From Burkholderia stabilis (lineage in GTDB: Bacteria > Pseudomonadota > Gammaproteobacteria > Burkholderiales > Burkholderiaceae), in the NCBI RefSeq assembly GCF_001742165.1, contig NZ_CP016443.1, positions 1,178,001 through 1,242,000 on the forward strand: DNA of 64,000 bases, in the 5' to 3' direction. This document shows, piece after piece, positions 1 to 64,000 of this stretch; the first letter of the stretch is position 1; each line of letters starts with the position of its first letter. The position numbers and the translations under genes were made by a program. The notes beneath the pieces were generated by a model. That model made no database searches, was not told the origin of the DNA, and saw only the letters and a program-made list of their open reading frames with translations.

Positions 1-17
1 AGTTAACTTCAAGTCAA
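1..17 (-). promoter_or_regulatory. Partial SoxR operator within a leftward promoter
   Basis: The first bases form the right half of a SoxR-box-like palindrome centred on TTAA (AGTTAACT at 1-8, arm extending to about 13); the left half lies outside the window. On the minus strand a TTGACT -35 hexamer (12-17) sits directly before the box, the arrangement expected of SoxR-activated promoters with an overlong spacer. It would drive a gene to the left, divergent from soxR. The missing half limits certainty. Confidence 0.5.
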
Positions 18-35
18 GCTTTCCCGGAGGGCGTC

Positions 36-515
36 ATGGGTATCCAGGAAACCCCGCAATGGCCGCTGATGTCGATTCGCGAAGTGGCCGCGCGCAGCGG
101 CGTGCCGGCGTCGACGTTGCGCTTCTACGAAACGCGCGGGCTCATCAAGTCGCACCGCAACGGGTCGAGCCACCGCCACTATTCGCGCGCGGTGCTGCGG
201 CTGATAGCGTTCATCGTGTTCGCACAGAAGATCGGCTATTCGCTCGACGAGATCGCCGAGCAGCTCGTCAGCCTGCCGGAAGACACCGCGCCGAGCAACA
301 AGGACTGGCAACGGCTGTCGCGCGGCTGGAAGCAGCGCGTCGCGAACCGGATCGAAGAGTTGCAGCGGCTCTACATCAATCTCGACGAGTGCATCGGCTG
401 CGGCTGCCTGTCGCTGAAGCGCTGCAAGCTGACCAACCCGGAAGACCGCGCGGGCCGCAACGGGCCCGGCGCGCGGCGCTGGCTCGGCGACAAGCCGCCC
501 GCGGACCTCGAATGA
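36..515 (+). CDS. soxR: Redox-sensitive transcriptional activator SoxR (MerR family)
   Basis: 159-aa MerR-family activator. The N-terminal winged helix (about residues 12-80, SIREVAARSGVPASTLRFYE) binds DNA, a dimerisation helix follows, and the C-terminal cluster CIGCGCLSLKRC supplies Cys119, 122, 124 and 130 (CX2CXCX5C) for the [2Fe-2S] centre that senses redox-cycling compounds. Length is normal for SoxR (about 150). The ATG at 36 follows a GGAGG Shine-Dalgarno. A SoxR-like box lies just upstream at the window edge, oriented for a divergent leftward gene. In non-enteric bacteria SoxR usually controls pumps and oxidoreductases directly rather than a soxS gene; that is family knowledge, not visible here. 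Confidence 0.95.
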   Translation: MGIQETPQWPLMSIREVAARSGVPASTLRFYETRGLIKSHRNGSSHRHYSRAVLRLIAFIVFAQKIGYSLDEIAEQLVSLPEDTAPSNKDWQRLSRGWKQRVANRIEELQRLYINLDECIGCGCLSLKRCKLTNPEDRAGRNGPGARRWLGDKPPADLE

Positions 516-551
516 CGGGCGAGCCTGCACGCGCCGCCGGCGCGGGTTGCC

Positions 552-1313
552 TCACCCGACGCGCCAGCCGCCGTTCACCGCGATCGTCGCGCCCGTGACG
601 AACGACGCGCGCGGCCCGGCGAGCCACGCAACGGCATCCGCGATGTCGTCCGGATGGCCGGCGCGACCGGCCGGCGTCTGCTCGCGGATCGTCGCCGCGA
701 TGCCCGGCGCGACGCCGCCGTCGCCGAAGAAACGTGTATCGGCAATATAACCGGGCGCGACCGTGTTGACCGTCGCGCCGCGTGGCCCGAGCTCGCGCGC
801 GAGCGCGACGGTGAACCCTTCGACGCCTGCCTTCGCGGCCGCATACGCCAGGCCGCCCGGCAGCAGGCTGCCGGCGCGCGCCGCGATCGAGCCGATGTTC
901 ACGATCCTCGCGGCGCGTTCGGCCAGATGCGGCAGTACGGCCAGCGTCGTCACGAACATGCTTTTCAGGTTCGCATCGAGCACGGCGTCCCAAACAGCCT
1001 CCGCCTCGCCCGCCTCCGTATCCGCGCCGACCCGGCCGGTCAGCCCTGCGTTGTTGACCAGCACGTCGATGCGCGGCCACCGCGCGACGATCGCGGCGAC
1101 GACCGCCTCCGCGTCGCGCCGCACGCTCAGGTCGCCTGCGTGCCCGATCGCCGCATCGCCGAACCGTGCGACCGCCGCCTGCAATCGCGTCACGTCGCGC
1201 CCGACGATCGCGACACGATACCCGTCCTCCACCAGCCGGCTTGCAATGGCAAAACCGATCCCGCTCGACCCGCCCGTGACGATCGCCGTGCGTTGCTGTT
1301 CGCTGCCCGTCAT
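552..1313 (-). CDS. SDR family NAD(P)-dependent oxidoreductase
   Basis: 253-aa classical short-chain dehydrogenase. TGGSSGIG (residues 13-20) is the cofactor loop, NNAG follows the fourth strand, NIGS provides the catalytic Ser region, and YAAAK holds the catalytic Tyr and Lys; the C-terminal FVTGATIAVNGGW is typical of the FabG-like group. The ATG at 1313 was chosen because AGGAGGG lies upstream and the fold begins there; the open frame continues to 2183 but runs antisense to lysR. It is divergent from the LysR gene at 1422, 108 bp away, so it is probably that regulator's target. Substrate cannot be deduced. Confidence 0.88.
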   Translation of the reverse strand: MTGSEQQRTAIVTGGSSGIGFAIASRLVEDGYRVAIVGRDVTRLQAAVARFGDAAIGHAGDLSVRRDAEAVVAAIVARWPRIDVLVNNAGLTGRVGADTEAGEAEAVWDAVLDANLKSMFVTTLAVLPHLAERAARIVNIGSIAARAGSLLPGGLAYAAAKAGVEGFTVALARELGPRGATVNTVAPGYIADTRFFGDGGVAPGIAATIREQTPAGRAGHPDDIADAVAWLAGPRASFVTGATIAVNGGWRVG

Positions 1314-1402
1314 GACCTGCCCTCCTGAATGTTGACGGTTGATGACAAGGGCATTCTGGGCAGCACCGGGTGATAGGTAAAATACGAATTCGATGATCCA
1401 CT

Positions 1403-1419
1403 GATACGCAAAAAGTATC
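1403..1419 (+). promoter_or_regulatory. Candidate LysR-type operator (ATAC-N7-GTAT)
   Basis: GATAC (1403-1407) and GTATC (1415-1419) form a perfect inverted repeat with a 7-bp spacer, containing the classic LysR-family recognition form ATAC-N7-GTAT. It lies two bases before the lysR ATG and 90 bp from the divergent SDR start, which suits autoregulation and control of the SDR gene. Confidence 0.55.
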
Positions 1420-1421
1420 GC

Positions 1422-2333
1422 ATGATCGATCTGCGGCAATTCAGGCAATTCATTGCGGTCGCCGAGGCGCTCAGCTTCCGGCGCGCGGCCGAGCGGCTGC
1501 ATATGGCTCAACCGCCGCTCAGCGCGGCGATCCGCAAGCTCGAAGAAGAACTGGGCGTCACGCTGCTCGAGCGCGACAACCGCGGCTCGGCGCTGACGCC
1601 GGCCGGCGAAGCCTTCCTGCTCGAAGCACGGCGCGCGATCGAGCAGGCCGAGCGCGCGGTGGCCGTGGCCCGCCGCGCGGGCGCCGGCCTCGGCGGCACG
1701 CTGCGGCTGCGATTCGTCGACAGCACGGTCAACGCACTGTTGCCGCTGATCCTCCGCGCATTCCAGGAGCGCCATCCGGACGTCGCGTTCCAGCTCGAGG
1801 AAGGCACGACCGCCGAGCAGGTGCTCGCACTGCGCCAGGACCGTACGGATGCCGGCCTCGTCGTGCTGCCGGTGGCCGATGCGGGCGACGTGCGCGTCGA
1901 GCCGCTGCTGCGCGACCGGATGGTCGCCGCGTTGCCCGACGGCCACCGGCTCGCGCGCCGCCGGCGCATCGCGCTCGCGGAGCTGGCGGACGAACCGTGG
2001 GTCATGTTTGCCGCGCATCACGGGCCCGGCATGCACGCGCGGATCGTCACGGCGTGCGCGCAGGCCGGCTTCACGCCGCGCATCGTCCAGCAGCCGCGCC
2101 AGATGCAGACGACGGCCGGGCTCGTCGCGGGCGGCATCGGCGTCGCACTGATGCCGCGCCTGTTCGTGCCGATGCAGCCGCAAGGCATCGTGTTCCGCGA
2201 ACTGAAGGATGCGGGCAGCCCGCTCGCGTACGAGCTGGCGATCGCGTACCGCACGCCGTCGCCGCTCGTCGATGCGCTGCGCGAAACCGCGCGGAATGCG
2301 GTGGCTGAACTGGGGCTGGTTGCCGCGACGTGA
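1422..2333 (+). CDS. LysR family transcriptional regulator
   Basis: 303-aa LysR-type regulator. Residues 1-60 are the winged helix (MIDLRQFRQFIAVAEALSFRRAA start, then MAQPPLSAAIRKLEEELGVTLLERDNRG), and residues 90-295 are the periplasmic-binding-like effector domain. No Shine-Dalgarno is visible because the preceding bases are occupied by an ATAC-N7-GTAT palindrome, but the start matches the family exactly. Divergent from an SDR dehydrogenase, the usual LysR/target arrangement. The inducer is unknown. Confidence 0.92.
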   Translation: MIDLRQFRQFIAVAEALSFRRAAERLHMAQPPLSAAIRKLEEELGVTLLERDNRGSALTPAGEAFLLEARRAIEQAERAVAVARRAGAGLGGTLRLRFVDSTVNALLPLILRAFQERHPDVAFQLEEGTTAEQVLALRQDRTDAGLVVLPVADAGDVRVEPLLRDRMVAALPDGHRLARRRRIALAELADEPWVMFAAHHGPGMHARIVTACAQAGFTPRIVQQPRQMQTTAGLVAGGIGVALMPRLFVPMQPQGIVFRELKDAGSPLAYELAIAYRTPSPLVDALRETARNAVAELGLVAAT

Positions 2334-2354
2334 CCGCGCGCATCGCGCGCGCGG
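2334..2354. terminator. GC-rich hairpin between convergent lysR and tetR
   Basis: CCGCGCGC (2334-2341) pairs with GCGCGCGG (2347-2354) immediately after the lysR stop and before the tetR stop at 2358. No U-tract follows on either strand, so this is only a possible bidirectional terminator. Confidence 0.3.
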
Positions 2355-2357
2355 CGC

Positions 2358-3035
2358 TCAGTCGCCGACGAGATTGAGCGCGGCGTCGAGCACGGCCTGC
2401 CGGAACGCGTCCCGCCGCGTCGGCAGCGACGTGAACTCCAGCATCATGTGGCTGTACGACACCGTCGTGCCGATCGCGCTCGCGAGCATGAAGAACAGCA
2501 CGTTCGGATCGACCGCGCGAATCGCGCCGGCCTGCACCGCATCCGACAGCAGCGGGAACATCACGTCGTGATACGGCCGCACGATCCGTTCCTGCAGCCG
2601 GTCGAGCCGCGCACCCTCTTCGGTCGCCGCGGTCGAGAAGAACATCCCCATGTCGGGCTCGTCCAGCTCGTGATCGATGCACAGCTCGAGCGCGCGCCGC
2701 ACGCGGTCGCGATGCGGCAGTGACGACGTACGCAATGCGCGCAGCGCGTCGAACATCGGCTCGGCAAGTTCGACGATCTGCTCGACGACGGCCAGCCACA
2801 ACGTTTCCTTCGTGCCGAAATGATGGGCGATCAGCGCCGCGTCGACGCCCAGCTCGCGCGCGACTTCCCGCACGCTCGTCGCGTCGTAGCCGCGCTTCGC
2901 AAACGTACGGCGCGCGGCCCGCAATATCACGTCCGGACCGACGGATGCCCCCGCCAGCGGCCGCCCGCGCGTACGCCGCTTCGACGGCTCGCGCTCAGTG
3001 ACTTCAGCCACGTTTTCCTGCTCCCCTTGAGTCAT
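2358..3035 (-). CDS. TetR/AcrR family transcriptional regulator
   Basis: 225-aa TetR-type repressor. After a basic N-terminal tail (KRRTRGRP) comes the helix-turn-helix (about residues 33-80: ILRAARRTFAKRGYDATSVREVARELGVDAALIAHHFGTKETLW), with the family hallmark of HHFGTKE for the more usual YHYFGSKE; the rest is the ligand-binding helical domain. It is divergent from the flavoprotein gene at 3160, with a perfect TCATCA-CT-TGATGA palindrome between them, so it probably represses that gene. The ATG at 3035 is used; the basic tail makes it plausible although no strong ribosome-binding site is seen. Confidence 0.88.
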   Translation of the reverse strand: MTQGEQENVAEVTEREPSKRRTRGRPLAGASVGPDVILRAARRTFAKRGYDATSVREVARELGVDAALIAHHFGTKETLWLAVVEQIVELAEPMFDALRALRTSSLPHRDRVRRALELCIDHELDEPDMGMFFSTAATEEGARLDRLQERIVRPYHDVMFPLLSDAVQAGAIRAVDPNVLFFMLASAIGTTVSYSHMMLEFTSLPTRRDAFRQAVLDAALNLVGD

Positions 3036-3098
3036 TCGAATGCCCGTGTTCGGGCCCCGGTTTCACGTCGACGAAACCGGGCTGCCGGCCCGGCTCCG

Positions 3099-3152
3099 TT
3101 GACACGCGAAGCCGGTAAGCGCTAGGATCATACCTTATTCATCACTTGATGA
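3099..3152 (+). promoter_or_regulatory. Promoter of the NADH dehydrogenase gene with TetR-type operator
   Basis: TTGACA (3099-3104) and TAGGAT (3123-3128) form a -35/-10 pair with an 18-bp spacer. The predicted start point is near 3135, and the perfect palindrome TCATCACTTGATGA (3139-3152) follows at once, where a bound TetR repressor would block initiation. The gene starts at 3160 with little room for a Shine-Dalgarno. Confidence 0.5.
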
Positions 3153-3159
3153 TTTATTC

Positions 3160-4452
3160 ATGACAACCCCTACACGCATCGTCATCGTCGGTGGCGGGAT
3201 CGCCGGATTGCAGCTCGCGACCCGTCTGGGCGAGCGCCTCGGCCGGTCCGGGCGGGCGCAGGTCACGGTCGTCGACCGCAGCCCGACCCACATCTGGAAG
3301 CCGATGCTGCACACGATTGCAGCCGGCACGCGGGACGTGCAGCAGCAACAGGTGATCTTCCTCGCCCATGCGCGGGAACACGGCTACACGTACCAGCCCG
3401 GCGAACTGACGGGGCTCGATCGCGCGCGCCGCCGCGTGCAGCTCGGCGAGATCCGTTCGCAGACCGGCGAACTGGTGATCGAGGCCCGCGAACTCGAATA
3501 CGACGTGCTGGTCTTCGCGCTCGGCAGCCAGGCCAACGATTTCGGCGTGCCGGGCGTGCGCGAGCACTGCTACTTCATCGACAGCCAGCAGCAGGCCGAA
3601 ACCTTCAACGAAGCGTTGCGGATGCGCGTGTTCCGCAGCATCGCGCGCGACGAGCCGTTCCGCGTCGCGATCGTCGGCGCGGGCGCGACGGGTGTCGAAC
3701 TTGCGGCGGAACTGAGCCGGTTGCTGGAAGTGGCGCAGGCGTATGGCGACGCGACCGTGCGCGAGCGGCTGCAGCTCACGCTGCTCGAAAGCGGCCCACG
3801 CATCCTGAACGCGTTCCCGCCGAGGATTTCCGCATCCGCGCAGCGGCGGCTCGAACAGATCGGCTTTCACGTGCTGACGTCGACGCGCGTCACGTCGGCC
3901 GACGCGAACGGTTTCCACTATGGCGACGGTTCGTTTGCCGAAGCCGACCTGATGGTCTGGGCCGCCGGCGTGAAGGCACCCGATTTCATGCAGGCGCTGG
4001 GCGGGCTCGACACGAACCGCGCGAACCAGATCGTCGTCGGGCCCACGCTGCAGGCAGCGGCCGACGAGCATGTGTTCGCGATCGGCGATTGCGCGAGCCT
4101 GCTGCCCGCCGGCCAGGAACGGCCGCTGCCGCCGACCGCGCAGGTCGCGACGCAGCAGGCCGAGCATCTCGCGAAGCACCTGCCCGCGTGGCTCGACGGC
4201 AAGCCGATCCCGCCGTTCGCGTTCCACGATTTCGGCGCGCTCGTGTCGATCAGCGACTACGACGCGTTCGGCACGCTCGGGCAATTCGGGTTCTTTCGCG
4301 GCGGCTTCATCCAGGGGCGTTTCGCGCAGTTCAGCCACCTGATGCTCTACCGGCGGCACCAGCAGGCGCTGCACGGCTTCTCCAAGGCGACCCTGCTGTG
4401 GATCGCCGAACGGATCAACGGCTGCGTGCAGCCGCGCATCCGCCTGTCGTGA
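3160..4452 (+). CDS. NAD(P)/FAD-dependent oxidoreductase, type II NADH dehydrogenase-like
   Basis: 430-aa two-dinucleotide-binding flavoprotein of the NDH-2 group. GGGIAG (residues 11-16) is the FAD-binding loop, VAIVGAGATGVELAAEL near residue 170 is the NAD(P)H loop, and AIGDCAS near residue 310 is the second FAD motif. NDH-2 enzymes pass electrons from NADH to membrane quinone without pumping protons; the C-terminal third here (FHDFGALVSISDYDAFGTL) matches the membrane-facing region. Unlike a housekeeping ndh it sits beside a TetR gene and an operator, suggesting conditional expression. A sulfide:quinone reductase or other quinone reductase is a less likely alternative. Confidence 0.85.
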   Translation: MTTPTRIVIVGGGIAGLQLATRLGERLGRSGRAQVTVVDRSPTHIWKPMLHTIAAGTRDVQQQQVIFLAHAREHGYTYQPGELTGLDRARRRVQLGEIRSQTGELVIEARELEYDVLVFALGSQANDFGVPGVREHCYFIDSQQQAETFNEALRMRVFRSIARDEPFRVAIVGAGATGVELAAELSRLLEVAQAYGDATVRERLQLTLLESGPRILNAFPPRISASAQRRLEQIGFHVLTSTRVTSADANGFHYGDGSFAEADLMVWAAGVKAPDFMQALGGLDTNRANQIVVGPTLQAAADEHVFAIGDCASLLPAGQERPLPPTAQVATQQAEHLAKHLPAWLDGKPIPPFAFHDFGALVSISDYDAFGTLGQFGFFRGGFIQGRFAQFSHLMLYRRHQQALHGFSKATLLWIAERINGCVQPRIRLS

Positions 4453-4496
4453 TGCCGCGCGTCGCGGCACCGCGTAACGTTTCGAGGAAAACCGAC

Positions 4497-4886
4497 ATGA
4501 ACAACCGTATAGCGCCCTGGCTCATGACCGTCGCCGCGATCGGCAGCTTCGACATGCCGTCCGTATCGTGGGGCATGCCCCGGCGGCGCAGCGTCACGCG
4601 CGACCGGCTGCCGTCGTGGGACGCGACGAGCAAGCCGACCATCAACGTGCTAGAACGGCCCACGGCCGACACCGTGATGATTTCGTGGTGCGACGCGTGC
4701 ACCGGGCACTACGGCTACCAGAAGTGGCGGTTGTTCACGACGCGCAAGCGCGGTGTCTGCGCGCTGTCGGGGCGGCCGATCGAGATCGGCGACAGCGTCT
4801 ACGCGCCGCAATTGCTCGGCTCGGCGCCGGGCAACGCCGCCGCGATGGTGCTGGCGGCGTGCATCGACGACGCGTTGACCGTCTGA
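4497..4886 (+). CDS. DUF3331 domain-containing protein
   Basis: 129-aa protein that resembles the Burkholderia-enriched DUF3331 family (recognised by the pattern SWCDACTGHYGYQKWR followed by CALSG, a variable stretch and IEIGDSVYAP). Function is unknown for the family. Five cysteines are visible, two as CDAC, which could bind metal, but this is inference. The start at 4497 lies in the same direction as the flavoprotein 44 bp upstream, so the two may be co-transcribed. It converges on the symporter, stop codons two bases apart. Confidence 0.7.
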   Translation: MNNRIAPWLMTVAAIGSFDMPSVSWGMPRRRSVTRDRLPSWDATSKPTINVLERPTADTVMISWCDACTGHYGYQKWRLFTTRKRGVCALSGRPIEIGDSVYAPQLLGSAPGNAAAMVLAACIDDALTV

Positions 4887-4888
4887 CG

Positions 4889-6217
4889 TCAGGTCGACGT
4901 GGCCTGACCGGCGCCATAGGCCGGATCGCTGTTCTGCCGTTCCAGTTCGGCGTCGAGTTGCGCGGCATGCGCTTCGGCTTCCGCTTCCGACATCAACTCG
5001 CCTTCCCACTTCGCGACCACTGCGCTCGCGATCGAGTTGCCTACCGCGTTCGTCGCCGAGCGGCCCATGTCGAGGAACGTGTCGACACCGAGAATCAGCA
5101 GCAGCCCCGCTTCCGGGATGTTGAACTGGTGCAGCGTCGCGGCAATCACGACGAGCGATGCGCGCGGCACGCCCGCCATCCCTTTCGACGTGAGCATCAG
5201 GATCAGCAGCATCGTGATCTGCGTGCCGAGCGACAGGTGGATGTTGTAGGCCTGCGCGATGAACAGCGACGCGAACGTGCAGTACATCATCGAGCCGTCG
5301 AGGTTGAACGAATACCCCATCGGCATCACGAAGCTCGAGATCTTGCGCCGCACGCCGAAGCGGTCGAGCGCATCGAGGATCTTCGGATACGCGGCTTCCG
5401 AGCTCGCGGTCGCGAACGACAGCATGAACGCTTCCTTGATCAGCACGAGCAGCTTGAACACGCGGCGGCCGAGGAACAGCAGCCCGGCGGCGACGAGCGT
5501 GGCCCACAGCAGCACGAGGCTCACGTAGAAGTCGCCCATGAACACCGCGAACTTCAGCAGGATCGACAGCCCGTTGATCGCCACCGTCGACGCCATCGCG
5601 GCCATCACTGCGAGCGGCGCGAGCTTCATCACGTAGCCGGTGATCTTGAGCATCACGTGCGACAGCTGGTCGATCGCGGCGACGAGGATCTTGCCGCGCT
5701 CGCCGAGCGCCGACAGCGCGACGCCGAAGAACATCGAGAACACGACGATCTGCAGGATCTCGTTGTTCGTCATCGCCTCGGCGAACGATCTCGGCACCAT
5801 GTGGCCGACGAAATCCTTCAGCGTGAACTTGGACGTCGCGAGATGCGCGGACGTGCCGATGTCCGGCAGCGGCAGGCCGAGGTTTTCGCCGGGGCGCAAC
5901 AGGTTCGCCATCAGCAACCCGAGCAGCAGCGAGATCAGCGACGCGGTGACGAACCAGCCGAGCGCCTTCACGAACACGCGCCCGACCGACGACGCATCGC
6001 CCATGTGCGCAATGCCGACGACGAGCGTCGAGAACACCAGCGGGCCGATCACCATCTTGATCAGCCGCAGAAACACGTCGGACACGAGCGAGATGTAGCC
6101 GGCGATTTCCGCGGCCGACTGCTTGTCCGGAAGCTGCGTGTAGATCAGGTAGCCGATCAGGATGCCGGCCGCCATCGCGAGCAGGATCCAGCCTGCCGCA
6201 GACATGCGTTTGTTCAT
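4889..6217 (-). CDS. Dicarboxylate/amino acid:cation symporter (DAACS family)
   Basis: 442-aa secondary transporter of the GltP/DctA family in the inner membrane. Eight or more hydrophobic segments are visible, with the family signatures FATASSEAAYPKIL (first hairpin), MPMGYSFNLDGSMMY (NMDGT-like cation site) and LILGVDTFLDMGRSATNAVGN (second hairpin, substrate Asp and Asn). Start at 6217 follows GGAGAATTCCGTC. The gene lies just downstream of ggt on the same strand (215-bp gap), and since GGT releases glutamate in the periplasm, glutamate or aspartate uptake is a reasonable guess; C4-dicarboxylates are the alternative. The C-terminal tail is acidic. Confidence 0.9.
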   Translation of the reverse strand: MNKRMSAAGWILLAMAAGILIGYLIYTQLPDKQSAAEIAGYISLVSDVFLRLIKMVIGPLVFSTLVVGIAHMGDASSVGRVFVKALGWFVTASLISLLLGLLMANLLRPGENLGLPLPDIGTSAHLATSKFTLKDFVGHMVPRSFAEAMTNNEILQIVVFSMFFGVALSALGERGKILVAAIDQLSHVMLKITGYVMKLAPLAVMAAMASTVAINGLSILLKFAVFMGDFYVSLVLLWATLVAAGLLFLGRRVFKLLVLIKEAFMLSFATASSEAAYPKILDALDRFGVRRKISSFVMPMGYSFNLDGSMMYCTFASLFIAQAYNIHLSLGTQITMLLILMLTSKGMAGVPRASLVVIAATLHQFNIPEAGLLLILGVDTFLDMGRSATNAVGNSIASAVVAKWEGELMSEAEAEAHAAQLDAELERQNSDPAYGAGQATST

Positions 6218-6432
6218 GACGGAATTCTCCGCAGGGTGACGAGGATGACTGATGAAAGACGTGCGTCGGGCGTCGCGCCGGGAAGCGCGCGGAGCGAGCC
6301 GGACGTGCGCGCTGTGCCGCGCACCGGCGGCGATCGAACTTGCGAATGTCCGCGGACGGACGCGCTGCCGCCGCAACGTCATTCGCACAACGGCGAATGA
6401 CGGCGGCAGCGGTTCGGCAGGTTGCGGCCGGA

Positions 6433-8184
6433 TCAGTACCCGATCGCCGAGCCGGCCGGACGGCGCGGATCGTTGTAGCCGTAGATGAAGCCGACGCGCA
6501 CGTTGCCGGACACCGACGAATCGTTCCCGGAGCTCTGGCGGCTCGCCGCTTCGGTGCCGGGCAGGCCGACCATGATCAGTTCGGCCGCGCCCCACGGCGT
6601 CTGCTCGACCATCTTGTAGCCCATGTTGCGCAGGATCGCGAGCGTGTCGGGCGACAGGCCGTAGGTTTCGTAATAGACCTCGTCGGGCAGCCACTGGTGG
6701 TGGATGCGCGGCGCGGCGACCGCGTCCTGCGGCGTCATCCCGTAGTCGATCACGTTCAGCACGGTCTGCAGCGTGATCGTGATGATGCGCGAACCGCCCG
6801 GCGAGCCGACCACCATGAACACCTTGCCGTCCTTCTTCACGATGGTCGGCGCCATCGACGACAGCGGGCGCTTGCCCGGCGCGATCGAGTTGCGCGTGCC
6901 CTGCACGAGGCCGAACAGGTTCTGCGCGCCGACCTTCGTGGTGAAGTCGTCCATCTCGTCGTTCAGGAAGAAGCCCGTGCCCGGCGCGATGACCACCGCG
7001 CCGAAGCGGCCGTTGACCGTATAGGTCGTCGACACCGCATTGCCGTCGTGGTCGATGATCGAGTAATGCGTCGTCTCCGGCTTCTCGTGCACGCCGACGC
7101 CGGGCTGCACGTCGACCGACGGCGTCGCCGTATCGGCATGGATACCCTTGCGGATCTGCGCCGCGTATTCCTTGCTCGTCAGCTTCGCGATCGGGTTGTC
7201 GATGAAGTCGGGATCGCCGAGCAGCGTGTTGCGGTCCTCGTACGCGTGCCGCATCGCTTCGGTCATGTAGTGGATCGACGCCGCGGAGTGATAACCCAGC
7301 TTGCGCAGGTCATACCCTTCGAGGATGTTCAGCGTCTCGCACATCGTCACGCCGCCCGAGCTCGGCGGCGGCGCCGATACGAACTCGTAACCGCGATACG
7401 TGCATGTCAGGGGCGCCATGTCCTGCGCGCGGTACGACGCGAAATCGGCCGCCGTGATCAGGCCGCCCGCCCGCTTCGACGCCGCCTCGACGATCTTCGG
7501 AATCTCGCCGTGATAGAACGCGTCGGGCCCCTGCTCCGCGATCCGCTCCAGCGTACGGGCGAGGTCCTTCTGCACCAGGCGGTCGCCCGGCTGCAGCGGC
7601 GTGCCGTCCGCGCGCAGGAAGATGCGCGCCGCGTCCGGGTCCTTTTTGAAGCGGTCGATCGTCGTGTCGAGGATGTCCGTATCGCCGCGCGTCAGCACGA
7701 AACCGTCGCGCGCGAGCCGGATCGCCGGCGCCATCACCTGCTTGCGCGTCAGCTTCCCGTACTTGCGCTGCGCGAGATCGAGCCCGGCCACCGTGCCCGG
7801 CACGCCGACCGCGCGATAGCCGTACAGGCTTTCGCCCGGGCGGACGTTGCCCGCCGCGTCGAGGTACATGTTCGCCGTCGCAGCGGCCGGCGCCGTCTCG
7901 CGGAAATTGATGAAGCGGTCGCGGCCGTCGGCCAGGTGCACGGTCATGAAGCCGCCGCCGCCGATATTGCCGCAGCACGGATTGGTCACGGCCTGCGCGT
8001 AACCGACCGCCACGGCCGCATCCACCGCGTTGCCGCCTTCCTTCAGGATGTCGACGCCGATTTGCGACGCGAAGTGCTGCGACGACACGACCATGCCGTT
8101 CTTCGCTTCAACCGCGGGGTCCGAAGCGGCGAACGCGCACACGCTCAATGCCGACAACAGGGTGAGTACGACGAGCCGCCTCAT
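6433..8184 (-). CDS. ggt: Gamma-glutamyltransferase
   Basis: 583-aa periplasmic GGT precursor. A Sec signal peptide (residues 1 to about 19, RRLVVLTLLSALSVCAFA) precedes the large subunit; autocleavage should occur before the nucleophile Thr371 in PETTHYSIIDHDGNAVS, giving the small subunit. The later PLSSMAPTIV and GSPGGSRI motifs line the gamma-glutamyl site. It hydrolyses or transpeptidates glutathione and other gamma-glutamyl compounds. Length matches E. coli GGT (580). Divergent from an RpiR-type regulator across a 362-bp spacer with two inverted repeats, and upstream of a glutamate/dicarboxylate symporter, which suggests scavenging of glutathione-derived glutamate. Confidence 0.95.
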   Translation of the reverse strand: MRRLVVLTLLSALSVCAFAASDPAVEAKNGMVVSSQHFASQIGVDILKEGGNAVDAAVAVGYAQAVTNPCCGNIGGGGFMTVHLADGRDRFINFRETAPAAATANMYLDAAGNVRPGESLYGYRAVGVPGTVAGLDLAQRKYGKLTRKQVMAPAIRLARDGFVLTRGDTDILDTTIDRFKKDPDAARIFLRADGTPLQPGDRLVQKDLARTLERIAEQGPDAFYHGEIPKIVEAASKRAGGLITAADFASYRAQDMAPLTCTYRGYEFVSAPPPSSGGVTMCETLNILEGYDLRKLGYHSAASIHYMTEAMRHAYEDRNTLLGDPDFIDNPIAKLTSKEYAAQIRKGIHADTATPSVDVQPGVGVHEKPETTHYSIIDHDGNAVSTTYTVNGRFGAVVIAPGTGFFLNDEMDDFTTKVGAQNLFGLVQGTRNSIAPGKRPLSSMAPTIVKKDGKVFMVVGSPGGSRIITITLQTVLNVIDYGMTPQDAVAAPRIHHQWLPDEVYYETYGLSPDTLAILRNMGYKMVEQTPWGAAELIMVGLPGTEAASRQSSGNDSSVSGNVRVGFIYGYNDPRRPAGSAIGY

Positions 8185-8546
8185 GACGGAATCCTCCAGA
8201 CAAATAACCGGGCCAGGCCGGGATGCGCCGCCGCGTCATCGCGTATCGGCGCCGCCAATCCGGAGTGTAATGAATCGTACATTCCGGCGAGGGCGCGATC
8301 ATATCACTCGCTTTTTTGCGCTAATACCTAGGGTTATCACTGAATTTCAAGCGACGAAGCGCGGAAACGCTTCCAGATGAATGTTTGTTTCATTACATTG
8401 ACGGACGCTCCATCTGCCCGAGCGATGCGTCCCTCTAATTTCGGCCCGCGCGCGGGCCGCCGCACGTCAATCGGCTAACATGCGGGCAGTCGCCGGCAGA
8501 CGCACGTCTGCCGTTTGTCATTCAGATACGAGAGTCGGAGTGCCCG
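8185..8546. promoter_or_regulatory. Divergent ggt/rpiR spacer with candidate operators
   Basis: This 362-bp region has no gene. It holds an inverted repeat GGAGTGTA-N8-TACATTCC (8262-8285, one mismatch), a perfect TGAATTTCA (8341-8349), and TGAA-N7-TTCA (8378-8392). TGAA/TTCA half-sites are common among MurR/RpiR-family operators, so the second and third are candidates for the regulator encoded at 8547. No convincing sigma-70 promoter was picked out. Confidence 0.4.
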
Positions 8547-9425
8547 ATGGGGACGAGCATCAGGGCGTTGCTGTTATCCCAGATGGATAGCTTCACGCCG
8601 TCGGAACAGAAGGTCGCGCAGGCGTTGCTGGATCGTTACCCGAGCCTCGGGCTCGGGCCGATCGCGAGCGTCGCCAAACAGGCCGAAGTCAGCGACCCGA
8701 CCGTGTTCCGCTTCGTCGTCCGGATCGGTTTTCCCAATTACTCGTCGTTCCAGCAGGCGCTGCACGACGAAATCGACACCGCGATGAATTCGCCGCTCGC
8801 GCGGATGGATGCATTCCACTCGGAAACGGGCAAGCGCGACAGCCATTCGGCGATTTTCCAGCGGCTGTCGGAATCGCTCGCGACCACGATCGAAGGACTC
8901 GACGCCGCCGCGTTCGACGCAGCCGTGGCGCTGCTGGCCGATACGGACATCCGCGTCTTCTGCGGCGGCGGGCGCTATACGGCGCCGCTCGCGTCGCTGT
9001 TTTCGTTCACGCTGGCCTATGCACGCCCGCACGTGCAATACGTCGAGCCGAACGTGAACCTCGCGTCGGTCGCGCTGGCCGACATGGGGCGCGGCGACGT
9101 GCTCGTCATCTTCGACTTTCGCCGCTACCAGAAGGACAGCATCCGCTTCGCGCAGGCCGCACACCGGCTCGGCACGCGAATCCTGCTGATCACCGACGAA
9201 TGGATGTCGCCGATCGGCGAATTCGCGGAGATCGTGCTGCGTATCCAGGGGCGCCCGTTCGCGATGCTGCAGACCAACGTGCCGGCGCTCGCGCTCGCGG
9301 AAGCGATCGTGATCGGCGTGACGAACCGGCTGCCGGAGCTGGCAAGGCAGCGGATGGAGAAGATCGAGCACCTCAATACCGGAGGGATCGAGCAGGACAC
9401 GAATCAGCGGGATTTGCCGGAGTGA
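8547..9425 (+). CDS. MurR/RpiR family transcriptional regulator
   Basis: 292-aa regulator. Residues 1-80 are the RpiR-type helix-turn-helix (LLSQMDSFTPSEQKVAQALLDRYPSLG, then IASVAKQAEVSDPTVFRFVVRIGF), and residues 125-265 are a SIS sugar-isomerase-like domain (VFCGGGRYTAPLASLFSF, MGRGDVLVIFDFRRY). Such proteins usually sense phosphosugars, but here the divergent neighbour is ggt, so a gamma-glutamyl or amino-acid signal is possible. It converges on the T6SS locus (second tssL). Confidence 0.9.
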   Translation: MGTSIRALLLSQMDSFTPSEQKVAQALLDRYPSLGLGPIASVAKQAEVSDPTVFRFVVRIGFPNYSSFQQALHDEIDTAMNSPLARMDAFHSETGKRDSHSAIFQRLSESLATTIEGLDAAAFDAAVALLADTDIRVFCGGGRYTAPLASLFSFTLAYARPHVQYVEPNVNLASVALADMGRGDVLVIFDFRRYQKDSIRFAQAAHRLGTRILLITDEWMSPIGEFAEIVLRIQGRPFAMLQTNVPALALAEAIVIGVTNRLPELARQRMEKIEHLNTGGIEQDTNQRDLPE

Positions 9426-9446
9426 GCGGCGGATGGTATCGGTCGC

Positions 9447-9472
9447 GGAAAACCGCTGGAGCAACGTTTTCC
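9447..9472. terminator. Inverted repeat between convergent rpiR and second tssL
   Basis: GGAAAAC (9447-9453) and GTTTTCC (9466-9472) are perfect 7-bp arms around a 12-base loop, in the 51-bp gap between two converging genes. The stem's A/T core gives a short T-run on both strands, so it could terminate both transcripts weakly. Confidence 0.35.
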
Positions 9473-9476
9473 TGCG

Positions 9477-10694
9477 TCATTCCGAAATAATCACTTCGAC
9501 GCGACGATTCCTGGCCCTTCCCGACTCAGTACTGTTGTCCGCCAACGCATCGGCATCTCCGCGCCCTTCCACGCTGATGCCCGGCACCGGTACGCCTGCC
9601 GCGACAAGAATCTGGGCAACCTGTCGGGCACGCGCTTCGGAAAGCGCCTGGTTGGAAACCTGACGTGCTGAACTGGCCGGCGCGCTGTCCGCGTATCCCA
9701 CGACTCGAACAACCACGCCTTCGGTCATCGCCGCGATTTCCCGTCCGACCGAGGCCACGACGGAAGCTCCCCAAGGGGCCACCGCCACACCACCAGGCAC
9801 AAACATGCCGCCAAAGCGCAGCGACAAGATATTCCGTACAGGATCCCGGATCAGTTCGACATTCCCTGCTGCGACCTCGTCACGGAGCTGCTGTTCCAGA
9901 TTGCGAGCCAGCGAGTCAAACGGCGACACCCGTTGCGCCTCTCTCAAACCGGTCCAATGGTCCACCACGGCATATCCCGCGGCGCCCGCCAGCAACGCGG
10001 CGACTATACCGACAACAGCCCAAATGCGCGACGACCGGCGCATAGCCAACGGACGCACCCACGGATCGACCGTCTGTCGCATTTGTCTGACCGGCTCGCT
10101 TACGTGGCTCATGCCCAACCCGCCCGTCACAACCACGTCGTGCACGCGCTCACGAATGACCTGCAAACGGCGGTGACCTTCATGCTCGAATCGGTAACGC
10201 CCGCGAAAGCCAAGATCGAGTATGTTTTGGTACAGCTCGATCAGATCGAGGTTCGCGTGCGGGCTGCGTAACGCCTCATCGATCAGTTGGAAAACACGAT
10301 CACCGCCCTGACGATCATGGCCCATCGCAGCAGCCAGTCCGTTGACTTGCCATTCGCTTCCGGTTGCCTCTCCTTTTCCCCAACGCGTCTGCATCGCAGC
10401 CTCGTCGAGCGCCGAGCACAGGCAATAGCTTGCGCTCCGGACATGCTCCGGTCGGAGGTTGAGTTCACCGCAAATCCGCGTAAATAGCCGGATCTCATGC
10501 TCCAGCCACCGCCGCTGCCGGGCAATCGAATCGGCATCGAGAATTTCAGGCTGATTGGCCAACGCGCGCAGCAGGACGCGCGCTGCTTCAAGCAGCGGGT
10601 TGGTCGACTGCTCCATCATCTTGAGCCTTGTCGCGACGGACGGCGACACCAAGGCTCCGGCATGGTTCGACGGATCGGCTGTTGAGAGACTCAT
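9477..10694 (-). CDS. tssL: T6SS protein TssL, second copy (DotU plus OmpA domain)
   Basis: 405-aa TssL. Residues 30-200 are the cytoplasmic DotU domain (NPLLEAARVLLRAL, YCLCSALDEAAMQTRWG), a single membrane helix follows near 205-228 (WAVVGIVAALLAGAAGYAVV), and residues 290-405 form an OmpA-like peptidoglycan-binding domain (VGYADSAP, SEARARQVAQIL, GRGDAD, RNRRVEV). TssL joins TssM and TssJ in the trans-envelope complex. It is the last gene of the leftward arm, 21 bp after tssM. A second, similar TssL lies upstream of tssM at 14838-16142, which is unusual; the two differ too much to be a recent copy. Confidence 0.9.
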   Translation of the reverse strand: MSLSTADPSNHAGALVSPSVATRLKMMEQSTNPLLEAARVLLRALANQPEILDADSIARQRRWLEHEIRLFTRICGELNLRPEHVRSASYCLCSALDEAAMQTRWGKGEATGSEWQVNGLAAAMGHDRQGGDRVFQLIDEALRSPHANLDLIELYQNILDLGFRGRYRFEHEGHRRLQVIRERVHDVVVTGGLGMSHVSEPVRQMRQTVDPWVRPLAMRRSSRIWAVVGIVAALLAGAAGYAVVDHWTGLREAQRVSPFDSLARNLEQQLRDEVAAGNVELIRDPVRNILSLRFGGMFVPGGVAVAPWGASVVASVGREIAAMTEGVVVRVVGYADSAPASSARQVSNQALSEARARQVAQILVAAGVPVPGISVEGRGDADALADNSTESGRARNRRVEVIISE

Positions 10695-10715
10695 CGTGAT
10701 CGCCCCTTTCTCGAT

Positions 10716-13700
10716 TCAACGGGAAACGCTTCCCGCGCCTATCGGCAACGTGCCCTGGGGCAATCCCGGTGGCGGGCCACTATCCGGCAAATTGAACATC
10801 GCCATCGAGGCCGGACACCGGAACGTCTTCAACACGTCGCTCGTCAGCGGATTCGCGACACTTCCGGAGCTCGTAATGTCGAGCACCGCTTCACGACTGT
10901 CGAAACTGAACGCGACTCGTGTGCGGCCCGGCGTGGCCGTTCCGACCACCCGACCTTTCTGAAGCAGTCTCATCAACGCCCAGGGGCCGTCGGATGAAAC
11001 TGTCGACGTGTCTGGCCGGATGCGCGGGCTGGCCGTGATCTCGGCATGGACGCCGCCGCGCGGCCCTGGCCACGTAACCGTGACGGGTGCGACCGGACCG
11101 TGCTGGTAAAGCGTCGCCTGCCCGTCGATGTCGAGCGAGAGGCTCATGATCGTCGGCGCGAGTTCGGGAATTCGGATGTCGGCCTTCCACGTCATCTGCC
11201 TGTGGCCAGGATCGTTGAAGAAAATGTCGCGAATCGCCTTCGCATGCTCGAACGGCTCGAGGCTCGGCCCTTGTACGGGCTCCGTTGCCCCCGGCAGGGT
11301 TCGATAGCGCCACGGCTTTGCGGACGTATCGACAAATGGCGCCAGCGTCTTCACGAAGAAATCGTCGATAACACCGCCCTGCGCGAACACACGCGTGAAG
11401 TCGTCAATACCGACATCGCGCTTGCTCTCGGGTGAGAACGGGTAGTTTCCTTCGATCGTCAGTCGACAGCTGTCGCCAACCACTGCCTGCATCTGGCGCG
11501 ACAACAGTTGACCGATCCCCAGATTGACCTCGCGCGACCCATCTGCGGCGAGCTTGAGCAATATCGCGCGGAACGGTGCAGGCATAGTGTCGGCAGCCAT
11601 CTTGAGTTTCGCGGCCGTATCGCTCGCCGGCGGCATGCTGTTGTTCGACAGTGCGTTGTCAGCAACGGTGAGCGCCGTGTAATAGTCGTTCAGCATGTTG
11701 GCGACGCCGTCCAGTCCCGTCTTGTCCGCCCGAGTGACGGTCGATTGCACCTCGAGCTGCGCATCCGCGTTTCCCGTCACGACCTCTCGCAACGCCGCGA
11801 AACGATTGTCGACGAGTTCCCGCTCGACACGCTCCGACGCCCGAATACCCAGCGCCTTGTCGGCTTTCTGGTTCAGCTGGTCGGCAGCCTTCTGCAGCAG
11901 CGAACCGTTCGACGCAGTCGATTGCTGCGTGAGCGTCGTCTCGCGTACTGCGGCACGGGCAAGACGTGCGAGCGGCGAATCGGGGGCCGCAAAGCTGCGC
12001 AGCACCTTCAGATTGAAGGCAAGACTCGTGCCGCTCACGGTCCGAATGTCGTTGAGAAACGCCTCCCACTGCTGCGCGTACTCCATCAGGTATTCGCGGC
12101 GAACGGCGTCGGTCAACGCATCGTCCGCGCCGGTGGCGTTACTCACAATCTCAGCCGTTTTTTTTGAGCCTCGCCCAAATACGAGCGCCCCATCACCCAC
12201 GCGTCGTCGTCGTGCGCGATCTGCACGAATTCCGGCAGCCGCTTGTCGAACAGATTCCGATAGCCGTCGAACGTGAAGAGCCCCGGCACGCCACGCGACA
12301 ACGGTGCGTCGCTCGCTCGCGTGAACACCGTGCCGGCCTGCGGGCCCACCGCGCGCAGCAACGTAAACTCATCGGGTGCTTCCTTGAGCATTGCCGCCTT
12401 CGCGCGCTGGTAAAGGCGGTCGGTGGCGTTGCTGCCATCAAGAAAGGTACGTGTCTGCTGTACCAGCGCGTCGTTGCGGATCAGCGGAGACTGCACGACA
12501 CGCTCCCCGGAGAAGAGCTGTTGCACGTGGTCGATCATCGACGCCCTTCCACCAAAAGCAGTGGCGCTGTCGGTCTTCGCCCAGTCGTCGAGCACCCATG
12601 CCTTGACGTCACCCGCATTGAACTTCGCCCTGTCGTACAGCATCAAGTACACGCGAAGCGCATCGTAGGCAGCCTTTGGATCCTCGCTGGCCATTGCACC
12701 GGACATGATTTCTTCCAGACGGTGCACGATCTGCGGCAACAGCAGGTTGTCTTCGAGCGCATCGTAGGTGTGACGACTTTCAGTGGCAATGTCCACGGGC
12801 GTGTAGAGACCGTAGCGCCACGCGCTGTCCGGATCGGACAGGTCGAGCCCCGGGAAAGTGGGCAGATAGCGCGCCTCTGTCAGCGTATCGGGCACGGCTT
12901 GCAATTCGGGCGTCTTGTACAACGCCGTGACGCGGGCGGTAAGCGCCTGCACCTTGCGGCCAATCGTGTCGAGATAGTCACTGTTGTTGCCGAAGCTCAC
13001 GCGCAAACCAATCGCCAGCCACACGAACAACAGCAGCACCAATGTGTGGCCGATCAGGCGCAAGAGTCGGTAGCGATATTCCCAACGCAGGTTGGGACTC
13101 ACGAGATGCGCTTCCGGGAACACGACACGCGTCAGGAGATCGTGCAGGAAGAACCCTTGATTCCCCTCGGCACGCGCCGGTGCACCAGGGGCGTGGTCCT
13201 GAGTCGACAGAAGACGTTGAACCACCGTATGACGTTCCGCCACGATCTCGCTGCCCCGCTGTCGGGCGCTCGTGAAGTACACGCCGCGCAACGTCGAATG
13301 GAGCTGGGTGTCGTCATAGCGAGAATCAAGGAATACCTGGTCGATCAGGTCGAGCAGCGGCCCGAGCAGCGCGGAAAACGCCTCCGGCATGGCGGCAAGC
13401 TTGCGCCGCTTGTCCAGATCGTACTCATCCTGCAGATGCGTATCGATCGAACCCGTCAACCGTTCCGCCAGTTGGGTGAGCTCGTGATGACAACGCGCAC
13501 GCAGCCCTTCCTTCGCAACCGTTTCCTTGCCGTATGGAAGCGTAAAGCCCCATGCCTGTGCTCGCCCCTCGGACGTGAGCGCCCCGAAATACTCGGCAAA
13601 ACCTGCGAGGCGATCCATCTTCGTGACCATCACGTAAACGGGGAAGCGAATGCCCAGCTCCTCTCTCAGCTCTGCCAGCCGGGCGCGCAATGCAGCAGCC

Positions 13701-14812
13701 TCGGCGACACGCGCCTGTTCATCCGCGCTTGCCAGCGTCGCGAGATCGACCGTCAGCAATGCGCCGTTGATCGGCGCGCGAGGCCGGTTCCGGCGCAATA
13801 TGCCGAGAAACCCGAGCCACTCCACTCGATCGATCTCCTGTGGACCGTCGCGCGTGTCGGAAGGATTCGGAACGACATCGACGCTCGATTTCGAGGCGGC
13901 GGCCTCTTCCGATTTTCCGAGGGCGTCCTGTTGCGTGTCATCGGCAGAACGTCCCGTGCTCGTCGGCGCGTTGGCGGCATCCTTGCCGGATGCATCGGCT
14001 ACCGGCTTATTCGGTTCAGCGACGCGTGCATCGCCGCCCCCAGCCTTCGCGGTGCGATGACGCGTGTAGTAGCCGGTCGTGTCGATCAGCACCGCATCGT
14101 TCGTCAGCCACCAGTCCACTGCGGCAGCATCGGCAGCAGGTTTCCCGGCAGCCCGTTGCATCTGCTCGGCAACGGGAAACGCCAGCCCACCGTTCATCAA
14201 TATGCTGGTCTTGCCGGACCCTTGCGAGCCGAGTGTGATGTACCAGGGCAACTCGTACAAATAGCGCTTGCCCTGGAACAGCTTGCCGATGCCGCGCGCA
14301 CCGGTACGCATCGATTTAAGGCGCGCGAGCGCGTTCGTCACACCTCCTTCGACTTTCCGAAGACGGGAAGCTGCGAGCGGATCCTCCTTCCTGCGATCCA
14401 GACGCAGCATCTTTTTCATGAACGCATCGTCTTCGCGCATTTTCTGCCACAGGCGGAACACGCCGATCAGGACGAAAACGACCGCCACCAGCGAGATCGC
14501 GGTGAGCCGGGCCGACGCCGGTTCGAATGGAGCCATGTGCCCCAGCAAAAGCAGCGGCCCCGCATACCAGATCAGCAAGCACAGCAATGCGGCAAACACG
14601 ATGCTGATCGACCATCCCACGAGCCAAAGCAGCACGCCGGCGAGCAACAACCCAATCAGCAGCACGCGCATGCCGGCCCCGGCGAGCGGCTTGAGCCCGC
14701 CGAATGCGAAAAACGGACCGACGAACCAGACCACCAGTGCGACGACAACCAGTGCGAGGAACGCGAGGAACTGGCGCGAGGCCAGAAACGACAGGAACTG
14801 GAACTTCTTCAT
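10716..14812 (-). CDS. tssM: T6SS membrane subunit TssM (IcmF), frame broken at an A8 run
   Basis: IcmF-type inner-membrane core of the TssJLM complex. The first frame (14812 down to 12143, 889 aa) has N-terminal membrane helices, the Walker A motif GSQGSGKT near residue 195 and a further helix near residue 600. The periplasmic C-terminal part continues in another frame to 10716. The switch lies at eight adenines on the coding strand (12158-12165): with nine, the product is a single 1365-aa TssM (EAQKK then TAEIVSNATG), a normal length. As read, the first frame ends nine codons after the run begins. Possible causes are a sequencing undercount, a real inactivating deletion, or -1 slippage on A AAA AAA. 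The second frame has no convincing start of its own. Flanked on both sides by tssL genes. Confidence 0.85.
12158..12165 (-). other. A8 homopolymer at the tssM frame break
   Basis: On the coding strand the codons are CAA AAA AAA CGG, ending nine bases later at TGA. A -1 slip on A AAA AAA, or one extra A, gives CAA AAA AAA ACG GCT and continues into the conserved C-terminal half. Confidence 0.8.
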
Positions 14813-14837
14813 GTGTTATTCCGGAAACGGATCTGGC

Positions 14838-16142
14838 TCATCGTGCGACGTCGATCTCGACGCGGCGGTTTTGCGCGCGCCCCTGCGCGGTGCGGTTGTC
14901 GCCGACCGGATCGGCATCGCCCTTGCCGACGGCTTCGAGGCGGTTCGCCTGCACCCCGGCGGCTTGCAGCATCTGCATGACCTGGGTGGCCCGCTCTTCC
15001 GACAGCACCTGGTTCGACGCGAAATGACGGCTGCGAATCGGCACGTTGTCCGTATAGCCGAGAACCGTGACTTTGCCCGGCACCTTGGCGATCTCGGCCG
15101 CGATCTTCGAAATCAGCGGATTCATCGATGCCTGAACCGAAGCGCCACCGGGCCGGAACATCGCGTCGCCGCGGAACGTGACGGCGCTGCGGCGAGCGTC
15201 TTCGTCGACACTGACGGTGCCGGTCGCGATTTCGTCCTTGAGCAGCTGCTTGAGGTGCAATTGCGGCGGCGGTGCAGGCGGCGGCGTCATGCGGGCGATG
15301 TCGGCAATCTGCTTCTGAACGTCCGCGCTGCGATTGAACAGTTCGTACTTGAACCATCCGAACAGTCCGAGCAGGACCACCGACAGGACAGTCGCGGTAA
15401 TCCACACTGGAAAATCGTAGACCGACAGGCGCTTGCCACTTGCGTTGGATTGCCAGTGGGGAGACAGCGCCAGTGGCACGGATTCGCGTTGCGACGTGAT
15501 GACGTTGTAGAGCCGCTGGCGAATCGCGTCGTGCTTGCGCGCGCCATCGGCCGCACCTCGGTAGCGGCCCTCGAAGCCGAGACTGAGCGTCCGGTAAATG
15601 ACTTCCAGCAGGTCTCGATGCTCGTGAGGGTCTTCGAGCAAGCGGCCGATCAGCAGGTAAACCTTGTCGCCGCCATCGAGGTCGCCGTGGAAGGTGGTTG
15701 CCAGCCCCTCTTTGATCCATGCAATCCCGGATGAACCGGCCTTGCCCCATGCGGTTTGCGTTACCGTTTCGTCCAGCGCCGTGCACAGGCAATATCGGGC
15801 GCCAATCATGTGGTCGCGTCGGATATTGGTCTGCTCGCAGAGTTTTTCGAATACCCGCACTTCCTGCTTGAGAAGCGCGCGTAACGACGCGACTGCGTTC
15901 TTCGACGCAAATTTCTCCGGCATGTCGGCCTGTGCACGCAGCAGGACGCGGGATGCTTCAAGTAATGGATTCGGCGCAGCCTTCACTTGGGCCAGGCGCT
16001 GCTCGAAGACCTCGGGCGGTGCAATACCCTCGTTGGCCGGCGTATCGTCTTCCCGGTTCAGCGCATCGGCCAACGCCTCCGTATCTTCCGTGGATGTATG
16101 CACGGAATCGATCGGCGCGCGGGTTTTCCTTGGAGTCGACAT
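14838..16142 (-). CDS. tssL: T6SS protein TssL (DotU plus OmpA domain)
   Basis: 434-aa TssL. A polar 55-residue N-terminal tail leads into the DotU domain (NPLLEASRVLLRAQADM, YCLCTALDETVTQTAWG, FHGDLDGGDKVYLLI), one membrane helix near residues 245-265 (VWITATVLSVVLLGLFGWF), a short proline-rich linker (TPPPAPPPQ), and an OmpA-like domain (VLGYTDNVPI, GKGDADPVGDN, RAQNRRVEIDV). Start at 16142 was chosen for its AGGTGGG ribosome-binding site; an in-frame extension overlaps the PAAR gene antisense-free but lacks domain support. It lies 25 bp upstream of tssM and two bases after PAAR, so PAAR-tssL-tssM are one unit. The longer of the two TssL proteins in this locus. Confidence 0.92.
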   Translation of the reverse strand: MSTPRKTRAPIDSVHTSTEDTEALADALNREDDTPANEGIAPPEVFEQRLAQVKAAPNPLLEASRVLLRAQADMPEKFASKNAVASLRALLKQEVRVFEKLCEQTNIRRDHMIGARYCLCTALDETVTQTAWGKAGSSGIAWIKEGLATTFHGDLDGGDKVYLLIGRLLEDPHEHRDLLEVIYRTLSLGFEGRYRGAADGARKHDAIRQRLYNVITSQRESVPLALSPHWQSNASGKRLSVYDFPVWITATVLSVVLLGLFGWFKYELFNRSADVQKQIADIARMTPPPAPPPQLHLKQLLKDEIATGTVSVDEDARRSAVTFRGDAMFRPGGASVQASMNPLISKIAAEIAKVPGKVTVLGYTDNVPIRSRHFASNQVLSEERATQVMQMLQAAGVQANRLEAVGKGDADPVGDNRTAQGRAQNRRVEIDVAR

Positions 16143-16144
16143 GG

Positions 16145-16426
16145 TTAGCGTCCCACCTTTGCCGTTGACGTGGCAATCAGCCGGCAACCGCACTCGGTAC
16201 GGTGCCCATGCAGCGCCACGCGGCGCCCGCCGACGCTGAGCGTCGGATGCGCTTCGATGATCTTGTTGACGCCGTGCGGACGACCGTCCGGATAGGTTTC
16301 CGGGCAATCGACCAGATCATGCAGGCGGGCGATTTTCCTGCCGCCGATCTTGTGCGTATCCGAGCCGGTAATGATCCGGCCGCCATGGTCGGTTGCGTCT
16401 CCGACGACTGCGATGCTGATTGACAT
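16145..16426 (-). CDS. PAAR domain-containing protein
   Basis: 93-aa stand-alone PAAR protein, the conical tip that caps VgrG on the T6SS spike. The fold repeats can be followed as VVGDATDHGGRIITGSDT, KIARLHDLVDCPETYPDGRPHGVNKIIEAHPTLSVGGRRVALHGHRTECGCRLI, with His14, His51 or His59, His73 and Cys residues as likely metal ligands. It follows the Tle1 lipase gene and precedes tssL, so it probably belongs to the vgrG payload module within the structural operon. Confidence 0.88.
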   Translation of the reverse strand: MSISIAVVGDATDHGGRIITGSDTHKIGGRKIARLHDLVDCPETYPDGRPHGVNKIIEAHPTLSVGGRRVALHGHRTECGCRLIATSTAKVGR

Positions 16427-16450
16427 GGTGCTATTCGTAGGCTGGCGCGC

Positions 16451-18825
16451 TTAATAACGCGGAAAGGTGCTGAAGTCGACTTTCACTGGCGGCGGTAACG
16501 TCCTGAACTGCTCGGCAAGGTAGTTGCCGCGATCCGCCGCCGCTACCCTGGCACGCTCGATGGCAATCTGCGCGGCGGCGTCTTTCAGGCCGAGCGACCG
16601 AACGCGCCTGTCGTTGCCGACGAAGAACGTCCGCGCCCAACCGTAACCGCCGGGTGCATATTCATGGAAATAGGGCACGCGGAACCATGCGCGGCTGTCG
16701 TGAACGTAATCGTCCAGCAAACGAATCGCGGCGCTAGGCAGCTTTCGCACCGCGGCGTCAGACGTGTGTTCGAGCAGGAACGGCAGCATTTCCTGCGGCG
16801 GCGCGAGAACATAATCCAGGACTGGTTGATACGGGGCCACGGCACCAAACAGCTGCAGCACGCGATCACGCCCTCCCATCCAGACGGTCGTCGACCCTTG
16901 CCGACGGTGCGTGGCGACATCCTTCCGTTCAACCGTCAGGTAATAAGCGCTGACGTCCTGTTCCAAGGCAATGGCATCGCTGGCCCCCCAACCTTCAGCT
17001 TCACCTTGTCCGCCGGCGGGCGAGACCAGTACACCTGCCAGCGCGAACGACGATCGGGATACAGGTATGCCAGCAAGAGGCGGAACTCCTCCGCGGCTTC
17101 GAGAAGGTCGGTCTTGTCGTTGGTCGTTACGTCCGTCGTACCCTCGCCGGGCCGCGGAGGTTTCCCAGCCGCAGCCGCCATGATCTCGGCGTCTTTCTTC
17201 TTGATTTGCTCGCCGAGTTCAGCCGCCTTTTTCTTGAACGGATTCGCCAGTGCCGGAATCGCAGGCATGCTGAGCGCGGCGGCATCGAGGCCAGCCTTTT
17301 GCTTCTCGAGTTGGCTCTTCTCGTGCTTCAGCTTGTCAAGCTGGGAATTGGACGCTGCCTTGCTCGCGATTCGCGTTTCGAGTCCGTGGGGCGTGACCTC
17401 GTCTTCAGGCGCATGACGGAAAAAGGCCTGCGACGTGATGTAGGCCTGCGGATTTCCATAGTCCGCGCGCAAGGTACGCCATGCGAGCGACTGACCCATG
17501 CCGATACGAAGTGCGGTTTCGACGCTGTCGAGGGGCTTTTGATTGACGGTTGAGAGCCAGTCGTTGAAGGCGCGGGAAACGGATGACGAGATTTTGAAAT
17601 CATCGTCTACGATCTTCGGAAGCGGTGATTCCTTTGTCTGCACAGATAATGGCACGCCAGCCTTCAATGCCTCGATATACATGTTGTGCAAGGTGACCTG
17701 ACTAAGCTTGCTACCGTCGCCGTCTCGAGATTTGCCCTCTTCATTGAACGCATAACCACCGCCCACGTCCGAATGTACCCCCGGGTAGGCGACCTCAATC
17801 CTGCGCGGCTCGCTGACCGGATAGGCATGCTGCTCCCGAATGGAATCGAGCGGGAAACTCATGCGCTGTTCGTGAATCGAGAAGAAATGCACGCACTTCT
17901 TCACTGAAGCGGGAATGTTAAGGGCACCTTTTGCGGTCCATGCCCAGTGCCCGTCTAGATCCGCCATATCGATCGCCGCAGTGGCCGTATCCGGCAGACC
18001 AACCGATGCAACCGTGTCGAAAATCCCCAGGAAATTGACCTCGTACGGAATCGCGCCGGCGATCATACCGTCCGGTGCCCACGTGTTGATGAGACGGTTG
18101 ACGAATACGCGCGCGCCTGCCGCACCGCGCGAGAAGCCGAATACGTTCACCCATACCTTCTTGATCGAACGATTCAGTTGACCACCCGGTCCGCGATGCT
18201 TCTTCTGAAGCGCGGACAGTTCCCCGTGAAGACGCTCCAGCTTCGCCCGAGATTTGTATCCGTAGTACACCTGCGATGCGGTTGCGATAGAACCCGCCAT
18301 GGGGAGAGCCTTAGACACCTTTCCGACAATTTGCGTCAGCGTGCCGTTCGAGGCCATGACGTCATTGTCGATCGACGAACACAGAGCACGGGCCTCAGGA
18401 TCGTCCAGCAATCGACTCCCCGTCATCGCGATATGCAGCGCGTTCAGCAAGCGGGTGTATCCCCAAGCGACGCGCATACCGAAACCAAGGGCGAATGCCT
18501 TGCCTTCCGACGTGAAAGCCATTTCGCCAATTTCAAAAAATGGAGTACCGACACCCGGAACGTACTCGGAGAAAATCCCTGCTTCTTTTTTCCGCTGGCA
18601 AGCACGAAACATTCTCGCGACATTACTGTGTGTCGGCTTTTTCGTATATTTTGTATCCCATTCAAGATTATTATTCGTACCATCGAAGAACAGATTGACG
18701 TGAAGCGTCTTCGGACAGCCAGCGGGCTCCCCTGCCAAGGTACTTTTGCCCATTGCTCGGGCCGCTTCACCTTCTGCCAAACGCCCTTGTTCGTTGAACG
18801 GTTCGGGCCAACGGATTACGCTCAT
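16451..18825 (-). CDS. T6SS phospholipase effector, Tle1-like (DUF2235), frame broken at a G6 run
   Basis: The first frame (18825 to 16936, 629 aa) holds the Tle1/DUF2235 hydrolase fold: FFDGTNNN near residue 46, the nucleophile Ser232 in GFSRG, Asp270 in GIFDTVASVG and His351 in PGVHSDVGGGY. The rest continues in another frame to 16451 (WMGGRD, YVHDSRAWF, EYAPGGYGW), a region that resembles the C-terminal part of Tle1 proteins. The frames meet at six guanines on the coding strand (16984-16989); a seventh gives one 791-aa protein. The second frame has no ATG or ribosome-binding site. Tle1 enzymes attack phospholipids of rival cells. Two DUF3304 lipoprotein genes upstream fit as immunity, and vgrG and DUF4123 genes complete the module. 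A coiled-coil-like Lys/Glu/Gln stretch lies at about 495-530. Confidence 0.82.
16984..16989 (-). other. G6 homopolymer at the tle1 frame break
   Basis: On the coding strand GTT GGG GGG CCA leads to a TGA after 15 further codons. With seven G the reading becomes GTT GGG GGG GCC AGC GAT and continues into the 3' frame. Confidence 0.7.
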
Positions 18826-18837
18826 CGCACTTTCTCC

Positions 18838-19362
18838 TCACTTCTTGTTCAATTCCGCATCCAGCACGCCCTGCACGATGTACGGATCGTTATCGGCGGG
18901 TTTCTCCGCCATTTCCGGTTTGTCCTCGATCTCCACACGGATTCGATCGCCGGGCAGGAAATGCGCCACAAAACCGTAAGTCCGTCGACCATACGGCGGC
19001 ACGTCGGTGGTCGCAGTAAGCCATTGATCACCGCTGCGGTCTTCGTCATAGGGTTTCGTGTCCCGCCGCCACTTGATTACGAGCTTCATGCCTGGACGCC
19101 AGTGGGCAGGAATACCGATACAGCACGATCCACCACTTTCCGAGCGCTGTTTCCCAGCCTCTTTCGGCAACATATTTGAACCGCCTGCAGACAGTTCATG
19201 ACCCTCGCTCGTAATGAGAAATTGATCAATGTAATAATCGGTATAGTTATAGCCACTGACGCTGGACGGATTGATGTCATTTGAATCCGAGCAACCAATC
19301 ATCGTTAGCAACAGCGAACAGGTAAGTAAAGCAAGGAAATGCCTCAGAGCACTGATTTCCAT
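18838..19362 (-). CDS. DUF3304-type lipoprotein, putative Tle1 immunity protein (copy 1)
   Basis: 174-aa predicted lipoprotein: signal peptide with lipobox MIGC and acylated Cys24, then a globular domain with GYNYTDYYIDQF, CCIGIPAHWRPGMKLVIKWRRDTKP and PYIVQGVLDAELNKK. It is closely similar along its whole length to the protein at 19542-20069. Start at 19362 has AAAAGGAGA upstream. It ends 12 bp before the Tle1 gene. Lipoproteins beside Tle1 lipases in Burkholderia are periplasmic immunity proteins (the Tli1 arrangement); assigning that role here is inference from position and lipobox. It lacks the high GC of the neighbours. Confidence 0.8.
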   Translation of the reverse strand: MEISALRHFLALLTCSLLLTMIGCSDSNDINPSSVSGYNYTDYYIDQFLITSEGHELSAGGSNMLPKEAGKQRSESGGSCCIGIPAHWRPGMKLVIKWRRDTKPYDEDRSGDQWLTATTDVPPYGRRTYGFVAHFLPGDRIRVEIEDKPEMAEKPADNDPYIVQGVLDAELNKK

Positions 19363-19379
19363 CTCAAGAAAATCTCCTT

Positions 19380-19529
19380 TTATGTAGTCAGGATCAAGAT
19401 GACGCGTAACGTCTGTGGGCAGCGGTAGAACTCTCCTGCCAAGGTACTTTTGCCCGTTGTGCGAGCAGTTTCGCCCTCGCCCAAACGACCCCGTTCGTTG
19501 AATGGCTCGGGCCATCGAATGACGCTCAT
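19380..19529 (-). pseudogene. Relic of a second tle1 gene (first 49 codons)
   Basis: Too short to stand out as a gene. The minus strand from the ATG at 19529 reads MSVIRWPEPFNERGRLGEGE and on to GKSTLAGE, matching the start of the Tle1 effector at 18825 (MSVIRWPEPFNEQGRLAEGE, GKSTLAGE). Similarity continues through CPxTLxV and then decays to a TAA at 19380. Like the full effector, it begins 12-13 bp after a DUF3304 gene. So an immunity-plus-effector unit was duplicated and this effector copy was later deleted, leaving its 5' end and the second immunity gene. The first DUF3304 gene now starts 17 bp after the relic stop. Confidence 0.85.
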
Positions 19530-19541
19530 CACACCCTCTCC

Positions 19542-20069
19542 TCACTTCTTGTTCAATTCCGAGTCCAGCACGCCCTGCACGATATAGGGATCGTCATCAT
19601 CGATTTTCGGGAGAATTCCTTTCTCATCCCTGATCTGGATACGAATCCGGTCGCCTGACAGGAAATGCACCACGAAGCCCGCGGTGCGTGGCCCGTACGG
19701 CGGCACGTCTGTGGTCGCAGTAAGCCATTGGTCACCGCTACGGTCATCGTCGTAGGGTTTCGTGTCTCGTCGCCACTTGATCACGAGTTTCGTGTCTGGA
19801 CGCCAGTGGGACGGAATGCTGATGCAGCACACGAATCCCCCTCCGCCCGAGCGCGCTTGACCGTCCTTTTTAGGAAAGATATTCGGCCCGCCTGCTGAGA
19901 GTTCCTGGCCTTCATTCCCGACGCGGAATCCCGCGATGTAGTAGTCGGTGTAGTTATAGCCACTCACATCCGATGGGTTACTCTCATTTGCATCCGAGCA
20001 CCCAAGGATCGTCGACAGGAAACCAGCAGCAAGAAGACCGGCAAAGCGCTTCGAAACAACTACGATCAT
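19542..20069 (-). CDS. DUF3304-type lipoprotein, putative Tle1 immunity protein (copy 2)
   Basis: 175-aa predicted lipoprotein with lipobox ILGC (Cys24) and the same domain as its neighbour: GYNYTDYYIAGF, CCISIPSHWRPDTKLVIKWRRDTKP, TATTDVPPYGPRTAGF and PYIVQGVLDSELNKK. Its start overlaps the DUF4123 stop (ATGA), showing translational coupling to the effector adaptor, and its stop lies 13 bp before the tle1 relic. The pair differ mostly in the middle (GQARSGGGG against GKQRSESGG), so they may protect against different Tle1 variants. Confidence 0.8.
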   Translation of the reverse strand: MIVVVSKRFAGLLAAGFLSTILGCSDANESNPSDVSGYNYTDYYIAGFRVGNEGQELSAGGPNIFPKKDGQARSGGGGFVCCISIPSHWRPDTKLVIKWRRDTKPYDDDRSGDQWLTATTDVPPYGPRTAGFVVHFLSGDRIRIQIRDEKGILPKIDDDDPYIVQGVLDSELNKK

Positions 20070-20950
20070 TTTTCGGCATCCTGTTCATCGATCGACTTCG
20101 CACGCTTCTCGAAATCACGCATCAAATCCCGCCATACATACGACGGAACCAACTCAAACTCTTGTAGCAACGATGCTTCGCCGGCAACAGCCGACCGGAT
20201 GGCCGATCGAATCTCGCCCTGTCGGTCGAACGCTTCGCCATACTGATACGAGGCCACACAGAACGCGTGAAGATCTGCCCTGAGCGCCAACCCCCATTGA
20301 ATCGCACGACCATATCGGTGAAGCAAATCCCGGTACCTGATGGCATATGGCTGATTCGCGTCGATCAGGCCAAGGTCGCTCAACTCGCTCATGAGCGCAT
20401 GCGGCTCATCATGCTTTTCCAACGTATCGAGCTGCCGCTGACTGAGTGACAGCGAAAACTGCCTCGCATCCTCGATGCGCAAACGCTCGTCGATAGCGAT
20501 GTACCGCCACTCCGAGCTTCCACCGCGATACATCCATGTCGCTATCGGGCGTGTGAGTTCAACGATCACCGCTTGGCCGGCGACGCCCACTATCGACGGA
20601 AGCGAACGTGGATCGAACCAGCGAAGCAGAACCTGCATGCCTTCACCGATGTCCGCAAAGAGAAAGCGTTGAATATGAATCTTGAGTTCATCGATACCGA
20701 GCGCGCTGCGCATCACTGTGAAGCATGGCCGATACCGATCCATCTGATCGATATGACGAACCCATTCGCTATCCGCGTCGTCGATCTCGAAAAGAATCGG
20801 AGCCGCGTTTCCGGCCTCCTCCTCGGGCAATCCTTCAAATAACGATCGCACCTCCGGCGAGAACTCGAGCACCCATATAGCAAGCGCCTCCGGGTACTGC
20901 GCGCCATCGACCAGGCCATAGAGTTTTCCGTTGCCGTCTACTGTTTTCAT
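20066..20950 (-). CDS. DUF4123 domain-containing protein, T6SS effector chaperone/adaptor
   Basis: 294-aa soluble protein. The DUF4123 domain occupies about residues 1-135 (LYGLVDGAQYPEA, LFADIGEGMQVLLRWFDPRSLPSIV); DUF4123 proteins (Tap/TEC) hold a toxin and dock it on its cognate VgrG. It starts 10 bp after vgrG and its stop overlaps the immunity gene, which places it between spike and payload exactly as expected. The start at 20950 was preferred over an in-frame start at 20986 inside vgrG because the domain begins there. The C-terminal half is helical and charged. Confidence 0.85.
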   Translation of the reverse strand: MKTVDGNGKLYGLVDGAQYPEALAIWVLEFSPEVRSLFEGLPEEEAGNAAPILFEIDDADSEWVRHIDQMDRYRPCFTVMRSALGIDELKIHIQRFLFADIGEGMQVLLRWFDPRSLPSIVGVAGQAVIVELTRPIATWMYRGGSSEWRYIAIDERLRIEDARQFSLSLSQRQLDTLEKHDEPHALMSELSDLGLIDANQPYAIRYRDLLHRYGRAIQWGLALRADLHAFCVASYQYGEAFDRQGEIRSAIRSAVAGEASLLQEFELVPSYVWRDLMRDFEKRAKSIDEQDAEK

Positions 20951-20960
20951 GAAGCCAACC

Positions 20961-23492
20961 TCAAAGCCGCGGCACAACCGATGCACCGCTCTTCGCGGCT
21001 TTCAGCAGACACTCGATGCACACCTTGGGAACGTGAAGCTCGACGGAAACTTCGTCAGGTTTAGGAAAATAATGGGTGGCTGCATGTGCCAGCCAGACAC
21101 CGCTGGTGCCACTTTTGATGCTGCCCTGCTCAAGCTCGATATAGCTCCCGCCACCGTTCAGAACCAGCTTCTTTTTCGCCTTGATATGGATCGTGTCGCT
21201 GGTGACGTTGACCTCGAGGAGGGCCAGCAGATTGATCGCCTTCTGCAGTGCGTGAATGTCGATATCGCCATCCGCCGCGACGGATTTCATGCCTCCATGC
21301 GCTGCAAAATGACGCACCGTGTCCTGAGCGCTGACGAGGACGCTACCGCTCGCCGATGCCGCGATATGCGCCCCGCTCGTCAGCGCAACGTGCTGACCGC
21401 TCGCGATATGCGTTGTCGCGGGAGTCGTAGTCTGGATACCGGCGGCGCCAGCAATGACGACGTGCGGCGCACCCAGCTCGTAAAAACCGTCGTCGGCGCG
21501 GCTTTGCGGCCCGCGTATGGCGGCGTTCTGTCTGGCCAGCATCGCGGCGACTTCTTCCTGATGGGCGTTCGCGTCCTGCGCCGTGGCCTGTTGCGCCAGT
21601 TGAGCAATCGTCGACTGCCAACGCGCGGCTTCTTCCAACCGGGCAGTCGTTTCATCCATGTCGGTCAAATGCGCCTGCGCATTGGGACGTGCTTCCGTCG
21701 TAAGCAGCATGCCCTGCCCCGCACGAAACACGCCGTGGCCGTCCGTCCGCAACTCCGCCCCACGACCACGCTCATCCTGCCGCCCGGCATTCCCCGCAAT
21801 ACGCGTGATGTACCCCAGATTCAACTGCGAGCAACCTTCATCGCTCGACAGATGCGCCTGGATCTTTCCGTTCGTATCATCAAAAGCCAGCGTATTCGCC
21901 CGCCGGGCACCGACCTCCTTGCTTCGATAACCGGCGAGTGTCTGGTTCTCCGGCAGCGCGAACGGCGGCATGTTGAATGCATTCACCGCGCTGCCCACGA
22001 CGATCGGCAAATCCGGATCACCATTGACGAAAGCGACCTCGACCTCATGCCCCCGGCGCGGAAGAAAAACACCCCCGAACTGATCGCCGTGCCACGCACC
22101 GGCAACGCGCACCCAACAGCTGGAACGCTCGTCGTTCTTGCCCAACCGGTCCCATAGGAACTGCAGCTTCACCCGGCCGTATGCGTCGGTCCAGATTTCC
22201 TGCCCCTCGGGGCACGTCACGACGGCATACTCGACGCCGGTCATGCGCGGCTTCGCAATCGTGCGCGTTAGCCGAAACGGTTCATGGGTCGGTTGCACCG
22301 TGAAATCCGCTTCGCAGCGATACTGCTGGCCGGCCCCTGACGCTTCGCCGATCTCCTCGATCGCAAGCCTGCAGGCAATCACCGCATATTCGCGATTCGC
22401 CGCGATCTGCGGGTAGTGCGACAGCACGAATGTCTGCCCGGTGACCATGCCACGCAAGTTGCCCTTGCCGTGGGCTCTCAATCCCTGGCACCGCCAGGCC
22501 TGCATCTGCACCAGCGTCAGATATTCCGCCTCCGTGCGCGGTTCGTTGTGAGCGCCGGAGAGTCCGGCCGCACCTGCTTGCGGCTGTGCGTAATCTCCCC
22601 ACGAATAGCGCTCCTGATGAGCGAGCCCCATTTCGCGAGGGTCTTCGCGCGTCACGGTCAAATTCGCCCGCGGCAACGTATAGTCGTAGTCGACAGCCGT
22701 CACCGCGCCCGTGGTCAGCGCATGGGACACCGAAAAATCGTGAATGTGTTCCTCGTCGATCCGTCGACTGGTCGGCGGTTCGTAGCGAAGCTCGGCATAG
22801 GCATCGCCGAGCGGTTTGAGCGCCCCCATCGAATCGCAAAGCACGAGTCGATGCTTGCCTTCGTCATGTTCGAAGAAGTAGTAGATGCCCCACTCTTCCC
22901 ACAAACGCTGCAGGAATGTCCAATCGCTTTCGAAGTGCTGGCGCTGAATGTCCCGCTTGGGCCATATCTTGTTCGGCCGGGGAGTCGTCAGTCGCTTGTC
23001 GATCGGGAACGGATAAACCGACAGCACGGCATCCGTGATCTCGACCACGGACATATCCTGGAAAATGCGACAGTCGCAATTCTTGGTCGCATGCCAGAGC
23101 CACGGTCGCAGCGTAAGGGCATAGACGATCGAGCGACCGTCCTCACGGACGATCGTCGCATGGCTGACAACACCGGTGATTTCGCGCGAGCCGGCGCCGA
23201 TATTGGCCATTCCGGCAGCGCCGGCGAGACCTGGAATGAAATGTCCCCTGCCTTCGAGCTGAATCGATACGGTCACTTCGGTGCCGATCAGCGCGTCGAG
23301 ATCGACATTCGCCGCGATGCTCTGCGAAAACCCGAGTGCGTCCGGCGTCTTCAGCTCCAGGACGTACTCGAACAACTCGCCAATCGTCTCGCCGCCAGCG
23401 AGCTTCACCGGCGTCAGGATCGACTGACCACCGTACATCGGCAAGGCCGCGCCGGAAACCGACAGCGTCCGTGGTGCGTCAAACAAAGCCAT
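20961..23492 (-). CDS. vgrG: T6SS spike protein VgrG (TssI)
   Basis: 843-aa VgrG. Residues 1-470 contain the gp27/gp5-like core (FEYVLELKTPDALG, FLQRLWEEWGIYYFFEHDEGKHRLVL, GRVKLQFLWDR, SCWVRVAGAWHG and the OB-fold region GGVFLPRRGHEVEVAFVNGDPDLPIVVGS). Residues about 600-790 form a DUF2345 extension with beta-helix repeats, and the C-terminus is a short Cys-containing tail (KVCIECLLKAAKSG). The start at 23492 follows AAAGGGGCATCGGA. It trimerises under the PAAR tip. No separate enzymatic domain is visible, so the payload is probably the adaptor-loaded Tle1 encoded downstream. Confidence 0.93.
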   Translation of the reverse strand: MALFDAPRTLSVSGAALPMYGGQSILTPVKLAGGETIGELFEYVLELKTPDALGFSQSIAANVDLDALIGTEVTVSIQLEGRGHFIPGLAGAAGMANIGAGSREITGVVSHATIVREDGRSIVYALTLRPWLWHATKNCDCRIFQDMSVVEITDAVLSVYPFPIDKRLTTPRPNKIWPKRDIQRQHFESDWTFLQRLWEEWGIYYFFEHDEGKHRLVLCDSMGALKPLGDAYAELRYEPPTSRRIDEEHIHDFSVSHALTTGAVTAVDYDYTLPRANLTVTREDPREMGLAHQERYSWGDYAQPQAGAAGLSGAHNEPRTEAEYLTLVQMQAWRCQGLRAHGKGNLRGMVTGQTFVLSHYPQIAANREYAVIACRLAIEEIGEASGAGQQYRCEADFTVQPTHEPFRLTRTIAKPRMTGVEYAVVTCPEGQEIWTDAYGRVKLQFLWDRLGKNDERSSCWVRVAGAWHGDQFGGVFLPRRGHEVEVAFVNGDPDLPIVVGSAVNAFNMPPFALPENQTLAGYRSKEVGARRANTLAFDDTNGKIQAHLSSDEGCSQLNLGYITRIAGNAGRQDERGRGAELRTDGHGVFRAGQGMLLTTEARPNAQAHLTDMDETTARLEEAARWQSTIAQLAQQATAQDANAHQEEVAAMLARQNAAIRGPQSRADDGFYELGAPHVVIAGAAGIQTTTPATTHIASGQHVALTSGAHIAASASGSVLVSAQDTVRHFAAHGGMKSVAADGDIDIHALQKAINLLALLEVNVTSDTIHIKAKKKLVLNGGGSYIELEQGSIKSGTSGVWLAHAATHYFPKPDEVSVELHVPKVCIECLLKAAKSGASVVPRL

Positions 23493-23564
23493 TCCGATGC
23501 CCCTTTGAATCGATCGAGTCACTGATCATCCACAATACGTTCAACCTATAACGCCTACCCCGTC

Positions 23565-23900
23565 CTATTTCCAACCGTTAACAAGGGGATAGGAGTTACC
23601 AAATAAACTATTGATTAAAAAAATCACCAACGCAACAATCACGCACAGCATAGAGACAAGGCCGGCAAATATTCCGCCGGCAAAGTCTTTATCTCCGCGC
23701 ACAATAAATGCAACGGCAACCAAGGCTGCGACAACCGGCGGCACTAGAAAAAAATATCCGCGCCAAAACAAGTTACGCATCGGATCGATAGATGTAACCG
23801 CCCAATACCCCGCGATCAAAATCAGCCAGGCAAGACCAAAACCACGAAGCACAGGGTTTTTTCGAGATGGTTCGGGTGCACGTTCAGTTATATTTTTCAT
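23565..23900 (-). CDS. Small three-helix membrane protein in the T6SS operon, unknown function
   Basis: 111-aa protein not recognised from any family. Three hydrophobic segments are visible: GLAWLILIAGYWAV (about 24-40), GYFFLVPPVVAALVAVAFIV (48-68) and GIFAGLVSMLCVIVALVIFLINSLF (76-100). A polar Lys/Arg-rich N-terminus suggests cytoplasmic N-in topology. It lies between tssK and vgrG on the same strand, and its base composition is much richer in A and T than its neighbours, as often seen for recently acquired effector or immunity cargo. Possible roles are a membrane-type immunity protein or an accessory of the secretion apparatus; neither can be shown. Confidence 0.6.
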   Translation of the reverse strand: MKNITERAPEPSRKNPVLRGFGLAWLILIAGYWAVTSIDPMRNLFWRGYFFLVPPVVAALVAVAFIVRGDKDFAGGIFAGLVSMLCVIVALVIFLINSLFGNSYPLVNGWK

Positions 23901-23970
23901 ATCAAATTCGAGTCAATCAAATCCTGAAATTGAATCACTTCGCTATCCAGCTCCTTCTCGACCATCGCTC

Positions 23971-25317
23971 CTACGCGCGTACCCCCCAAAGCTCAAGCTT
24001 CAACGACGGAAAGTCCCCCGCCACATGTAATGCAATCCCGCCGTGACGCACCACCTCCTCCCACAGCGCCCCGCCCTGCGTCAGCTCGTAATAGATGTAT
24101 CCCGCATTGAACGGAATCTGCCGCGGCGGCACCGGAAGTGCCTGCAGGCCGATACCCGGCAAGTGACTGCGCACCAGACTCGGCAGCTTCTCCGATGGCC
24201 CCGCCTTCGCCTGCGCGAGAAACTGCTGCCGCAGCACATCGGGCGGCATCGCCGCATGCACGGCCAGCACCAGCGCAGCAAAGCCCTGCATATCCCCCGG
24301 ATCGACCACTGCATTGCGCATGCCGTGCCCCTGATCCTCGAGCGCGATGCTCTGCGCACTCCGTACCAGCACGGCATTGAGCAGCCGATGCGTATCGTCG
24401 ACCACCGGCTTCAGGCAAAGATGCGGCGTCGTGTGCCGATAAGGTGGATGCGTGTCGAGCGGACGGCGCGTGTCCGTGCGCAGATGGGTCGACAATTCCC
24501 CCGCCATCGCGATCAGCAGCGTGTACACATCGGCTGGCGATGTGGTCGGCACGCGCAGCATGTGCTGCAGCAACGGCTGATACCGGTTGAGGATCTGCAA
24601 CAGCAAGTAATCCGTGACCGTCGCCGCACTCGCGGTTGTGTCGTCGGTACCGGCCAGCCGCTGCGACAGCGCATTCGCGCGCAGGTGAGCGAGATCGTGG
24701 ATTTTCGTGACCCAGCTCGTCAGCAGATCGCTCACGCCATAGCCCGACACAGGCGGCACGAGCGTGTCGTCCAGTTCAATGCTGCCGTCTGCGCGGATGG
24801 TCTTCACGCTCGTGAGCGCAAGACCGATCCATGCACTGCCCAGCTCCTTCTCGGGCACCAGGCGCAGCCGCAGGTTCGACAGCTGGACGGACTCGGGCGC
24901 CAGCCCGATCGAATTAGAATCGCGCAGCTCGGTATCGAACACCTGGTAGCGCGCCATCGAATCCGCCGTGTTCTCGAACGTCGTTTCCTCGCAGTTCGGC
25001 AAGCGCACGGGCACCGCCAGATAGATCACCTGATCGACGTGCTCGGGCCGGATCGTCAACGGCGGCGGCAACGGCGTATTGCCCGGCGCATCGAACGGCG
25101 TGCCGTCAGCGAACACGCCGGCGGCCGACTTGACGACCACCTTCCCGAGCGCGAGCGACTCCAGATCGAGCCCGTAATGCACGAAGCCGAAGAAAAACGG
25201 CGACAGCGGCGCCGCGCGCATGTGCGCGTACTTCTCGAAGTAGCGTTCCTGTTGCTGGAACAGTTGTGGCCTGAAAAACAACCCCTCCTGCCAGGCGACC
25301 TTGGCGTACCAGCTCAT
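23971..25317 (-). CDS. tssK: T6SS baseplate subunit TssK
   Basis: 448-aa TssK, the trimeric baseplate adaptor that connects TssFGE to the TssJLM complex. The N-terminus WYAKVAWQEGLFFRPQLFQQQERYFE and the later YELTQGGALWEEVVRHGGIALHVAGDFPSLKLELWGVRA are family signatures, and length is standard (about 445). Start at 25317 is 31 bp after tssJ, in the classical tssJ-tssK order. Confidence 0.93.
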   Translation of the reverse strand: MSWYAKVAWQEGLFFRPQLFQQQERYFEKYAHMRAAPLSPFFFGFVHYGLDLESLALGKVVVKSAAGVFADGTPFDAPGNTPLPPPLTIRPEHVDQVIYLAVPVRLPNCEETTFENTADSMARYQVFDTELRDSNSIGLAPESVQLSNLRLRLVPEKELGSAWIGLALTSVKTIRADGSIELDDTLVPPVSGYGVSDLLTSWVTKIHDLAHLRANALSQRLAGTDDTTASAATVTDYLLLQILNRYQPLLQHMLRVPTTSPADVYTLLIAMAGELSTHLRTDTRRPLDTHPPYRHTTPHLCLKPVVDDTHRLLNAVLVRSAQSIALEDQGHGMRNAVVDPGDMQGFAALVLAVHAAMPPDVLRQQFLAQAKAGPSEKLPSLVRSHLPGIGLQALPVPPRQIPFNAGYIYYELTQGGALWEEVVRHGGIALHVAGDFPSLKLELWGVRA

Positions 25318-25348
25318 ACGTATCGTCCGTTTCGTTGCGCGACGTGTT

Positions 25349-25852
25349 TCATTTCTTCGTTTCCTCGATCCTCACGGCCTTGGCCTCGAGACCGACAGTC
25401 AATTTCAGCTTCGGCGTGAAAAATCGGTACCACGCCTTGTCGCGCGCTGCGGGCAGCGTGTAGACCGACCGCCACACCGCGTTCGGCAGGTCACGATAGG
25501 CCGCGATCACGCCGATGGCGGTCGTTTCCGGATCAGGGCGCCGGACGACTTTCCGATGCTCGCCGGGCCGCAACTGGAACTCGTCGCGCTTGACGACGTC
25601 GTCGGCCAGCACCGTCTTCTCCTGTTTCTCCAACGTGAAGAAATCCGTCGCCTCGAATGCGTTGTCGCTCTTCAGCTCGTAGAGGCGCACCACGATCGGC
25701 GCCGGCCGCCCGCGATCGTCCGGATTGACGTCGGATGCCGCTTTGACGGCCAGTTCGAGCCGAATCGGTTCTTTCGGCTTCGGTTCGCCGCTCGCGCAGG
25801 CCGAAAGCAGCACGACGGCAGCGCACAAAGCGGCAGTCAGAATCGAACGCAT
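25349..25852 (-). CDS. tssJ: T6SS outer-membrane lipoprotein TssJ
   Basis: 167-aa lipoprotein with signal sequence and lipobox LSAC (Cys19). The mature transthyretin-like domain shows PAPIVVRLYELKSDNAFEATDFFTL, RRPDPETTAIGVIAAYRD and WRSVYTLPA, all typical of TssJ (SciN). It sits on the inner face of the outer membrane and holds the TssLM complex. The start at 25852 was chosen because the signal peptide begins there. Located between hcp and tssK. Confidence 0.93.
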   Translation of the reverse strand: MRSILTAALCAAVVLLSACASGEPKPKEPIRLELAVKAASDVNPDDRGRPAPIVVRLYELKSDNAFEATDFFTLEKQEKTVLADDVVKRDEFQLRPGEHRKVVRRPDPETTAIGVIAAYRDLPNAVWRSVYTLPAARDKAWYRFFTPKLKLTVGLEAKAVRIEETKK

Positions 25853-25931
25853 GCAGAATTCACCTCGATGAACCGCGAAATACGCCGCGCGCGGAGAACA
25901 CACATGCTCTGTCGCGCGCGGCGCACCACGC

Positions 25932-26417
25932 TTACGCTTCCTTGTTGCCCTTGATGTCGAAGCTCGCCGTGACGGCGCCACCGCTGCCGCCCTGCGCGTT
26001 CTGCACGACATACTCCTGCTTGACCTTCGAGAACGACAGCGACACCGTCTCGCGGCTCTTCTCCTCGCCGGCCTTGCTGCCCGACGGCTTCACGCGCGTG
26101 ACGATCACGTCGCTCATCGTGAGCTTCAGGTACTCGAGCGGATTGCCGCCGGCCTTGCGCATCACAAGCACCGCCTGGTCGATGTGCTTGCCCGTCAGCG
26201 CGTACTTCATCAGGTTCGGGCTTGCACGATCGATGTTGTGTTCGAACGTGAGGTCCTTCACCGTCGCCTTGCCCGCACCGCCGCCGCTACCCGAATGCAT
26301 CGTCGATTCCTGCAGGATTTCCCAATCCCAGTTCAGGATCTCGATCTCGTCCTTGTGCTTGTCGTCGAGCGATTCGCCGTTGATGCCATCGATCTTCAGA
26401 AAAATGTCCTGTGCCAT
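25932..26417 (-). CDS. hcp: T6SS inner tube protein Hcp (TssD)
   Basis: 161-aa Hcp. MAQDIFLKIDGINGESLDDKHKDEIEILNWDWEI, KATVKDLTFEHNIDRASPNLM and KLTMSDVIVTRV are family motifs. Hexamers stack as the expelled tube and can carry small effectors. An AGGAG ribosome-binding site lies upstream, as expected for a highly translated gene, and the 93-bp gap to tssC is the largest within the core of this arm. Confidence 0.95.
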   Translation of the reverse strand: MAQDIFLKIDGINGESLDDKHKDEIEILNWDWEILQESTMHSGSGGGAGKATVKDLTFEHNIDRASPNLMKYALTGKHIDQAVLVMRKAGGNPLEYLKLTMSDVIVTRVKPSGSKAGEEKSRETVSLSFSKVKQEYVVQNAQGGSGGAVTASFDIKGNKEA

Positions 26418-26510
26418 GCGTAGTACTCCTGTTATTAAACGATTGGAATCGGGCCGATCATCGTCTGCCGAAGCATCCTCATGTTCGGCCCTGCGGGACC
26501 TGCCGGATGG

Positions 26511-28004
26511 TTAAGCGGCTTCCTTGATCGACGGCAGCTTCGTCACGAGCCGCAGCGAAACGGTCAATCCTTCGAGCTGGAAATGCGGGCGCAGGAAGAA
26601 CTTCGCCTGGTAGTAGCCGGGATTGCCTTCCACGTCCTCGACGAGCACCTCAGCCGCCGCGAGCGGCCGGCGTGCCTTCGTGTCCTGCGACGAGTTCGCC
26701 GGATCAGCGTCGACGTAGTGCATGATCCATTCGTTGAGCCAGCGCTGCATGTCCTCGCGCTCCTTGAACGCGCCGATCTTGTCGCGCACGATGCACTTCA
26801 GGTAATGCGCGAAGCGCGAGCAGGCGAACAGGTACGGCAGGCGCGCCGACAGGTTCGCGTTGGCGGTTGCGTCGGGGTCGTGATACTCGGCCGGCTTCTG
26901 CAGCGACTGGGCGCCGATGAAGGTCGCATGATCGGTGTTCTTGCGATGCACGAGCGGAATGAAGCCGTTCTTCGACAGTTCGGCCTCGCGACGATCCGAA
27001 ATCGCGATCTCGGTCGGGCACTTCATGTCGATCCCGCCGTCGTCCGTCGGGAACGTATGGCACGGCAGGTTCTCGACCGTGCCGCCGGATTCGACGCCGC
27101 GGATCAGCGAACACCAGCCGTACTGCTTGAACGAGCGGTTGATGTTGACGCCCATCGCGTATGCCGCGTTGGCCCAGCCATAGCGACTGTGATTCGAGCC
27201 GTTCGTGTCTTCCTCGAAATCGAATTCGTCGACCGGATTGGTCTTCGCGCCGTACGGCAGGCGCGCGAGGAAGCGCGGCATCGCGAGGCCGACGTAGCGC
27301 GCATCCTCGGTATTGCGCAGCGAATTCCACGCCGTGTATTCGAGGTTCTGCGTGAAGATCTTCGTCAGGTCGCGCGGGTTGGCCAGTTCCTGCCAGGACT
27401 CCATCTGCAGCACCGACGGGGCCGCACCGGTCACGAACGGCGTGTGCGCAGCGGCCGACACCTTCGCGATCGAACCGAGCAGGTCGACGTCCGGCGGCGT
27501 GTGGTCGAAGTAGTAGTCGGCCACAATGCACCCGTACGGCTCGCCGCCGAGTTGGCCGTACTCCTGCTCGTAGATCTGCTTGAAGAGCGGGCTCTGGTCC
27601 CACGCCAGCCCCTTGTAGCGGCGCATCGTGCGATGCAGTTCGGTCTTCGAGACGTCCATCACGCGGATCTTCAGGTGCTCGTCCGTCTCTGTGTTCGACA
27701 CGAGATGGTTCAGGCCGCGCCATGCGGATTCGAGCGCCTGGTAGTCGTCGTGATGCAGGATCAGGTTGATCTGCTCGGAAAGCTTGTGATCGATCTGCGC
27801 GATGATGGCCGCGATGCTCTTGTAGGCGTCGTCGCTGATCGTGATCGTTTGCGTGAGCGCCTGCTCCGCGAGCGTCTGCACCGCATGTTCCACCGCCGCG
27901 CGGGCCTGGTCCGTCTTCGGCCGGAACTCCCGCTCGAGCAGCTGCGTGAAATCGGACTGGGTGGTCGCCTGGGCCTCGACGGCCTGTGCTTGCTGTTTTG
28001 CCAT
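26511..28004 (-). CDS. tssC: T6SS contractile sheath large subunit TssC
   Basis: 497-aa TssC (VipB). Core signatures include GLNHLVSNTETDEHLKIRVMD, PFGCIVADYYFDH-like (PYGCIVADYYFDH), RFLARLPYG, YAMGVNINRSFKQYGWC and the C-terminal VVLVEDVEGNPGYYQAKFFLRPHFQLEGL. The ATG at 28004 is preferred over one three codons earlier because GAGG is then nine bases upstream. Interlocks with TssB to form the sheath that TssH disassembles. Confidence 0.95.
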   Translation of the reverse strand: MAKQQAQAVEAQATTQSDFTQLLEREFRPKTDQARAAVEHAVQTLAEQALTQTITISDDAYKSIAAIIAQIDHKLSEQINLILHHDDYQALESAWRGLNHLVSNTETDEHLKIRVMDVSKTELHRTMRRYKGLAWDQSPLFKQIYEQEYGQLGGEPYGCIVADYYFDHTPPDVDLLGSIAKVSAAAHTPFVTGAAPSVLQMESWQELANPRDLTKIFTQNLEYTAWNSLRNTEDARYVGLAMPRFLARLPYGAKTNPVDEFDFEEDTNGSNHSRYGWANAAYAMGVNINRSFKQYGWCSLIRGVESGGTVENLPCHTFPTDDGGIDMKCPTEIAISDRREAELSKNGFIPLVHRKNTDHATFIGAQSLQKPAEYHDPDATANANLSARLPYLFACSRFAHYLKCIVRDKIGAFKEREDMQRWLNEWIMHYVDADPANSSQDTKARRPLAAAEVLVEDVEGNPGYYQAKFFLRPHFQLEGLTVSLRLVTKLPSIKEAA

Positions 28005-28031
28005 GATGGTCATCCTCGATCGGTTTGTCTG

Positions 28032-28571
28032 TCAGCTCGCGTCGCCCGGATCGGCCGCGCCGGCTTCTTGCCGCTCGGGCCGCGGTGCCGCAGCCAGCGA
28101 CTTCAACAGTGCCGGGTCCTGCAGCAACTGAGTGACGAGCGCCTCCGCGCCCGACTTGCCATCCATGTACGTCTGCAGGTTCGCCAGTTGCGTACGCGCC
28201 TGGAGCAAGCGGCGCAGCGGCTCCACCTTGTCGGCGATCGCGGCCGGCGAGAAGTCCTCCATGCTTTCGAAGGTCATGTCGACCATCATCTGACCTTCGC
28301 CCGTCAGCGTATTCGGCACGGCAAACGCGACGCGCGGCCGGATCGCCTTCATGCGCTCGTCGAAGTTGTCGATATCGATTTCCAGGAACTGGCGGTCCGA
28401 CACCGCCGGCAGCGGTTCGACCGGATGCTTGCCGGACAGGTCGGCGAGCACGCCCATCACGAACGGAAGCTCGATTTTCTTCTCCGAGCCATACACTTCG
28501 ACGTCGTATTCGATCTGCACGCGCGGCGCACGATTGCGCGCGATGAACTTCTGCGAACTGCTAGCGGACAT
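28032..28571 (-). CDS. tssB: T6SS contractile sheath small subunit TssB
   Basis: 179-aa TssB (VipA). The family pattern RVQIEYDVEVYGSEKKIELPFVMGVLADLSG, FLEIDIDNFDERMKAIRPR and MTFESMEDFSP is complete; the C-terminal Ala/Pro/Glu tail is variable. It is 27 bp upstream of tssC and 36 bp after tssH. Confidence 0.95.
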   Translation of the reverse strand: MSASSSQKFIARNRAPRVQIEYDVEVYGSEKKIELPFVMGVLADLSGKHPVEPLPAVSDRQFLEIDIDNFDERMKAIRPRVAFAVPNTLTGEGQMMVDMTFESMEDFSPAAIADKVEPLRRLLQARTQLANLQTYMDGKSGAEALVTQLLQDPALLKSLAAAPRPERQEAGAADPGDAS

Positions 28572-28607
28572 GAACAGTCTCCTGACAGTGGTTGACGGAT
28601 GTCGAGC

Positions 28608-31289
28608 TCAACGGCGTGGCTCGACAAGATGAGAATGGGTCGCCTCGAACGTCAGCGCTTCGGCGGGCGATGTGGAGGCGTCGCTCGCGCCGATCGAGAT
28701 GCGCTCGAGTGGCACGCGCGATGCAAACGCATCGAGCCATAGCGCGGAAAGGCGCGGTAGCACATGCTGTTCGATGAAGCCGATGAGCACGCGCGCACCG
28801 GTCTCCTGAACCAGACAACGGTCGACGATGTAGCTCACGACCGTGTCGTCGTAGGCAAGCGCAATGTCGTGGCTGTCCGCCATGCGTTTCACGACGCGAT
28901 CCAGATGCAGGCGAACGATGCGGGTGAGTGCGTCGTCGGCGAGCGGACGGTACGGCACCACCGTCACACGCCCCATGAACGCCGCCGGAAATACTTTCAG
29001 CAATTCCGGGGCAAGCGCGTCCCGCAGCCCGTCGAGATCCGGCGACAGCGCCGGGTCCGCGCACAGGCCCGCGCTCAGGTCGGCGCCGACGTTGCTCGTC
29101 AACAGGATGGTGGTATTGCGGAAATCGATATGGCGGCCGTCGCCGTCTTCCATGTAGCCCTTGTCGAACACCTGGAAGAACATTTCGTGCACGTCGCGAT
29201 GCGCTTTCTCGATCTCGTCGAGCAGCACGACCGCATAGGGACGGCGGCGCACCGCTTCGGTCAGCACACCGCCCTCGCCGTAGCCGACATAGCCGGGCGG
29301 TGCACCTTTCAGGCCAGACACCGTATGCGCTTCCTGATACTCGCTCATGTTGATCGTGATCAGGTTCTGTTCGCCCCCGTAGAGCGCCTCGGCAAGCGCC
29401 AGCGCGGTCTCTGTCTTGCCTACGCCGGAAGGGCCGGCAAGCAGGAACACGCCCAGCGGTTTCTTCGGATCGGTCAGGCCCGACCGTGCGGTCTGCACGC
29501 GCTCGCCGATCAGATGCAGTGCATCGCGTTGCCCGATCACGCGCGTCTCAAGCGTTTCCGGAAGGCGACGCACAGCGGCAATCTCGTCGGTGACCATGCG
29601 ACCGACCGGGATGCCGGTCCAGTCCGAAACGATCTCGGCGACGATGGCGGCGTCGACCTCGGGAAAGACGAGCGGTACATCGCCCTGCAGCGCGGCCAGC
29701 GTCCGTTCGAGTTCGCGCAGCGTGTCGACCGATACCGGTGAACCGTCTGCGTCTGCGATCGCGGCTTCGCGCCCGGCGAGCAATGCCTGGGCGGCCTGCG
29801 CCTGTTCGCGCCAGCGCTCCGCGAGCGATGCTTCCTCCGTCGCCAGCACGTCGATACGCGTATGCACGCGATTCAACGCCTTGTCCGCATCGAGACCGAT
29901 ACGGGCCTCCTGCACCAGCAGGATTTCTTCGGCGCGCGCTGCAGCCAGACGCTGCCGCACGTCGTCCAGTTCGCGCGGCGTCGCGTGCTGCGACAGCGCC
30001 ACGCGCGCACACGCGGTGTCGAGCAGGCTGATCGCCTTGTCGGGCAACTGACGGGACGGAATGTAACGATGGGACAGCGTCACTGCGGCGCGGATCGCTT
30101 CATCGCGAACGACGACGCCGTGATGCGACGAGAACGTCGGCACGAGCCCGCGAACCATGTCGGTCGCCGCCGCCTCGGACGGTTCTGCGACCTGCAACAC
30201 CTGGAAACGCCGGGTCAGCGCCGGATCCTTCTCGATATGTCGCTTGTATTCGGCCCAGGTTGTCGCGCCGATCGTGCGGATCGTGCCGCGTGCGAGCGCC
30301 GGTTTCAGGAGGTTAGCGGCATCGCCGGTACCGGCTTGGCCGCCCGCGCCGATCAGCGTATGGATTTCGTCGACGAACAGGATGATGGGCGTCGCCGATC
30401 GTGCGGCGGCCTCGAGCACACCCTTCAGGCGAGCCTCGAATTCCCCCTTCATGCTGGCCCCCGCCAGCAGCGCGCCGACATCGAGGCTCAACAGCCTCAC
30501 GTCGGCCAGATTCGGCGGCACGTTGCCCGCTGCGATCGCACGCGCGAGCCCCTCCACCACGGCCGTCTTGCCGACCCCGGCCTCGCCGGTGACCAGCGGA
30601 TTGTTCTGTCGGCGACGCAGCAGCACGTCGATCACGGTGCGGATTTCGAGTTCGCGGCCGATGACGGGATCGATTTCGCCGGCACGCGCCCGCGCGGTGA
30701 GATCCAGGCAATACTGCTCGAGCGCGTTGCCCTTCGACGGCCCCGGCTTTGCACCGGATGCCTCGCCCGGCAAAGCCGGCGCGAGTTCGCTTTGATCGTA
30801 CGGCCCGTCGGCTGCCTCCGGTGACCCGTCGATCCAGGCAGGAAGCACGTCGCCAAGATCTTCCACCGGGATCTTGCCGAATTCAGGAGAAATGGCGAGG
30901 AGCACGCGCCGAAGTTCAGGTGTCGAGACAAGTGCCGCGACCAGCCATGCACCACGCACGCGACGATCGCCATGACCGAGGGTCGCCAGCACCCAGCCAC
31001 GCTCGATGGCCGCTTCGATATGCCAGGAAAAATCGCTGATCGAACTCGCGCCAGCCGGCAACGCAGCCAGCGCCCGCGCAAGATCACGCTCGAGCACGTC
31101 GCGATCGATATCCGCATGCCGCACGATTCGCCGCAGGTCACCGTCCGACTGCTGGAGCAGTTGATGCAGCCAATGGACGAGTTCGACGAACGGATTCCCG
31201 CGCAGCTTGCAGAAACTCGTCGCCGACTCGATTCCCCGATAAAGCTCGACCCCGAGCTTGCCGAACAAAGTCTGGCGTGAAATGTTCAT
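28608..31289 (-). CDS. tssH: T6SS AAA+ ATPase TssH (ClpV)
   Basis: 893-aa ClpB-type unfoldase that recycles contracted sheath. An N-terminal double-Clp domain (1-160) precedes two AAA+ modules, with Walker A GEAGVGKT and Walker B LFVDEIH in the first and GPSGVGKTETALALAE with VVLLDEIEKAH in the second. The start MNISRQTLFGKLG at 31289 agrees with the family; upstream Shine-Dalgarno is weak. First gene of the leftward arm, reading away from the AT-rich spacer. Confidence 0.95.
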   Translation of the reverse strand: MNISRQTLFGKLGVELYRGIESATSFCKLRGNPFVELVHWLHQLLQQSDGDLRRIVRHADIDRDVLERDLARALAALPAGASSISDFSWHIEAAIERGWVLATLGHGDRRVRGAWLVAALVSTPELRRVLLAISPEFGKIPVEDLGDVLPAWIDGSPEAADGPYDQSELAPALPGEASGAKPGPSKGNALEQYCLDLTARARAGEIDPVIGRELEIRTVIDVLLRRRQNNPLVTGEAGVGKTAVVEGLARAIAAGNVPPNLADVRLLSLDVGALLAGASMKGEFEARLKGVLEAAARSATPIILFVDEIHTLIGAGGQAGTGDAANLLKPALARGTIRTIGATTWAEYKRHIEKDPALTRRFQVLQVAEPSEAAATDMVRGLVPTFSSHHGVVVRDEAIRAAVTLSHRYIPSRQLPDKAISLLDTACARVALSQHATPRELDDVRQRLAAARAEEILLVQEARIGLDADKALNRVHTRIDVLATEEASLAERWREQAQAAQALLAGREAAIADADGSPVSVDTLRELERTLAALQGDVPLVFPEVDAAIVAEIVSDWTGIPVGRMVTDEIAAVRRLPETLETRVIGQRDALHLIGERVQTARSGLTDPKKPLGVFLLAGPSGVGKTETALALAEALYGGEQNLITINMSEYQEAHTVSGLKGAPPGYVGYGEGGVLTEAVRRRPYAVVLLDEIEKAHRDVHEMFFQVFDKGYMEDGDGRHIDFRNTTILLTSNVGADLSAGLCADPALSPDLDGLRDALAPELLKVFPAAFMGRVTVVPYRPLADDALTRIVRLHLDRVVKRMADSHDIALAYDDTVVSYIVDRCLVQETGARVLIGFIEQHVLPRLSALWLDAFASRVPLERISIGASDASTSPAEALTFEATHSHLVEPRR

Positions 31290-31331
31290 GATGGTCTTGT
31301 TATGTTCGTTAGCGCGTTGCGAATGCACACG

Positions 31332-31520
31332 TCATGGCAATAAGGATTCCTTTATTGCCCTCATGCCAGACGGTACCTCGAACATTCGAAACACACTTCC
31401 CTCTCCGATTCGGGAAACGGCCTGATCCGAATCAGGAGCCGAATTATCAACATGAAACAATAACCACGTCAACGCACCAACCACATCGACAACAATTAAT
31501 AAATATAGGACAAATCCCAT
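31332..31520 (-). CDS. Doubtful small one-helix membrane ORF
   Basis: 62 codons in AT-rich DNA between the two T6SS arms. Residues 3-22 form one strong hydrophobic segment (FVLYLLIVVDVVGALTWLLF), followed by a polar tail. A hairpin of GGCAATAA and TTATTGCC (31336-31359) overlaps its stop. No clear ribosome-binding site, no known family. It could be a small membrane protein, a decayed gene, or chance in a promoter region. Confidence 0.25.
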   Translation of the reverse strand: MGFVLYLLIVVDVVGALTWLLFHVDNSAPDSDQAVSRIGEGSVFRMFEVPSGMRAIKESLLP

Positions 31521-31825
31521 ATTCCATCACATCAACTCCATGCCTGAGCCACCGAACAATCATGAACAATCCATACGGACCCCACCAAAAACGCCACCTA
31601 CAAATCGCCGCCATTTCGAGATAAAAAGCGAAAATCAAAACCGCAAAACGTCAACAAACGATACAAATCCTTTTACTAAAATCACATCTTCATTTAAACG
31701 TTTCGATTTTTAACAATCATCCCATAATCAATTTTTTCATTTTATTTCCCAAGCACTTTTTTGAGACGAAATATTCATCGATACTCGCGCTTTATTTGCA
31801 GATCTTTCTGCCACCGAACCCACCC
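31521..31825. promoter_or_regulatory. AT-rich divergent spacer of the T6SS locus
   Basis: About 300 bases without a convincing gene, and far richer in A and T than anything else in the window (runs such as 31680-31750). The two T6SS arms diverge from this spacer, so both promoters should lie here or just left of it. AT-rich DNA at horizontally spread loci is a typical H-NS-family target (known for H-NS); a role for such silencing here is inference. No clear sigma-54 GG-N10-GC site or sigma-70 pair was settled on. Confidence 0.5.
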
Positions 31826-32464
31826 ATGCGTTCCCTTCACCTGCCCTGGCATCGTCAATCGAACACGCCGCTCGTCGCGCCCGCGTCGGAGAAAGCACGT
31901 CCACGGCCCGTTACCGACACGTTGCAACCGGGCGACGCTTTCGGTTCCGCGCACACCGCCGACGACGACATGCTCGGCCTGCTTGGTATCGGCGCACGGG
32001 AAGATGCTGCTGCCCGTCCGCATGCCGCAGCAGACACGGTCCGCAACGAAGCCGGCCACACCGATGCGCTGATCAATGCGCTCCATGCGCAGTACTGGCG
32101 CGCCCTCGCCGCCCCCGGCGCACCGATCTCTTCGGCGTGGGCTCCATCGGCGGACGACACGCTCACGCCCCCCATCTCACCGGATCACCCGGCCTATGAA
32201 AGCCAGGGGCATTCGGATTCGATCGAGACGTTCTTGTCCGGCAATCGCACGATCGAGGAGGTATTCGGTCATCTGGACAGACACGCGGAAGCGGTAACCG
32301 ATGGCGAATCCGTTCCGGAGATCCTGCAACTTTTCGCGCCACGCGAATTTCATGCCGAGTCCGCGCGCCGCACCCCTGTCCCGCCACCGCTTACCCGGCG
32401 CGAGCACCATGCGCTGTCCGTGGACAGCCCGCTGGCCGCGTCCTTACGTAAGGACCAGCCATGA
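31826..32464 (+). CDS. tagK: T6SS-associated TagK domain protein
   Basis: 212-aa protein assigned to TagK from its C-terminal pattern (SIETFLSGNRTIEEVFGHLD, VPEILQLFAP, ALTRREHHALSVDSPL-like LTRREHHALSVDSPLAAS) and its position at the head of a tagJ-tssE-tssF-tssG-tssA arm. The N-terminal 100 residues are low-complexity and Ala/Pro rich. TagK function is unknown. The first good start is the ATG at 31826; there is no strong Shine-Dalgarno. Its end overlaps tagJ by four bases (ATGA). Confidence 0.65.
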   Translation: MRSLHLPWHRQSNTPLVAPASEKARPRPVTDTLQPGDAFGSAHTADDDMLGLLGIGAREDAAARPHAAADTVRNEAGHTDALINALHAQYWRALAAPGAPISSAWAPSADDTLTPPISPDHPAYESQGHSDSIETFLSGNRTIEEVFGHLDRHAEAVTDGESVPEILQLFAPREFHAESARRTPVPPPLTRREHHALSVDSPLAASLRKDQP

Positions 32465-33312
32465 CAAGGCTCACCGCCATCACTACGTCCGCCACGCATC
32501 GTGCGGGCAACATCCCGCTCGCCGACCAGATCGAGCGCATCGAGGCACGCATTCGCTCGCAGCCGACGACCACGCCCCATCGCTGGGCGCTGTTCCAGCT
32601 GCTATGCATCGTCGGCCAGTGGTCACGCGCAATCCAGCAACTGCAGGTTTGGGCGAAGCTCGAACCGAGTCAGGGCCGAACCGCACAGATGTATCGCGAC
32701 CTGATCCGTGCCGAGCGGTGGCGGGCAAAGGTGGTCGAGGGCCGCGAACACCCTGGCGCCGTCCTTGCATCGCCGCCCTGGATCGACGCCCTGCTGGATG
32801 CGATGCGTCATGCTGCCGACGAGCAGGTCGAACAGGCCGACATCGTCCGCGACGCAGCCTTTCGGGCTGCACCGAACGTTCCGCTCGTCGCGCCGCAGGG
32901 GGATGCCGCCTGGATCGCCGACAGCGATTCCCGCTTCGGCCCGGTCTGCGAATTCATCACGGCCGGACACTATCGCTGGGTGCCGTTCGCCGACCTGGCG
33001 GCATGGCGCGTGTCGCAGCCGACGCAACCGGTCGATCTGGTCTGGGCACCCTGCGCACTCACGCTCGTCGACGGCAGCGACGTCCACGGCTTCATGCCGG
33101 CCCGGTACCCGGGTTCGGAAACCGGCAACGACGCCGTGCGTCTCGGACGCAAGACCCTCTGGCACGACATCGGCCGCACCGGTGTCGTCGCGCTCGGGCA
33201 GAAGACATGGGCAACAGACCTGGGCGACTTCAGCCTGTTTGAACTGGCGCACGCCGAGTTCGGCTCGCGCGTCGCGCCAATTGCGATCAACGCGAATCAA
33301 GCCCATGACTGA
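32461..33312 (+). CDS. tagJ: T6SS accessory protein TagJ (ImpE family)
   Basis: 283-aa ImpE/TagJ protein. A TPR-like helical N-terminal half (residues 20-120: RWALFQLLCIVGQWSRAIQQLQVW) precedes the ImpE domain (FITAGHYRWVPFADLAAWRVSQPTQPVDLVWAPCALTLVDGS, RYPGSE, GQKTW). In P. aeruginosa HSI-I, TagJ binds the TssB sheath subunit and modulates ClpV action. Stop overlaps tssE, so translation is coupled. Confidence 0.88.
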   Translation: MTRLTAITTSATHRAGNIPLADQIERIEARIRSQPTTTPHRWALFQLLCIVGQWSRAIQQLQVWAKLEPSQGRTAQMYRDLIRAERWRAKVVEGREHPGAVLASPPWIDALLDAMRHAADEQVEQADIVRDAAFRAAPNVPLVAPQGDAAWIADSDSRFGPVCEFITAGHYRWVPFADLAAWRVSQPTQPVDLVWAPCALTLVDGSDVHGFMPARYPGSETGNDAVRLGRKTLWHDIGRTGVVALGQKTWATDLGDFSLFELAHAEFGSRVAPIAINANQAHD

Positions 33313-33871
33313 AGGCCGAAAACGCCAGCCGGGCGCCGATGCCCCGGCCACACGTACGCCGCGGCGAGCCAACTCGCATCTGATGCCGACGCTGCTCGAC
33401 CGCCTGCGCGACGATGCACCGCATCGACAGACCGAAGCCCCGGAGGAATACACGGTCACACGCAAGCAGATGCGCGACATCGTGCAGCGCGATCTCGCCT
33501 ATCTGCTCAACACGACGAGCATCGAAGACCGGATCGATCGCGCCTGCCATCCGCAAGCTGCTGCGTCGACCGTGAATTTCGGCGTGCCGCCGCTCGCAGG
33601 CACCTTTATCGCATCACGCCAGTGGAATGACGTCGAATGCATGATCAGTCGCGCCATCGGCGATTTCGAGCCGCGCCTGATTCCGGATTCACTGGTGGTA
33701 TCGCCCCGCACCCACGCCGATGCCGATTCCGCGGGCGAACATCACAACGTGCTCGCCTTCGAAGTACGCGGCCTGATCCACATGGATCCGTATCCGCTCG
33801 AATTCATGGTGCAGAGTTCGCTGGATCTCGAAACGAGCGAAATCCGGATCACGGGCATGCGTGCCGGCTGA
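33305..33871 (+). CDS. tssE: T6SS baseplate subunit TssE
   Basis: 188-aa gp25-like protein. The core runs from residue 25 (LMPTLLDRLRDD) through RDLAYLLNTTSIEDR, STVNFGVPPLAG and SRAIGDFEPRLI to FEVRGLIH and PLEFMVQSSLDLETSEI. The start at 33305 overlaps the tagJ stop by eight bases; the 20-residue basic N-terminal stretch is longer than in many TssE proteins, so an internal start is possible. Initiates sheath assembly at the baseplate. Confidence 0.9.
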   Translation: MTEGRKRQPGADAPATRTPRRANSHLMPTLLDRLRDDAPHRQTEAPEEYTVTRKQMRDIVQRDLAYLLNTTSIEDRIDRACHPQAAASTVNFGVPPLAGTFIASRQWNDVECMISRAIGDFEPRLIPDSLVVSPRTHADADSAGEHHNVLAFEVRGLIHMDPYPLEFMVQSSLDLETSEIRITGMRAG

Positions 33872-33908
33872 GCACGGCGCACACCACGACCCCAACGAGG
33901 CTTCTCCG

Positions 33909-35798
33909 ATGGACCCGCGACTGCTCGATTACTACAACCAGGAACTCATTTACATGCGCGAGCTCGCCGCCGAGTTCGCACGTGCGCATCCGAAGATCGC
34001 GCGCCGGCTCGGCATGCAGGCCGGCGAAGTGGCCGACCCTTACGTCGAGCGCCTGATCGAATCGTTCAGCTTCATGGCAGCGCGCATGCAGATCAAGCTC
34101 GATGCGGAATTTCCGCGCTTCACGGAGCGACTGCTCGAGGTCATCTACCCGAACTACGTCGCGCCGACCCCGTCGATCTCGATCGCTCGCCTGTATCCCG
34201 GGCAGTCGGAAGGCAACCTCGTCGATGGCTATCGCCTTCCGCGCGGGACCGCGTTCACCGCGCAGGTTCCCGATGGCGAGCGCACGGCCTGCCGGTTCAC
34301 GAGCGGACAGGACGTCACACTGTGGCCGCTCGCGATCACCGACGTGCGGCTGACCGGCATTCCACCGGACATCCCGGCGCTGGAGCGTTATTGTCCGCCC
34401 GATACGCGAGTGCGCGGGGCGTTGCGAATCAGGCTCGCGACCACCGGCAACATGCGGATCGTCGACCTGAAAGGGCTCGACCGGCTTCCGGTCTATCTGG
34501 CAGGTGACGAACAGGTCGCGTCGCATCTGTTTGAATTGCTGCATGCGGGCGGCATCGCCTCCGTGATCGGCGCGCCCGGCGAATTCGGCATGCCGGGCCG
34601 TCCGCCCGCGGCCGTCACCGACAGGGCGGTCGAATACGAAGGCCTGGGCACCGATCAAAGCCTGTTACCGCTCAACTGGGCCAAGTTCCACGGGCACAAC
34701 CTGCTGCACGAATACTTTGCCTGTCCCGCACGGTTCTGGTTCTTCGCGTTGAACGGCCTTGCCGAAGGGTTCTCGCGCGTCAACGGCCGGGAAGTCGAGA
34801 TCGTCGTCCTGCTTGACCGGGCGCCCGGGCCACTCGCCAATCTCGTCGATGCGTCGCGTTTCGCGCTCTTCTGCACGCCCGTCATCAATCTGTTCCGCAA
34901 GCATACCGACCGGGTCGAGATCTCGCCGCGCGATACCGAATTCCATCTGGTTCCGGCTCGACTCACGCCGCTCGACTACGAGGTGTTCTCGGTCAGCGCC
35001 GCCTATGGGCAGGTCGCCGCAACGTCCTCCGAACTCGAGTTCCGGCCGCTCTACCAGACGCTGAACAACGATGAAGGCAACCACGGCCGTTATTTTTCGA
35101 TGCGGCGCGAGCGGCGCCTGCTGTCCGATTCGGCGCGCCGCTACGGGACGCGCACGCCATACGTGGGGACGGAGGTGTTTCTCTCGCTCGTCGACCAGGC
35201 CGAGGCGCCGTATGGCGAAAACATCCGCTTCCTGTCGGTCGAGGCGCTGTTGACGAACCGCGATCTCGCCACGCTCGTGCCACGCAACGGCGTGCACGAC
35301 CTGGAGACGGCGCAGTCCGCGCCGGTCGACAGCATCGGCCTGATCCGCCCGCCGAGCGCACCGTTGCCGCCTTATGCCGAGCGGGAAATGGCGTGGCGCC
35401 TGATCCGCCAGTTGAACTTCAACTATCTGCCGCTCGAAACCCTCGATCACCGGGAGGGCGGGCAAGGCCTGCGCGACCTGTTGCGCCTGTATCTCGTGGA
35501 TAGCGACGCCGGACAATGCAGGCAAGTCGAAAGCCTCGTGGGCGCGAAAACGCGCCCCGTAACGCGCAAGCTGCCGGGAGCCGGCCCGATGACCTTCGGC
35601 CGCGGCATCGAATGCGTACTGACGGTCGACGAGACAGGCTTCTCGGGCGTGAGTCCCTATCTTTTCGGCACGATCCTCGAACATTGGCTTGCGCGGCACG
35701 TGTCGATCAACAGCTTCACGCAGACGGAGCTGCACTCGATGCAACGCGGCCGGATCGCGCGCTGGCCAGCACGCACCGGCACGCGCGGAGCCCTGTGA
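33909..35798 (+). CDS. tssF: T6SS baseplate subunit TssF
   Basis: 629-aa TssF (VasA/ImpG). The signature start MDPRLLDYYNQELIYMRELAAEFA is present, with ARRLGM, DPYVERLIESFSFMAARMQIKLD and FPRFTERLLEVIYPNY following. The ATG at 33909 was chosen over one at 33861 because the family starts here. It overlaps tssG by one base (TGATG). Forms the baseplate wedge with TssG. Confidence 0.93.
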   Translation: MDPRLLDYYNQELIYMRELAAEFARAHPKIARRLGMQAGEVADPYVERLIESFSFMAARMQIKLDAEFPRFTERLLEVIYPNYVAPTPSISIARLYPGQSEGNLVDGYRLPRGTAFTAQVPDGERTACRFTSGQDVTLWPLAITDVRLTGIPPDIPALERYCPPDTRVRGALRIRLATTGNMRIVDLKGLDRLPVYLAGDEQVASHLFELLHAGGIASVIGAPGEFGMPGRPPAAVTDRAVEYEGLGTDQSLLPLNWAKFHGHNLLHEYFACPARFWFFALNGLAEGFSRVNGREVEIVVLLDRAPGPLANLVDASRFALFCTPVINLFRKHTDRVEISPRDTEFHLVPARLTPLDYEVFSVSAAYGQVAATSSELEFRPLYQTLNNDEGNHGRYFSMRRERRLLSDSARRYGTRTPYVGTEVFLSLVDQAEAPYGENIRFLSVEALLTNRDLATLVPRNGVHDLETAQSAPVDSIGLIRPPSAPLPPYAEREMAWRLIRQLNFNYLPLETLDHREGGQGLRDLLRLYLVDSDAGQCRQVESLVGAKTRPVTRKLPGAGPMTFGRGIECVLTVDETGFSGVSPYLFGTILEHWLARHVSINSFTQTELHSMQRGRIARWPARTGTRGAL

Positions 35799-36865
35799 TG
35801 AAGCGCGCCACGCTCCCCGCGCTGCTGCTCGACAACGCGCTGTCACCCGAGTTGCTCGAGTCCCTGCAGGCCGAACCCTGGCGTTTCGGGTTCCTGTCGT
35901 TGCTGCGTCGAATCGGCGCGAACCCCGCGATCGATCCGGTCGGCAGCGCGCGCCGGCCGCAGGCCGAACCGTTCAGGCTGGGCCAGCAGCCGAGTCTGGC
36001 CTTCGCGCCGCGCGAAATCGCGAGCGCGCACGAGGCGGGCGGGCGACTCAAGGTGCGGCTGTTCGGCCTCGGCATGCTGGGGCCCAACGGCCCACTCCCC
36101 ATCCACGTGACCGAAATCGCGAAGGATCGGGAAAGCGGCCGCCGCGACACGACCACGGTCGACTTCTTCGACATTTTTCACCACCGGTTCTTCACCCTGT
36201 TCTATCGTGCGTGGGCGTCCGCGCAGGCGGCTGCAGGCCTCGACCGGAAACACGACGAGCAATTCTCGTTCTACGTCGCCAGCCTTGTCGGACAGGACAT
36301 CGGCGAGATCAGCCGACGCCCCCTTCCGTCGCATGCGCGCCTTGCCACCTCGGCCCATCTCGTTCGCGAATCGCGCAATCCGGACGGACTGCGCACCACG
36401 CTAGAACATTATTTCGGCGTCCCGGTCGCCCTCGAGGAAAACGTCTTTCACTGGATCGAAATCGATCCGGCCGACTGCGGGCGCATGGGCTACCCGGGCG
36501 CCGCCGCGACGATGGGCCGCGGCGCGGTGCTCGGGCGCGTCGCACCGGACCGCCAGCACCGGTTTCGCATCGTGATCGGTCCCGTCGATCTCGACGCGTA
36601 CCTGCGTTTCACGCCGCAAGGTGAAGACCTGCCGCGACTCGTCGAGTGGGTGCGGGCATTCGTCGGTCACGAGCTCGAATGGGAACTCGAGCTTCGCATC
36701 AAACCCGAAAGCGCGCCGCCGGCCATGATGGGCGGACGGCAGCGGATGGGCTGGTCCGGCTGGCTGGGCCGTCCTGCATCCGACAAGCCGATCACCGGCA
36801 TGCGCTTCGAGCCCGAACGCCATGCACGCCATTTCAATCGCCGCGATACGGCCTCCGGGCATTGA
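35798..36865 (+). CDS. tssG: T6SS baseplate subunit TssG
   Basis: 355-aa TssG (VasB/ImpH). Family motifs are PWRFGFLSLLRRI, FGLGMLGPNGPLPIHVTE, DTTTVDFFDIFHHRFFTLFYRAWA, RTTLEHYFGVPVALEENVFHWIEI and MGRGAVLG. Two TssF-stop/TssG-start bases are shared, showing tight coupling. Length is normal for the family. Confidence 0.93.
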   Translation: MKRATLPALLLDNALSPELLESLQAEPWRFGFLSLLRRIGANPAIDPVGSARRPQAEPFRLGQQPSLAFAPREIASAHEAGGRLKVRLFGLGMLGPNGPLPIHVTEIAKDRESGRRDTTTVDFFDIFHHRFFTLFYRAWASAQAAAGLDRKHDEQFSFYVASLVGQDIGEISRRPLPSHARLATSAHLVRESRNPDGLRTTLEHYFGVPVALEENVFHWIEIDPADCGRMGYPGAAATMGRGAVLGRVAPDRQHRFRIVIGPVDLDAYLRFTPQGEDLPRLVEWVRAFVGHELEWELELRIKPESAPPAMMGGRQRMGWSGWLGRPASDKPITGMRFEPERHARHFNRRDTASGH

Positions 36866-36867
36866 CC

Positions 36868-37986
36868 ATGAGCAAGAAACCATCTTCCACGCAAAACAAG
36901 CCCGGCCGGGCGACCGTCGCGGACACGCCGCATGAGGACTGGTTCGCGCCGTTGAGTGATACGGCACCATGCGGCCCGGATCTCGAATACGACCATGATT
37001 TCGTGGTGCTGTTTGCCGGCGCCGCACCCAGGCGGGATGTGCAATACGGCGCATTCGTCGATTCGCCCGACCCGCTCAACTGGAGCGAGATCGAACGAGA
37101 TTGTTGGCGGCTGATGACGCGAACGAAGGACATGCGCGTCGCCGTGCTGCATACGCGCTGCCGCACTCGCTTGGGCGGTGTGGCAGGTCTTGCCGATGGA
37201 ACGGGGCTGCTGGCGGCCTGGTTGCAGGCGTTTCCGGAGCAGGTGCATCCGCAGGCCGATGCCGACAACGATCGTCATGCCGCGCTGGAGATGCGGATGA
37301 ACGCATTGCAGGCGCTATCGGATCCGGAAGGGTTGCTGGCCGACGTGCGGGAAATCGTCCTGACACGATCGACCGCCACGCGGCTGCAGGTACGCGACGT
37401 CGAGCGTGCGTTCGCGCATCCGCGTCCGGTCGATGCGCTCGCACCCGATTCGGTCACGCTGCAGTTGCAGAACCTGCGCGAACAGCAGCCGTCGACGATG
37501 AAAGCCTTCGACGACGCGATCTCGAATCTCTCCGCCATCGATACGTGGTGTGCGACGCACCTCGACGCGTATCTACCGGATTTTTCCCCGTTGATCCGCC
37601 TGCTCCGGCGCTTTCAAGCAAGCGAACCGCGGGTCGATACCTGGTCCGACACCTTGCCTGCAGTCGCACACGAGGAATGCGATACGCCGGTGTTGGCGGC
37701 ACTCGCCGAACCGGCCGCATCGCGGGCACGTCCGGATGACGAGCAGGTGGTTTCTCCAGACTCGACGCCCGTTGTTGCGCCCGCCCTCTTTGCGCCGGCG
37801 GACCGGCGGGCAGCGTTGACGTTGATTTGCGCGGCACGCCGGTGGTTCGAGACGAACGAGCCGAGCAGCCCCATTCCGGTGCTGCTTAAACGCGCCGAAC
37901 AATTCGTCGGAAAGCGCTACGTCGATGTCGTCAAGGCCATTCCGCCGGAGCTTCTCGCTCAGTGGGAAGAGGCAGACGGCTCATGA
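36868..37986 (+). CDS. tssA: T6SS protein TssA
   Basis: 372-aa TssA. The ImpA N-terminal domain is at about residues 25-150 (PLSDTAPCGPDLEYDHDFVVL, DPLNWSEIERDCWRLMTRTKDMRVAVL, GLLAAWLQAFPEQVHP), and the C-terminal segment (AALTLICAARRWFETNEPSSPIPVLLKRAEQFVGKRYVDVVKAIPPE) matches the TssA end that caps sheath polymerisation. Start 36868 lies 2 bp after tssG. Last gene of the rightward arm. Confidence 0.92.
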   Translation: MSKKPSSTQNKPGRATVADTPHEDWFAPLSDTAPCGPDLEYDHDFVVLFAGAAPRRDVQYGAFVDSPDPLNWSEIERDCWRLMTRTKDMRVAVLHTRCRTRLGGVAGLADGTGLLAAWLQAFPEQVHPQADADNDRHAALEMRMNALQALSDPEGLLADVREIVLTRSTATRLQVRDVERAFAHPRPVDALAPDSVTLQLQNLREQQPSTMKAFDDAISNLSAIDTWCATHLDAYLPDFSPLIRLLRRFQASEPRVDTWSDTLPAVAHEECDTPVLAALAEPAASRARPDDEQVVSPDSTPVVAPALFAPADRRAALTLICAARRWFETNEPSSPIPVLLKRAEQFVGKRYVDVVKAIPPELLAQWEEADGS

Positions 37987-37987
37987 C

Positions 37988-38020
37988 TGCATCTCGCCAC
38001 GGCCTGCGCGACGAGATGCA
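37988..38020. terminator. Hairpin between convergent tssA and ABC operon
   Basis: TGCATCTCG (37988-37996) and CGAGATGCA (38012-38020) are perfect 9-bp arms around a 15-base loop in the 49-bp gap between converging genes. No T-run on either side, so a bidirectional terminator of the weaker kind is the best reading. Confidence 0.4.
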
Positions 38021-38035
38021 ATGCGCACGCGGCGA

Positions 38036-39382
38036 TCAGCTCTCGACATCCTCGAGACTGAACACCTCGGTCTTGTCGTTGTACGAGAAGACTTCGCCGT
38101 ACCGCCCCCAGTCGATCACCGCGTCGAGCGTTTCCTCGGCCGCCTCGTCGGACAGGAAATCCTCCAGCTCCTGCTCGAAGCGCACGCGCGGCGCGCGGTG
38201 GCCCGGCCGCTCGTTCAGTACCTTCCTGATCCGCGCGGCGAGCGGCACGTGCTTCAGCAGGTGATCCGCGAACATCAGCTTGCGTTCCTGCGTACCGAAT
38301 TCCGCGAACACGCGCGCAGGCGGCGTCAGGAACACATCCCCTTCCCGCACGTCCGCAAAACCGAGGTACTGCAGCACTTCAGCAATCGGGAACAGTTCGT
38401 CGACTTCCAGATGCAGCGTGCGCGCGATTTCCGGCATGTCGGCACGGCCGTGGTACGGCGCCATCGCGAGCGTTTCGATCAGGCCGGCCATCAGGTTGGT
38501 CGACACGCGCGGCATCCAGCTGCCGAGCTCGAGCCCCTTCTTCGTCGCCTCGTTGGTCTGACGCGCGGTCATCTTCGCGTAGATGTCGTCGACGAGCTTG
38601 CGGAAATCGGTGTCGAGCCGGTTGCGCGGATGCTTGAACGGCACCTTGATCTCGGCGATCACGCGGCCCGGGTTCGACGACAGCACGAGAATCCGGTCGC
38701 ACATGAACACCGCTTCCTCGATGTTGTGCGTGACGATCAGCACCGACTTGATCGGCATCCGGCCTTGCGTCCACAAGTCGAGCAAGTCGGTACGCAGCGT
38801 TTCGGCCGTCAGCACGTCGAGCGCCGAGAACGGCTCGTCCATCAGCAGGATCGTCGGATCGACGACGAGCGCGCGCGCAAAGCCCACGCGCTGGCGCATG
38901 CCGCCCGACAACTCGCGCGGATACGCGTTCTCGAAACCGTCGAGACCGATCAGGTCGATCGCGGCGAGCGCACGCTCGCGCCGCTCGCGCGCGCCGACGC
39001 CAAGCGCTTCGAGGCCGGCTTCCACGTTCTGCAGCACCGTGAGCCACGGAAACAGCGCGAAGGTCTGGAACACCATCGCGACGCCTTCGGCCGGGCCGTT
39101 CAGCGGCTTGCCGAGATAGGTCACTTCCCCGCCGGTCGGCTCGATCAGGCCGGCGATGATGCGCAGCAGCGTCGACTTGCCCGAGCCGGAACGGCCGAGC
39201 AGCCCGACGATCTCGCCTTCGCGCAGCGACAGGTTCGCATCGTCGAGCACCAGCAGTTCGCCTTGCGACTTGTTGAAGCCGCGATTCACGTGCTCGACGC
39301 GCAGGATTTCTTCGCCGAGGCGCGGAGGCTGCGGCGGCTGGGACGTCTTGACGGGGGCGTTGATAACGGTCGAATTTTGCAT
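38036..39382 (-). CDS. ABC transporter ATPase with C-terminal AAA-associated domain (nitrate/sulfonate/taurine type)
   Basis: 448-aa ATPase. Residues 25-250 are the nucleotide-binding domain: Walker A GRSGSGKS, Q-loop VFQTFALFP, signature LSGGMRQR, Walker B ILLMDEPFSALD, His switch VLIVTHN. Residues 300-430 form the AAA-associated (CmpB-like) C-terminal domain (HGRADMPEIARTLHLEVDELFPIAEVLQYLGFADVREGDVFLT), which may sense a ligand as in NrtD-type ATPases. Translated 11 bp after a double-length permease. Substrate-binding protein is absent nearby. Substrate unassigned. Confidence 0.88.
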   Translation of the reverse strand: MQNSTVINAPVKTSQPPQPPRLGEEILRVEHVNRGFNKSQGELLVLDDANLSLREGEIVGLLGRSGSGKSTLLRIIAGLIEPTGGEVTYLGKPLNGPAEGVAMVFQTFALFPWLTVLQNVEAGLEALGVGARERRERALAAIDLIGLDGFENAYPRELSGGMRQRVGFARALVVDPTILLMDEPFSALDVLTAETLRTDLLDLWTQGRMPIKSVLIVTHNIEEAVFMCDRILVLSSNPGRVIAEIKVPFKHPRNRLDTDFRKLVDDIYAKMTARQTNEATKKGLELGSWMPRVSTNLMAGLIETLAMAPYHGRADMPEIARTLHLEVDELFPIAEVLQYLGFADVREGDVFLTPPARVFAEFGTQERKLMFADHLLKHVPLAARIRKVLNERPGHRAPRVRFEQELEDFLSDEAAEETLDAVIDWGRYGEVFSYNDKTEVFSLEDVES

Positions 39383-39393
39383 CGCGCTTACTC

Positions 39394-41148
39394 TCAATCG
39401 AGACGGAGCCGGGATTCCGCATAGGCGTACATCGGACGCCACAGCAGACGGTTGAACAGGGTAACGAACAGGGACATCACGGCGATGCCGAGGATGATCT
39501 TCGGGAAATCGCCGGCGGCGGTGGTCTGCGCGATGTACGCGCCGAGGCCGTGCGCGACGACCTTCGTGTCGCCCCACTGCACGAATTCGGACACGATGCT
39601 CGCGTTCCACGCGCCTCCCGATGCGGTGATCGCGCCGGTCACGTAGTACGGGAAGATGCCGGGCAGGATCGCCTGCCGCCACCATTGCCAGCCACGGATG
39701 CGGAAATTCTTGGTGGCTTCCTTGTAGTCGTTCGGATAGGACATCGCGCCGGCGATCACGTTGAACAGGATGTACCACTGCGTGCCGAGCACGATCAGCG
39801 GCGACAGCCAGATGTCCGCGTTCAGGTGGAAGTGGACGATCACGATCACGAACACCGGGAACAGCAGGTTCGCCGGGAACGCCGCGAGAAACTGCGCGAG
39901 CGGCTGGATCTTCTCGGCCAGCGCCGGGCGCAGCCCGATCAGCACGCCGAGCGGCACCCAGATCACCGACGCGATCGCAATCAGCACCAACACGCGCAGC
40001 AGCGTGATGAGCCCGAGCACGAGCACGTGGCCGACTTCGCCCATCGTCACGCCGGTCGACACGAAGCTGACGACGCGCCACACGACGTACACCGTCAGCA
40101 GGATCACGAACGCGCCCCAGATGATGTCGCCGATGCGCGACGAGCGACGCGCCGACGCGCCGCGCGACCGCGCGCCCTTCATCGGCGGCAGGCGCAGCGG
40201 AATCCGCGCGGCCTGCGACAGCAGCCAGCCGGCCGGCACCAGCAACTGGTGGATCAGGTGCGTGCGGCGCATCATGTCGAGCAGCCACGACTGCGGCGCA
40301 TCGCCGGATGCGGTGTTTTCCATCCGGAACTTGTCGGCCCACGCGACGAGCGGGCGGAACAGGAGCTGGTCATAGGCCAGGATCACGACCGACATCGCGA
40401 CGATCACCCAGCCGACCGCGCCGAGGTTCTTGTCCGAAATCGCCTGCGCGAGATACGCGCCGATCCCCGGCAGCGTGATCGTCTGGTTGCCGACGGTGAT
40501 CGCCTCCGACGCGACGACGAAGAACCAGCCGCCCGACATCGACATCATCATGTTCCAGATCAGCCCCGGCATCGAGAACGGCACCTCGAGCTTCCAGAAG
40601 CGCTGCCACGGCGTCAGGTGAAAGCCGCGCGACACTTCACTCAGGTCGCGCGGCACCGTGCGCAGCGACTGGTAGAAGCTGAACGTCATGTTCCATGCCT
40701 GACTCGTGAAGATCGCGAAGATCGCCGCGAGTTCTGCGCCGAGCACGCGGCCCGGGAACAGCGCGAGAAAGAACGTGACCGTAAACGAGATATAACCGAG
40801 CACCGGCACCGACTGCAGGATGTCGAGAATCGGAATCAGCACCATGCCCGCGCGGCGGCTTTTCGCGGCGAGCGTGCCGTAGACGAGCGTAAACGCGAGC
40901 GACGCGACCATCGCCGCGAGCATCCGCAGCGTGGTGCGCAACGCGTATTCGGGCAGGTTCGACGGATCGAGCGCGATCTTCTGCGTCTGCAGCACGCCGA
41001 TCGGCGCCATCGTCTGGTGAAAACCGACGATCGCCATCGCGAGTATGCCGATGATCAGCGGAAACGCGACGGCGTCCCAGCGATTGGGGAGCACGCGCCA
41101 CGCGGACGCGTTGGCGGTGCGGTTCGGGTCGAAGAAACTGAGATCCAT
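39394..41148 (-). CDS. ABC transporter permease with two fused BPD_transp_1 domains
   Basis: 584-aa inner-membrane protein. Two copies of the NrtB/SsuC-type permease domain are fused: the first has ISEVSRGFHLTPWQRFWKLEVPFSMPGLIW (LPxxxP EAA loop, about residue 170), the second NDYKEATKNFRIRGWQWWRQAILPGIFPYYVTG (about residue 470). About 12 hydrophobic segments are seen, so one chain replaces the usual homodimer. It precedes the ATPase gene, 11 bp. No substrate-binding protein is in the window. Confidence 0.87.
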   Translation of the reverse strand: MDLSFFDPNRTANASAWRVLPNRWDAVAFPLIIGILAMAIVGFHQTMAPIGVLQTQKIALDPSNLPEYALRTTLRMLAAMVASLAFTLVYGTLAAKSRRAGMVLIPILDILQSVPVLGYISFTVTFFLALFPGRVLGAELAAIFAIFTSQAWNMTFSFYQSLRTVPRDLSEVSRGFHLTPWQRFWKLEVPFSMPGLIWNMMMSMSGGWFFVVASEAITVGNQTITLPGIGAYLAQAISDKNLGAVGWVIVAMSVVILAYDQLLFRPLVAWADKFRMENTASGDAPQSWLLDMMRRTHLIHQLLVPAGWLLSQAARIPLRLPPMKGARSRGASARRSSRIGDIIWGAFVILLTVYVVWRVVSFVSTGVTMGEVGHVLVLGLITLLRVLVLIAIASVIWVPLGVLIGLRPALAEKIQPLAQFLAAFPANLLFPVFVIVIVHFHLNADIWLSPLIVLGTQWYILFNVIAGAMSYPNDYKEATKNFRIRGWQWWRQAILPGIFPYYVTGAITASGGAWNASIVSEFVQWGDTKVVAHGLGAYIAQTTAAGDFPKIILGIAVMSLFVTLFNRLLWRPMYAYAESRLRLD

Positions 41149-41240
41149 CGGTAGCGTCTTGTGTCGAATTGAAAGTCGATGGGTCCGGCCGCATCCCGCG
41201 CGGCCGGGCGTCGCGCCCCCCGGCGCGAATCAGAAGAGCA

Positions 41241-42830
41241 TCAGAAAAGCCCGTGCAGCGCCCAGTACAGCGCGGCCGACAGCGCGATCGACGCGGGCAG
41301 CGTCAGCACCCATGCGAGCACGAGGTTGCGCACCGTGTCCCAGCGCAGGCCCGCGCCGCTCGCCGTCATCGTGCCGGCCACGCCCGACGCGAGCACGTGC
41401 GTCGTCGATACCGGCAGCCCGTATGCGTCGGCCATGCCGATCGTCAGCATCGCGACGGCCTCGGCCGACGCGCCCTGCCCGTACGTGAGATGCGATTTGC
41501 CGATCTTCTCGCCGACCGTCACGACGATCCGCTTCCAGCCGACCATCGTGCCGAGTCCGAGCGCGATCGCGACCGCGACCTTCACCCACGTCGGGATGAA
41601 TTTCGTCGCGCGGTCCATCTGCTTCTTGAACGCGTCGAGCGCGCTCGCGTCCTCGACCGAGAACGCCGGCGCCTTCGCCTTCTCCATCAGGCGGATCGCC
41701 TCGGACGCGACGTACATGTTGTTGCGCACGTTGTCGACGAGGTTCTGCGGCACGCTCGAGATGCCGCCTGCCTGCGCGACCTGGTCGGCGATCGTGTCGG
41801 TGAGCTTGCCCAGCGCGGGCAGCGTCACGGGCGTCAGCTTGTGCGTGCGCACGTACGTCTCGACGTCGGTGCGCGGGTCGGCGGACTGAGCGGCCGGGTC
41901 GGCGTACTTGACGAGTGTCGCCGACGCGTGGCGCGCGACCGCGACGAACGTGCTCGTCTGGTCGGGTGTCACGGCCTTGTTCAGCGCGTAGGCGGTCGGC
42001 ATCACGCCGATCAGGATCAGCATGATCAGGCCCATGCCCTTTTGCCCGTCGTTCGAGCCGTGCGCGAACGACACGCCGGTGCACGTCAGAATCAGCAGCA
42101 GGCGGATCCAGAACGGCGGCGGCTTGTTGCCCTTCGGCTCCTGGTACAGCGCCGGCACGCGCACGAGCGCCTTCAGCAGCAGCAGCACCAGTGCGGACAG
42201 CACGAAGCCGATCAGCGGCGAGAACAGCAGCGCCTTGCCGACGCCGAGCGCCTGGTTCCAGTCGACGCCGCTCGTGCCCGACGGGCCGCTGACGATCTGG
42301 TTCATCAGGCCGACGCCGATGATCGACCCGACGAGCGTGTGCGAGCTCGACGACGGCAGCCCGAAATACCAGGTCGCGAGGTTCCACGTGACGGCCGCGA
42401 TCAGCAGCGAGAACACCATCGCGAAGCCCGCGCCGCTGCCGACCTGCAGGATCAGCTCGACGGGCAGCAGCTGCACGATGCCGAATGCGACGGCGCCGCT
42501 CGACACGAGCACGCCGAACAGGTTCCAGAGCCCCGACCAGACCACCGCGAGATGCGGGTCGAGCGAATGCGTGTAGATGACGGTCGCGACCGCGTTCGCG
42601 GTGTCGTGAAAGCCGTTCACGAACTCGAAGCCGAGCGCGATCAGCAGCGCGACGATCAGCAGCAGGAACGGGAGGATCGAGCTTTCCTTGACCGGGCTGA
42701 GGTCGGCGCTCAGATGAATCCCGACATAGACGATGCCGAAGGCAATGATCAGGAAAAACAGCGCGAGGCTGATGGTGCGCGTGCGATGGCTGACCGCACC
42801 GCTGGTTTCCGTTGCCGCGAGATTCGGCAT
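41241..42830 (-). CDS. Inorganic phosphate transporter, PiT family
   Basis: 529-aa inner-membrane symporter. The two PiT signatures are visible: GFEFVNGFHDTANAVATVIYT near residue 67 and CTGVSFAHGSNDGQKGMGLIMLILIG near residue 250, with about ten hydrophobic segments. A long soluble loop is at about 305-410. PiT carriers take up metal-phosphate complexes with protons at low affinity. A Pho-box-like direct repeat lies about 50 bp upstream, unusual for a constitutive carrier. Confidence 0.92.
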   Translation of the reverse strand: MPNLAATETSGAVSHRTRTISLALFFLIIAFGIVYVGIHLSADLSPVKESSILPFLLLIVALLIALGFEFVNGFHDTANAVATVIYTHSLDPHLAVVWSGLWNLFGVLVSSGAVAFGIVQLLPVELILQVGSGAGFAMVFSLLIAAVTWNLATWYFGLPSSSSHTLVGSIIGVGLMNQIVSGPSGTSGVDWNQALGVGKALLFSPLIGFVLSALVLLLLKALVRVPALYQEPKGNKPPPFWIRLLLILTCTGVSFAHGSNDGQKGMGLIMLILIGVMPTAYALNKAVTPDQTSTFVAVARHASATLVKYADPAAQSADPRTDVETYVRTHKLTPVTLPALGKLTDTIADQVAQAGGISSVPQNLVDNVRNNMYVASEAIRLMEKAKAPAFSVEDASALDAFKKQMDRATKFIPTWVKVAVAIALGLGTMVGWKRIVVTVGEKIGKSHLTYGQGASAEAVAMLTIGMADAYGLPVSTTHVLASGVAGTMTASGAGLRWDTVRNLVLAWVLTLPASIALSAALYWALHGLF

Positions 42831-42878
42831 GAAGGTGGCTCCGGACAGGTGACTCGGTGTCGCAGGCTATCGGGCGGT

Positions 42879-42896
42879 CATGACGCAAATGTGACG
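42879..42896 (-). promoter_or_regulatory. Candidate Pho box upstream of the PiT gene
   Basis: On the minus strand CGTCACATTTGCGTCATG contains two GTCA units spaced 11 bp apart, the spacing bound by PhoB dimers, with matches to the TGTCAT half-site. It lies 49 bp upstream of the PiT start. Confidence 0.45.
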
Positions 42897-43004
42897 TGTC
42901 ACTTACAGGACATTGACAGGTCGCCCTTCAACCATCGTTCATCGCCTCGCAGGCCGCGGGCGCTCGTGTCCGGCCTCGTCACGCGCGGGAATATTCGCGG
43001 GAAT

Positions 43005-43050
43005 AAAACCGCCGCTTCGCCGGTATGGCACACGAAGGCGCCGGTTTTTT
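43005..43050 (+). terminator. Imperfect hairpin followed by T6, upstream of the metallophosphoesterase
   Basis: AAAACCGCCGCTTCG (43005-43019) can fold with CGAAGGCGCCGGTTTT (from about 43033) with a few mismatches, ending in T6 at 43045-43050. It is oriented for plus-strand transcription, 49 bp before the metallophosphoesterase start. No plus-strand gene precedes it, so it is either a terminator for a transcript from further left or an attenuator in the leader. Confidence 0.35.
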
Positions 43051-43098
43051 CCAGGACGATCCGGCCGTCCGGTTTCGTCATACGATTGCGAGGCTCCC

Positions 43099-44043
43099 AT
43101 GTCTTCATCGAATCCCACCCGCCCGTCGCGCCGCAAGGCCCTCCAGTGCATGGCCTTCGGCGGGCTCGGCACGCTGTTTACGCTGTCGGGCGGCATCCTG
43201 ACGCCGTTCGACCTCGCGCTCGCGCAGACCGGCGACGCGCGCCCGGCCGACGCCGGCAAACCGCTGTTCGTGCAGATCAGCGACACGCACATCGGCTTCA
43301 ACAAGGAAGCCAATCCCGACGTGTCGGCCACGCTGCGGCAGACGATCGACCTCGTCAACGGGATGCCGTCGATGCCCGCGCTGGCCATCCACACCGGCGA
43401 CATCACGCACCTGTCCAAAGCCGAGGAGTTCGACCACGCGTCGCAACTGCTGTCCGCGCTGCGCGTGCCGGAACTGCACACGGTGCCCGGCGAGCACGAC
43501 GTCACCGACGGTTCGGGCGCCGAATATTTCGGCCGGTTCGGCAAGGCGTCGGACAATCGCGGCTACTACAGCTTCGATCACGCGGGCGTGCACTTCATCG
43601 GCCTCGTCAACGTGATGCATTTCAAGCCGAACGGGCTCGGCAGCTTCGGCGACGACCAGCTCGCATGGCTCGCGCAGGATCTCAAGGGCCGCTCGTCGAG
43701 CACGCCGATCGTCGTGTTCTCGCACATGCCGATGTGGACCATCTACGAGCCGTGGGGCTGGGGAACCGGCGACGCGCCGCAGACGATGGCGCTGCTGCGG
43801 CGCTTCGGCTCGGTCACGGTGCTGAACGGGCACATCCACCAGATCGTGTCGAAGGTCGAGGGCAACATCACGTTCCATACCGCGCGCTCCACCGCGTTCC
43901 CGCAGCCGACGGCCGGCAACGGCCCGGGGCCCGTGCCGCTCACGGTACCGCACGACCGGCTGCCGGCGATGCTCGGCGTGACGACCGTCGAATTCGCCGG
44001 CCATCCGGTCTCGTCGTCGCTGCATGACGCCACGCTGGCCTGA
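43099..44043 (+). CDS. Exported metallophosphoesterase
   Basis: 314-aa calcineurin-like phosphoesterase. The N-terminal SRRKALQCMAFGGLG with a following hydrophobic stretch is a twin-arginine-type signal peptide. The two-metal site motifs occur in order: ISDTHIG, HTGDITH, GEHD, FSHMP and NGHIHQ. The RR-K variant makes Tat export likely but not certain. The cupredoxin gene follows 21 bp after, in one operon. Substrate unknown; the phosphate transporter is divergent. Confidence 0.87.
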   Translation: MSSSNPTRPSRRKALQCMAFGGLGTLFTLSGGILTPFDLALAQTGDARPADAGKPLFVQISDTHIGFNKEANPDVSATLRQTIDLVNGMPSMPALAIHTGDITHLSKAEEFDHASQLLSALRVPELHTVPGEHDVTDGSGAEYFGRFGKASDNRGYYSFDHAGVHFIGLVNVMHFKPNGLGSFGDDQLAWLAQDLKGRSSSTPIVVFSHMPMWTIYEPWGWGTGDAPQTMALLRRFGSVTVLNGHIHQIVSKVEGNITFHTARSTAFPQPTAGNGPGPVPLTVPHDRLPAMLGVTTVEFAGHPVSSSLHDATLA

Positions 44044-44064
44044 CCGATACACAAGGAGACCGAC

Positions 44065-44406
44065 ATGACCCGCTTCAAGCAATCCAAGATCATCGCGGCG
44101 CTGATCCTGTGCTCGGCCGCCGCCGGCACGCCGCTCGCCGCGTTCGCGCAGGGCCCGGACGGCCCGCTCGTGACGATCCGCAATTTCATGTTTTCGCCGA
44201 TGTCGACCACGATCAAGGCCGGCACGACGGTCACGTGGAAAAACCTCGACGGCGAACCGCACACCGTCGTCAACGACGCCGGCATCTTCCACTCGTCGGC
44301 GCTCGACCAGGGCGACACGTACTCGTTCCGCTTCGACAAGCCGGGCGTCTACAAGGTGTTCTGCGGGATTCATCCGTACATGAAGGAGACGATCACCGTC
44401 GAATGA
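44065..44406 (+). CDS. Periplasmic cupredoxin (amicyanin/plastocyanin-like)
   Basis: 113-aa small blue-copper protein. Residues 1 to about 29 are a Sec signal peptide ending AFA; the mature domain has copper ligands His66 (GEPHTVV), Cys100, His103 and Met106 (VFCGIHPYM), all present. ATG at 44065 follows AAGGAG. In an operon with the phosphoesterase. Electron transfer partner unknown. Confidence 0.9.
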   Translation: MTRFKQSKIIAALILCSAAAGTPLAAFAQGPDGPLVTIRNFMFSPMSTTIKAGTTVTWKNLDGEPHTVVNDAGIFHSSALDQGDTYSFRFDKPGVYKVFCGIHPYMKETITVE

Positions 44407-44500
44407 CGCGGCCCGCCACGAAACGCGCGGACGAGCGGCCGGTGGCACGAGCCTACAATGACCACCGTCCCATTCGCCCGCGTGGCAGACGGAGCCGCCC

Positions 44501-44962
44501 ATGCCCAGGATCGACATCAGCGCCGTGCCCGAACGCCTGGGTAGCGGCTATCCGCGGCCGTTCGACGCGCCATGCGCGCAGCGCATCCGCCAGCGCCTGG
44601 GCGATGCCGGCGGGCTGCGCGATTTCGGCGTCAACCTGATGCGCGTGCCGCCGGGCGGCTGGTCCAGCCAGCGTCACTGGCACGCCGACGAAGACGAATT
44701 CGTCTACGTGCTCGAGGGCGAGCTCGTGATGATCGAGGACGGCGGCGAGACCGTGCTGCGTGCGGGCGACTGCGCGGCATTTCCGAAAAACTCCGGCAAC
44801 GGCCATCACCTGGTCAACCGGTCGGACGCGCCCGCCGTCTATCTCGAAGTCGGCTCGCGCTCGCCGGACGACGTGATCACCTGCCCGGACATCGACATGA
44901 TGAGCCCGAGCCGCGACGGCCGGTTCCTGCACAAGGACGGCACGCCTTACCCGGACGCGTAG
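44501..44962 (+). CDS. Cupin domain-containing protein
   Basis: 153-aa single-domain cupin. Metal-binding motif 1 is HWHADEDEFVYVLEGE (residues 66-81) and motif 2 is GDCAAFPKNSGNGHH, so the 2-His-1-Glu-His set is intact. Small cupins include isomerases, dioxygenases and sensors; no more can be said. It lies between the cupredoxin and patatin genes with 90-bp gaps on both sides. Confidence 0.83.
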   Translation: MPRIDISAVPERLGSGYPRPFDAPCAQRIRQRLGDAGGLRDFGVNLMRVPPGGWSSQRHWHADEDEFVYVLEGELVMIEDGGETVLRAGDCAAFPKNSGNGHHLVNRSDAPAVYLEVGSRSPDDVITCPDIDMMSPSRDGRFLHKDGTPYPDA

Positions 44963-45054
44963 CGCTGCGCGGCGAGCGATCCCCCGCTGCCGATCGCCTA
45001 AACTGAAACGAGCCGTTCGGACCCGACCCACCGTCACACGCAGCGAGGCAAGCC

Positions 45055-46197
45055 ATGACCGCTAGCCAGCCGGCACGCATGAACCTTCCCGGGCAAGTCG
45101 TGCTCGTGCTCCAGGGCGGCGGCGCACTGGGCGCGTTCCAGCTCGGCGTCTTCCAGGCAATGGACGAAGCCGGTATCCGGCCCGACTGGGTGGTGGGCAC
45201 GTCGATCGGCGCGATCAACGCGGCGCTGATCGCCGGCAATCCGCCGGAGCAGCGCTACGAGAAGCTGCTGGCGTTCTGGCAGCGCGTGACCGAGCGGACC
45301 CGTTTCGACGTTCCGCCGCTGGTGCCCGGCTGGGACAAGACGCTGGCAGAGCTGATGATCATCAGCGGCGGCATCGCCGGATTCTTCCAGCCCAATCCGG
45401 CGTCGTGGCTCGGGCCGATGGTGCGCCTCGGCGTCGATCGCGCGTCGTACTACCGGATCGCGCCGCTGCGCGACACGCTCGCGTCGCTGATCGACCCGGA
45501 CCTGCTGAACGCGGGCCACCCGCGCCTGACCGTCAGTGCGGTCAATGCGTGCACCGGCACGATGCGCTATTTCGATTCGCGCGATACGCCGTTGGGGATC
45601 GAGCACATCATGAGCTCGGGCGCGTTGCCGCCCGCGTTTCCGGCGATACGGATCGACGGCGCGCCGTACTGGGATGGCGGCGTGTATTCGAATACGCCGG
45701 TCGAGGTCGTGCTCGACGACAACCCGCGCCGCAGCTCGATCATCTTCTCGGTGCAGATGTGGAATCCGGCCGGCCCCGAGCCCGAAAGCATCTGGCAGGT
45801 GTCGGAACGGCAGAAGGACATCCAGTACGCGAGCCGCACCGACAGCCACATCGCGCGCCAGCAGCAGATCCATCAGCTGCGCCACGTGATTCGCGAACTG
45901 GCGCGGCACGTGCCGGAAGCCGAACGCGCGTCGCCGGCCGTGCGCCGGCTCGCCGCGTGGGGATGCGAAACGACGATGCACCTGATCAAGCTCGCAGCGC
46001 CGCGGCTCGCCGGCGACAATCAGTTGAAGGACATCGATTTCACGCCGACCGGCATCGCGGCCCGCCGGCAGGCCGGCTACGAAGCGACGAAACGGGCCAT
46101 TGCCGCGCGGCCGTGGGACATGCCGACCGACCCGACCGAAGGATTGACGGTATTCGATCCGGACGCACCCGCTCCGGTCGCCGAAAAACCGGCATGA
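45055..46197 (+). CDS. Patatin-like phospholipase (DUF3734 C-terminal)
   Basis: 380-aa patatin-family serine lipase. The oxyanion loop GGGALGAFQLGV (21-32), nucleophile Ser50 in GTSIG and catalytic Asp in YWDGGVYSNTP (about 208) form the Ser-Asp dyad. The C-terminal third (QRQKDIQYASRTDSHIARQQQIHQLRHVI, LAAPRLAGDNQLKDIDFTP) matches the DUF3734 extension of the bacterial patatins. No signal peptide. Role in lipid turnover likely. Confidence 0.88.
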   Translation: MTASQPARMNLPGQVVLVLQGGGALGAFQLGVFQAMDEAGIRPDWVVGTSIGAINAALIAGNPPEQRYEKLLAFWQRVTERTRFDVPPLVPGWDKTLAELMIISGGIAGFFQPNPASWLGPMVRLGVDRASYYRIAPLRDTLASLIDPDLLNAGHPRLTVSAVNACTGTMRYFDSRDTPLGIEHIMSSGALPPAFPAIRIDGAPYWDGGVYSNTPVEVVLDDNPRRSSIIFSVQMWNPAGPEPESIWQVSERQKDIQYASRTDSHIARQQQIHQLRHVIRELARHVPEAERASPAVRRLAAWGCETTMHLIKLAAPRLAGDNQLKDIDFTPTGIAARRQAGYEATKRAIAARPWDMPTDPTEGLTVFDPDAPAPVAEKPA

Positions 46198-46242
46198 CGC
46201 GCGGCGCCGCGACCGCGCCCCAATCCGATCCGGTCCGTGCGC

Positions 46243-47445
46243 TCAGGCCCGCCCGGCTTGCAGGCGTGCGCGGCCGGCCGCGCTCACCTCGACCTCCGCC
46301 GCACCGCCCGGCTCATGGCGTCGCACCACGTAGCCGCGCGCACAGGCTTCCTCCCACACCGGCAGGCGCGGGCACGACGTGCGCCATGCATCGATCACCT
46401 CGTCGTAGGGCCGCACACCGGGCCCGATCCATTCGAGCAGGTCGAGGATCAGCGGCTCGATCGATGCCGCGTCGCGGGCGAGCACGTCCGGGTTGACGAC
46501 GTGAATCGGCTGCCCGGCCGCATACGCGACGATCTGGTCGAATACATCGGAGAACTGGGTTTCGTATTCGTCCTCGGTCACGTAGCCGATATGCGGCGTG
46601 CACACGACATTGGGCAAGCGCAGCAACGGATGCCCGGGGTCGCGCAGCGGCTCGGTGTCGTAGACGTCCACCGCCGCCATCCCGGGCCGGCCGGCCTGCA
46701 AGGCCGCTTCGAGCGCGCCCGGTTCGACGAGGCCCGCGCGGCTCGTGTTCACGAGCAGCGCGTCGGGTTTCATCCGGCCCAGATCGTCCGCCGTCACGAT
46801 GCCGCGCGTGGCCGGCACGAGCCGCATGTGCAGCGAAAGCACGTCGCACGCTTCGAAGAATGCCTGCCTGGACGATGCCGTCGCCCAGCCGTCGTCGCGA
46901 GCGCGCTGCAGCGACGCCTCGCGCGCCCAGACCTGCACGTTCATGCCGAACGCGGCGCCGTAGCGCGCGACTTCCGCACCGATCCGGCCGTAACCGTAGA
47001 TACCCAGCGTGCGCCCGCGCAGCGTCCGTCCGACGCCGATCTGCCAGCGGCCGGCCTGCAGCGCGCGCATCTGCTGCGGAATCTGGCGCATCGCGGCCAG
47101 CACGAGGCCCCACGTGAGCTCGGCGGCCGCATAGGAAGGCGTGCCCGCGTGCTGGTTCGACGACACGATCACGCCATGCCCGGTGCATGCGTCGATGTCG
47201 ATGTGCGGATAGACGCTGCGCTGGCTGATCAGCCGCAACTTCGGCAGCCGCGCGATCAGCGGCGCGCGAATCTGCGTGCGTTCGCGGATCAGCACCAGCA
47301 CTTCGGTGTCGCGCAGGCGCTCGGCCAGCGCGTCGACGTCCTGCACGTGATCGGTCCAGATCGTGACGTCGTGCCCGTCGAGCTTGCGAAAGCTCGGCAG
47401 CGTGCGCAGCGTGTCGAAATAATCGTCGAGGATCGTGATGTTCAT
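46243..47445 (-). CDS. D-2-hydroxyacid dehydrogenase with extra C-terminal domain
   Basis: 400 aa. Residues 1-320 are a PGDH/formate-dehydrogenase-like fold: [11 protein letters not shown] loop [11 protein letters not shown] (about 150), the substrate Arg in NTSRAG and His in CTPHIGY. The family usually stops near 320; here about 70 more residues follow ([47 protein letters not shown]), which look like a small winged-helix-type module known as separate proteins elsewhere. The ATG at 47445 has GGGGA-type spacing and starts at the first strand. Confidence 0.85.
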
Positions 47446-47557
47446 GGGGAGTGCTCCAGGCAACGCCGTCATCCTGAACCGCGAACGAACGATCGGGAAA
47501 TGAATTTATCTTCCCGATTCCTTCATTTTTTTGATCGATCCACGCGCGCCGTCGCGC

Positions 47558-48720
47558 TCACTGCCCCGCGGCACGCACGACCGGCGCCGTGCCGGCGACG
47601 ACCGGACACGACGGCGGCAACGCCTGGTCGAACAGCACGGCCAGCCCGCACGCGGACGTGAACATGCCGAGATTGTCGTGCCCGACGCCCGGCACTTCGA
47701 CGACGTGCTGCGCAAGATCGGACGGGTGCCGCTTCTTCAGGTATTCGAAATACGCGAGCCCGCGCGCGAGCCGGTAAGGGCCTTGCGCCATCGCCGCGCA
47801 CGAGCGGTCGATGAAATGCGTGTACGGGTTCGTATCGGCCTGGCCGAGCAGGTACACGACGTTGCGCGCGACATAGCGCGTTTCGAGCTCGCCCGCGTCC
47901 TGCGACGCCACGTAGGGCGGCGCCGACTTCAAGCCGTATTTCCATTGCGTCGCGCCCGGACACGCGCCGCCCGCGAGCACCTGGCCGGCCGGCCGCTCGT
48001 CGTCGAAATACAGGTAGCTCGACGGATTCGCGACCACGTAGCGCACGGCGATGCCGGCATGCGCCAGCGCGTCGCCTTCTCGCCCGGCCACCGCGTAGCG
48101 CTGCAGCAGTTGCGCGCCGGCGGAATGCCCGATCACGACCACCGTCGTCAGCGCGGGGTACAGACTGCGATCGGCGAAATGCGCGAGCAATGCGTCGAGC
48201 GCGGCGAACGAACTGACCGGGCCCGGCTGGCGGGCCGGCTCGCCGCCCTTCCATCCTTCCTGCGTCCACGCGAGCGTTCGGGCGTCCAGCGAGAATGCGC
48301 GCGTATCGGCGCGCGTCAGGAATTGCGGCGCGACGACCATCGTGCCGTTGCCGGCCGCGCCGGCTTTCTCGACGACCTGGCGCCCGGACGCGTAATACGC
48401 GTCGGCATTGCGCAGCGTGCCGTGAATCACGACGAATACGCGCGTGACGTCGGGCGCGGCCTTGTCGAGCGGATGGTCCGCGTAGACCGGCAGCGCCGCG
48501 CTGCCCTGCGGCGTATCGACGGCCACGCGCTGGTCGGCGACGGCCTTGACCGGCGCTTCGAGGCGTTCGCGCTGCGTGGCCGCCGCGGCCGGGGCGCGGC
48601 GCCCAGCATCCCGGCCGCGGCACCGGCTGCCGCGAGCGGAACGACGCATGACAGCGTGCGGACGGCCGGCAGCACGCGCGAGGGCCGGATTCGGTCGAAA
48701 ACGACGGAAATGAGCGACAT
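47558..48720 (-). CDS. Exported alpha/beta hydrolase, frame broken at a C4 run
   Basis: The main frame (47558 up to about 48590) encodes an alpha/beta hydrolase: VIHGTLRNADAYYASG (oxyanion region), nucleophile GHSAG, and His in PGVGHDNLG. In that frame the N-terminus is only Arg-rich noise, while a good signal peptide (MSLISVVFDRIRPSRVLPAVRTLSC then PLAAAGAAAGMLGAA) is read in another frame from 48720. One more C in the four-base run at 48591-48594 (coding CCCC) fuses the two into a 387-aa protein. So the intact gene is secreted. As read it lacks its leader. Confidence 0.75.
48591..48594 (-). other. C4 run at the hydrolase frame break
   Basis: With five C on the coding strand the junction reads GCG CCC CCG GCC GCG and joins signal peptide and hydrolase. 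Confidence 0.6.
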
Positions 48721-48807
48721 GGTGGCGAACCTGTTTTGACGGTTTGACTTTAACGGCGATAGTCGCAGAATCCGTCGCGCGCTTGCCGATCTTTTGCGCA
48801 AACGGGT

Positions 48808-50169
48808 TCAGTCGGCCGGTTCGGACACGCGCCCGGCGTCGGCCCGCGTTGCACGCCCGGCGCTACGCGGCGCGCTCGCGCCGCCCGCCGGCGGCAATCC
48901 GTCGGGAGCGGCGGCGAGCAACGGCCGCTCGGGGTGCACGAACAGCCACAACACCGCGCCGCACGCCGCCGCGGCGCCGATCACGATCATCCCGCTGCCC
49001 CAGCTACCCGTGACCTTGACGACCAGCGCAAGCGTCATCGGGCCTGCGACGTTCGACAACGCACCCCACACGTTCGTCCAGCCCGACATCACGCCGGCGA
49101 ACGGCCGCCCGAGATCCTGCGCGGCCGACCACACGACCACCTGCACGAACCCGACGGCCGCAAACGACAGGCACAGCAGCGCGATAACCGCCGCGATCGC
49201 GTCCGCGCGCGACGCCGCGGCCAGCGCGAGCGCGCTCACGACAAATCCCGCGATCGCGACCGGCGTGCGCGCCCAATAGATCGAGCCCGTTTTCCGGAGC
49301 AGCCGATCGCTGACGGTTCCGGCGACGAATACGGCCGCGAACACGGCAACCCACGGCAACGACGCGTACAGCCCCATCGCCTTCAGCGACAGCCCGCGTG
49401 CGCGCATCAGGTAGGTCGGCAGCCACGTCGTGTAGAAGCTCTGGATCAGCACCAGCAGGAAGTACTGAACACCGAAGATCCAGAAGCGCCACAACCGCAG
49501 GCAACGCACGAGCGAACCCGACACGTCGGCCTGGTCGGGCGGCTGATCGGCCGCGATGGTGTCGGCCTCGGCCTTCGTGATGAGCGGGTGCGACGCAGGC
49601 GCGTCGCGGTAACCGAACCACCAGATCGCGCCGAGCAGCAGGCCGAGTGCGCCGAACCCGTAGAACACGGCGTGCCAGCCGAAGTGCACGATGGTCCATG
49701 CGGTGAGCGGCGCCGACACGATCGGGCCCAGATACAGGCCTGCGAGCAGCACCGCGTTGCCTTTCGCACGCTCGCCGGTCGGAAACCAGCGCTTGAGTGC
49801 GACGACGCTGCTCGACCAGTCGGCCGACTGCGCGCCGCCGAGCACCAGCCGGCAACCGAACAGCCAGGCGAACGAACCGCCGAGCGGCGTGACGATCATC
49901 ATCAGCGACCACAGCGTGCTCGTGCCGAACAGCACCTTGCGCGACCCGAAGCGTTCGGCCGCCCGCCCCGCCGGAATCTGGCCGATCGCATAGGCCCAGA
50001 AATAGACGGTCAGGATCATCGACATCTCGACGATCGACAGGCCGAGCTCGGACTGGATCGTCGGCGCGGCCACGGCCATCGCCGCGCGATCGAGCGTCAT
50101 CACGAAGGTCAGCGGCGCGACCAGGAATGCGACGATCTTCCAGCGGAGGTGATTGACGGTGCGCGGCAT
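48808..50169 (-). CDS. MFS transporter, anion:cation symporter-like
   Basis: 453-aa major facilitator with about 12 membrane segments. DRAAMAVAAPTIQSELGLS after helix 1 and GRAAERFGSRKVLFG between helices 2 and 3 are typical of the ACS group (hexuronate, tartrate and phthalate carriers). WFPTGERAKGNAVLLAGLYLGPIVSAPL is also a family feature. Start at 50169; the 45-residue C-terminal tail is charged and low-complexity. Substrate unknown. Confidence 0.87.
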   Translation of the reverse strand: MPRTVNHLRWKIVAFLVAPLTFVMTLDRAAMAVAAPTIQSELGLSIVEMSMILTVYFWAYAIGQIPAGRAAERFGSRKVLFGTSTLWSLMMIVTPLGGSFAWLFGCRLVLGGAQSADWSSSVVALKRWFPTGERAKGNAVLLAGLYLGPIVSAPLTAWTIVHFGWHAVFYGFGALGLLLGAIWWFGYRDAPASHPLITKAEADTIAADQPPDQADVSGSLVRCLRLWRFWIFGVQYFLLVLIQSFYTTWLPTYLMRARGLSLKAMGLYASLPWVAVFAAVFVAGTVSDRLLRKTGSIYWARTPVAIAGFVVSALALAAASRADAIAAVIALLCLSFAAVGFVQVVVWSAAQDLGRPFAGVMSGWTNVWGALSNVAGPMTLALVVKVTGSWGSGMIVIGAAAACGAVLWLFVHPERPLLAAAPDGLPPAGGASAPRSAGRATRADAGRVSEPAD

Positions 50170-50255
50170 CGTGCGGTTTTCCGGAGCATTCGACTCGTCG
50201 GGATCAAGCCGTGCCGTGAGCGTACGCGCCGACGAATGCGCCGCCCGGCATCACG

Positions 50256-50936
50256 TCAGCCGGATACGTCGCACGTCCCGCGCCGCATCCGCTGCACGAT
50301 CGCCGCGAGTTCGCCGATATGCGCGGGCACCGCCTGCTTGCCCGCGCGGGCCCACGCGTCGAACGACGTCATCCCGCTCACCGCGCCGACGAACGGCACG
50401 CCCGCGCGATCGGCCGCCTGCGCATCCACCGCATGGTCGCCCACGTAGATCGCGTCGGCTGCCGGCAGGTCGAGCCGATCGAGCGCGAGCACGAGCCCTT
50501 CCGGGTCCGGCTTGTGACGCTGCACGTCCTCCCCGCCGATCAGCACGTCGACCTGCGATTGCAATCCGTTCAGCGCAAGGATCGCTTCGATCCGGTAGCG
50601 AAACTTCGACGACACGATCGCAATCGCGAGGCCCTGCTCACGCAGTTGCGCAAGCAGCGGCGGAACCTCGGGATAGATGCGGGTGCCATGCACCATGATC
50701 TCGTCGGCGCGCGCCACGAAATGCTGCGCGAACGCGTCGGCTCGCGCCGGTTCGGTGTCGTCCGTCAACGAACGGAACATTTCCTGCAACGGCAGCCCGA
50801 TGACGGCAGCGATCTGCGCATGCGTCGCGCCGGAGGCATCAAGCCGATGCAACGCGTACTCCGTGCACTCGATGATCGCGGCGGAAGAATCCGCCAGCGT
50901 CAGGTCGAAGTCGAATATGACAGCGCGAACAGACAT
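50256..50936 (-). CDS. HAD family hydrolase (phosphoglycolate phosphatase-like)
   Basis: 226-aa HAD subfamily IA phosphatase. Motif I FDFDLTLADSS (residues 7-17, nucleophile Asp8), motif II SSK near 114, motif III Lys in HKPDPEGL and motif IV VGDHAVD are intact, with an alpha-helical cap at 20-90. Start at 50936 follows CCGGAG. Its substrate is not predictable; it converges on nothing and follows the MFS gene in order. Confidence 0.87.
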   Translation of the reverse strand: MSVRAVIFDFDLTLADSSAAIIECTEYALHRLDASGATHAQIAAVIGLPLQEMFRSLTDDTEPARADAFAQHFVARADEIMVHGTRIYPEVPPLLAQLREQGLAIAIVSSKFRYRIEAILALNGLQSQVDVLIGGEDVQRHKPDPEGLVLALDRLDLPAADAIYVGDHAVDAQAADRAGVPFVGAVSGMTSFDAWARAGKQAVPAHIGELAAIVQRMRRGTCDVSG

Positions 50937-51021
50937 GAATGAACTCCGGCAAACAAAAAATGACTCACGCGTGACGCATGAGCCGCAATGATGTTGCGAT
51001 GCGCGCCCGTGTGCCGAACGC

Positions 51022-51390
51022 TCAACGCGACTGCCCGGATTGCTCGCGCTCGGCTGCATCGAACCCGTCCGGATCGCGCTTTGCCCACTGCCTTGCCCAC
51101 CCCAGCAACGGCTGAAGCGCCGCTTCGAGCCGGCGGCCTTCGGCGGTCATGCAATAGCCGCCATCCCCATGCTCGACGAGGCCCGACGCCTTGAGCTCGG
51201 CGAGCCGCGTGTTGAGCAGGCGCGCGTTCGTTTCGCAGGCTTCCTGCAACGCGCGGAACGTCAGCGGCGGGCCGCGCAGTTCCCACAGGATGCGCAGCGC
51301 GGTGCGCCGCCCGAGCAGATCCAGCACGACCATGATGGGCCGCCCGGTTGTCGATCCGCGAACACGTTGTCCGATTCTTGGCGTAGTCAT
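51022..51390 (-). CDS. HxlR-type winged-helix regulator (copy 1)
   Basis: 122-aa winged-helix protein, HxlR/DUF24-like: VLDLLGRRTALRILWELRGPPLTFRALQEACETNARLLNTRLAELKASGLVEHGDGGYCMTAEGRRL-type layout (residues 25-90). A single Cys at about 51 and another in GGYCMT could be redox sensors, as in other DUF24 regulators. The ATG at 51390 abuts the predicted transcription start, with no Shine-Dalgarno, so translation may be leaderless. A 19-bp operator overlaps the promoter and is repeated before the divergent CMD gene. Confidence 0.85.
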   Translation of the reverse strand: MTTPRIGQRVRGSTTGRPIMVVLDLLGRRTALRILWELRGPPLTFRALQEACETNARLLNTRLAELKASGLVEHGDGGYCMTAEGRRLEAALQPLLGWARQWAKRDPDGFDAAEREQSGQSR

Positions 51391-51426
51391 GCTGTACTTT
51401 TTAAAGCAACCGCCTGCCCCTGTCAA
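51390..51426 (-). promoter_or_regulatory. hxlR promoter with operator copy 1
   Basis: TTGACA (51426-51421) and TAAAAA (51403-51398) are a -35/-10 pair with a 17-bp spacer. The -10 lies inside TGCTGTACTTTTTAAAGCA (51390-51408), a near copy of the perfect palindrome at 51471, so the regulator should repress itself. The start point would be at about the ATG. Confidence 0.6.
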
Positions 51427-51470
51427 TGGATCGCCACACTAGCGTAATGATGCTCGCCATCCGGATTTCA

Positions 51471-51489
51471 TGCTTTACTTTTTAAAGCA
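51471..51489. promoter_or_regulatory. Operator copy 2 upstream of the CMD gene
   Basis: TGCTTTA-CTTTT-TAAAGCA is a perfect 7-bp inverted repeat with a 5-bp spacer. It differs from the copy at 51390-51408 at one base, and centres lie 81 bp apart, about eight turns. The CMD gene starts 49 bp on. Confidence 0.6.
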
Positions 51490-51537
51490 CGATGCCTACG
51501 CTTTGACTCATGCCTCACCTCATGCACGGGAGTTCAC

Positions 51538-52080
51538 ATGACTCAGCGTATTGCGAGCGCATCGCCGCCTTTCGAGCCCGAGATTGCAGCTTCGATCGAA
51601 CGGATCATGCGCGGCCGGCCGCCGCTGCGGCTCTTCACGACGATGGCGCGCGATACGCGCCTGTGCACGAAGTTCTTTGCCGCCGGCCTGCTGGACAAAG
51701 GCCATCTCGACATCCGCCAGCGGGAAATCGTCATCGACCGCACCACCGCGCTGTGCCGGTCCGAATACGAATGGGGCGTGCATGTCGCCGTGTTCGCGCA
51801 GGCGGCGGAATTCAGCGACGAGCAGATCCGGTCGCTGGCCCACGGCTCGGCGCAAGACACATGCTGGCGTGACGAAGAGCGGCTGCTGATCCGGATGTGC
51901 GATGCGTTGCATCGGCAATGCGATATCGACGATGCACTGTGGAACGCGTTGCACCGGCACTTCAGCGACGAGGCCCTGCTCGAGCTGCTGATGCTCGCGG
52001 GCTTCTACCGGACAGTGAGCTACCTCACGAACGCGCTGCGCCTGCCGCCCGAAGCGAACGCCGCGCGGTTTCCTTCGTGA
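51538..52080 (+). CDS. Carboxymuconolactone decarboxylase family protein
   Basis: 180-aa CMD/AhpD-like protein. The characteristic helix CRSEYEWGVHVAVF (about residues 73-86) gives Cys, Glu and His; the CXXC of true AhpD is absent, so decarboxylase or peroxidase-like chemistry of the single-Cys group is likelier. Start at 51538 follows GGGAG. It is divergent from an HxlR regulator through a duplicated operator, and is probably induced by a reactive organic compound. Confidence 0.83.
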   Translation: MTQRIASASPPFEPEIAASIERIMRGRPPLRLFTTMARDTRLCTKFFAAGLLDKGHLDIRQREIVIDRTTALCRSEYEWGVHVAVFAQAAEFSDEQIRSLAHGSAQDTCWRDEERLLIRMCDALHRQCDIDDALWNALHRHFSDEALLELLMLAGFYRTVSYLTNALRLPPEANAARFPS

Positions 52081-52114
52081 GCGTCGATCCGGCGGGGAAA
52101 CAGCGGCGCAAGCG

Positions 52115-52621
52115 TCACGATTCACTCCGCCGCGCCCGCGTCTTCTCGAGCCGCCAGTGCATGATCTCGTCCGCGCCGGGGCCCGGCTCCACCCGCAGGT
52201 CAGGCAGGTCGAGCAGCCTGCCCGTCTCGGCATCGACCAACGCCAGCCGCACCGCATGCCCCGAGTGCGCGTCCGTGAACCTGAGCGGCGGCGCCTTCGA
52301 TTCCGCCAGCCCCCATGCGTCGCCAACCTGCGCGAGCGCCATCAGCACGATGCCGATGTCGCGGCCGCGCGGCGTCAGATGGTATTCGTACCGATCGGGG
52401 CGCGACTGATACAGCCGGCGCTCGACCAGCCCCTTGCCTTCGAGCGCCTTCAGCCGGTCCGACAGCGTTGCATGGGTCACGTCCGTCGACTGGCGAAGGT
52501 CGTCGTAGCGCGCCAGCCCGAGCGCCAGATCGCGCACGATCAGCATGCTCCATCGATCGCCGAGCGCGTCGAGCACGCTGGCGATCGAACAGGTCATGCC
52601 GTCAAAACTCTTGGATTTCAT
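52115..52621 (-). CDS. HxlR family transcriptional regulator (copy 2)
   Basis: 168 aa. The DUF24 winged helix spans residues 10-100 with Cys11 (GMTCSIASVLDALGDRWSMLIVRDLALGLARYDDLR), the cysteine position used by thiol-sensing family members, then HATLSDRLKALEGKGLVERRLYQSRPDRYEYHLTPRGRD. A 65-residue C-terminal extension (SGHAVRLALVDAETGRLLDLPDLRVEPG) follows. Divergent from an SDR-tautomerase operon, with an inverted repeat between. Confidence 0.9.
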   Translation of the reverse strand: MKSKSFDGMTCSIASVLDALGDRWSMLIVRDLALGLARYDDLRQSTDVTHATLSDRLKALEGKGLVERRLYQSRPDRYEYHLTPRGRDIGIVLMALAQVGDAWGLAESKAPPLRFTDAHSGHAVRLALVDAETGRLLDLPDLRVEPGPGADEIMHWRLEKTRARRSES

Positions 52622-52699
52622 CGCGAATCACCTTTCCTGACTTCGGCGCGCGACACATGTGCGCACGCGCGGCGCTCATCGTATCGCATCCGGCAACGC

Positions 52700-52740
52700 T
52701 TGACGGCGCGCTGCCGGACACTTACTCTAATAATAAGAGT
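52700..52740 (+). promoter_or_regulatory. Promoter of the SDR operon with candidate HxlR operator
   Basis: TTGACG (52700-52705) and TACTCT (52723-52728) are 17 bp apart. ACTCT-N7-AGAGT (52724-52740) overlaps the -10 and start point, placed so that a repressor would block transcription. Confidence 0.5.
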
Positions 52741-52780
52741 TAGTTGAATCCTGTCAGTCCATCCTTTCGGAGATTCGCGC

Positions 52781-53572
52781 ATGAAGCAAGAAGCTCGAGG
52801 TGTTGTACTCGTGACCGGCGCGTCGTCGGGCATCGGCGCCGTCTATGCCGATCGCCTCGCCGCTCGCGGGCACGACCTGATCCTGGTCGCGCGCCGCCAT
52901 GAACGGCTCGCGACGCTTGCCGACCGGCTCCGGTCGGCATACGCATGCGACGTGCAGACCGTCGCCGCCGACCTGTCGAGTGATGACGGCGTCGCGCTGA
53001 TCGAGGCGCTGATCGACCGCACCGCCCGCCTCGCGGGCATCGTCAATGCCGCCGGCCTCGGCGCGTTGGGTCTGTCGGCGTCGGTCGATCCCGCCGCCGT
53101 CGACGCGATGATCCGGGTCAATGTGCTCGCGCTGACCCGGCTCTCGCTGGCGGCCGCGCGCCGCTTCGGCGAGGCCGGGCGAGGGATGATCGTAAACATC
53201 GGCTCGATCGTCACGCTGATGCCCGTGCCCGGCGCGGGCGGATACAGCGGCTCGAAAGCGTACGTGCTCAATTTCACGCGCGCGCTGCACGCCGAGCTTG
53301 CGCCGCGCGGCGTCGCGGTTCAGGCCGTCATGCCGGGGCCGGTGCGCACGGAATTCTTCGGCGACACGCCGGCGCCCTTTCCGGACGCGCTGTTCATGAC
53401 GCCGGAAACGCTCGTCGACACCGCACTGCATGCACTGGATCACGCGGAATCCGTCTGCTTTCCGACGCTCCACGATCTCGGCGCATGGCAGCAGTTCGAA
53501 GGCGCGCGCAGCCGCCTCCTCACCGCCGTCACGCAGGACGGCCTGCCTGCCGCGCGCTACGCCGCCGCCTGA
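52781..53572 (+). CDS. SDR family NAD(P)-dependent oxidoreductase
   Basis: 263-aa short-chain dehydrogenase: TGASSGIG (residues 12-19), NAAG, NIGSIVTLMP and YSGSKAYVLNF (catalytic Tyr and Lys), C-terminal region without FabG-type end. It is close to the DltE/YdfG-like carbonyl reductases. ATG at 52781 follows CGGAG. First of three genes with a tautomerase and a Dabb protein, controlled by the divergent HxlR. Confidence 0.88.
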   Translation: MKQEARGVVLVTGASSGIGAVYADRLAARGHDLILVARRHERLATLADRLRSAYACDVQTVAADLSSDDGVALIEALIDRTARLAGIVNAAGLGALGLSASVDPAAVDAMIRVNVLALTRLSLAAARRFGEAGRGMIVNIGSIVTLMPVPGAGGYSGSKAYVLNFTRALHAELAPRGVAVQAVMPGPVRTEFFGDTPAPFPDALFMTPETLVDTALHALDHAESVCFPTLHDLGAWQQFEGARSRLLTAVTQDGLPAARYAAA

Positions 53573-53612
53573 GCCGTCGCCCGCTTCCAATCCCGTCAAC
53601 AGGAGAACCCGC

Positions 53613-54032
53613 ATGCCGCTCTGGAACATCTACCACCCCGAAAACGCCTATACCGACGCCGACAAACTCGAGATCGCCGATCGCATCGTCGGCTTCTACG
53701 ACGGGTTCCTGCCGCGCTTCTACGTGAACGTGTTGTTCCAGTCGCTGCCGCCCGCGTCGTTCCTGATCGGCGGCAAGCCGACCGGCGACTTCGTGCGGAT
53801 CCGGGTCGATCACATCGCACGGCAGATCGAGGACCCGGCGGAGCAGGCGCGGTTCATGACCCATGTCGGCCAGCGCCTGGCGCCGTTCATCGGCGAGCGC
53901 GGCCTGCGCTGGGAAATCCATATCGGCGAAACGCCGTTCGGGCTGTGGACGATCGAGGGGCTGCGCCCGCCCCGGCCGGGCACGCCGGCCGACCTCAAAT
54001 GGCGCACGGAGAACCGGCCGTCGCCTTACTGA
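53613..54032 (+). CDS. Tautomerase family protein (cis-CaaD-like)
   Basis: 139 aa, twice the size of 4-oxalocrotonate tautomerase, as for cis-3-chloroacrylic acid dehalogenase-like members. Pro2 becomes the catalytic N-terminal proline after Met removal. Later motifs are DYRIRVDHIARQ-like (VRIRVDHIARQ) and RGLRWEIHIGETPFGLWTIEGLRPP. Start at 53613 follows AGGAG, required so that Pro comes first. In operon with the SDR. Confidence 0.82.
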   Translation: MPLWNIYHPENAYTDADKLEIADRIVGFYDGFLPRFYVNVLFQSLPPASFLIGGKPTGDFVRIRVDHIARQIEDPAEQARFMTHVGQRLAPFIGERGLRWEIHIGETPFGLWTIEGLRPPRPGTPADLKWRTENRPSPY

Positions 54033-54084
54033 GGTACGCGACATCCGCGCGTCGCCCCTGCGATTCACGAATGGAGGCATTGCC

Positions 54085-54408
54085 ATGATTACCGAAATCG
54101 TCTTCTTCAAGCTGCAAGCCGACGTCGATGTCCCCACGCTGCAGGAACGGTATGAAAGCACCGCGGCGAAGTGGGCGCAGAACCCGGACTTGCTGCACAA
54201 GTGGTACTTCTACGACGCGCAAACGCACGAAGGCGGCGGCGTGTACGTGTGGCGCACGCGCGAAGCCGCCGAGCGCTGGCACGGCGACGAGTACAAGGCG
54301 ATGGTCGAGCGGGTTTACGGGCATCCGCCGGTGATACGCGTGCTCGATACGCTCGCTCATGTCGATGCGGTACGGGGGCGGTACAGGATGGTCGACAGGA
54401 CGAATTGA
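54085..54408 (+). CDS. Dabb/monooxygenase-like small ferredoxin-fold protein
   Basis: 107 aa. The dimeric alpha-beta-barrel layout is visible: MITEIVFFKL strand, WAQNPDLLHKWYFYDAQTHEGGGVYVWRT and HPPVIRVLDTLAHVD. The motif resembles YdhR-type putative monooxygenases. Start 54085 follows GGAGG. Third gene of the SDR operon, 52 bp after the tautomerase. Confidence 0.75.
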   Translation: MITEIVFFKLQADVDVPTLQERYESTAAKWAQNPDLLHKWYFYDAQTHEGGGVYVWRTREAAERWHGDEYKAMVERVYGHPPVIRVLDTLAHVDAVRGRYRMVDRTN

Positions 54409-54737
54409 AGACCGGGCGGGACGCGATTCGGCGCGGTGCCGCCCGGTCTCCAGCGCATTCGCGTGGTCTGTCCCCTGCGACTTCGGCCCATCACTGGGGC
54501 ACGCATAAACGGTCGCACCCCGATAACCGGCTAACGCGGGCGGCAACCGTTCATGCGTCGCAACACGATTTCCCCTGAGAAAACGTAGCGAGACTTATTC
54601 GGGCTGCCAGATATTGCCCGTCTCGATCGCTATCAACCCCATAGCCAACAGTGCTTTCAAAACGTATCGTCAAAATACGATATAAGATTCGCCCATCGAC
54701 GATACCCGTTCGCCTGACCGACACACCCACCCCATCC
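54409..54737. promoter_or_regulatory. Spacer with ArsR-type operator
   Basis: No gene is seen in these 329 bases. At 54665-54682 TATCGT-CAAAAT-ACGATA is a perfect 6-bp inverted repeat, followed by TATAAG (54681-54686), a possible -10. This suits autoregulation of the ArsR gene at 54738. Confidence 0.5.
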
Positions 54738-55046
54738 ATGCCGACCGAAATCGACATCGACGCGATCCTGAAAGCGCTCTCGAACCCCGTCCGCCGGGAA
54801 ATCCTCGTCTGGCTGAAAACGCCCGGCGCGCATTTCCCGCAACAGACGCTGCCGTATGACCACGGCGTCTGCGCGGGCCAGATCGACGCGCGCTGCGGGC
54901 TGTCGCAATCGACCGTCTCCGCGCACCTCGCGACGCTGCAGCGCGCGGGGCTCGTGACGTCGACGCGGATCGGCCAGTGGGCGTTCTTCCAGCGCAACGA
55001 GGCCGTCATCGACGCATTTCACGACGCTTTGCGCCGCGATCTCTAG
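54738..55046 (+). CDS. ArsR family winged-helix regulator
   Basis: 102 aa. The ArsR fold is clear: ILKALSNPVRREILVWLK, SQSTVSAHLATLQRAGLVTSTRIGQWAFFQRNEAVIDAF. Two Cys (VCAGQIDARCG) precede the recognition helix and may sense electrophiles, unlike metal-site residues of ArsR proper. The start at 54738 has no clear Shine-Dalgarno but marks the domain. In front of the OYE gene (82 bp), with a palindromic operator upstream. Confidence 0.85.
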   Translation: MPTEIDIDAILKALSNPVRREILVWLKTPGAHFPQQTLPYDHGVCAGQIDARCGLSQSTVSAHLATLQRAGLVTSTRIGQWAFFQRNEAVIDAFHDALRRDL

Positions 55047-55128
55047 TCAACCGGCCGTATCGGCCATGCGGGCCCGCGTTGCACATGACGCGACGGCGCG
55101 CCCGCCTTTCGTGAAGAGGTTATCTGCC

Positions 55129-56190
55129 ATGCCCACGCTGTTCGACCCCGTTACCCTCGGCGAACTCGCCCTGCCGAACCGCATCGTGATGGCGCCGCTC
55201 ACCCGCTCCCGTGCGGGCGCGACGCGCGTGCCGAACGCATTGATGGCCCGCTATTACGCCGAACGCGCATCGGCCGGCCTGATCATTACCGAAGCGACGT
55301 CGGTCACGCCGCAGGGCGTCGGCTACGCGGACACGCCCGGCATCTGGTCCGACGAACAGGTCGCAGGCTGGAAGCAGGTCACGCAGGCCGTGCATGCGGC
55401 CGGCGGGCGCATCGTGCTGCAGCTGTGGCACGTCGGCCGGATCTCCGATCCGGTGTTCCTGAACGGCGACCTGCCGGTCGCGCCGAGCGCGATCGCCGCG
55501 GGCGGTCACGTGAGCCTCGTGCGTCCGCAGCGCCCGTACGTGACGCCGCGCGCGCTCGAACTCGACGAGATCCCGGGCATCGTCGCCGCATACCGCAAGG
55601 GTGCGGAGAACGCGAAGGCGGCCGGCTTCGACGGCGTCGAGATCCACGGCGCGAACGGCTACCTGCTCGACCAGTTCCTGCAGGACAGCACCAATCGCCG
55701 CACCGATGCGTACGGCGGCCCGATCGAGAACCGCGCACGCCTGCTGCTCGAAGTGGTCGATGCCGCCATCGACGTGTGGGGCGCCGGCCGCGTCGGCGTG
55801 CACCTCGCGCCGCGCGGCGACGCGCACACGATGGGCGATTCCGATCCGGCGGCGACGTTCGGCTATGTCGCGCGCGAACTCGGCCGCCGCAAGATCGCGT
55901 TCATCTTCACGCGCGAATCGTATTCGGGCGACCACTTGAGCCCGCGCCTGAAGGAAGCGTTCGGCGGCCCGCTGATCGCGAACGAGCAGTTCACGCTCGA
56001 CACCGCGCAGGCTGCGCTCACGAACGGCAGCGCCGATGCGATCGCCTGGGGCAAGCTGTTCATCGCGAACCCCGACCTGCCGCGCCGCCTCGAACTCGGC
56101 GCACCGCTCAACAAGCCGGTGCCGGAGACGTTCTACGCCGAAGGCGAAACGGGCTACACCGACTATCCGGCGCTGAGCGACGCGGCCTGA
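55129..56190 (+). CDS. Alkene reductase, old yellow enzyme family
   Basis: 353-aa FMN-dependent ene-reductase of the NemA group. MAPLTRSRA near residue 20, IVLQLWHVGRI (about 95), GVEIHGANGYLLDQFLQDSTNRRTDAYGG (His and Asn substrate pair), GRVGVHLAPRG and AIAWGKLFIANPDLPRRLE follow family order. It reduces activated C=C bonds and nitro compounds. ATG at 55129 follows AGAGG. Probably induced through the ArsR protein by electrophiles. Confidence 0.92.
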   Translation: MPTLFDPVTLGELALPNRIVMAPLTRSRAGATRVPNALMARYYAERASAGLIITEATSVTPQGVGYADTPGIWSDEQVAGWKQVTQAVHAAGGRIVLQLWHVGRISDPVFLNGDLPVAPSAIAAGGHVSLVRPQRPYVTPRALELDEIPGIVAAYRKGAENAKAAGFDGVEIHGANGYLLDQFLQDSTNRRTDAYGGPIENRARLLLEVVDAAIDVWGAGRVGVHLAPRGDAHTMGDSDPAATFGYVARELGRRKIAFIFTRESYSGDHLSPRLKEAFGGPLIANEQFTLDTAQAALTNGSADAIAWGKLFIANPDLPRRLELGAPLNKPVPETFYAEGETGYTDYPALSDAA

Positions 56191-56208
56191 CGCCCGGGCA
56201 GCGCGTGT

Positions 56209-56736
56209 TCAGGCGTGCACGTCCGCACACATGAACACGCGCTGCGTCTCGTCGAGCCCGAGCGCGACGTGATGCGCGCGGATCGCGCGCAGCGTGTCGT
56301 CGAGCGACGCGTCGTCGACGATCCGGAAACCGAGGCGCGCGTAATACGGCGCATTCCACGGCGCGTCGCGGAACGTCGACAGCACGACCTGCGCGATGCG
56401 CTCCTGCGCCGCGCGCGCCGTCACCTGTTCGATCAGGCGCGCGCCGATCCGCTGTCCGGCATGCGACGGCGCGACATCCAGTTCCTCCAGATACAGCCGC
56501 TGCGCATCGAGCAGCCGGTAGAACGCGAACCCGACGCATGCGCCCTGCGCATCGACCGCGACATACGCGCGCCCGCCATCGATGCGCGCGAGCACGTCGG
56601 CCGCATCGGTCGGCTCGCCGTCGGCGATGTCGATCATGCCGATCTCGCGAAACCGCTGCGCGGCGGCGACTTCCACGGCGGCCATCGCGGCCGCGTCTTC
56701 CCGCGTGGCGGGGCGAATCAGGATCGATGCAGTCAT
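56209..56736 (-). CDS. GNAT family N-acetyltransferase
   Basis: 175 aa. The acetyl-CoA loop is VAPSHAGQRIGARLIEQV (about 95-112), and YYARLGFRIVD is the end motif. The ATG at 56736 is used; a TTG at 56757 would add seven residues but has no ribosome-binding site. Converges on the OYE gene. Substrate unknown. Confidence 0.85.
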   Translation of the reverse strand: MTASILIRPATREDAAAMAAVEVAAAQRFREIGMIDIADGEPTDAADVLARIDGGRAYVAVDAQGACVGFAFYRLLDAQRLYLEELDVAPSHAGQRIGARLIEQVTARAAQERIAQVVLSTFRDAPWNAPYYARLGFRIVDDASLDDTLRAIRAHHVALGLDETQRVFMCADVHA

Positions 56737-56822
56737 GACGTCAATACAGGCAGGCAATCGGGAGCGGCCGTCACTATAATCGAAACCTCATACGTTTCGA
56801 ACACCCGCCCACGAGGTCCGTC

Positions 56823-57434
56823 ATGACGTTGTCCGCGCTCGCCGTCTTCGCCTTCGCCCTGCTGGTCACCGCCGGCACGCCCGGCCCGGGCGTCGCCGCG
56901 CTCGTCGCGCGCGTGCTGACGAACGGCGTGCGGGACGTGCTGCCGTTCCTCATCGCAATGTGGCTCGGCGAGGCCGTATGGCTCACGGTCGCGGTCGCAG
57001 GGCTGTCCGCGTTCGCGCGCACGTTCGAGACGGGCCTGATCGTGCTGAAGCTGCTCGGCGTCGCGTACCTGCTGTTCCTCGCGTGGAAGATGTGGACCGC
57101 GCCGACCGATACGGGCGCGGACGACCTGCCGCGCGGCCAGTCGCCGTGGCGCATGTTCGTCGCGGGCCTGCTCGTCGCGCTCGGCAATCCGAAGATCGTC
57201 GTTTTCTATCTCGCGCTGCTGCCAACCATCATCGACCTCACGCACGTCGGCGTGACGGCCTGGGCCGAACTGGTCGGCACGATGCTCGCGGTCCTGATCG
57301 TCACCGACTGCATCTGGTCGCTGCTCGCGTCACGCGCGCGGGCGTTCCTGACGTCGGCGCGCGCGAAGCGGATCGCGAACCGCACGAGCGCCGCTGCTAT
57401 GGCCGGCGCGGCCGTGGCGATCGCGACGCGGTAG
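56823..57434 (+). CDS. LysE/RhtB family translocator
   Basis: 203-aa amino-acid exporter-type membrane protein with about six hydrophobic segments. Signature TAGTPGPGVAALVAR (residues 16-30) and KLLGVAYLLFLAWKMW (about 75-90), then GNPKIVVFYLALLP. Usually exports lysine, threonine or homoserine lactone. Confidence 0.88.
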   Translation: MTLSALAVFAFALLVTAGTPGPGVAALVARVLTNGVRDVLPFLIAMWLGEAVWLTVAVAGLSAFARTFETGLIVLKLLGVAYLLFLAWKMWTAPTDTGADDLPRGQSPWRMFVAGLLVALGNPKIVVFYLALLPTIIDLTHVGVTAWAELVGTMLAVLIVTDCIWSLLASRARAFLTSARAKRIANRTSAAAMAGAAVAIATR

Positions 57435-57497
57435 CCCGCCGGCGTCCGACCGGCGATCCGCAACGGCAGTCCGATCCTTGCCCCGGAGGGATTCACC

Positions 57498-58454
57498 GTG
57501 AAAACCTGGTTATCGGCCGTCCTGCTCTGCCTGTCCGCCACGGTCGCGCATGCGGCCGGCATCAAGTTCGTCCGGATTCCTGCCGATGCCACCGGCCCCG
57601 AAATGAAGGCGGTCGTGTGGACGCCCTGCGCGGACGCCGCGCAGACGCTCACGGTCGGGCCTTTCGAATTGAAAGGCCTGCGCGATTGCCCGACCCTCGG
57701 CGACAAGCTGCCGCTCATCGTGATCTCGCATGGGCACGGCGGCACGCCCCTCGGCCATCACGATCTCGCGGAAACGCTCGCCGACGCGGGTTATGTGGTC
57801 GCGGCCATCAACCACCCCGGCGACAACGCGCTCGACATGAGCCGCGCGGCCGACATTCAGGAGTTCGTCGAACGCCCCGTCGACATCAAGCGCCTGGTCG
57901 ACTACATGCTCGCCAACTCGGCCGACGCCACCCGAATCGATCCCGCCCGGATCGGCTTCTTCGGCTTTTCGCGCGGCGGCTATACGGGCCTCGTGCTGGC
58001 CGGCGCCAACCCGGATTTCGTGCATGCGGAGGTCGCCTGCCCGGACCCGACCTGGCCGATCTGCAGGCAAATCCGCAACGGCGACGTGCCGAAAGCGCCG
58101 CTGACGCACGATCCGCGCATCAAGGCTTACGTGCTCGCCGATCCATTCGACGAATTCCCGACCGCCGATACGGTGAAGAATGTCCACGCACCGATCCAGA
58201 TCTGGGGATCGGAGGCGGGCGGCGACGGCGTCGAGCCGGCCACCATCCCCGCGCTGGCCGGCCTGCTGCCGCAGCGGCCGGAATTCCACGTCGTGCGGAA
58301 CGCTGCGCATTTCGCGTTCATCGCGCCGTGTTCCGACGCGTTGAAAAAAATGGCGCCGCGCGTGTGCGTCGACGCCGGCGGATTCGATCGCGTCGCCTTT
58401 CACCAGACGCTCGACGCGAAGGCGCTCGCGTTCTTCCGCGCGAACCTGCACTAA
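57498..58454 (+). CDS. Exported dienelactone hydrolase-like alpha/beta hydrolase
   Basis: 318 aa. Signal peptide 1-19 (WLSAVLLCLSATVAHAA), then HGHGG oxyanion loop (about 74), nucleophile in FGFSRGG (about 157), Asp in LADPFDE-type region and His in RNAAHFAF. Cys residues at several sites may pair in the periplasm. ATG follows GGAGG. Ends four bases inside the end of the convergent PI-PLC gene. Confidence 0.85.
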   Translation: MKTWLSAVLLCLSATVAHAAGIKFVRIPADATGPEMKAVVWTPCADAAQTLTVGPFELKGLRDCPTLGDKLPLIVISHGHGGTPLGHHDLAETLADAGYVVAAINHPGDNALDMSRAADIQEFVERPVDIKRLVDYMLANSADATRIDPARIGFFGFSRGGYTGLVLAGANPDFVHAEVACPDPTWPICRQIRNGDVPKAPLTHDPRIKAYVLADPFDEFPTADTVKNVHAPIQIWGSEAGGDGVEPATIPALAGLLPQRPEFHVVRNAAHFAFIAPCSDALKKMAPRVCVDAGGFDRVAFHQTLDAKALAFFRANLH

Positions 58455-59371
58455 CAGCGAAACGGCCGGCGCCACGCACCCGGCGCCGGCGCGTGATCGT
58501 TGCATTCGATCAGCGCGCGCACGAGCGCCCAGTCGTCGTCGTCGCAGAAGTCGAGCAGCATCGCGCCGCACGGGCCGCGCTGCTCGCGCAATCGTTCGGC
58601 CAGCCGCGCGTGGATGCCTTGCACACGGCCGTCGCCGTGCGCGACCACGAACGGATTCGCGCCCATCCCCGTTCCGCTGCAGAAATTGATCGCCCAGCGG
58701 CCGCTGTCCGGCGACGGCAGGTGCGTCAGCAACGCATCGATCGCCCGCCACTTCCAGCCGATCGACGCGGCCACCGGCACGCGATATTCGTCCTGGATCA
58801 CGAACGCGCCATCGGGATGATCGATCGCGAAGGTCGCGTTGTCGGGCCACGCAGTCAGGTCGATGCCGAGCGGCCGGCTGCCGCGAAAACGCCGCAGCAG
58901 CACGATCGCGCCGCGCACGTCGCCGAGCGCCGGCAACGCGCCACCCGCGTGCCAGCGCAGCCGCGGATGCCGCGCGCGATGCGCGTCGAACGTCGCGTCG
59001 AAGGCACGCGTGCACGCGTGCGCCGGCCATTCGTCCTTCACCGACATCACGATGCATTCGCGCGGATGGGCGTCGAGAAAACGCGTGCAGCTGGCCAGCA
59101 CATCGTCGAACGTCATGCCGAGCGCGATACCGCCGTGATGGATGTCGAACGCGTCGCGCACGTGCCGGCAGCGGATGTCGAGCAGCCGCACGCCGTGCGC
59201 GAGCTGCGCATCGAGCGGCGCGCGCTGCGTGCGCACGAGCCGATCGTCGACCGTATACGCACAGGTGTCATGACTGCCCGGTAGGGTCAGCGTATGCAGC
59301 GGCCGCGCGTCGTCGAGCGCCGACATCCAGTCGGCAGACGGCATGCACGTATCGTGGCTCGAAGGAATCAT
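58451..59371 (-). CDS. Phosphatidylinositol-specific phospholipase C domain protein
   Basis: 306 aa. The X-domain layout is HTLTLPGSHDTCAY (first catalytic His), LLDIRCRHVRDAFDIHHGGIALG (second His), ECIVMSVKDE and WAINFCSGTGMGANP. Metal ligands of eukaryotic PLC are not evident, as in bacterial PI-PLC. No signal peptide. The start is uncertain: ATGs at 59371, 59344 and 59329 all lack a ribosome-binding site. Divergent from lacI, six bases apart. Confidence 0.78.
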   Translation of the reverse strand: MIPSSHDTCMPSADWMSALDDARPLHTLTLPGSHDTCAYTVDDRLVRTQRAPLDAQLAHGVRLLDIRCRHVRDAFDIHHGGIALGMTFDDVLASCTRFLDAHPRECIVMSVKDEWPAHACTRAFDATFDAHRARHPRLRWHAGGALPALGDVRGAIVLLRRFRGSRPLGIDLTAWPDNATFAIDHPDGAFVIQDEYRVPVAASIGWKWRAIDALLTHLPSPDSGRWAINFCSGTGMGANPFVVAHGDGRVQGIHARLAERLREQRGPCGAMLLDFCDDDDWALVRALIECNDHAPAPGAWRRPFRC

Positions 59372-59377
59372 GAATCG

Positions 59378-60400
59378 ATGAATGACAAGGAAAGAAAACC
59401 GTGGGTGACCGCGTCGGACGTCGCGGTGCGGGCCGGCGTCTCGCGCTCGGCGGTGTCGCGCGCGTTCTCGCCGACGGCGAGCATCGCGCCGCAGACGCGT
59501 GAACGCGTGATGGTCGCGGCGCGCGCGCTCGGCTACCAGGTCAACCTGATCGCGCGCGACATGATTACGCAGCGCAGCAGCATGATCGGCGTCGTGACGG
59601 CCGGGTTCGAGAATCCGTTCCGCGCGCGGCTGCTGTCCGACCTGATGGCCGCGCTCGGGCAGCGCGCGCTCACGCCGCTCGTGACCAACGCGGAAGATCC
59701 GCGCCAGGTCCGGCAATCGCTCGAACAGTTGCTCAGCTACCGGATCGCGGGCCTCGTGATGACGTCCGCATCGCCGCCGCTGTCGGTGGCGCAGCAGTAT
59801 CTCGAACACCGGATTCCCGTCGTGATGATCAATCGCGACGCGAACCTGCCGGGTGCGGACGTCGTCGTCAGCGACAACGCGGCGGGCGCCGTCCATGCGG
59901 CGCAGCGGCTCGTGCGGGCCGGCGCGCGCCGGCTCGCGTTCGTCGGGCCGCGCGGCGCGAGCTACAGCGCGCGTGCGCGCGCCGATGCGTTCGAGCATGC
60001 GATCGGGCGCGGTGACGCGTTCGATGCCGCGCTCGCGCGCGTGCTCGACACGCCGTCCGACACCCACGCGTGCGGCGTCGACGCCGCGCGGCAGCTGTTC
60101 GCGGCCGGCGAGCGCCCGGATGGCGTGTTCTGTTCGTCCGACCTGCTCGCGCTCGGCTTGATCGACGCCGCGCGCAACGAATTCGGGCTGCACGTGCCGG
60201 ACGACCTGCGCGTGATCGGCTTCGACGACATCCCGGCCGCCGAATACGACGCGTATCGGCTCACGACGCTCCGGCAGGACACGCGCGGCCTCGCGCATGC
60301 GGCAATCGACATGCTCGCCGACCGGATGCAGACCTTCGACGGCCCGTCGCGCACGCGCGTCGTGCCGGTGACTCAAGTCGTGCGGCACAGCTGCGAATAA
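59378..60400 (+). CDS. LacI family transcriptional regulator
   Basis: 340 aa. Helix-turn-helix VTASDVAVRAGVSRSAVSRAFSPTASIAPQTRERV (8-42), then hinge and sugar-binding domain (IGVVTAGFENPFRARLLSDL, VVMINRDANLPGADVVVSDNAAGA, VIGFDDIPAAEYDAYRLTTLRQD). A GAAGGAA site lies 10 bases upstream of the ATG. Converges with the sugar ABC operon, and a perfect LacI-type palindrome lies before that operon. Confidence 0.92.
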   Translation: MNDKERKPWVTASDVAVRAGVSRSAVSRAFSPTASIAPQTRERVMVAARALGYQVNLIARDMITQRSSMIGVVTAGFENPFRARLLSDLMAALGQRALTPLVTNAEDPRQVRQSLEQLLSYRIAGLVMTSASPPLSVAQQYLEHRIPVVMINRDANLPGADVVVSDNAAGAVHAAQRLVRAGARRLAFVGPRGASYSARARADAFEHAIGRGDAFDAALARVLDTPSDTHACGVDAARQLFAAGERPDGVFCSSDLLALGLIDAARNEFGLHVPDDLRVIGFDDIPAAEYDAYRLTTLRQDTRGLAHAAIDMLADRMQTFDGPSRTRVVPVTQVVRHSCE

Positions 60401-60438
60401 GAACAAGAACGCGGGATCAGGCGCGGCGCGGCCGCGCG

Positions 60439-61299
60439 TCACTTCAACCCGCCCGCGAACCCGCGCAGCAGGTAACGCTGCACATAACCGGCCACGGCCA
60501 GCGTGGGCAGCGACGCGAGCAACCCCGCGCTCATCAGGTCGCCCCAGTCGATGCCGTTCTCCGTCACGTATCCGGCAATCGCGAGCGGCAGCGTGAAGCG
60601 GCTCGGCGTCGACACGAACAGCAGCGCGAGCAGGAACTCGTTCCACGCGGCGATGAACACGAAGATCGCGGTTGCGATCAGCCCGGGCGCGCACAGCGGC
60701 AGCACGATCTGCACCAGCCGCCGCGCCAGCCCCGCACCGTCGATGCAGGCCGCTTCTTCATATTCGATGGGCACGTCGCGCACGAACGCGAGCAGCATCC
60801 AGATCGCCATCGGCAGCGCATAGATCTGATACGCGAGCATCAGGCCAAACGTCGAGTCGAGCAGGTGCAGCCGCTTCGCGAGCGCGAACAGCGGCACCGC
60901 GATCGTGATCGGCGGCATCAGCTTCAACGCCAGCACGAGCACCAGGAACAGCAGGTCGAGCCGCGCCGGAAACCGCAGCCGCACGAGTGCGTACGCGGCC
61001 GGAAACGCGAGCGCCAGCGCCAGCAGCGTCGTGCCGAATCCGACCAGCAGCGAATTGACGAGCGGCGCGCCGATGCCGTTGGACCACACCGACGCGAAAT
61101 GATCGAAGGTCGGCGCGGCCGGCCAGATCCGCAACGGATGATCGAGGCGTTCGAGCGTCGGCATGAACGCCGCACCGGCCATCCACAGGCACGGCAGCAG
61201 CAACAGCGCGAGCGCGGCGATGCGCAGCGCCCACGGCATCGCGCGACCGAATGCGGCGCCTGCTCGTGCGCGCGTGATGCCCGCGGGTTGCGCGATCAT
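60439..61299 (-). CDS. Carbohydrate ABC transporter permease (MalG-like)
   Basis: 286-aa inner-membrane permease with about six hydrophobic segments. The EAA loop is YEEAACIDGAGLARRLVQIVLPLCAPGL. ATG overlaps the stop of the other permease (ATGA). No ATPase follows; the operon ends against lacI. Confidence 0.9.
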   Translation of the reverse strand: MIAQPAGITRARAGAAFGRAMPWALRIAALALLLLPCLWMAGAAFMPTLERLDHPLRIWPAAPTFDHFASVWSNGIGAPLVNSLLVGFGTTLLALALAFPAAYALVRLRFPARLDLLFLVLVLALKLMPPITIAVPLFALAKRLHLLDSTFGLMLAYQIYALPMAIWMLLAFVRDVPIEYEEAACIDGAGLARRLVQIVLPLCAPGLIATAIFVFIAAWNEFLLALLFVSTPSRFTLPLAIAGYVTENGIDWGDLMSAGLLASLPTLAVAGYVQRYLLRGFAGGLK

Positions 61300-62165
61300 G
61301 CGCGCCGCTTGCGAACCGTCTGCCATACGTACCCCGAAACCAGCAGCGCGGACGCCGCGAGCATCAACACCGACGCGGCACTCGCCGGCCCGACGTTGAA
61401 GAAGCGGAAGCCCGTGTCGTAGATATAGGTCGACAGTGTCTGCGTCGCGTTGCCGGGGCCGCCGCCCGTCAGCGCATAGACCTTGTCGAACAGCTTGAAC
61501 GTGTCGATCGAGCGCAGCAGCAGCGCGAGGCCGATCTGCGGCGCCGCGAGCGGCAGCGTGATGTCGCGCAGGCACTGCCACTCGCTCGCGCCGTCGGTGC
61601 GCGCGGCTTCGTACAGCTCCTGCGGAATCGACTGCAGCCCCGCGAGCACGATCAGGAACGCCATCGGCGTCCACTGCCACACGTCGACGAGCGCGAGCGA
61701 CCACAGCGCGAGATGCGGATCGGACAGCCAGCGCACGCCTTCGATGCCGAACCCCGCGAGCAGCGCGTTCAGGAAGCCGTCGAAGTTGAGCCAGTTGCGC
61801 CAGATCGCCGAGCACACGAGCGTGGACAGCATCATCGGCAGGATCGCGAGCGGCAGCGCGATGCGCCGCCCCGGAAACGCGCGCACGAACAGCAGCGCGA
61901 GGCCGAAGCCGAGCGCGACTTCGGCGAGCGACGCCACGATCGTGAAGCGCAGCGTGTTGCCGAAGCCGGCCGTGAACGCGTCGTCGCCGAGCACCGCGCG
62001 ATAGTTCGCGAGCCCCGCGAACGCGCGCCGTCCGGCCGCGTAATCGACCTGGCAGAACGAATCGATCAGCACCTGCGCGACCGGATACAGCGCGAGCGCG
62101 GCGAGCACCAGCAACGCGGGACCGAGCAGCGCGACGAACGGCAGGCTGCGGCCGAATGATTTCAT
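61296..62165 (-). CDS. Carbohydrate ABC transporter permease (MalF-like)
   Basis: 289-aa permease. Hydrophobic N-terminus and EAA loop YEAARTDGASEWQCLRDITLPLAAPQIGLALLL mark it as the partner of the MalG-like protein. Gap to the binding protein 34 bp. Confidence 0.9.
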   Translation of the reverse strand: MKSFGRSLPFVALLGPALLVLAALALYPVAQVLIDSFCQVDYAAGRRAFAGLANYRAVLGDDAFTAGFGNTLRFTIVASLAEVALGFGLALLFVRAFPGRRIALPLAILPMMLSTLVCSAIWRNWLNFDGFLNALLAGFGIEGVRWLSDPHLALWSLALVDVWQWTPMAFLIVLAGLQSIPQELYEAARTDGASEWQCLRDITLPLAAPQIGLALLLRSIDTFKLFDKVYALTGGGPGNATQTLSTYIYDTGFRFFNVGPASAASVLMLAASALLVSGYVWQTVRKRRA

Positions 62166-62199
62166 GCGCGGGTTCCGGACAACGTATCGAGGCGAGCCG

Positions 62200-63438
62200 T
62201 CACTTGCCGGCCGCGGCCGTCGCCTGCGCGATCTTCTGCTGCGCCTGACGCAGCGCGGCGTCCGGCGCGGCCTGCCCGGTCAGCGCGAGCTGCAGCTGGT
62301 CGCCGAGAATGCTCTCGACCTGCTGCCAGTCCTTCACGCGCGGCCGCGCACGGCCGGCCTCGAGCGCCTTCAGCTGATCGGGATACCAGCGGTACTGGCG
62401 CACCAGCGCCGGATCGGCGAACACGCTGCGGCGGGTCGGCGGAATGCCGATTCCGGCGAGGCGCGTCTGCGTGTCGCGGGAGGTCAGGTACGCGAGGAAA
62501 TCCTGCGCGAGCTTCGCGTGCGGCGCATCCTTCGGAATGCCCATCTGCCAGATGCCGAGCATCGGTGCCGGGCCGGCGGTCTGCCCGGGCGGCGGCTGCA
62601 ACGCGATCTGCCCGACCACGCGCGACTGCTTCGGATCGTCGAGCGCCGGCACCCACGCAGGCCATACCTCGATCGACTGCGCGGCCGTGCCGCGCTGCAG
62701 CGCATCGCGCACTTCCGCCGCGCCGTACACGTCGACGTCCTTCGGCGCGGACGCCTTCAGCGCGAGGAACGTCTTCAGCGCGGCCTGCGCCTCGCGCGAA
62801 TCGATCGTCACGTTGCCGGCATGGTCGAACACGTCGCCGCCGTAAGCCCACAGGATCGGCAGGAAGCCCGTCACGACCGGGTTGCCCTTCGTGCCGCGGA
62901 ACACGACGCCCGACACGCTCTTGTCCGCGCCGCCGATGGTCTGCGCGATCTTCAGCACGTCGTCCCAGTTGCGCGGGGGCTGCAGCTTGTATTTCGCGAG
63001 CAGATCCTTGCGGTACGCGAACATCTCGACGTTGCCGACGATCGGCAGCGCATACAGCGCACCGGCCGCGTTGCGGCCGAGCGCGACGGCGGACGGCACG
63101 AGATCGGCGTCCGCGAGCGACGCGGGCAGCGGCTTCAGCCAGCCGTTGCCGATGAATTCGGGCGCCCACGTGTCGTCCATCATCACGAGGTCGTACGCGC
63201 CGGTGCTTTCGCGCATCGACAGCTTGAGCTTCTGGTACAGGTTCGCGTTCGGCAGCTTGAGCAGCTCGATCTCGGTGCCCGGGTGCAGCTTGTTGAAGCC
63301 GGCGACGGCGTCGGCCAGCCCCTTGCCGTAGATGTCGTCGCGGCCCGCGATGACGAGATCCGCGGCCACGGCGTGCGTGGCGGCAAAGGACAACGCAAGG
63401 GCGGCGGACAGCGCGCGCAGGCGGCTCAGCAGGGTCAT
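62200..63438 (-). CDS. Sugar ABC transporter substrate-binding protein
   Basis: 412 aa. Signal peptide 1-25 (ALSAALALSFAATHAVAA), then family-1 solute-binding fold: FNKLHPGTEIELLKLP, YDLVMMDDTWAPEFIGNGWLKPL, WQMGIPKDAPHAKLAQDFLAYL. First gene of the operon, with GAGAGAGACC upstream and a palindromic operator at 63477-63498. Ligand unknown. Confidence 0.92.
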   Translation of the reverse strand: MTLLSRLRALSAALALSFAATHAVAADLVIAGRDDIYGKGLADAVAGFNKLHPGTEIELLKLPNANLYQKLKLSMRESTGAYDLVMMDDTWAPEFIGNGWLKPLPASLADADLVPSAVALGRNAAGALYALPIVGNVEMFAYRKDLLAKYKLQPPRNWDDVLKIAQTIGGADKSVSGVVFRGTKGNPVVTGFLPILWAYGGDVFDHAGNVTIDSREAQAALKTFLALKASAPKDVDVYGAAEVRDALQRGTAAQSIEVWPAWVPALDDPKQSRVVGQIALQPPPGQTAGPAPMLGIWQMGIPKDAPHAKLAQDFLAYLTSRDTQTRLAGIGIPPTRRSVFADPALVRQYRWYPDQLKALEAGRARPRVKDWQQVESILGDQLQLALTGQAAPDAALRQAQQKIAQATAAAGK

Positions 63439-63476
63439 GAGGTCTCTCTCGTTCGGCGTGGTGGCGGGACGGCCAT

Positions 63477-63498
63477 GCGTTGCACACGTGTGCAACGC
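63477..63498. promoter_or_regulatory. Perfect 22-bp palindrome, LacI-family operator
   Basis: The core GTTGCACACGTGTGCAAC is flanked by one more matching pair on each side pair-set (GC/GC), giving 22 perfectly symmetrical bases with central CG, the LacI/PurR-family form. It lies 38 bp before the binding-protein start. Confidence 0.7.
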
Positions 63499-63561
63499 GG
63501 GCGGCGTTGCTGGCCGCCTGATGCGAACGCCATTGTTCACGCCGATCGTTAAGAATTTATG

Positions 63562-63590
63562 GCACGCGGCGGAAGAATCCGCCGCCATGC
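63562..63590 (-). terminator. Porin terminator hairpin
   Basis: GCGGCGGA (63566-63573) pairs with TCCGCCGC (63578-63585) around AGAA, extended by GCA/TGC after a mismatch. It lies just past the porin stop on the minus strand and before the ABC operon. The following bases are AT-rich but not a T-run. Confidence 0.45.
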
Positions 63591-63613
63591 CCGGCTGCCC
63601 CGCCCCGGCCGCG

Positions 63614-64000
63614 TCAGAAGTTCACGCGAATCCCGGCCATCACCGCCAGTTGCCGGCTCGAATTGCTGTTTGCGAGCACCGGAATCTGCGCATAGTTCAC
63701 GGCGTTGCCGTTCGCGTCGGTGCCGAGCCCCGTCCCGCTCGCGATCTGGCCGATCGCGACCGCATACAGCGCAGTGCGCTTCGACAGGCTGTAGTTCGTG
63801 CCGACGTTCACCTGGTGGAAGCGCGTCGTGCCGCGTCCGTCGGTATGCGCGGCGTTGAAGATGTACGCGACGCCGCCCTGCAGCGCGGGCGTGAACATGT
63901 ACGTGACGTTCAGCTCGCCGATGTCGAACGTGAACGCCTGCGTGCGCGGCTGCGCGGCGGTCGAGAAATAACGGCTGTCGCCGAGGCGCGTATGCGTATA
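63614..64000 (-). CDS. Gram-negative porin, C-terminal part (5' end outside window)
   Basis: 128 codons plus stop of an outer-membrane general porin. Alternating beta strands are visible (FTFDIGELNVTYMFTPALQGGVAYIFN, TRFHQVNVGTNYSLSKRTALYAVAIGQ), and the last strand ends QLAVMAGIRVNF with the terminal Phe required for outer-membrane assembly. The sequence is open to the window edge. Burkholderia porins of this type are trimeric with 16 strands. Confidence 0.9.
   Translation of the reverse strand, partial: YTHTRLGDSRYFSTAAQPRTQAFTFDIGELNVTYMFTPALQGGVAYIFNAAHTDGRGTTRFHQVNVGTNYSLSKRTALYAVAIGQIASGTGLGTDANGNAVNYAQIPVLANSNSSRQLAVMAGIRVNF

Follow-up and report, generated by a model that had tools for sequence, protein, structure and literature searches.

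The head of the effector gene tle1 between two immunity genes of Burkholderia stabilis, probably the seam of a tandem immunity-gene duplication

The Tle1-Tli1 locus and its genes

The window analysed here is a stretch of 64,000 nucleotides from the Burkholderia stabilis contig NZ_CP016443.1 (assembly GCF_001742165.1; positions 1,178,001 to 1,242,000), and all coordinates are counted from its first letter. On the minus strand of the window, the genes follow each other in the order vgrG, DUF4123 adaptor gene, tliB, a short stub, tliA, tle1 and a Tle1 C-terminal piece, and then come the genes for PAAR, DotU/OmpA and IcmF proteins (Table 1). Profile searches recovered the Tle1 catalytic domain PF09994 with 108.7 bits (cut-off 27) and the DUF3304 domain in both tli genes with 75.3 and 72.6 bits (cut-off 22); VgrG domains, DUF4123, PAAR, DotU and IcmF, which make up the T6SS context of a Tle1-Tli1 locus, were found by the same means. 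Judged by its domains and neighbours, the locus is of the Tle1-Tli1 type VI effector-immunity type, with phospholipase activity of the effector and its neutralisation by the immunity proteins as predicted functions. Relatives of the locus are present in Burkholderia pseudomultivorans, B. ambifaria and B. catarinensis, with Tle1 identities of 81-84%, which point to a Burkholderia host, probably a member of the cepacia complex. Further downstream, the IcmF/TssM frame at 12143-14812 reaches only position 247 of 308 in the second IcmF-related profile and may be shorter than usual.

Table 1. Features of the tle1 locus of B. stabilis in window coordinates
Feature	Position	Strand	Remarks
vgrG	20961..23522	-	VgrG domains, profile search
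DUF4123 adaptor gene	20066..20986	-	profile match; its stop and the start of tliB share an ATGA
tliB, second DUF3304 immunity gene, 175 aa	19542..20069	-	profile match
Stub ORF, 49 codons and TAA stop: tle1 5' head and short tail	19380..19529	-	
Part of the stub homologous to tle1 codons 1-43	19400..19529	-	99/130 identical
37-nt tail between tle1 homology and tliA start	19363..19399	-	
tliA, DUF3304 immunity gene adjoining tle1, 174 aa	18838..19362	-	profile match
tle1 main frame, 629 codons, PF09994 catalytic domain	16936..18825	-	
Tle1 C-terminal piece, another frame, ORF listed from TTG	16451..16966	-	below Pfam cut-off
Downstream repeat copy: tliA body and tle1 head	18696..19305	-	
Upstream repeat copy: tliB body and stub	19400..20012	-	

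The tle1 gene of the window does not form one complete frame, since its main frame is followed by the C-terminal piece in another frame; a single frame of 790-821 aa is present in all nine of the close relatives from clade A (9/9). The split near the 3' end of the gene reflects either a broken effector whose two immunity genes have been kept or an assembly error. Furthermore, the head of this tle1 gene is at most 79% identical to that of any other tle1 (76% to that of the genome G056), while three segments of its body are 87-92% identical to G056; on these identities, the head is of a different allele type from the body to which it is attached.

A comparison of tliA with tliB yielded a dN of 0.23, a dS of 1.02 and a dN/dS ratio of 0.23, and the ratios of all pairs involving one of these two genes lie between 0.15 and 0.32. 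Hence, both appear to be maintained genes. Their similarity is unevenly distributed, with 64.5% for the 5' halves and 79.5% for the 3' halves. The closest relative of tliA is the tli gene that follows the second stub of G056 (G056_t3; 93.3%), and tliB clusters with G056_t1, G024_t1 and the G029 copies; genes of the tliA- and tliB-types form separate groups across genomes and do not pair within a genome. A Shine-Dalgarno-like motif of its own (AAAGGAG) is present in front of tliA.

The stub is part of a repeat that includes the immunity gene

The stub is an intact ORF of 49 codons. The initial annotation had taken it for a copy of the start of Tle1 that stands to a DUF3304 gene as the full effector does, and both of these points are borne out. 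The first 130 nucleotides of the stub align without gaps to the 5' end of tle1, located 704 bp away, with 99 identical positions, whereas 20,000 shuffled versions of the stub reached 34 identities on average and 57 at most, so that the alignment lies well beyond chance. The linker scores 115 against the tle1 head (top of 500 shuffles: 32), and in a translated search of the bacterium's own genome (8.5 Mb in three contigs) stub codons 1-48 matched Tle1 residues 1-48 with 71% identity (E 1.9e-14). Mismatches between the two heads fall on codon positions 1, 2 and 3 in numbers of 7, 6 and 18, respectively, as expected if both sequences had been coding for much of their history.

An alignment of the two regions reveals a repeat that is larger than had been noted and that runs through both adjacent immunity genes. 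It consists of three repeat families, D1, D2 and D3, with offsets of 704, 704 and 707 bp and identities of 79%, 82% and 70%. Because these families span the stub as well as the DUF3304 gene, stub and immunity gene are repeated as one unit. At its right edge, homology to the tle1 head ceases at about codon 43-44 of tle1, and no tle1 sequence from beyond about codon 44 was detected by shuffle-tested alignment in the linker between stub and tliA.

No donor of the 37-nt tail behind this edge was found among the sequences compared. The alignment scores of the tail against tle1 and the downstream region (reached by 91 of 200 shuffles), the DUF4123 gene (181/200), vgrG (31/200), tliB (102/200) and the plus strand of the window (184/200) are no better than chance, and a comparison with the complete minus strand returned the self-match alone, the other minus-strand sites receiving no separate score. 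A DNA search of 65 genomes of the genus with the tail found, besides short matches at chance level, only the other type I seams described below. When the type I seams were compared with the 3' end of the DUF4123 gene by an anchored alignment, 126 of 1000 shuffles reached the score of the window's seam, and 52 to 445 of 1000 those of the others. On visual inspection at the protein level, one frame of the tail resembled the C-terminus of DUF4123, a likeness that was dropped because the nucleotide test lent it no support. With no donor found for the tail of the window's own seam, displacement of the effector or a later effector loss therefore retain a place among the explanations weighed below.

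Type I stubs are shared with relatives

Six stubs in four genomes have, as judged by eye, a similar edge and tail; these type I stubs comprise the one in the window, two in G056, two in G024 and one in G029. Outside the window, a DNA search recovered relatives of the tail behind all of these stubs except one in G024, for which the tail was recognised by eye. The window stub is most closely related to the second G056 stub (95.3%). In a tree of the 129-nt head, the six type I stubs are separated from all ten tle1 heads by a branch with a support of 0.887, which marks the seam as old and inherited; on this sequence evidence, it would either predate these lineages or have been passed between them. 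A search of public proteins with the stub returned four proteins of 46-61 aa, one of them labelled as a hypothetical protein of B. multivorans. Not all such frames have stayed intact: at least three type I or type II stubs (the first of G056, the first of G024 and that of G006C1) are frameshifted or stopped early, and the second stub of G028 has lost its start codon.

Spacers between tandem tli genes in the family

The 65 genomes of the genus were searched with Tle1 and DUF3304, and 398 genomes of the family (genus included) were searched with a clade B stub and the window stub; selected loci were then fetched. The scored set comprises 48 spacers, among them that of the window, each lying between tandem DUF3304 genes with a tle1 gene downstream. 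In 33 of them, the alignment to the local tle1 head outscores every one of 200 shuffles (500 in the genus subset); as spacers within one array are related, this number is no tally of independent events. One of the 33 contains a complete tle1 (G200) and two contain long truncated copies (G364 and contig C116 of G041); outside these three, the head alignments end between about codons 12 and 57, at a point that differs by lineage, with codon numbers possibly off by several codons or more since the tle1 start codons used in the survey are approximate. No tle1 head was detected by the shuffle test in the other 15 spacers. These are three in the second array of G024, two each in G036, G054 and G292, one each in G033 C2, G061 C133, G234 and G083, one of the two in G049 (1/200 shuffles) and one in G200 (6/200 shuffles). 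Spacers of G029, G041 C10, G002 C3 and G003 C17 were left unscored for lack of a downstream tle gene and that of G234a for its length of less than 20 nt; loci L075-L081 were left out because the profile gave no tli there, though weak DUF3304 matches are listed.

What follows the captured head varies among the lineages. In G003, G018 and G006C1, a head of about 16 codons continues into the 3' tail of the DUF4123 gene (0, 1 and 0 of 1000 shuffles, respectively), and in spacers 1 and 3 of G028 the head runs into a longer DUF4123 tail (0/1000 shuffles each; the anchor of this test lay 6 nt short of the start adopted in later steps); spacer 2 of G028 yielded no match to this tail, its score being reached by 87 of 1000 shuffles. 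The same type of junction to the upstream flank, not supported for the window's tail, was recognised by alignment or by eye in three further genomes. In G364 (L086), a tle1 frame of 315 codons (within a 317 aa frame) joins the DUF4123 C-terminus in frame, and the same C-terminus also precedes the first tli gene (both by eye). In G083 (L098), three tle1 codons are followed by about 100 of the last VgrG codons, which results in an ORF of 103 codons between the immunity genes (by eye). In G061, two copies of the unit, 87.7% identical over 745 columns, begin about 10 nt ahead of the tli start. Both sites of G337 carry similar DUF4123-side sequence (by eye), and in G278, G234, G200, G292, G016 and G049 the head is in frame with the immunity gene itself.

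Longer portions of the effector gene are present in further loci. The longest version, in G041 C116 (L056), has the layout tli-tle1-tli-tle1 with a first tle1 of about 400 codons and is cut by a contig end (frames of 410 aa, and of 412 aa at the cut); here, as in G364, the long truncated tle1 stands upstream of further tle1 copies in a tandem array. In G200 (L087), two complete tle1 genes, with frames of 759 and 751 aa, share one locus with five DUF3304 genes, apparently a duplication of the full effector-immunity module. The variety of seams is the outcome to be expected if the edges of duplications fall variously around tli, and the duplication of a full-length effector, found in one of the genomes examined (G200), would be one extreme of this range. 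As minor observations, immunity genes 2 and 3 of G049 (L049) appear to begin at a captured tle1 start, so that a short run of effector codons precedes the signal peptide, and paired DUF3304 domains are fused in single frames of 430 aa, repeated twice, in G292 (L099).

Most stub frames end at or near the start of the next immunity gene

Among 22 measured stop-terminated stubs, one of which (the upstream stub of G012) sits between vgrG and the first tli gene, 11 stop exactly 4 nt inside the start of the next tli; seven of the other 11 end within -12 to +20 nt of the tli start, two within 21 to 30 nt, and two are broken earlier. The second G028 stub is not among the 22, and that of G364 was missed by the pattern but has, by eye, a GTGA overlap. 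At six further loci, the stub frame continues in frame into tli. In a simulation of random joins of the same parents, with every head length of 9 to 180 nt combined with every left edge between 45 nt inside the first tli start and 60 nt ahead of it, the join was coupled or fused with a mean probability of 0.51. In each of the 14 simulated classes, the best-preserved member shows a coupled or fused outcome, for which the product of the random-join probabilities is 7.9e-5 (post hoc), or 8.0e-3 if two failures are assumed. The coupling test did not cover G041 C116, and the true left edge of G083 lies outside the simulated range. Since the limits were set after the data had been seen, one member per class was hand-picked and some classes may share ancestry, we regard this result as a lead. 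Given stub frames that stop on or close to the start of the next tli, or are in frame with it, more often than random joining would produce, it suggests that the seam may keep the new antidote gene translated. The window stub itself stops 17 nt before tliA without an overlap; given this gap and the ribosome-binding motif that tliA has of its own, coupling may not matter there, and in this genome the stub may by now be no more than a scar.

Origin of the stub

We consider it probable that the stub marks the seam where an immunity gene was duplicated in tandem, as part of a unit composed of upstream flank, tli and effector head, and that it is not the remains of a full second Tle1. The repeat, its right edge and the layout recurring in relatives all speak for this reading, and the head is joined to the tail of an upstream gene in several relatives, though not in the window. 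The initial annotation had instead proposed that immunity gene and effector were duplicated together, and that one effector was then lost while its antidote was retained. A duplication that comprises the immunity gene together with the 5' end of tle1 is well supported, and the low dN/dS ratios of the tli genes agree with retention; a duplication of the whole effector is not supported. Duplication of the complete tli-tle1 pair followed by deletion of most of one tle1 could draw on the longer truncated copies in G364 and G041 and on G200, the one genome among those examined that has two complete tle1 genes in one locus and which makes a loss after full duplication possible in principle. Yet no tle1 residue from beyond about codon 44 was found in the window's linker, the long copy of G364 is, by eye, a direct seam to the DUF4123 tail and not a decaying full gene, and seams elsewhere require no full copy: where the head is joined directly to an upstream tail, a single duplication suffices and the alternative calls for two events. 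We thus hold a lost second effector to be quite unlikely. An unlikely origin, too, is displacement, in which an incoming tliA-tle1 module would have recombined into the head of a resident tle1 and left the old immunity gene and the old head behind. This would account for the missing local source of the 37-nt tail, for the mixed allele of the window's tle1 and for the separate grouping of tliA- and tliB-type genes; such lack of pairing within genomes is the pattern by which displacement arrays are recognised, yet an old duplication would be expected to leave it as well. Against displacement, the repeated units of G056 and G024 and the block repeat of G028 require amplification within the locus, and seams in which the head meets the tail of the resident upstream gene agree with a local duplication; an incoming module flanked by identical sequence could, however, mimic them.

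The stub might also encode a conserved micro-protein, for instance one that acts as a decoy for the N-terminal part of Tle1. The five clade B stubs measured have frames that stay open over 42 to 60 codons, which would agree with this, as would the small proteins returned by the protein search and the older stub pairs, whose dN/dS ratios range from 0.24 (G061 versus G041) to 0.68 but may include time before the duplication. The ratios of the two youngest stub pairs (0.64 and 0.73), on which this reading was lowered, and stub lengths and C-termini that vary by lineage render it very improbable. Such weak constraint on the amino acid sequence in the youngest pairs makes a role of the frame likelier than a role of the peptide.

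Under the seam reading, the duplicated unit would begin close to the start of tli, or ahead of it, and end within the 5' part of tle1, so that every extra tli would carry a truncated effector head behind it and the sole full tle1 would stay at the end of the array. As the head retains the ribosome-binding site and start codon of tle1, a frame that ends on or close to the start of the next tli, or continues into it in frame, would couple the new copy to translation, and seams that break this coupling would be lost; later crossing-over between copies would alter the number of tli units and leave the effector untouched. A more general proposal, which we put forward as tentative, is that the effector start in Tle1 loci serves as an expansion joint: units of tli and effector head might multiply, with each copy translated from the captured start or relayed through it by stop/start overlap or fusion, and recombination might thereby raise or lower the dosage and diversity of immunity, with the effector kept at exactly one copy.

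Comparison with known immunity-gene arrays

The gene order of the window is identical to that of the P. aeruginosa PAO1 locus vgrG4a-tla1-tli1b-tli1a-tle1, which encodes a VgrG, a DUF4123 adaptor, two DUF3304 proteins and Tle1 (PMC13133936). As far as the accessible portion of that report goes, its authors suggest that the second DUF3304 of Tli1b, which is shorter, may have been involved in a duplication, found by two-hybrid analysis that Tle1 bound Tli1a and not Tli1b, and proposed tli1b to be a pseudogene; a tle1-head spacer is not mentioned in this portion (PMC13133936). In the window, by contrast, such a spacer is present and both tli genes are under purifying selection. B. cenocepacia Tle1 effectors and their putative immunity genes are listed, in the part of the article available, in PMC6612558.

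According to the accessible text of Kirchberger et al. 2017 (PMC5361080), orphan immunity arrays of V. cholerae arose by effector displacement, and it was argued there and in PMC8189183 that the copies do not group within a genome and hence did not arise by duplication; truncated effectors have been reported in one V. cholerae array (in the available part of PMC8189183). On the evidence of these excerpts, the V. cholerae arrays resemble the window in their tandem immunity genes beside one effector. Unlike them, several lineages studied here show seams of local duplication, while their tli copies still group by position across genomes. In the tandem esaG and tipC genes of type VII systems, copy number shifts by recombination between tandem immunity paralogues, with no effector-head spacer mentioned in the portion of the paper at hand (PMC9484751), and a DUF2235 MIX effector of Vibrio anguillarum has a duplicated immunity gene whose spacer is not described in the available excerpt (PMC4549250). 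In the literature searched for this layout, much of it accessible in part, we found no description of an effector head as the spacer between immunity genes.

The seams would provide a readable record of a second route to spare antidote genes, namely local duplication ending inside the effector, as an alternative to the displacement via gene transfer by which the spare antidotes of V. cholerae are explained in the consulted part of PMC5361080. They further suggest a survival rule for such duplications, according to which the new antidote must remain in the translation chain; simple reporters and sequence counts from other effector families could put this rule to the test. Finally, small hypothetical proteins annotated between immunity genes may be explained by such seams.
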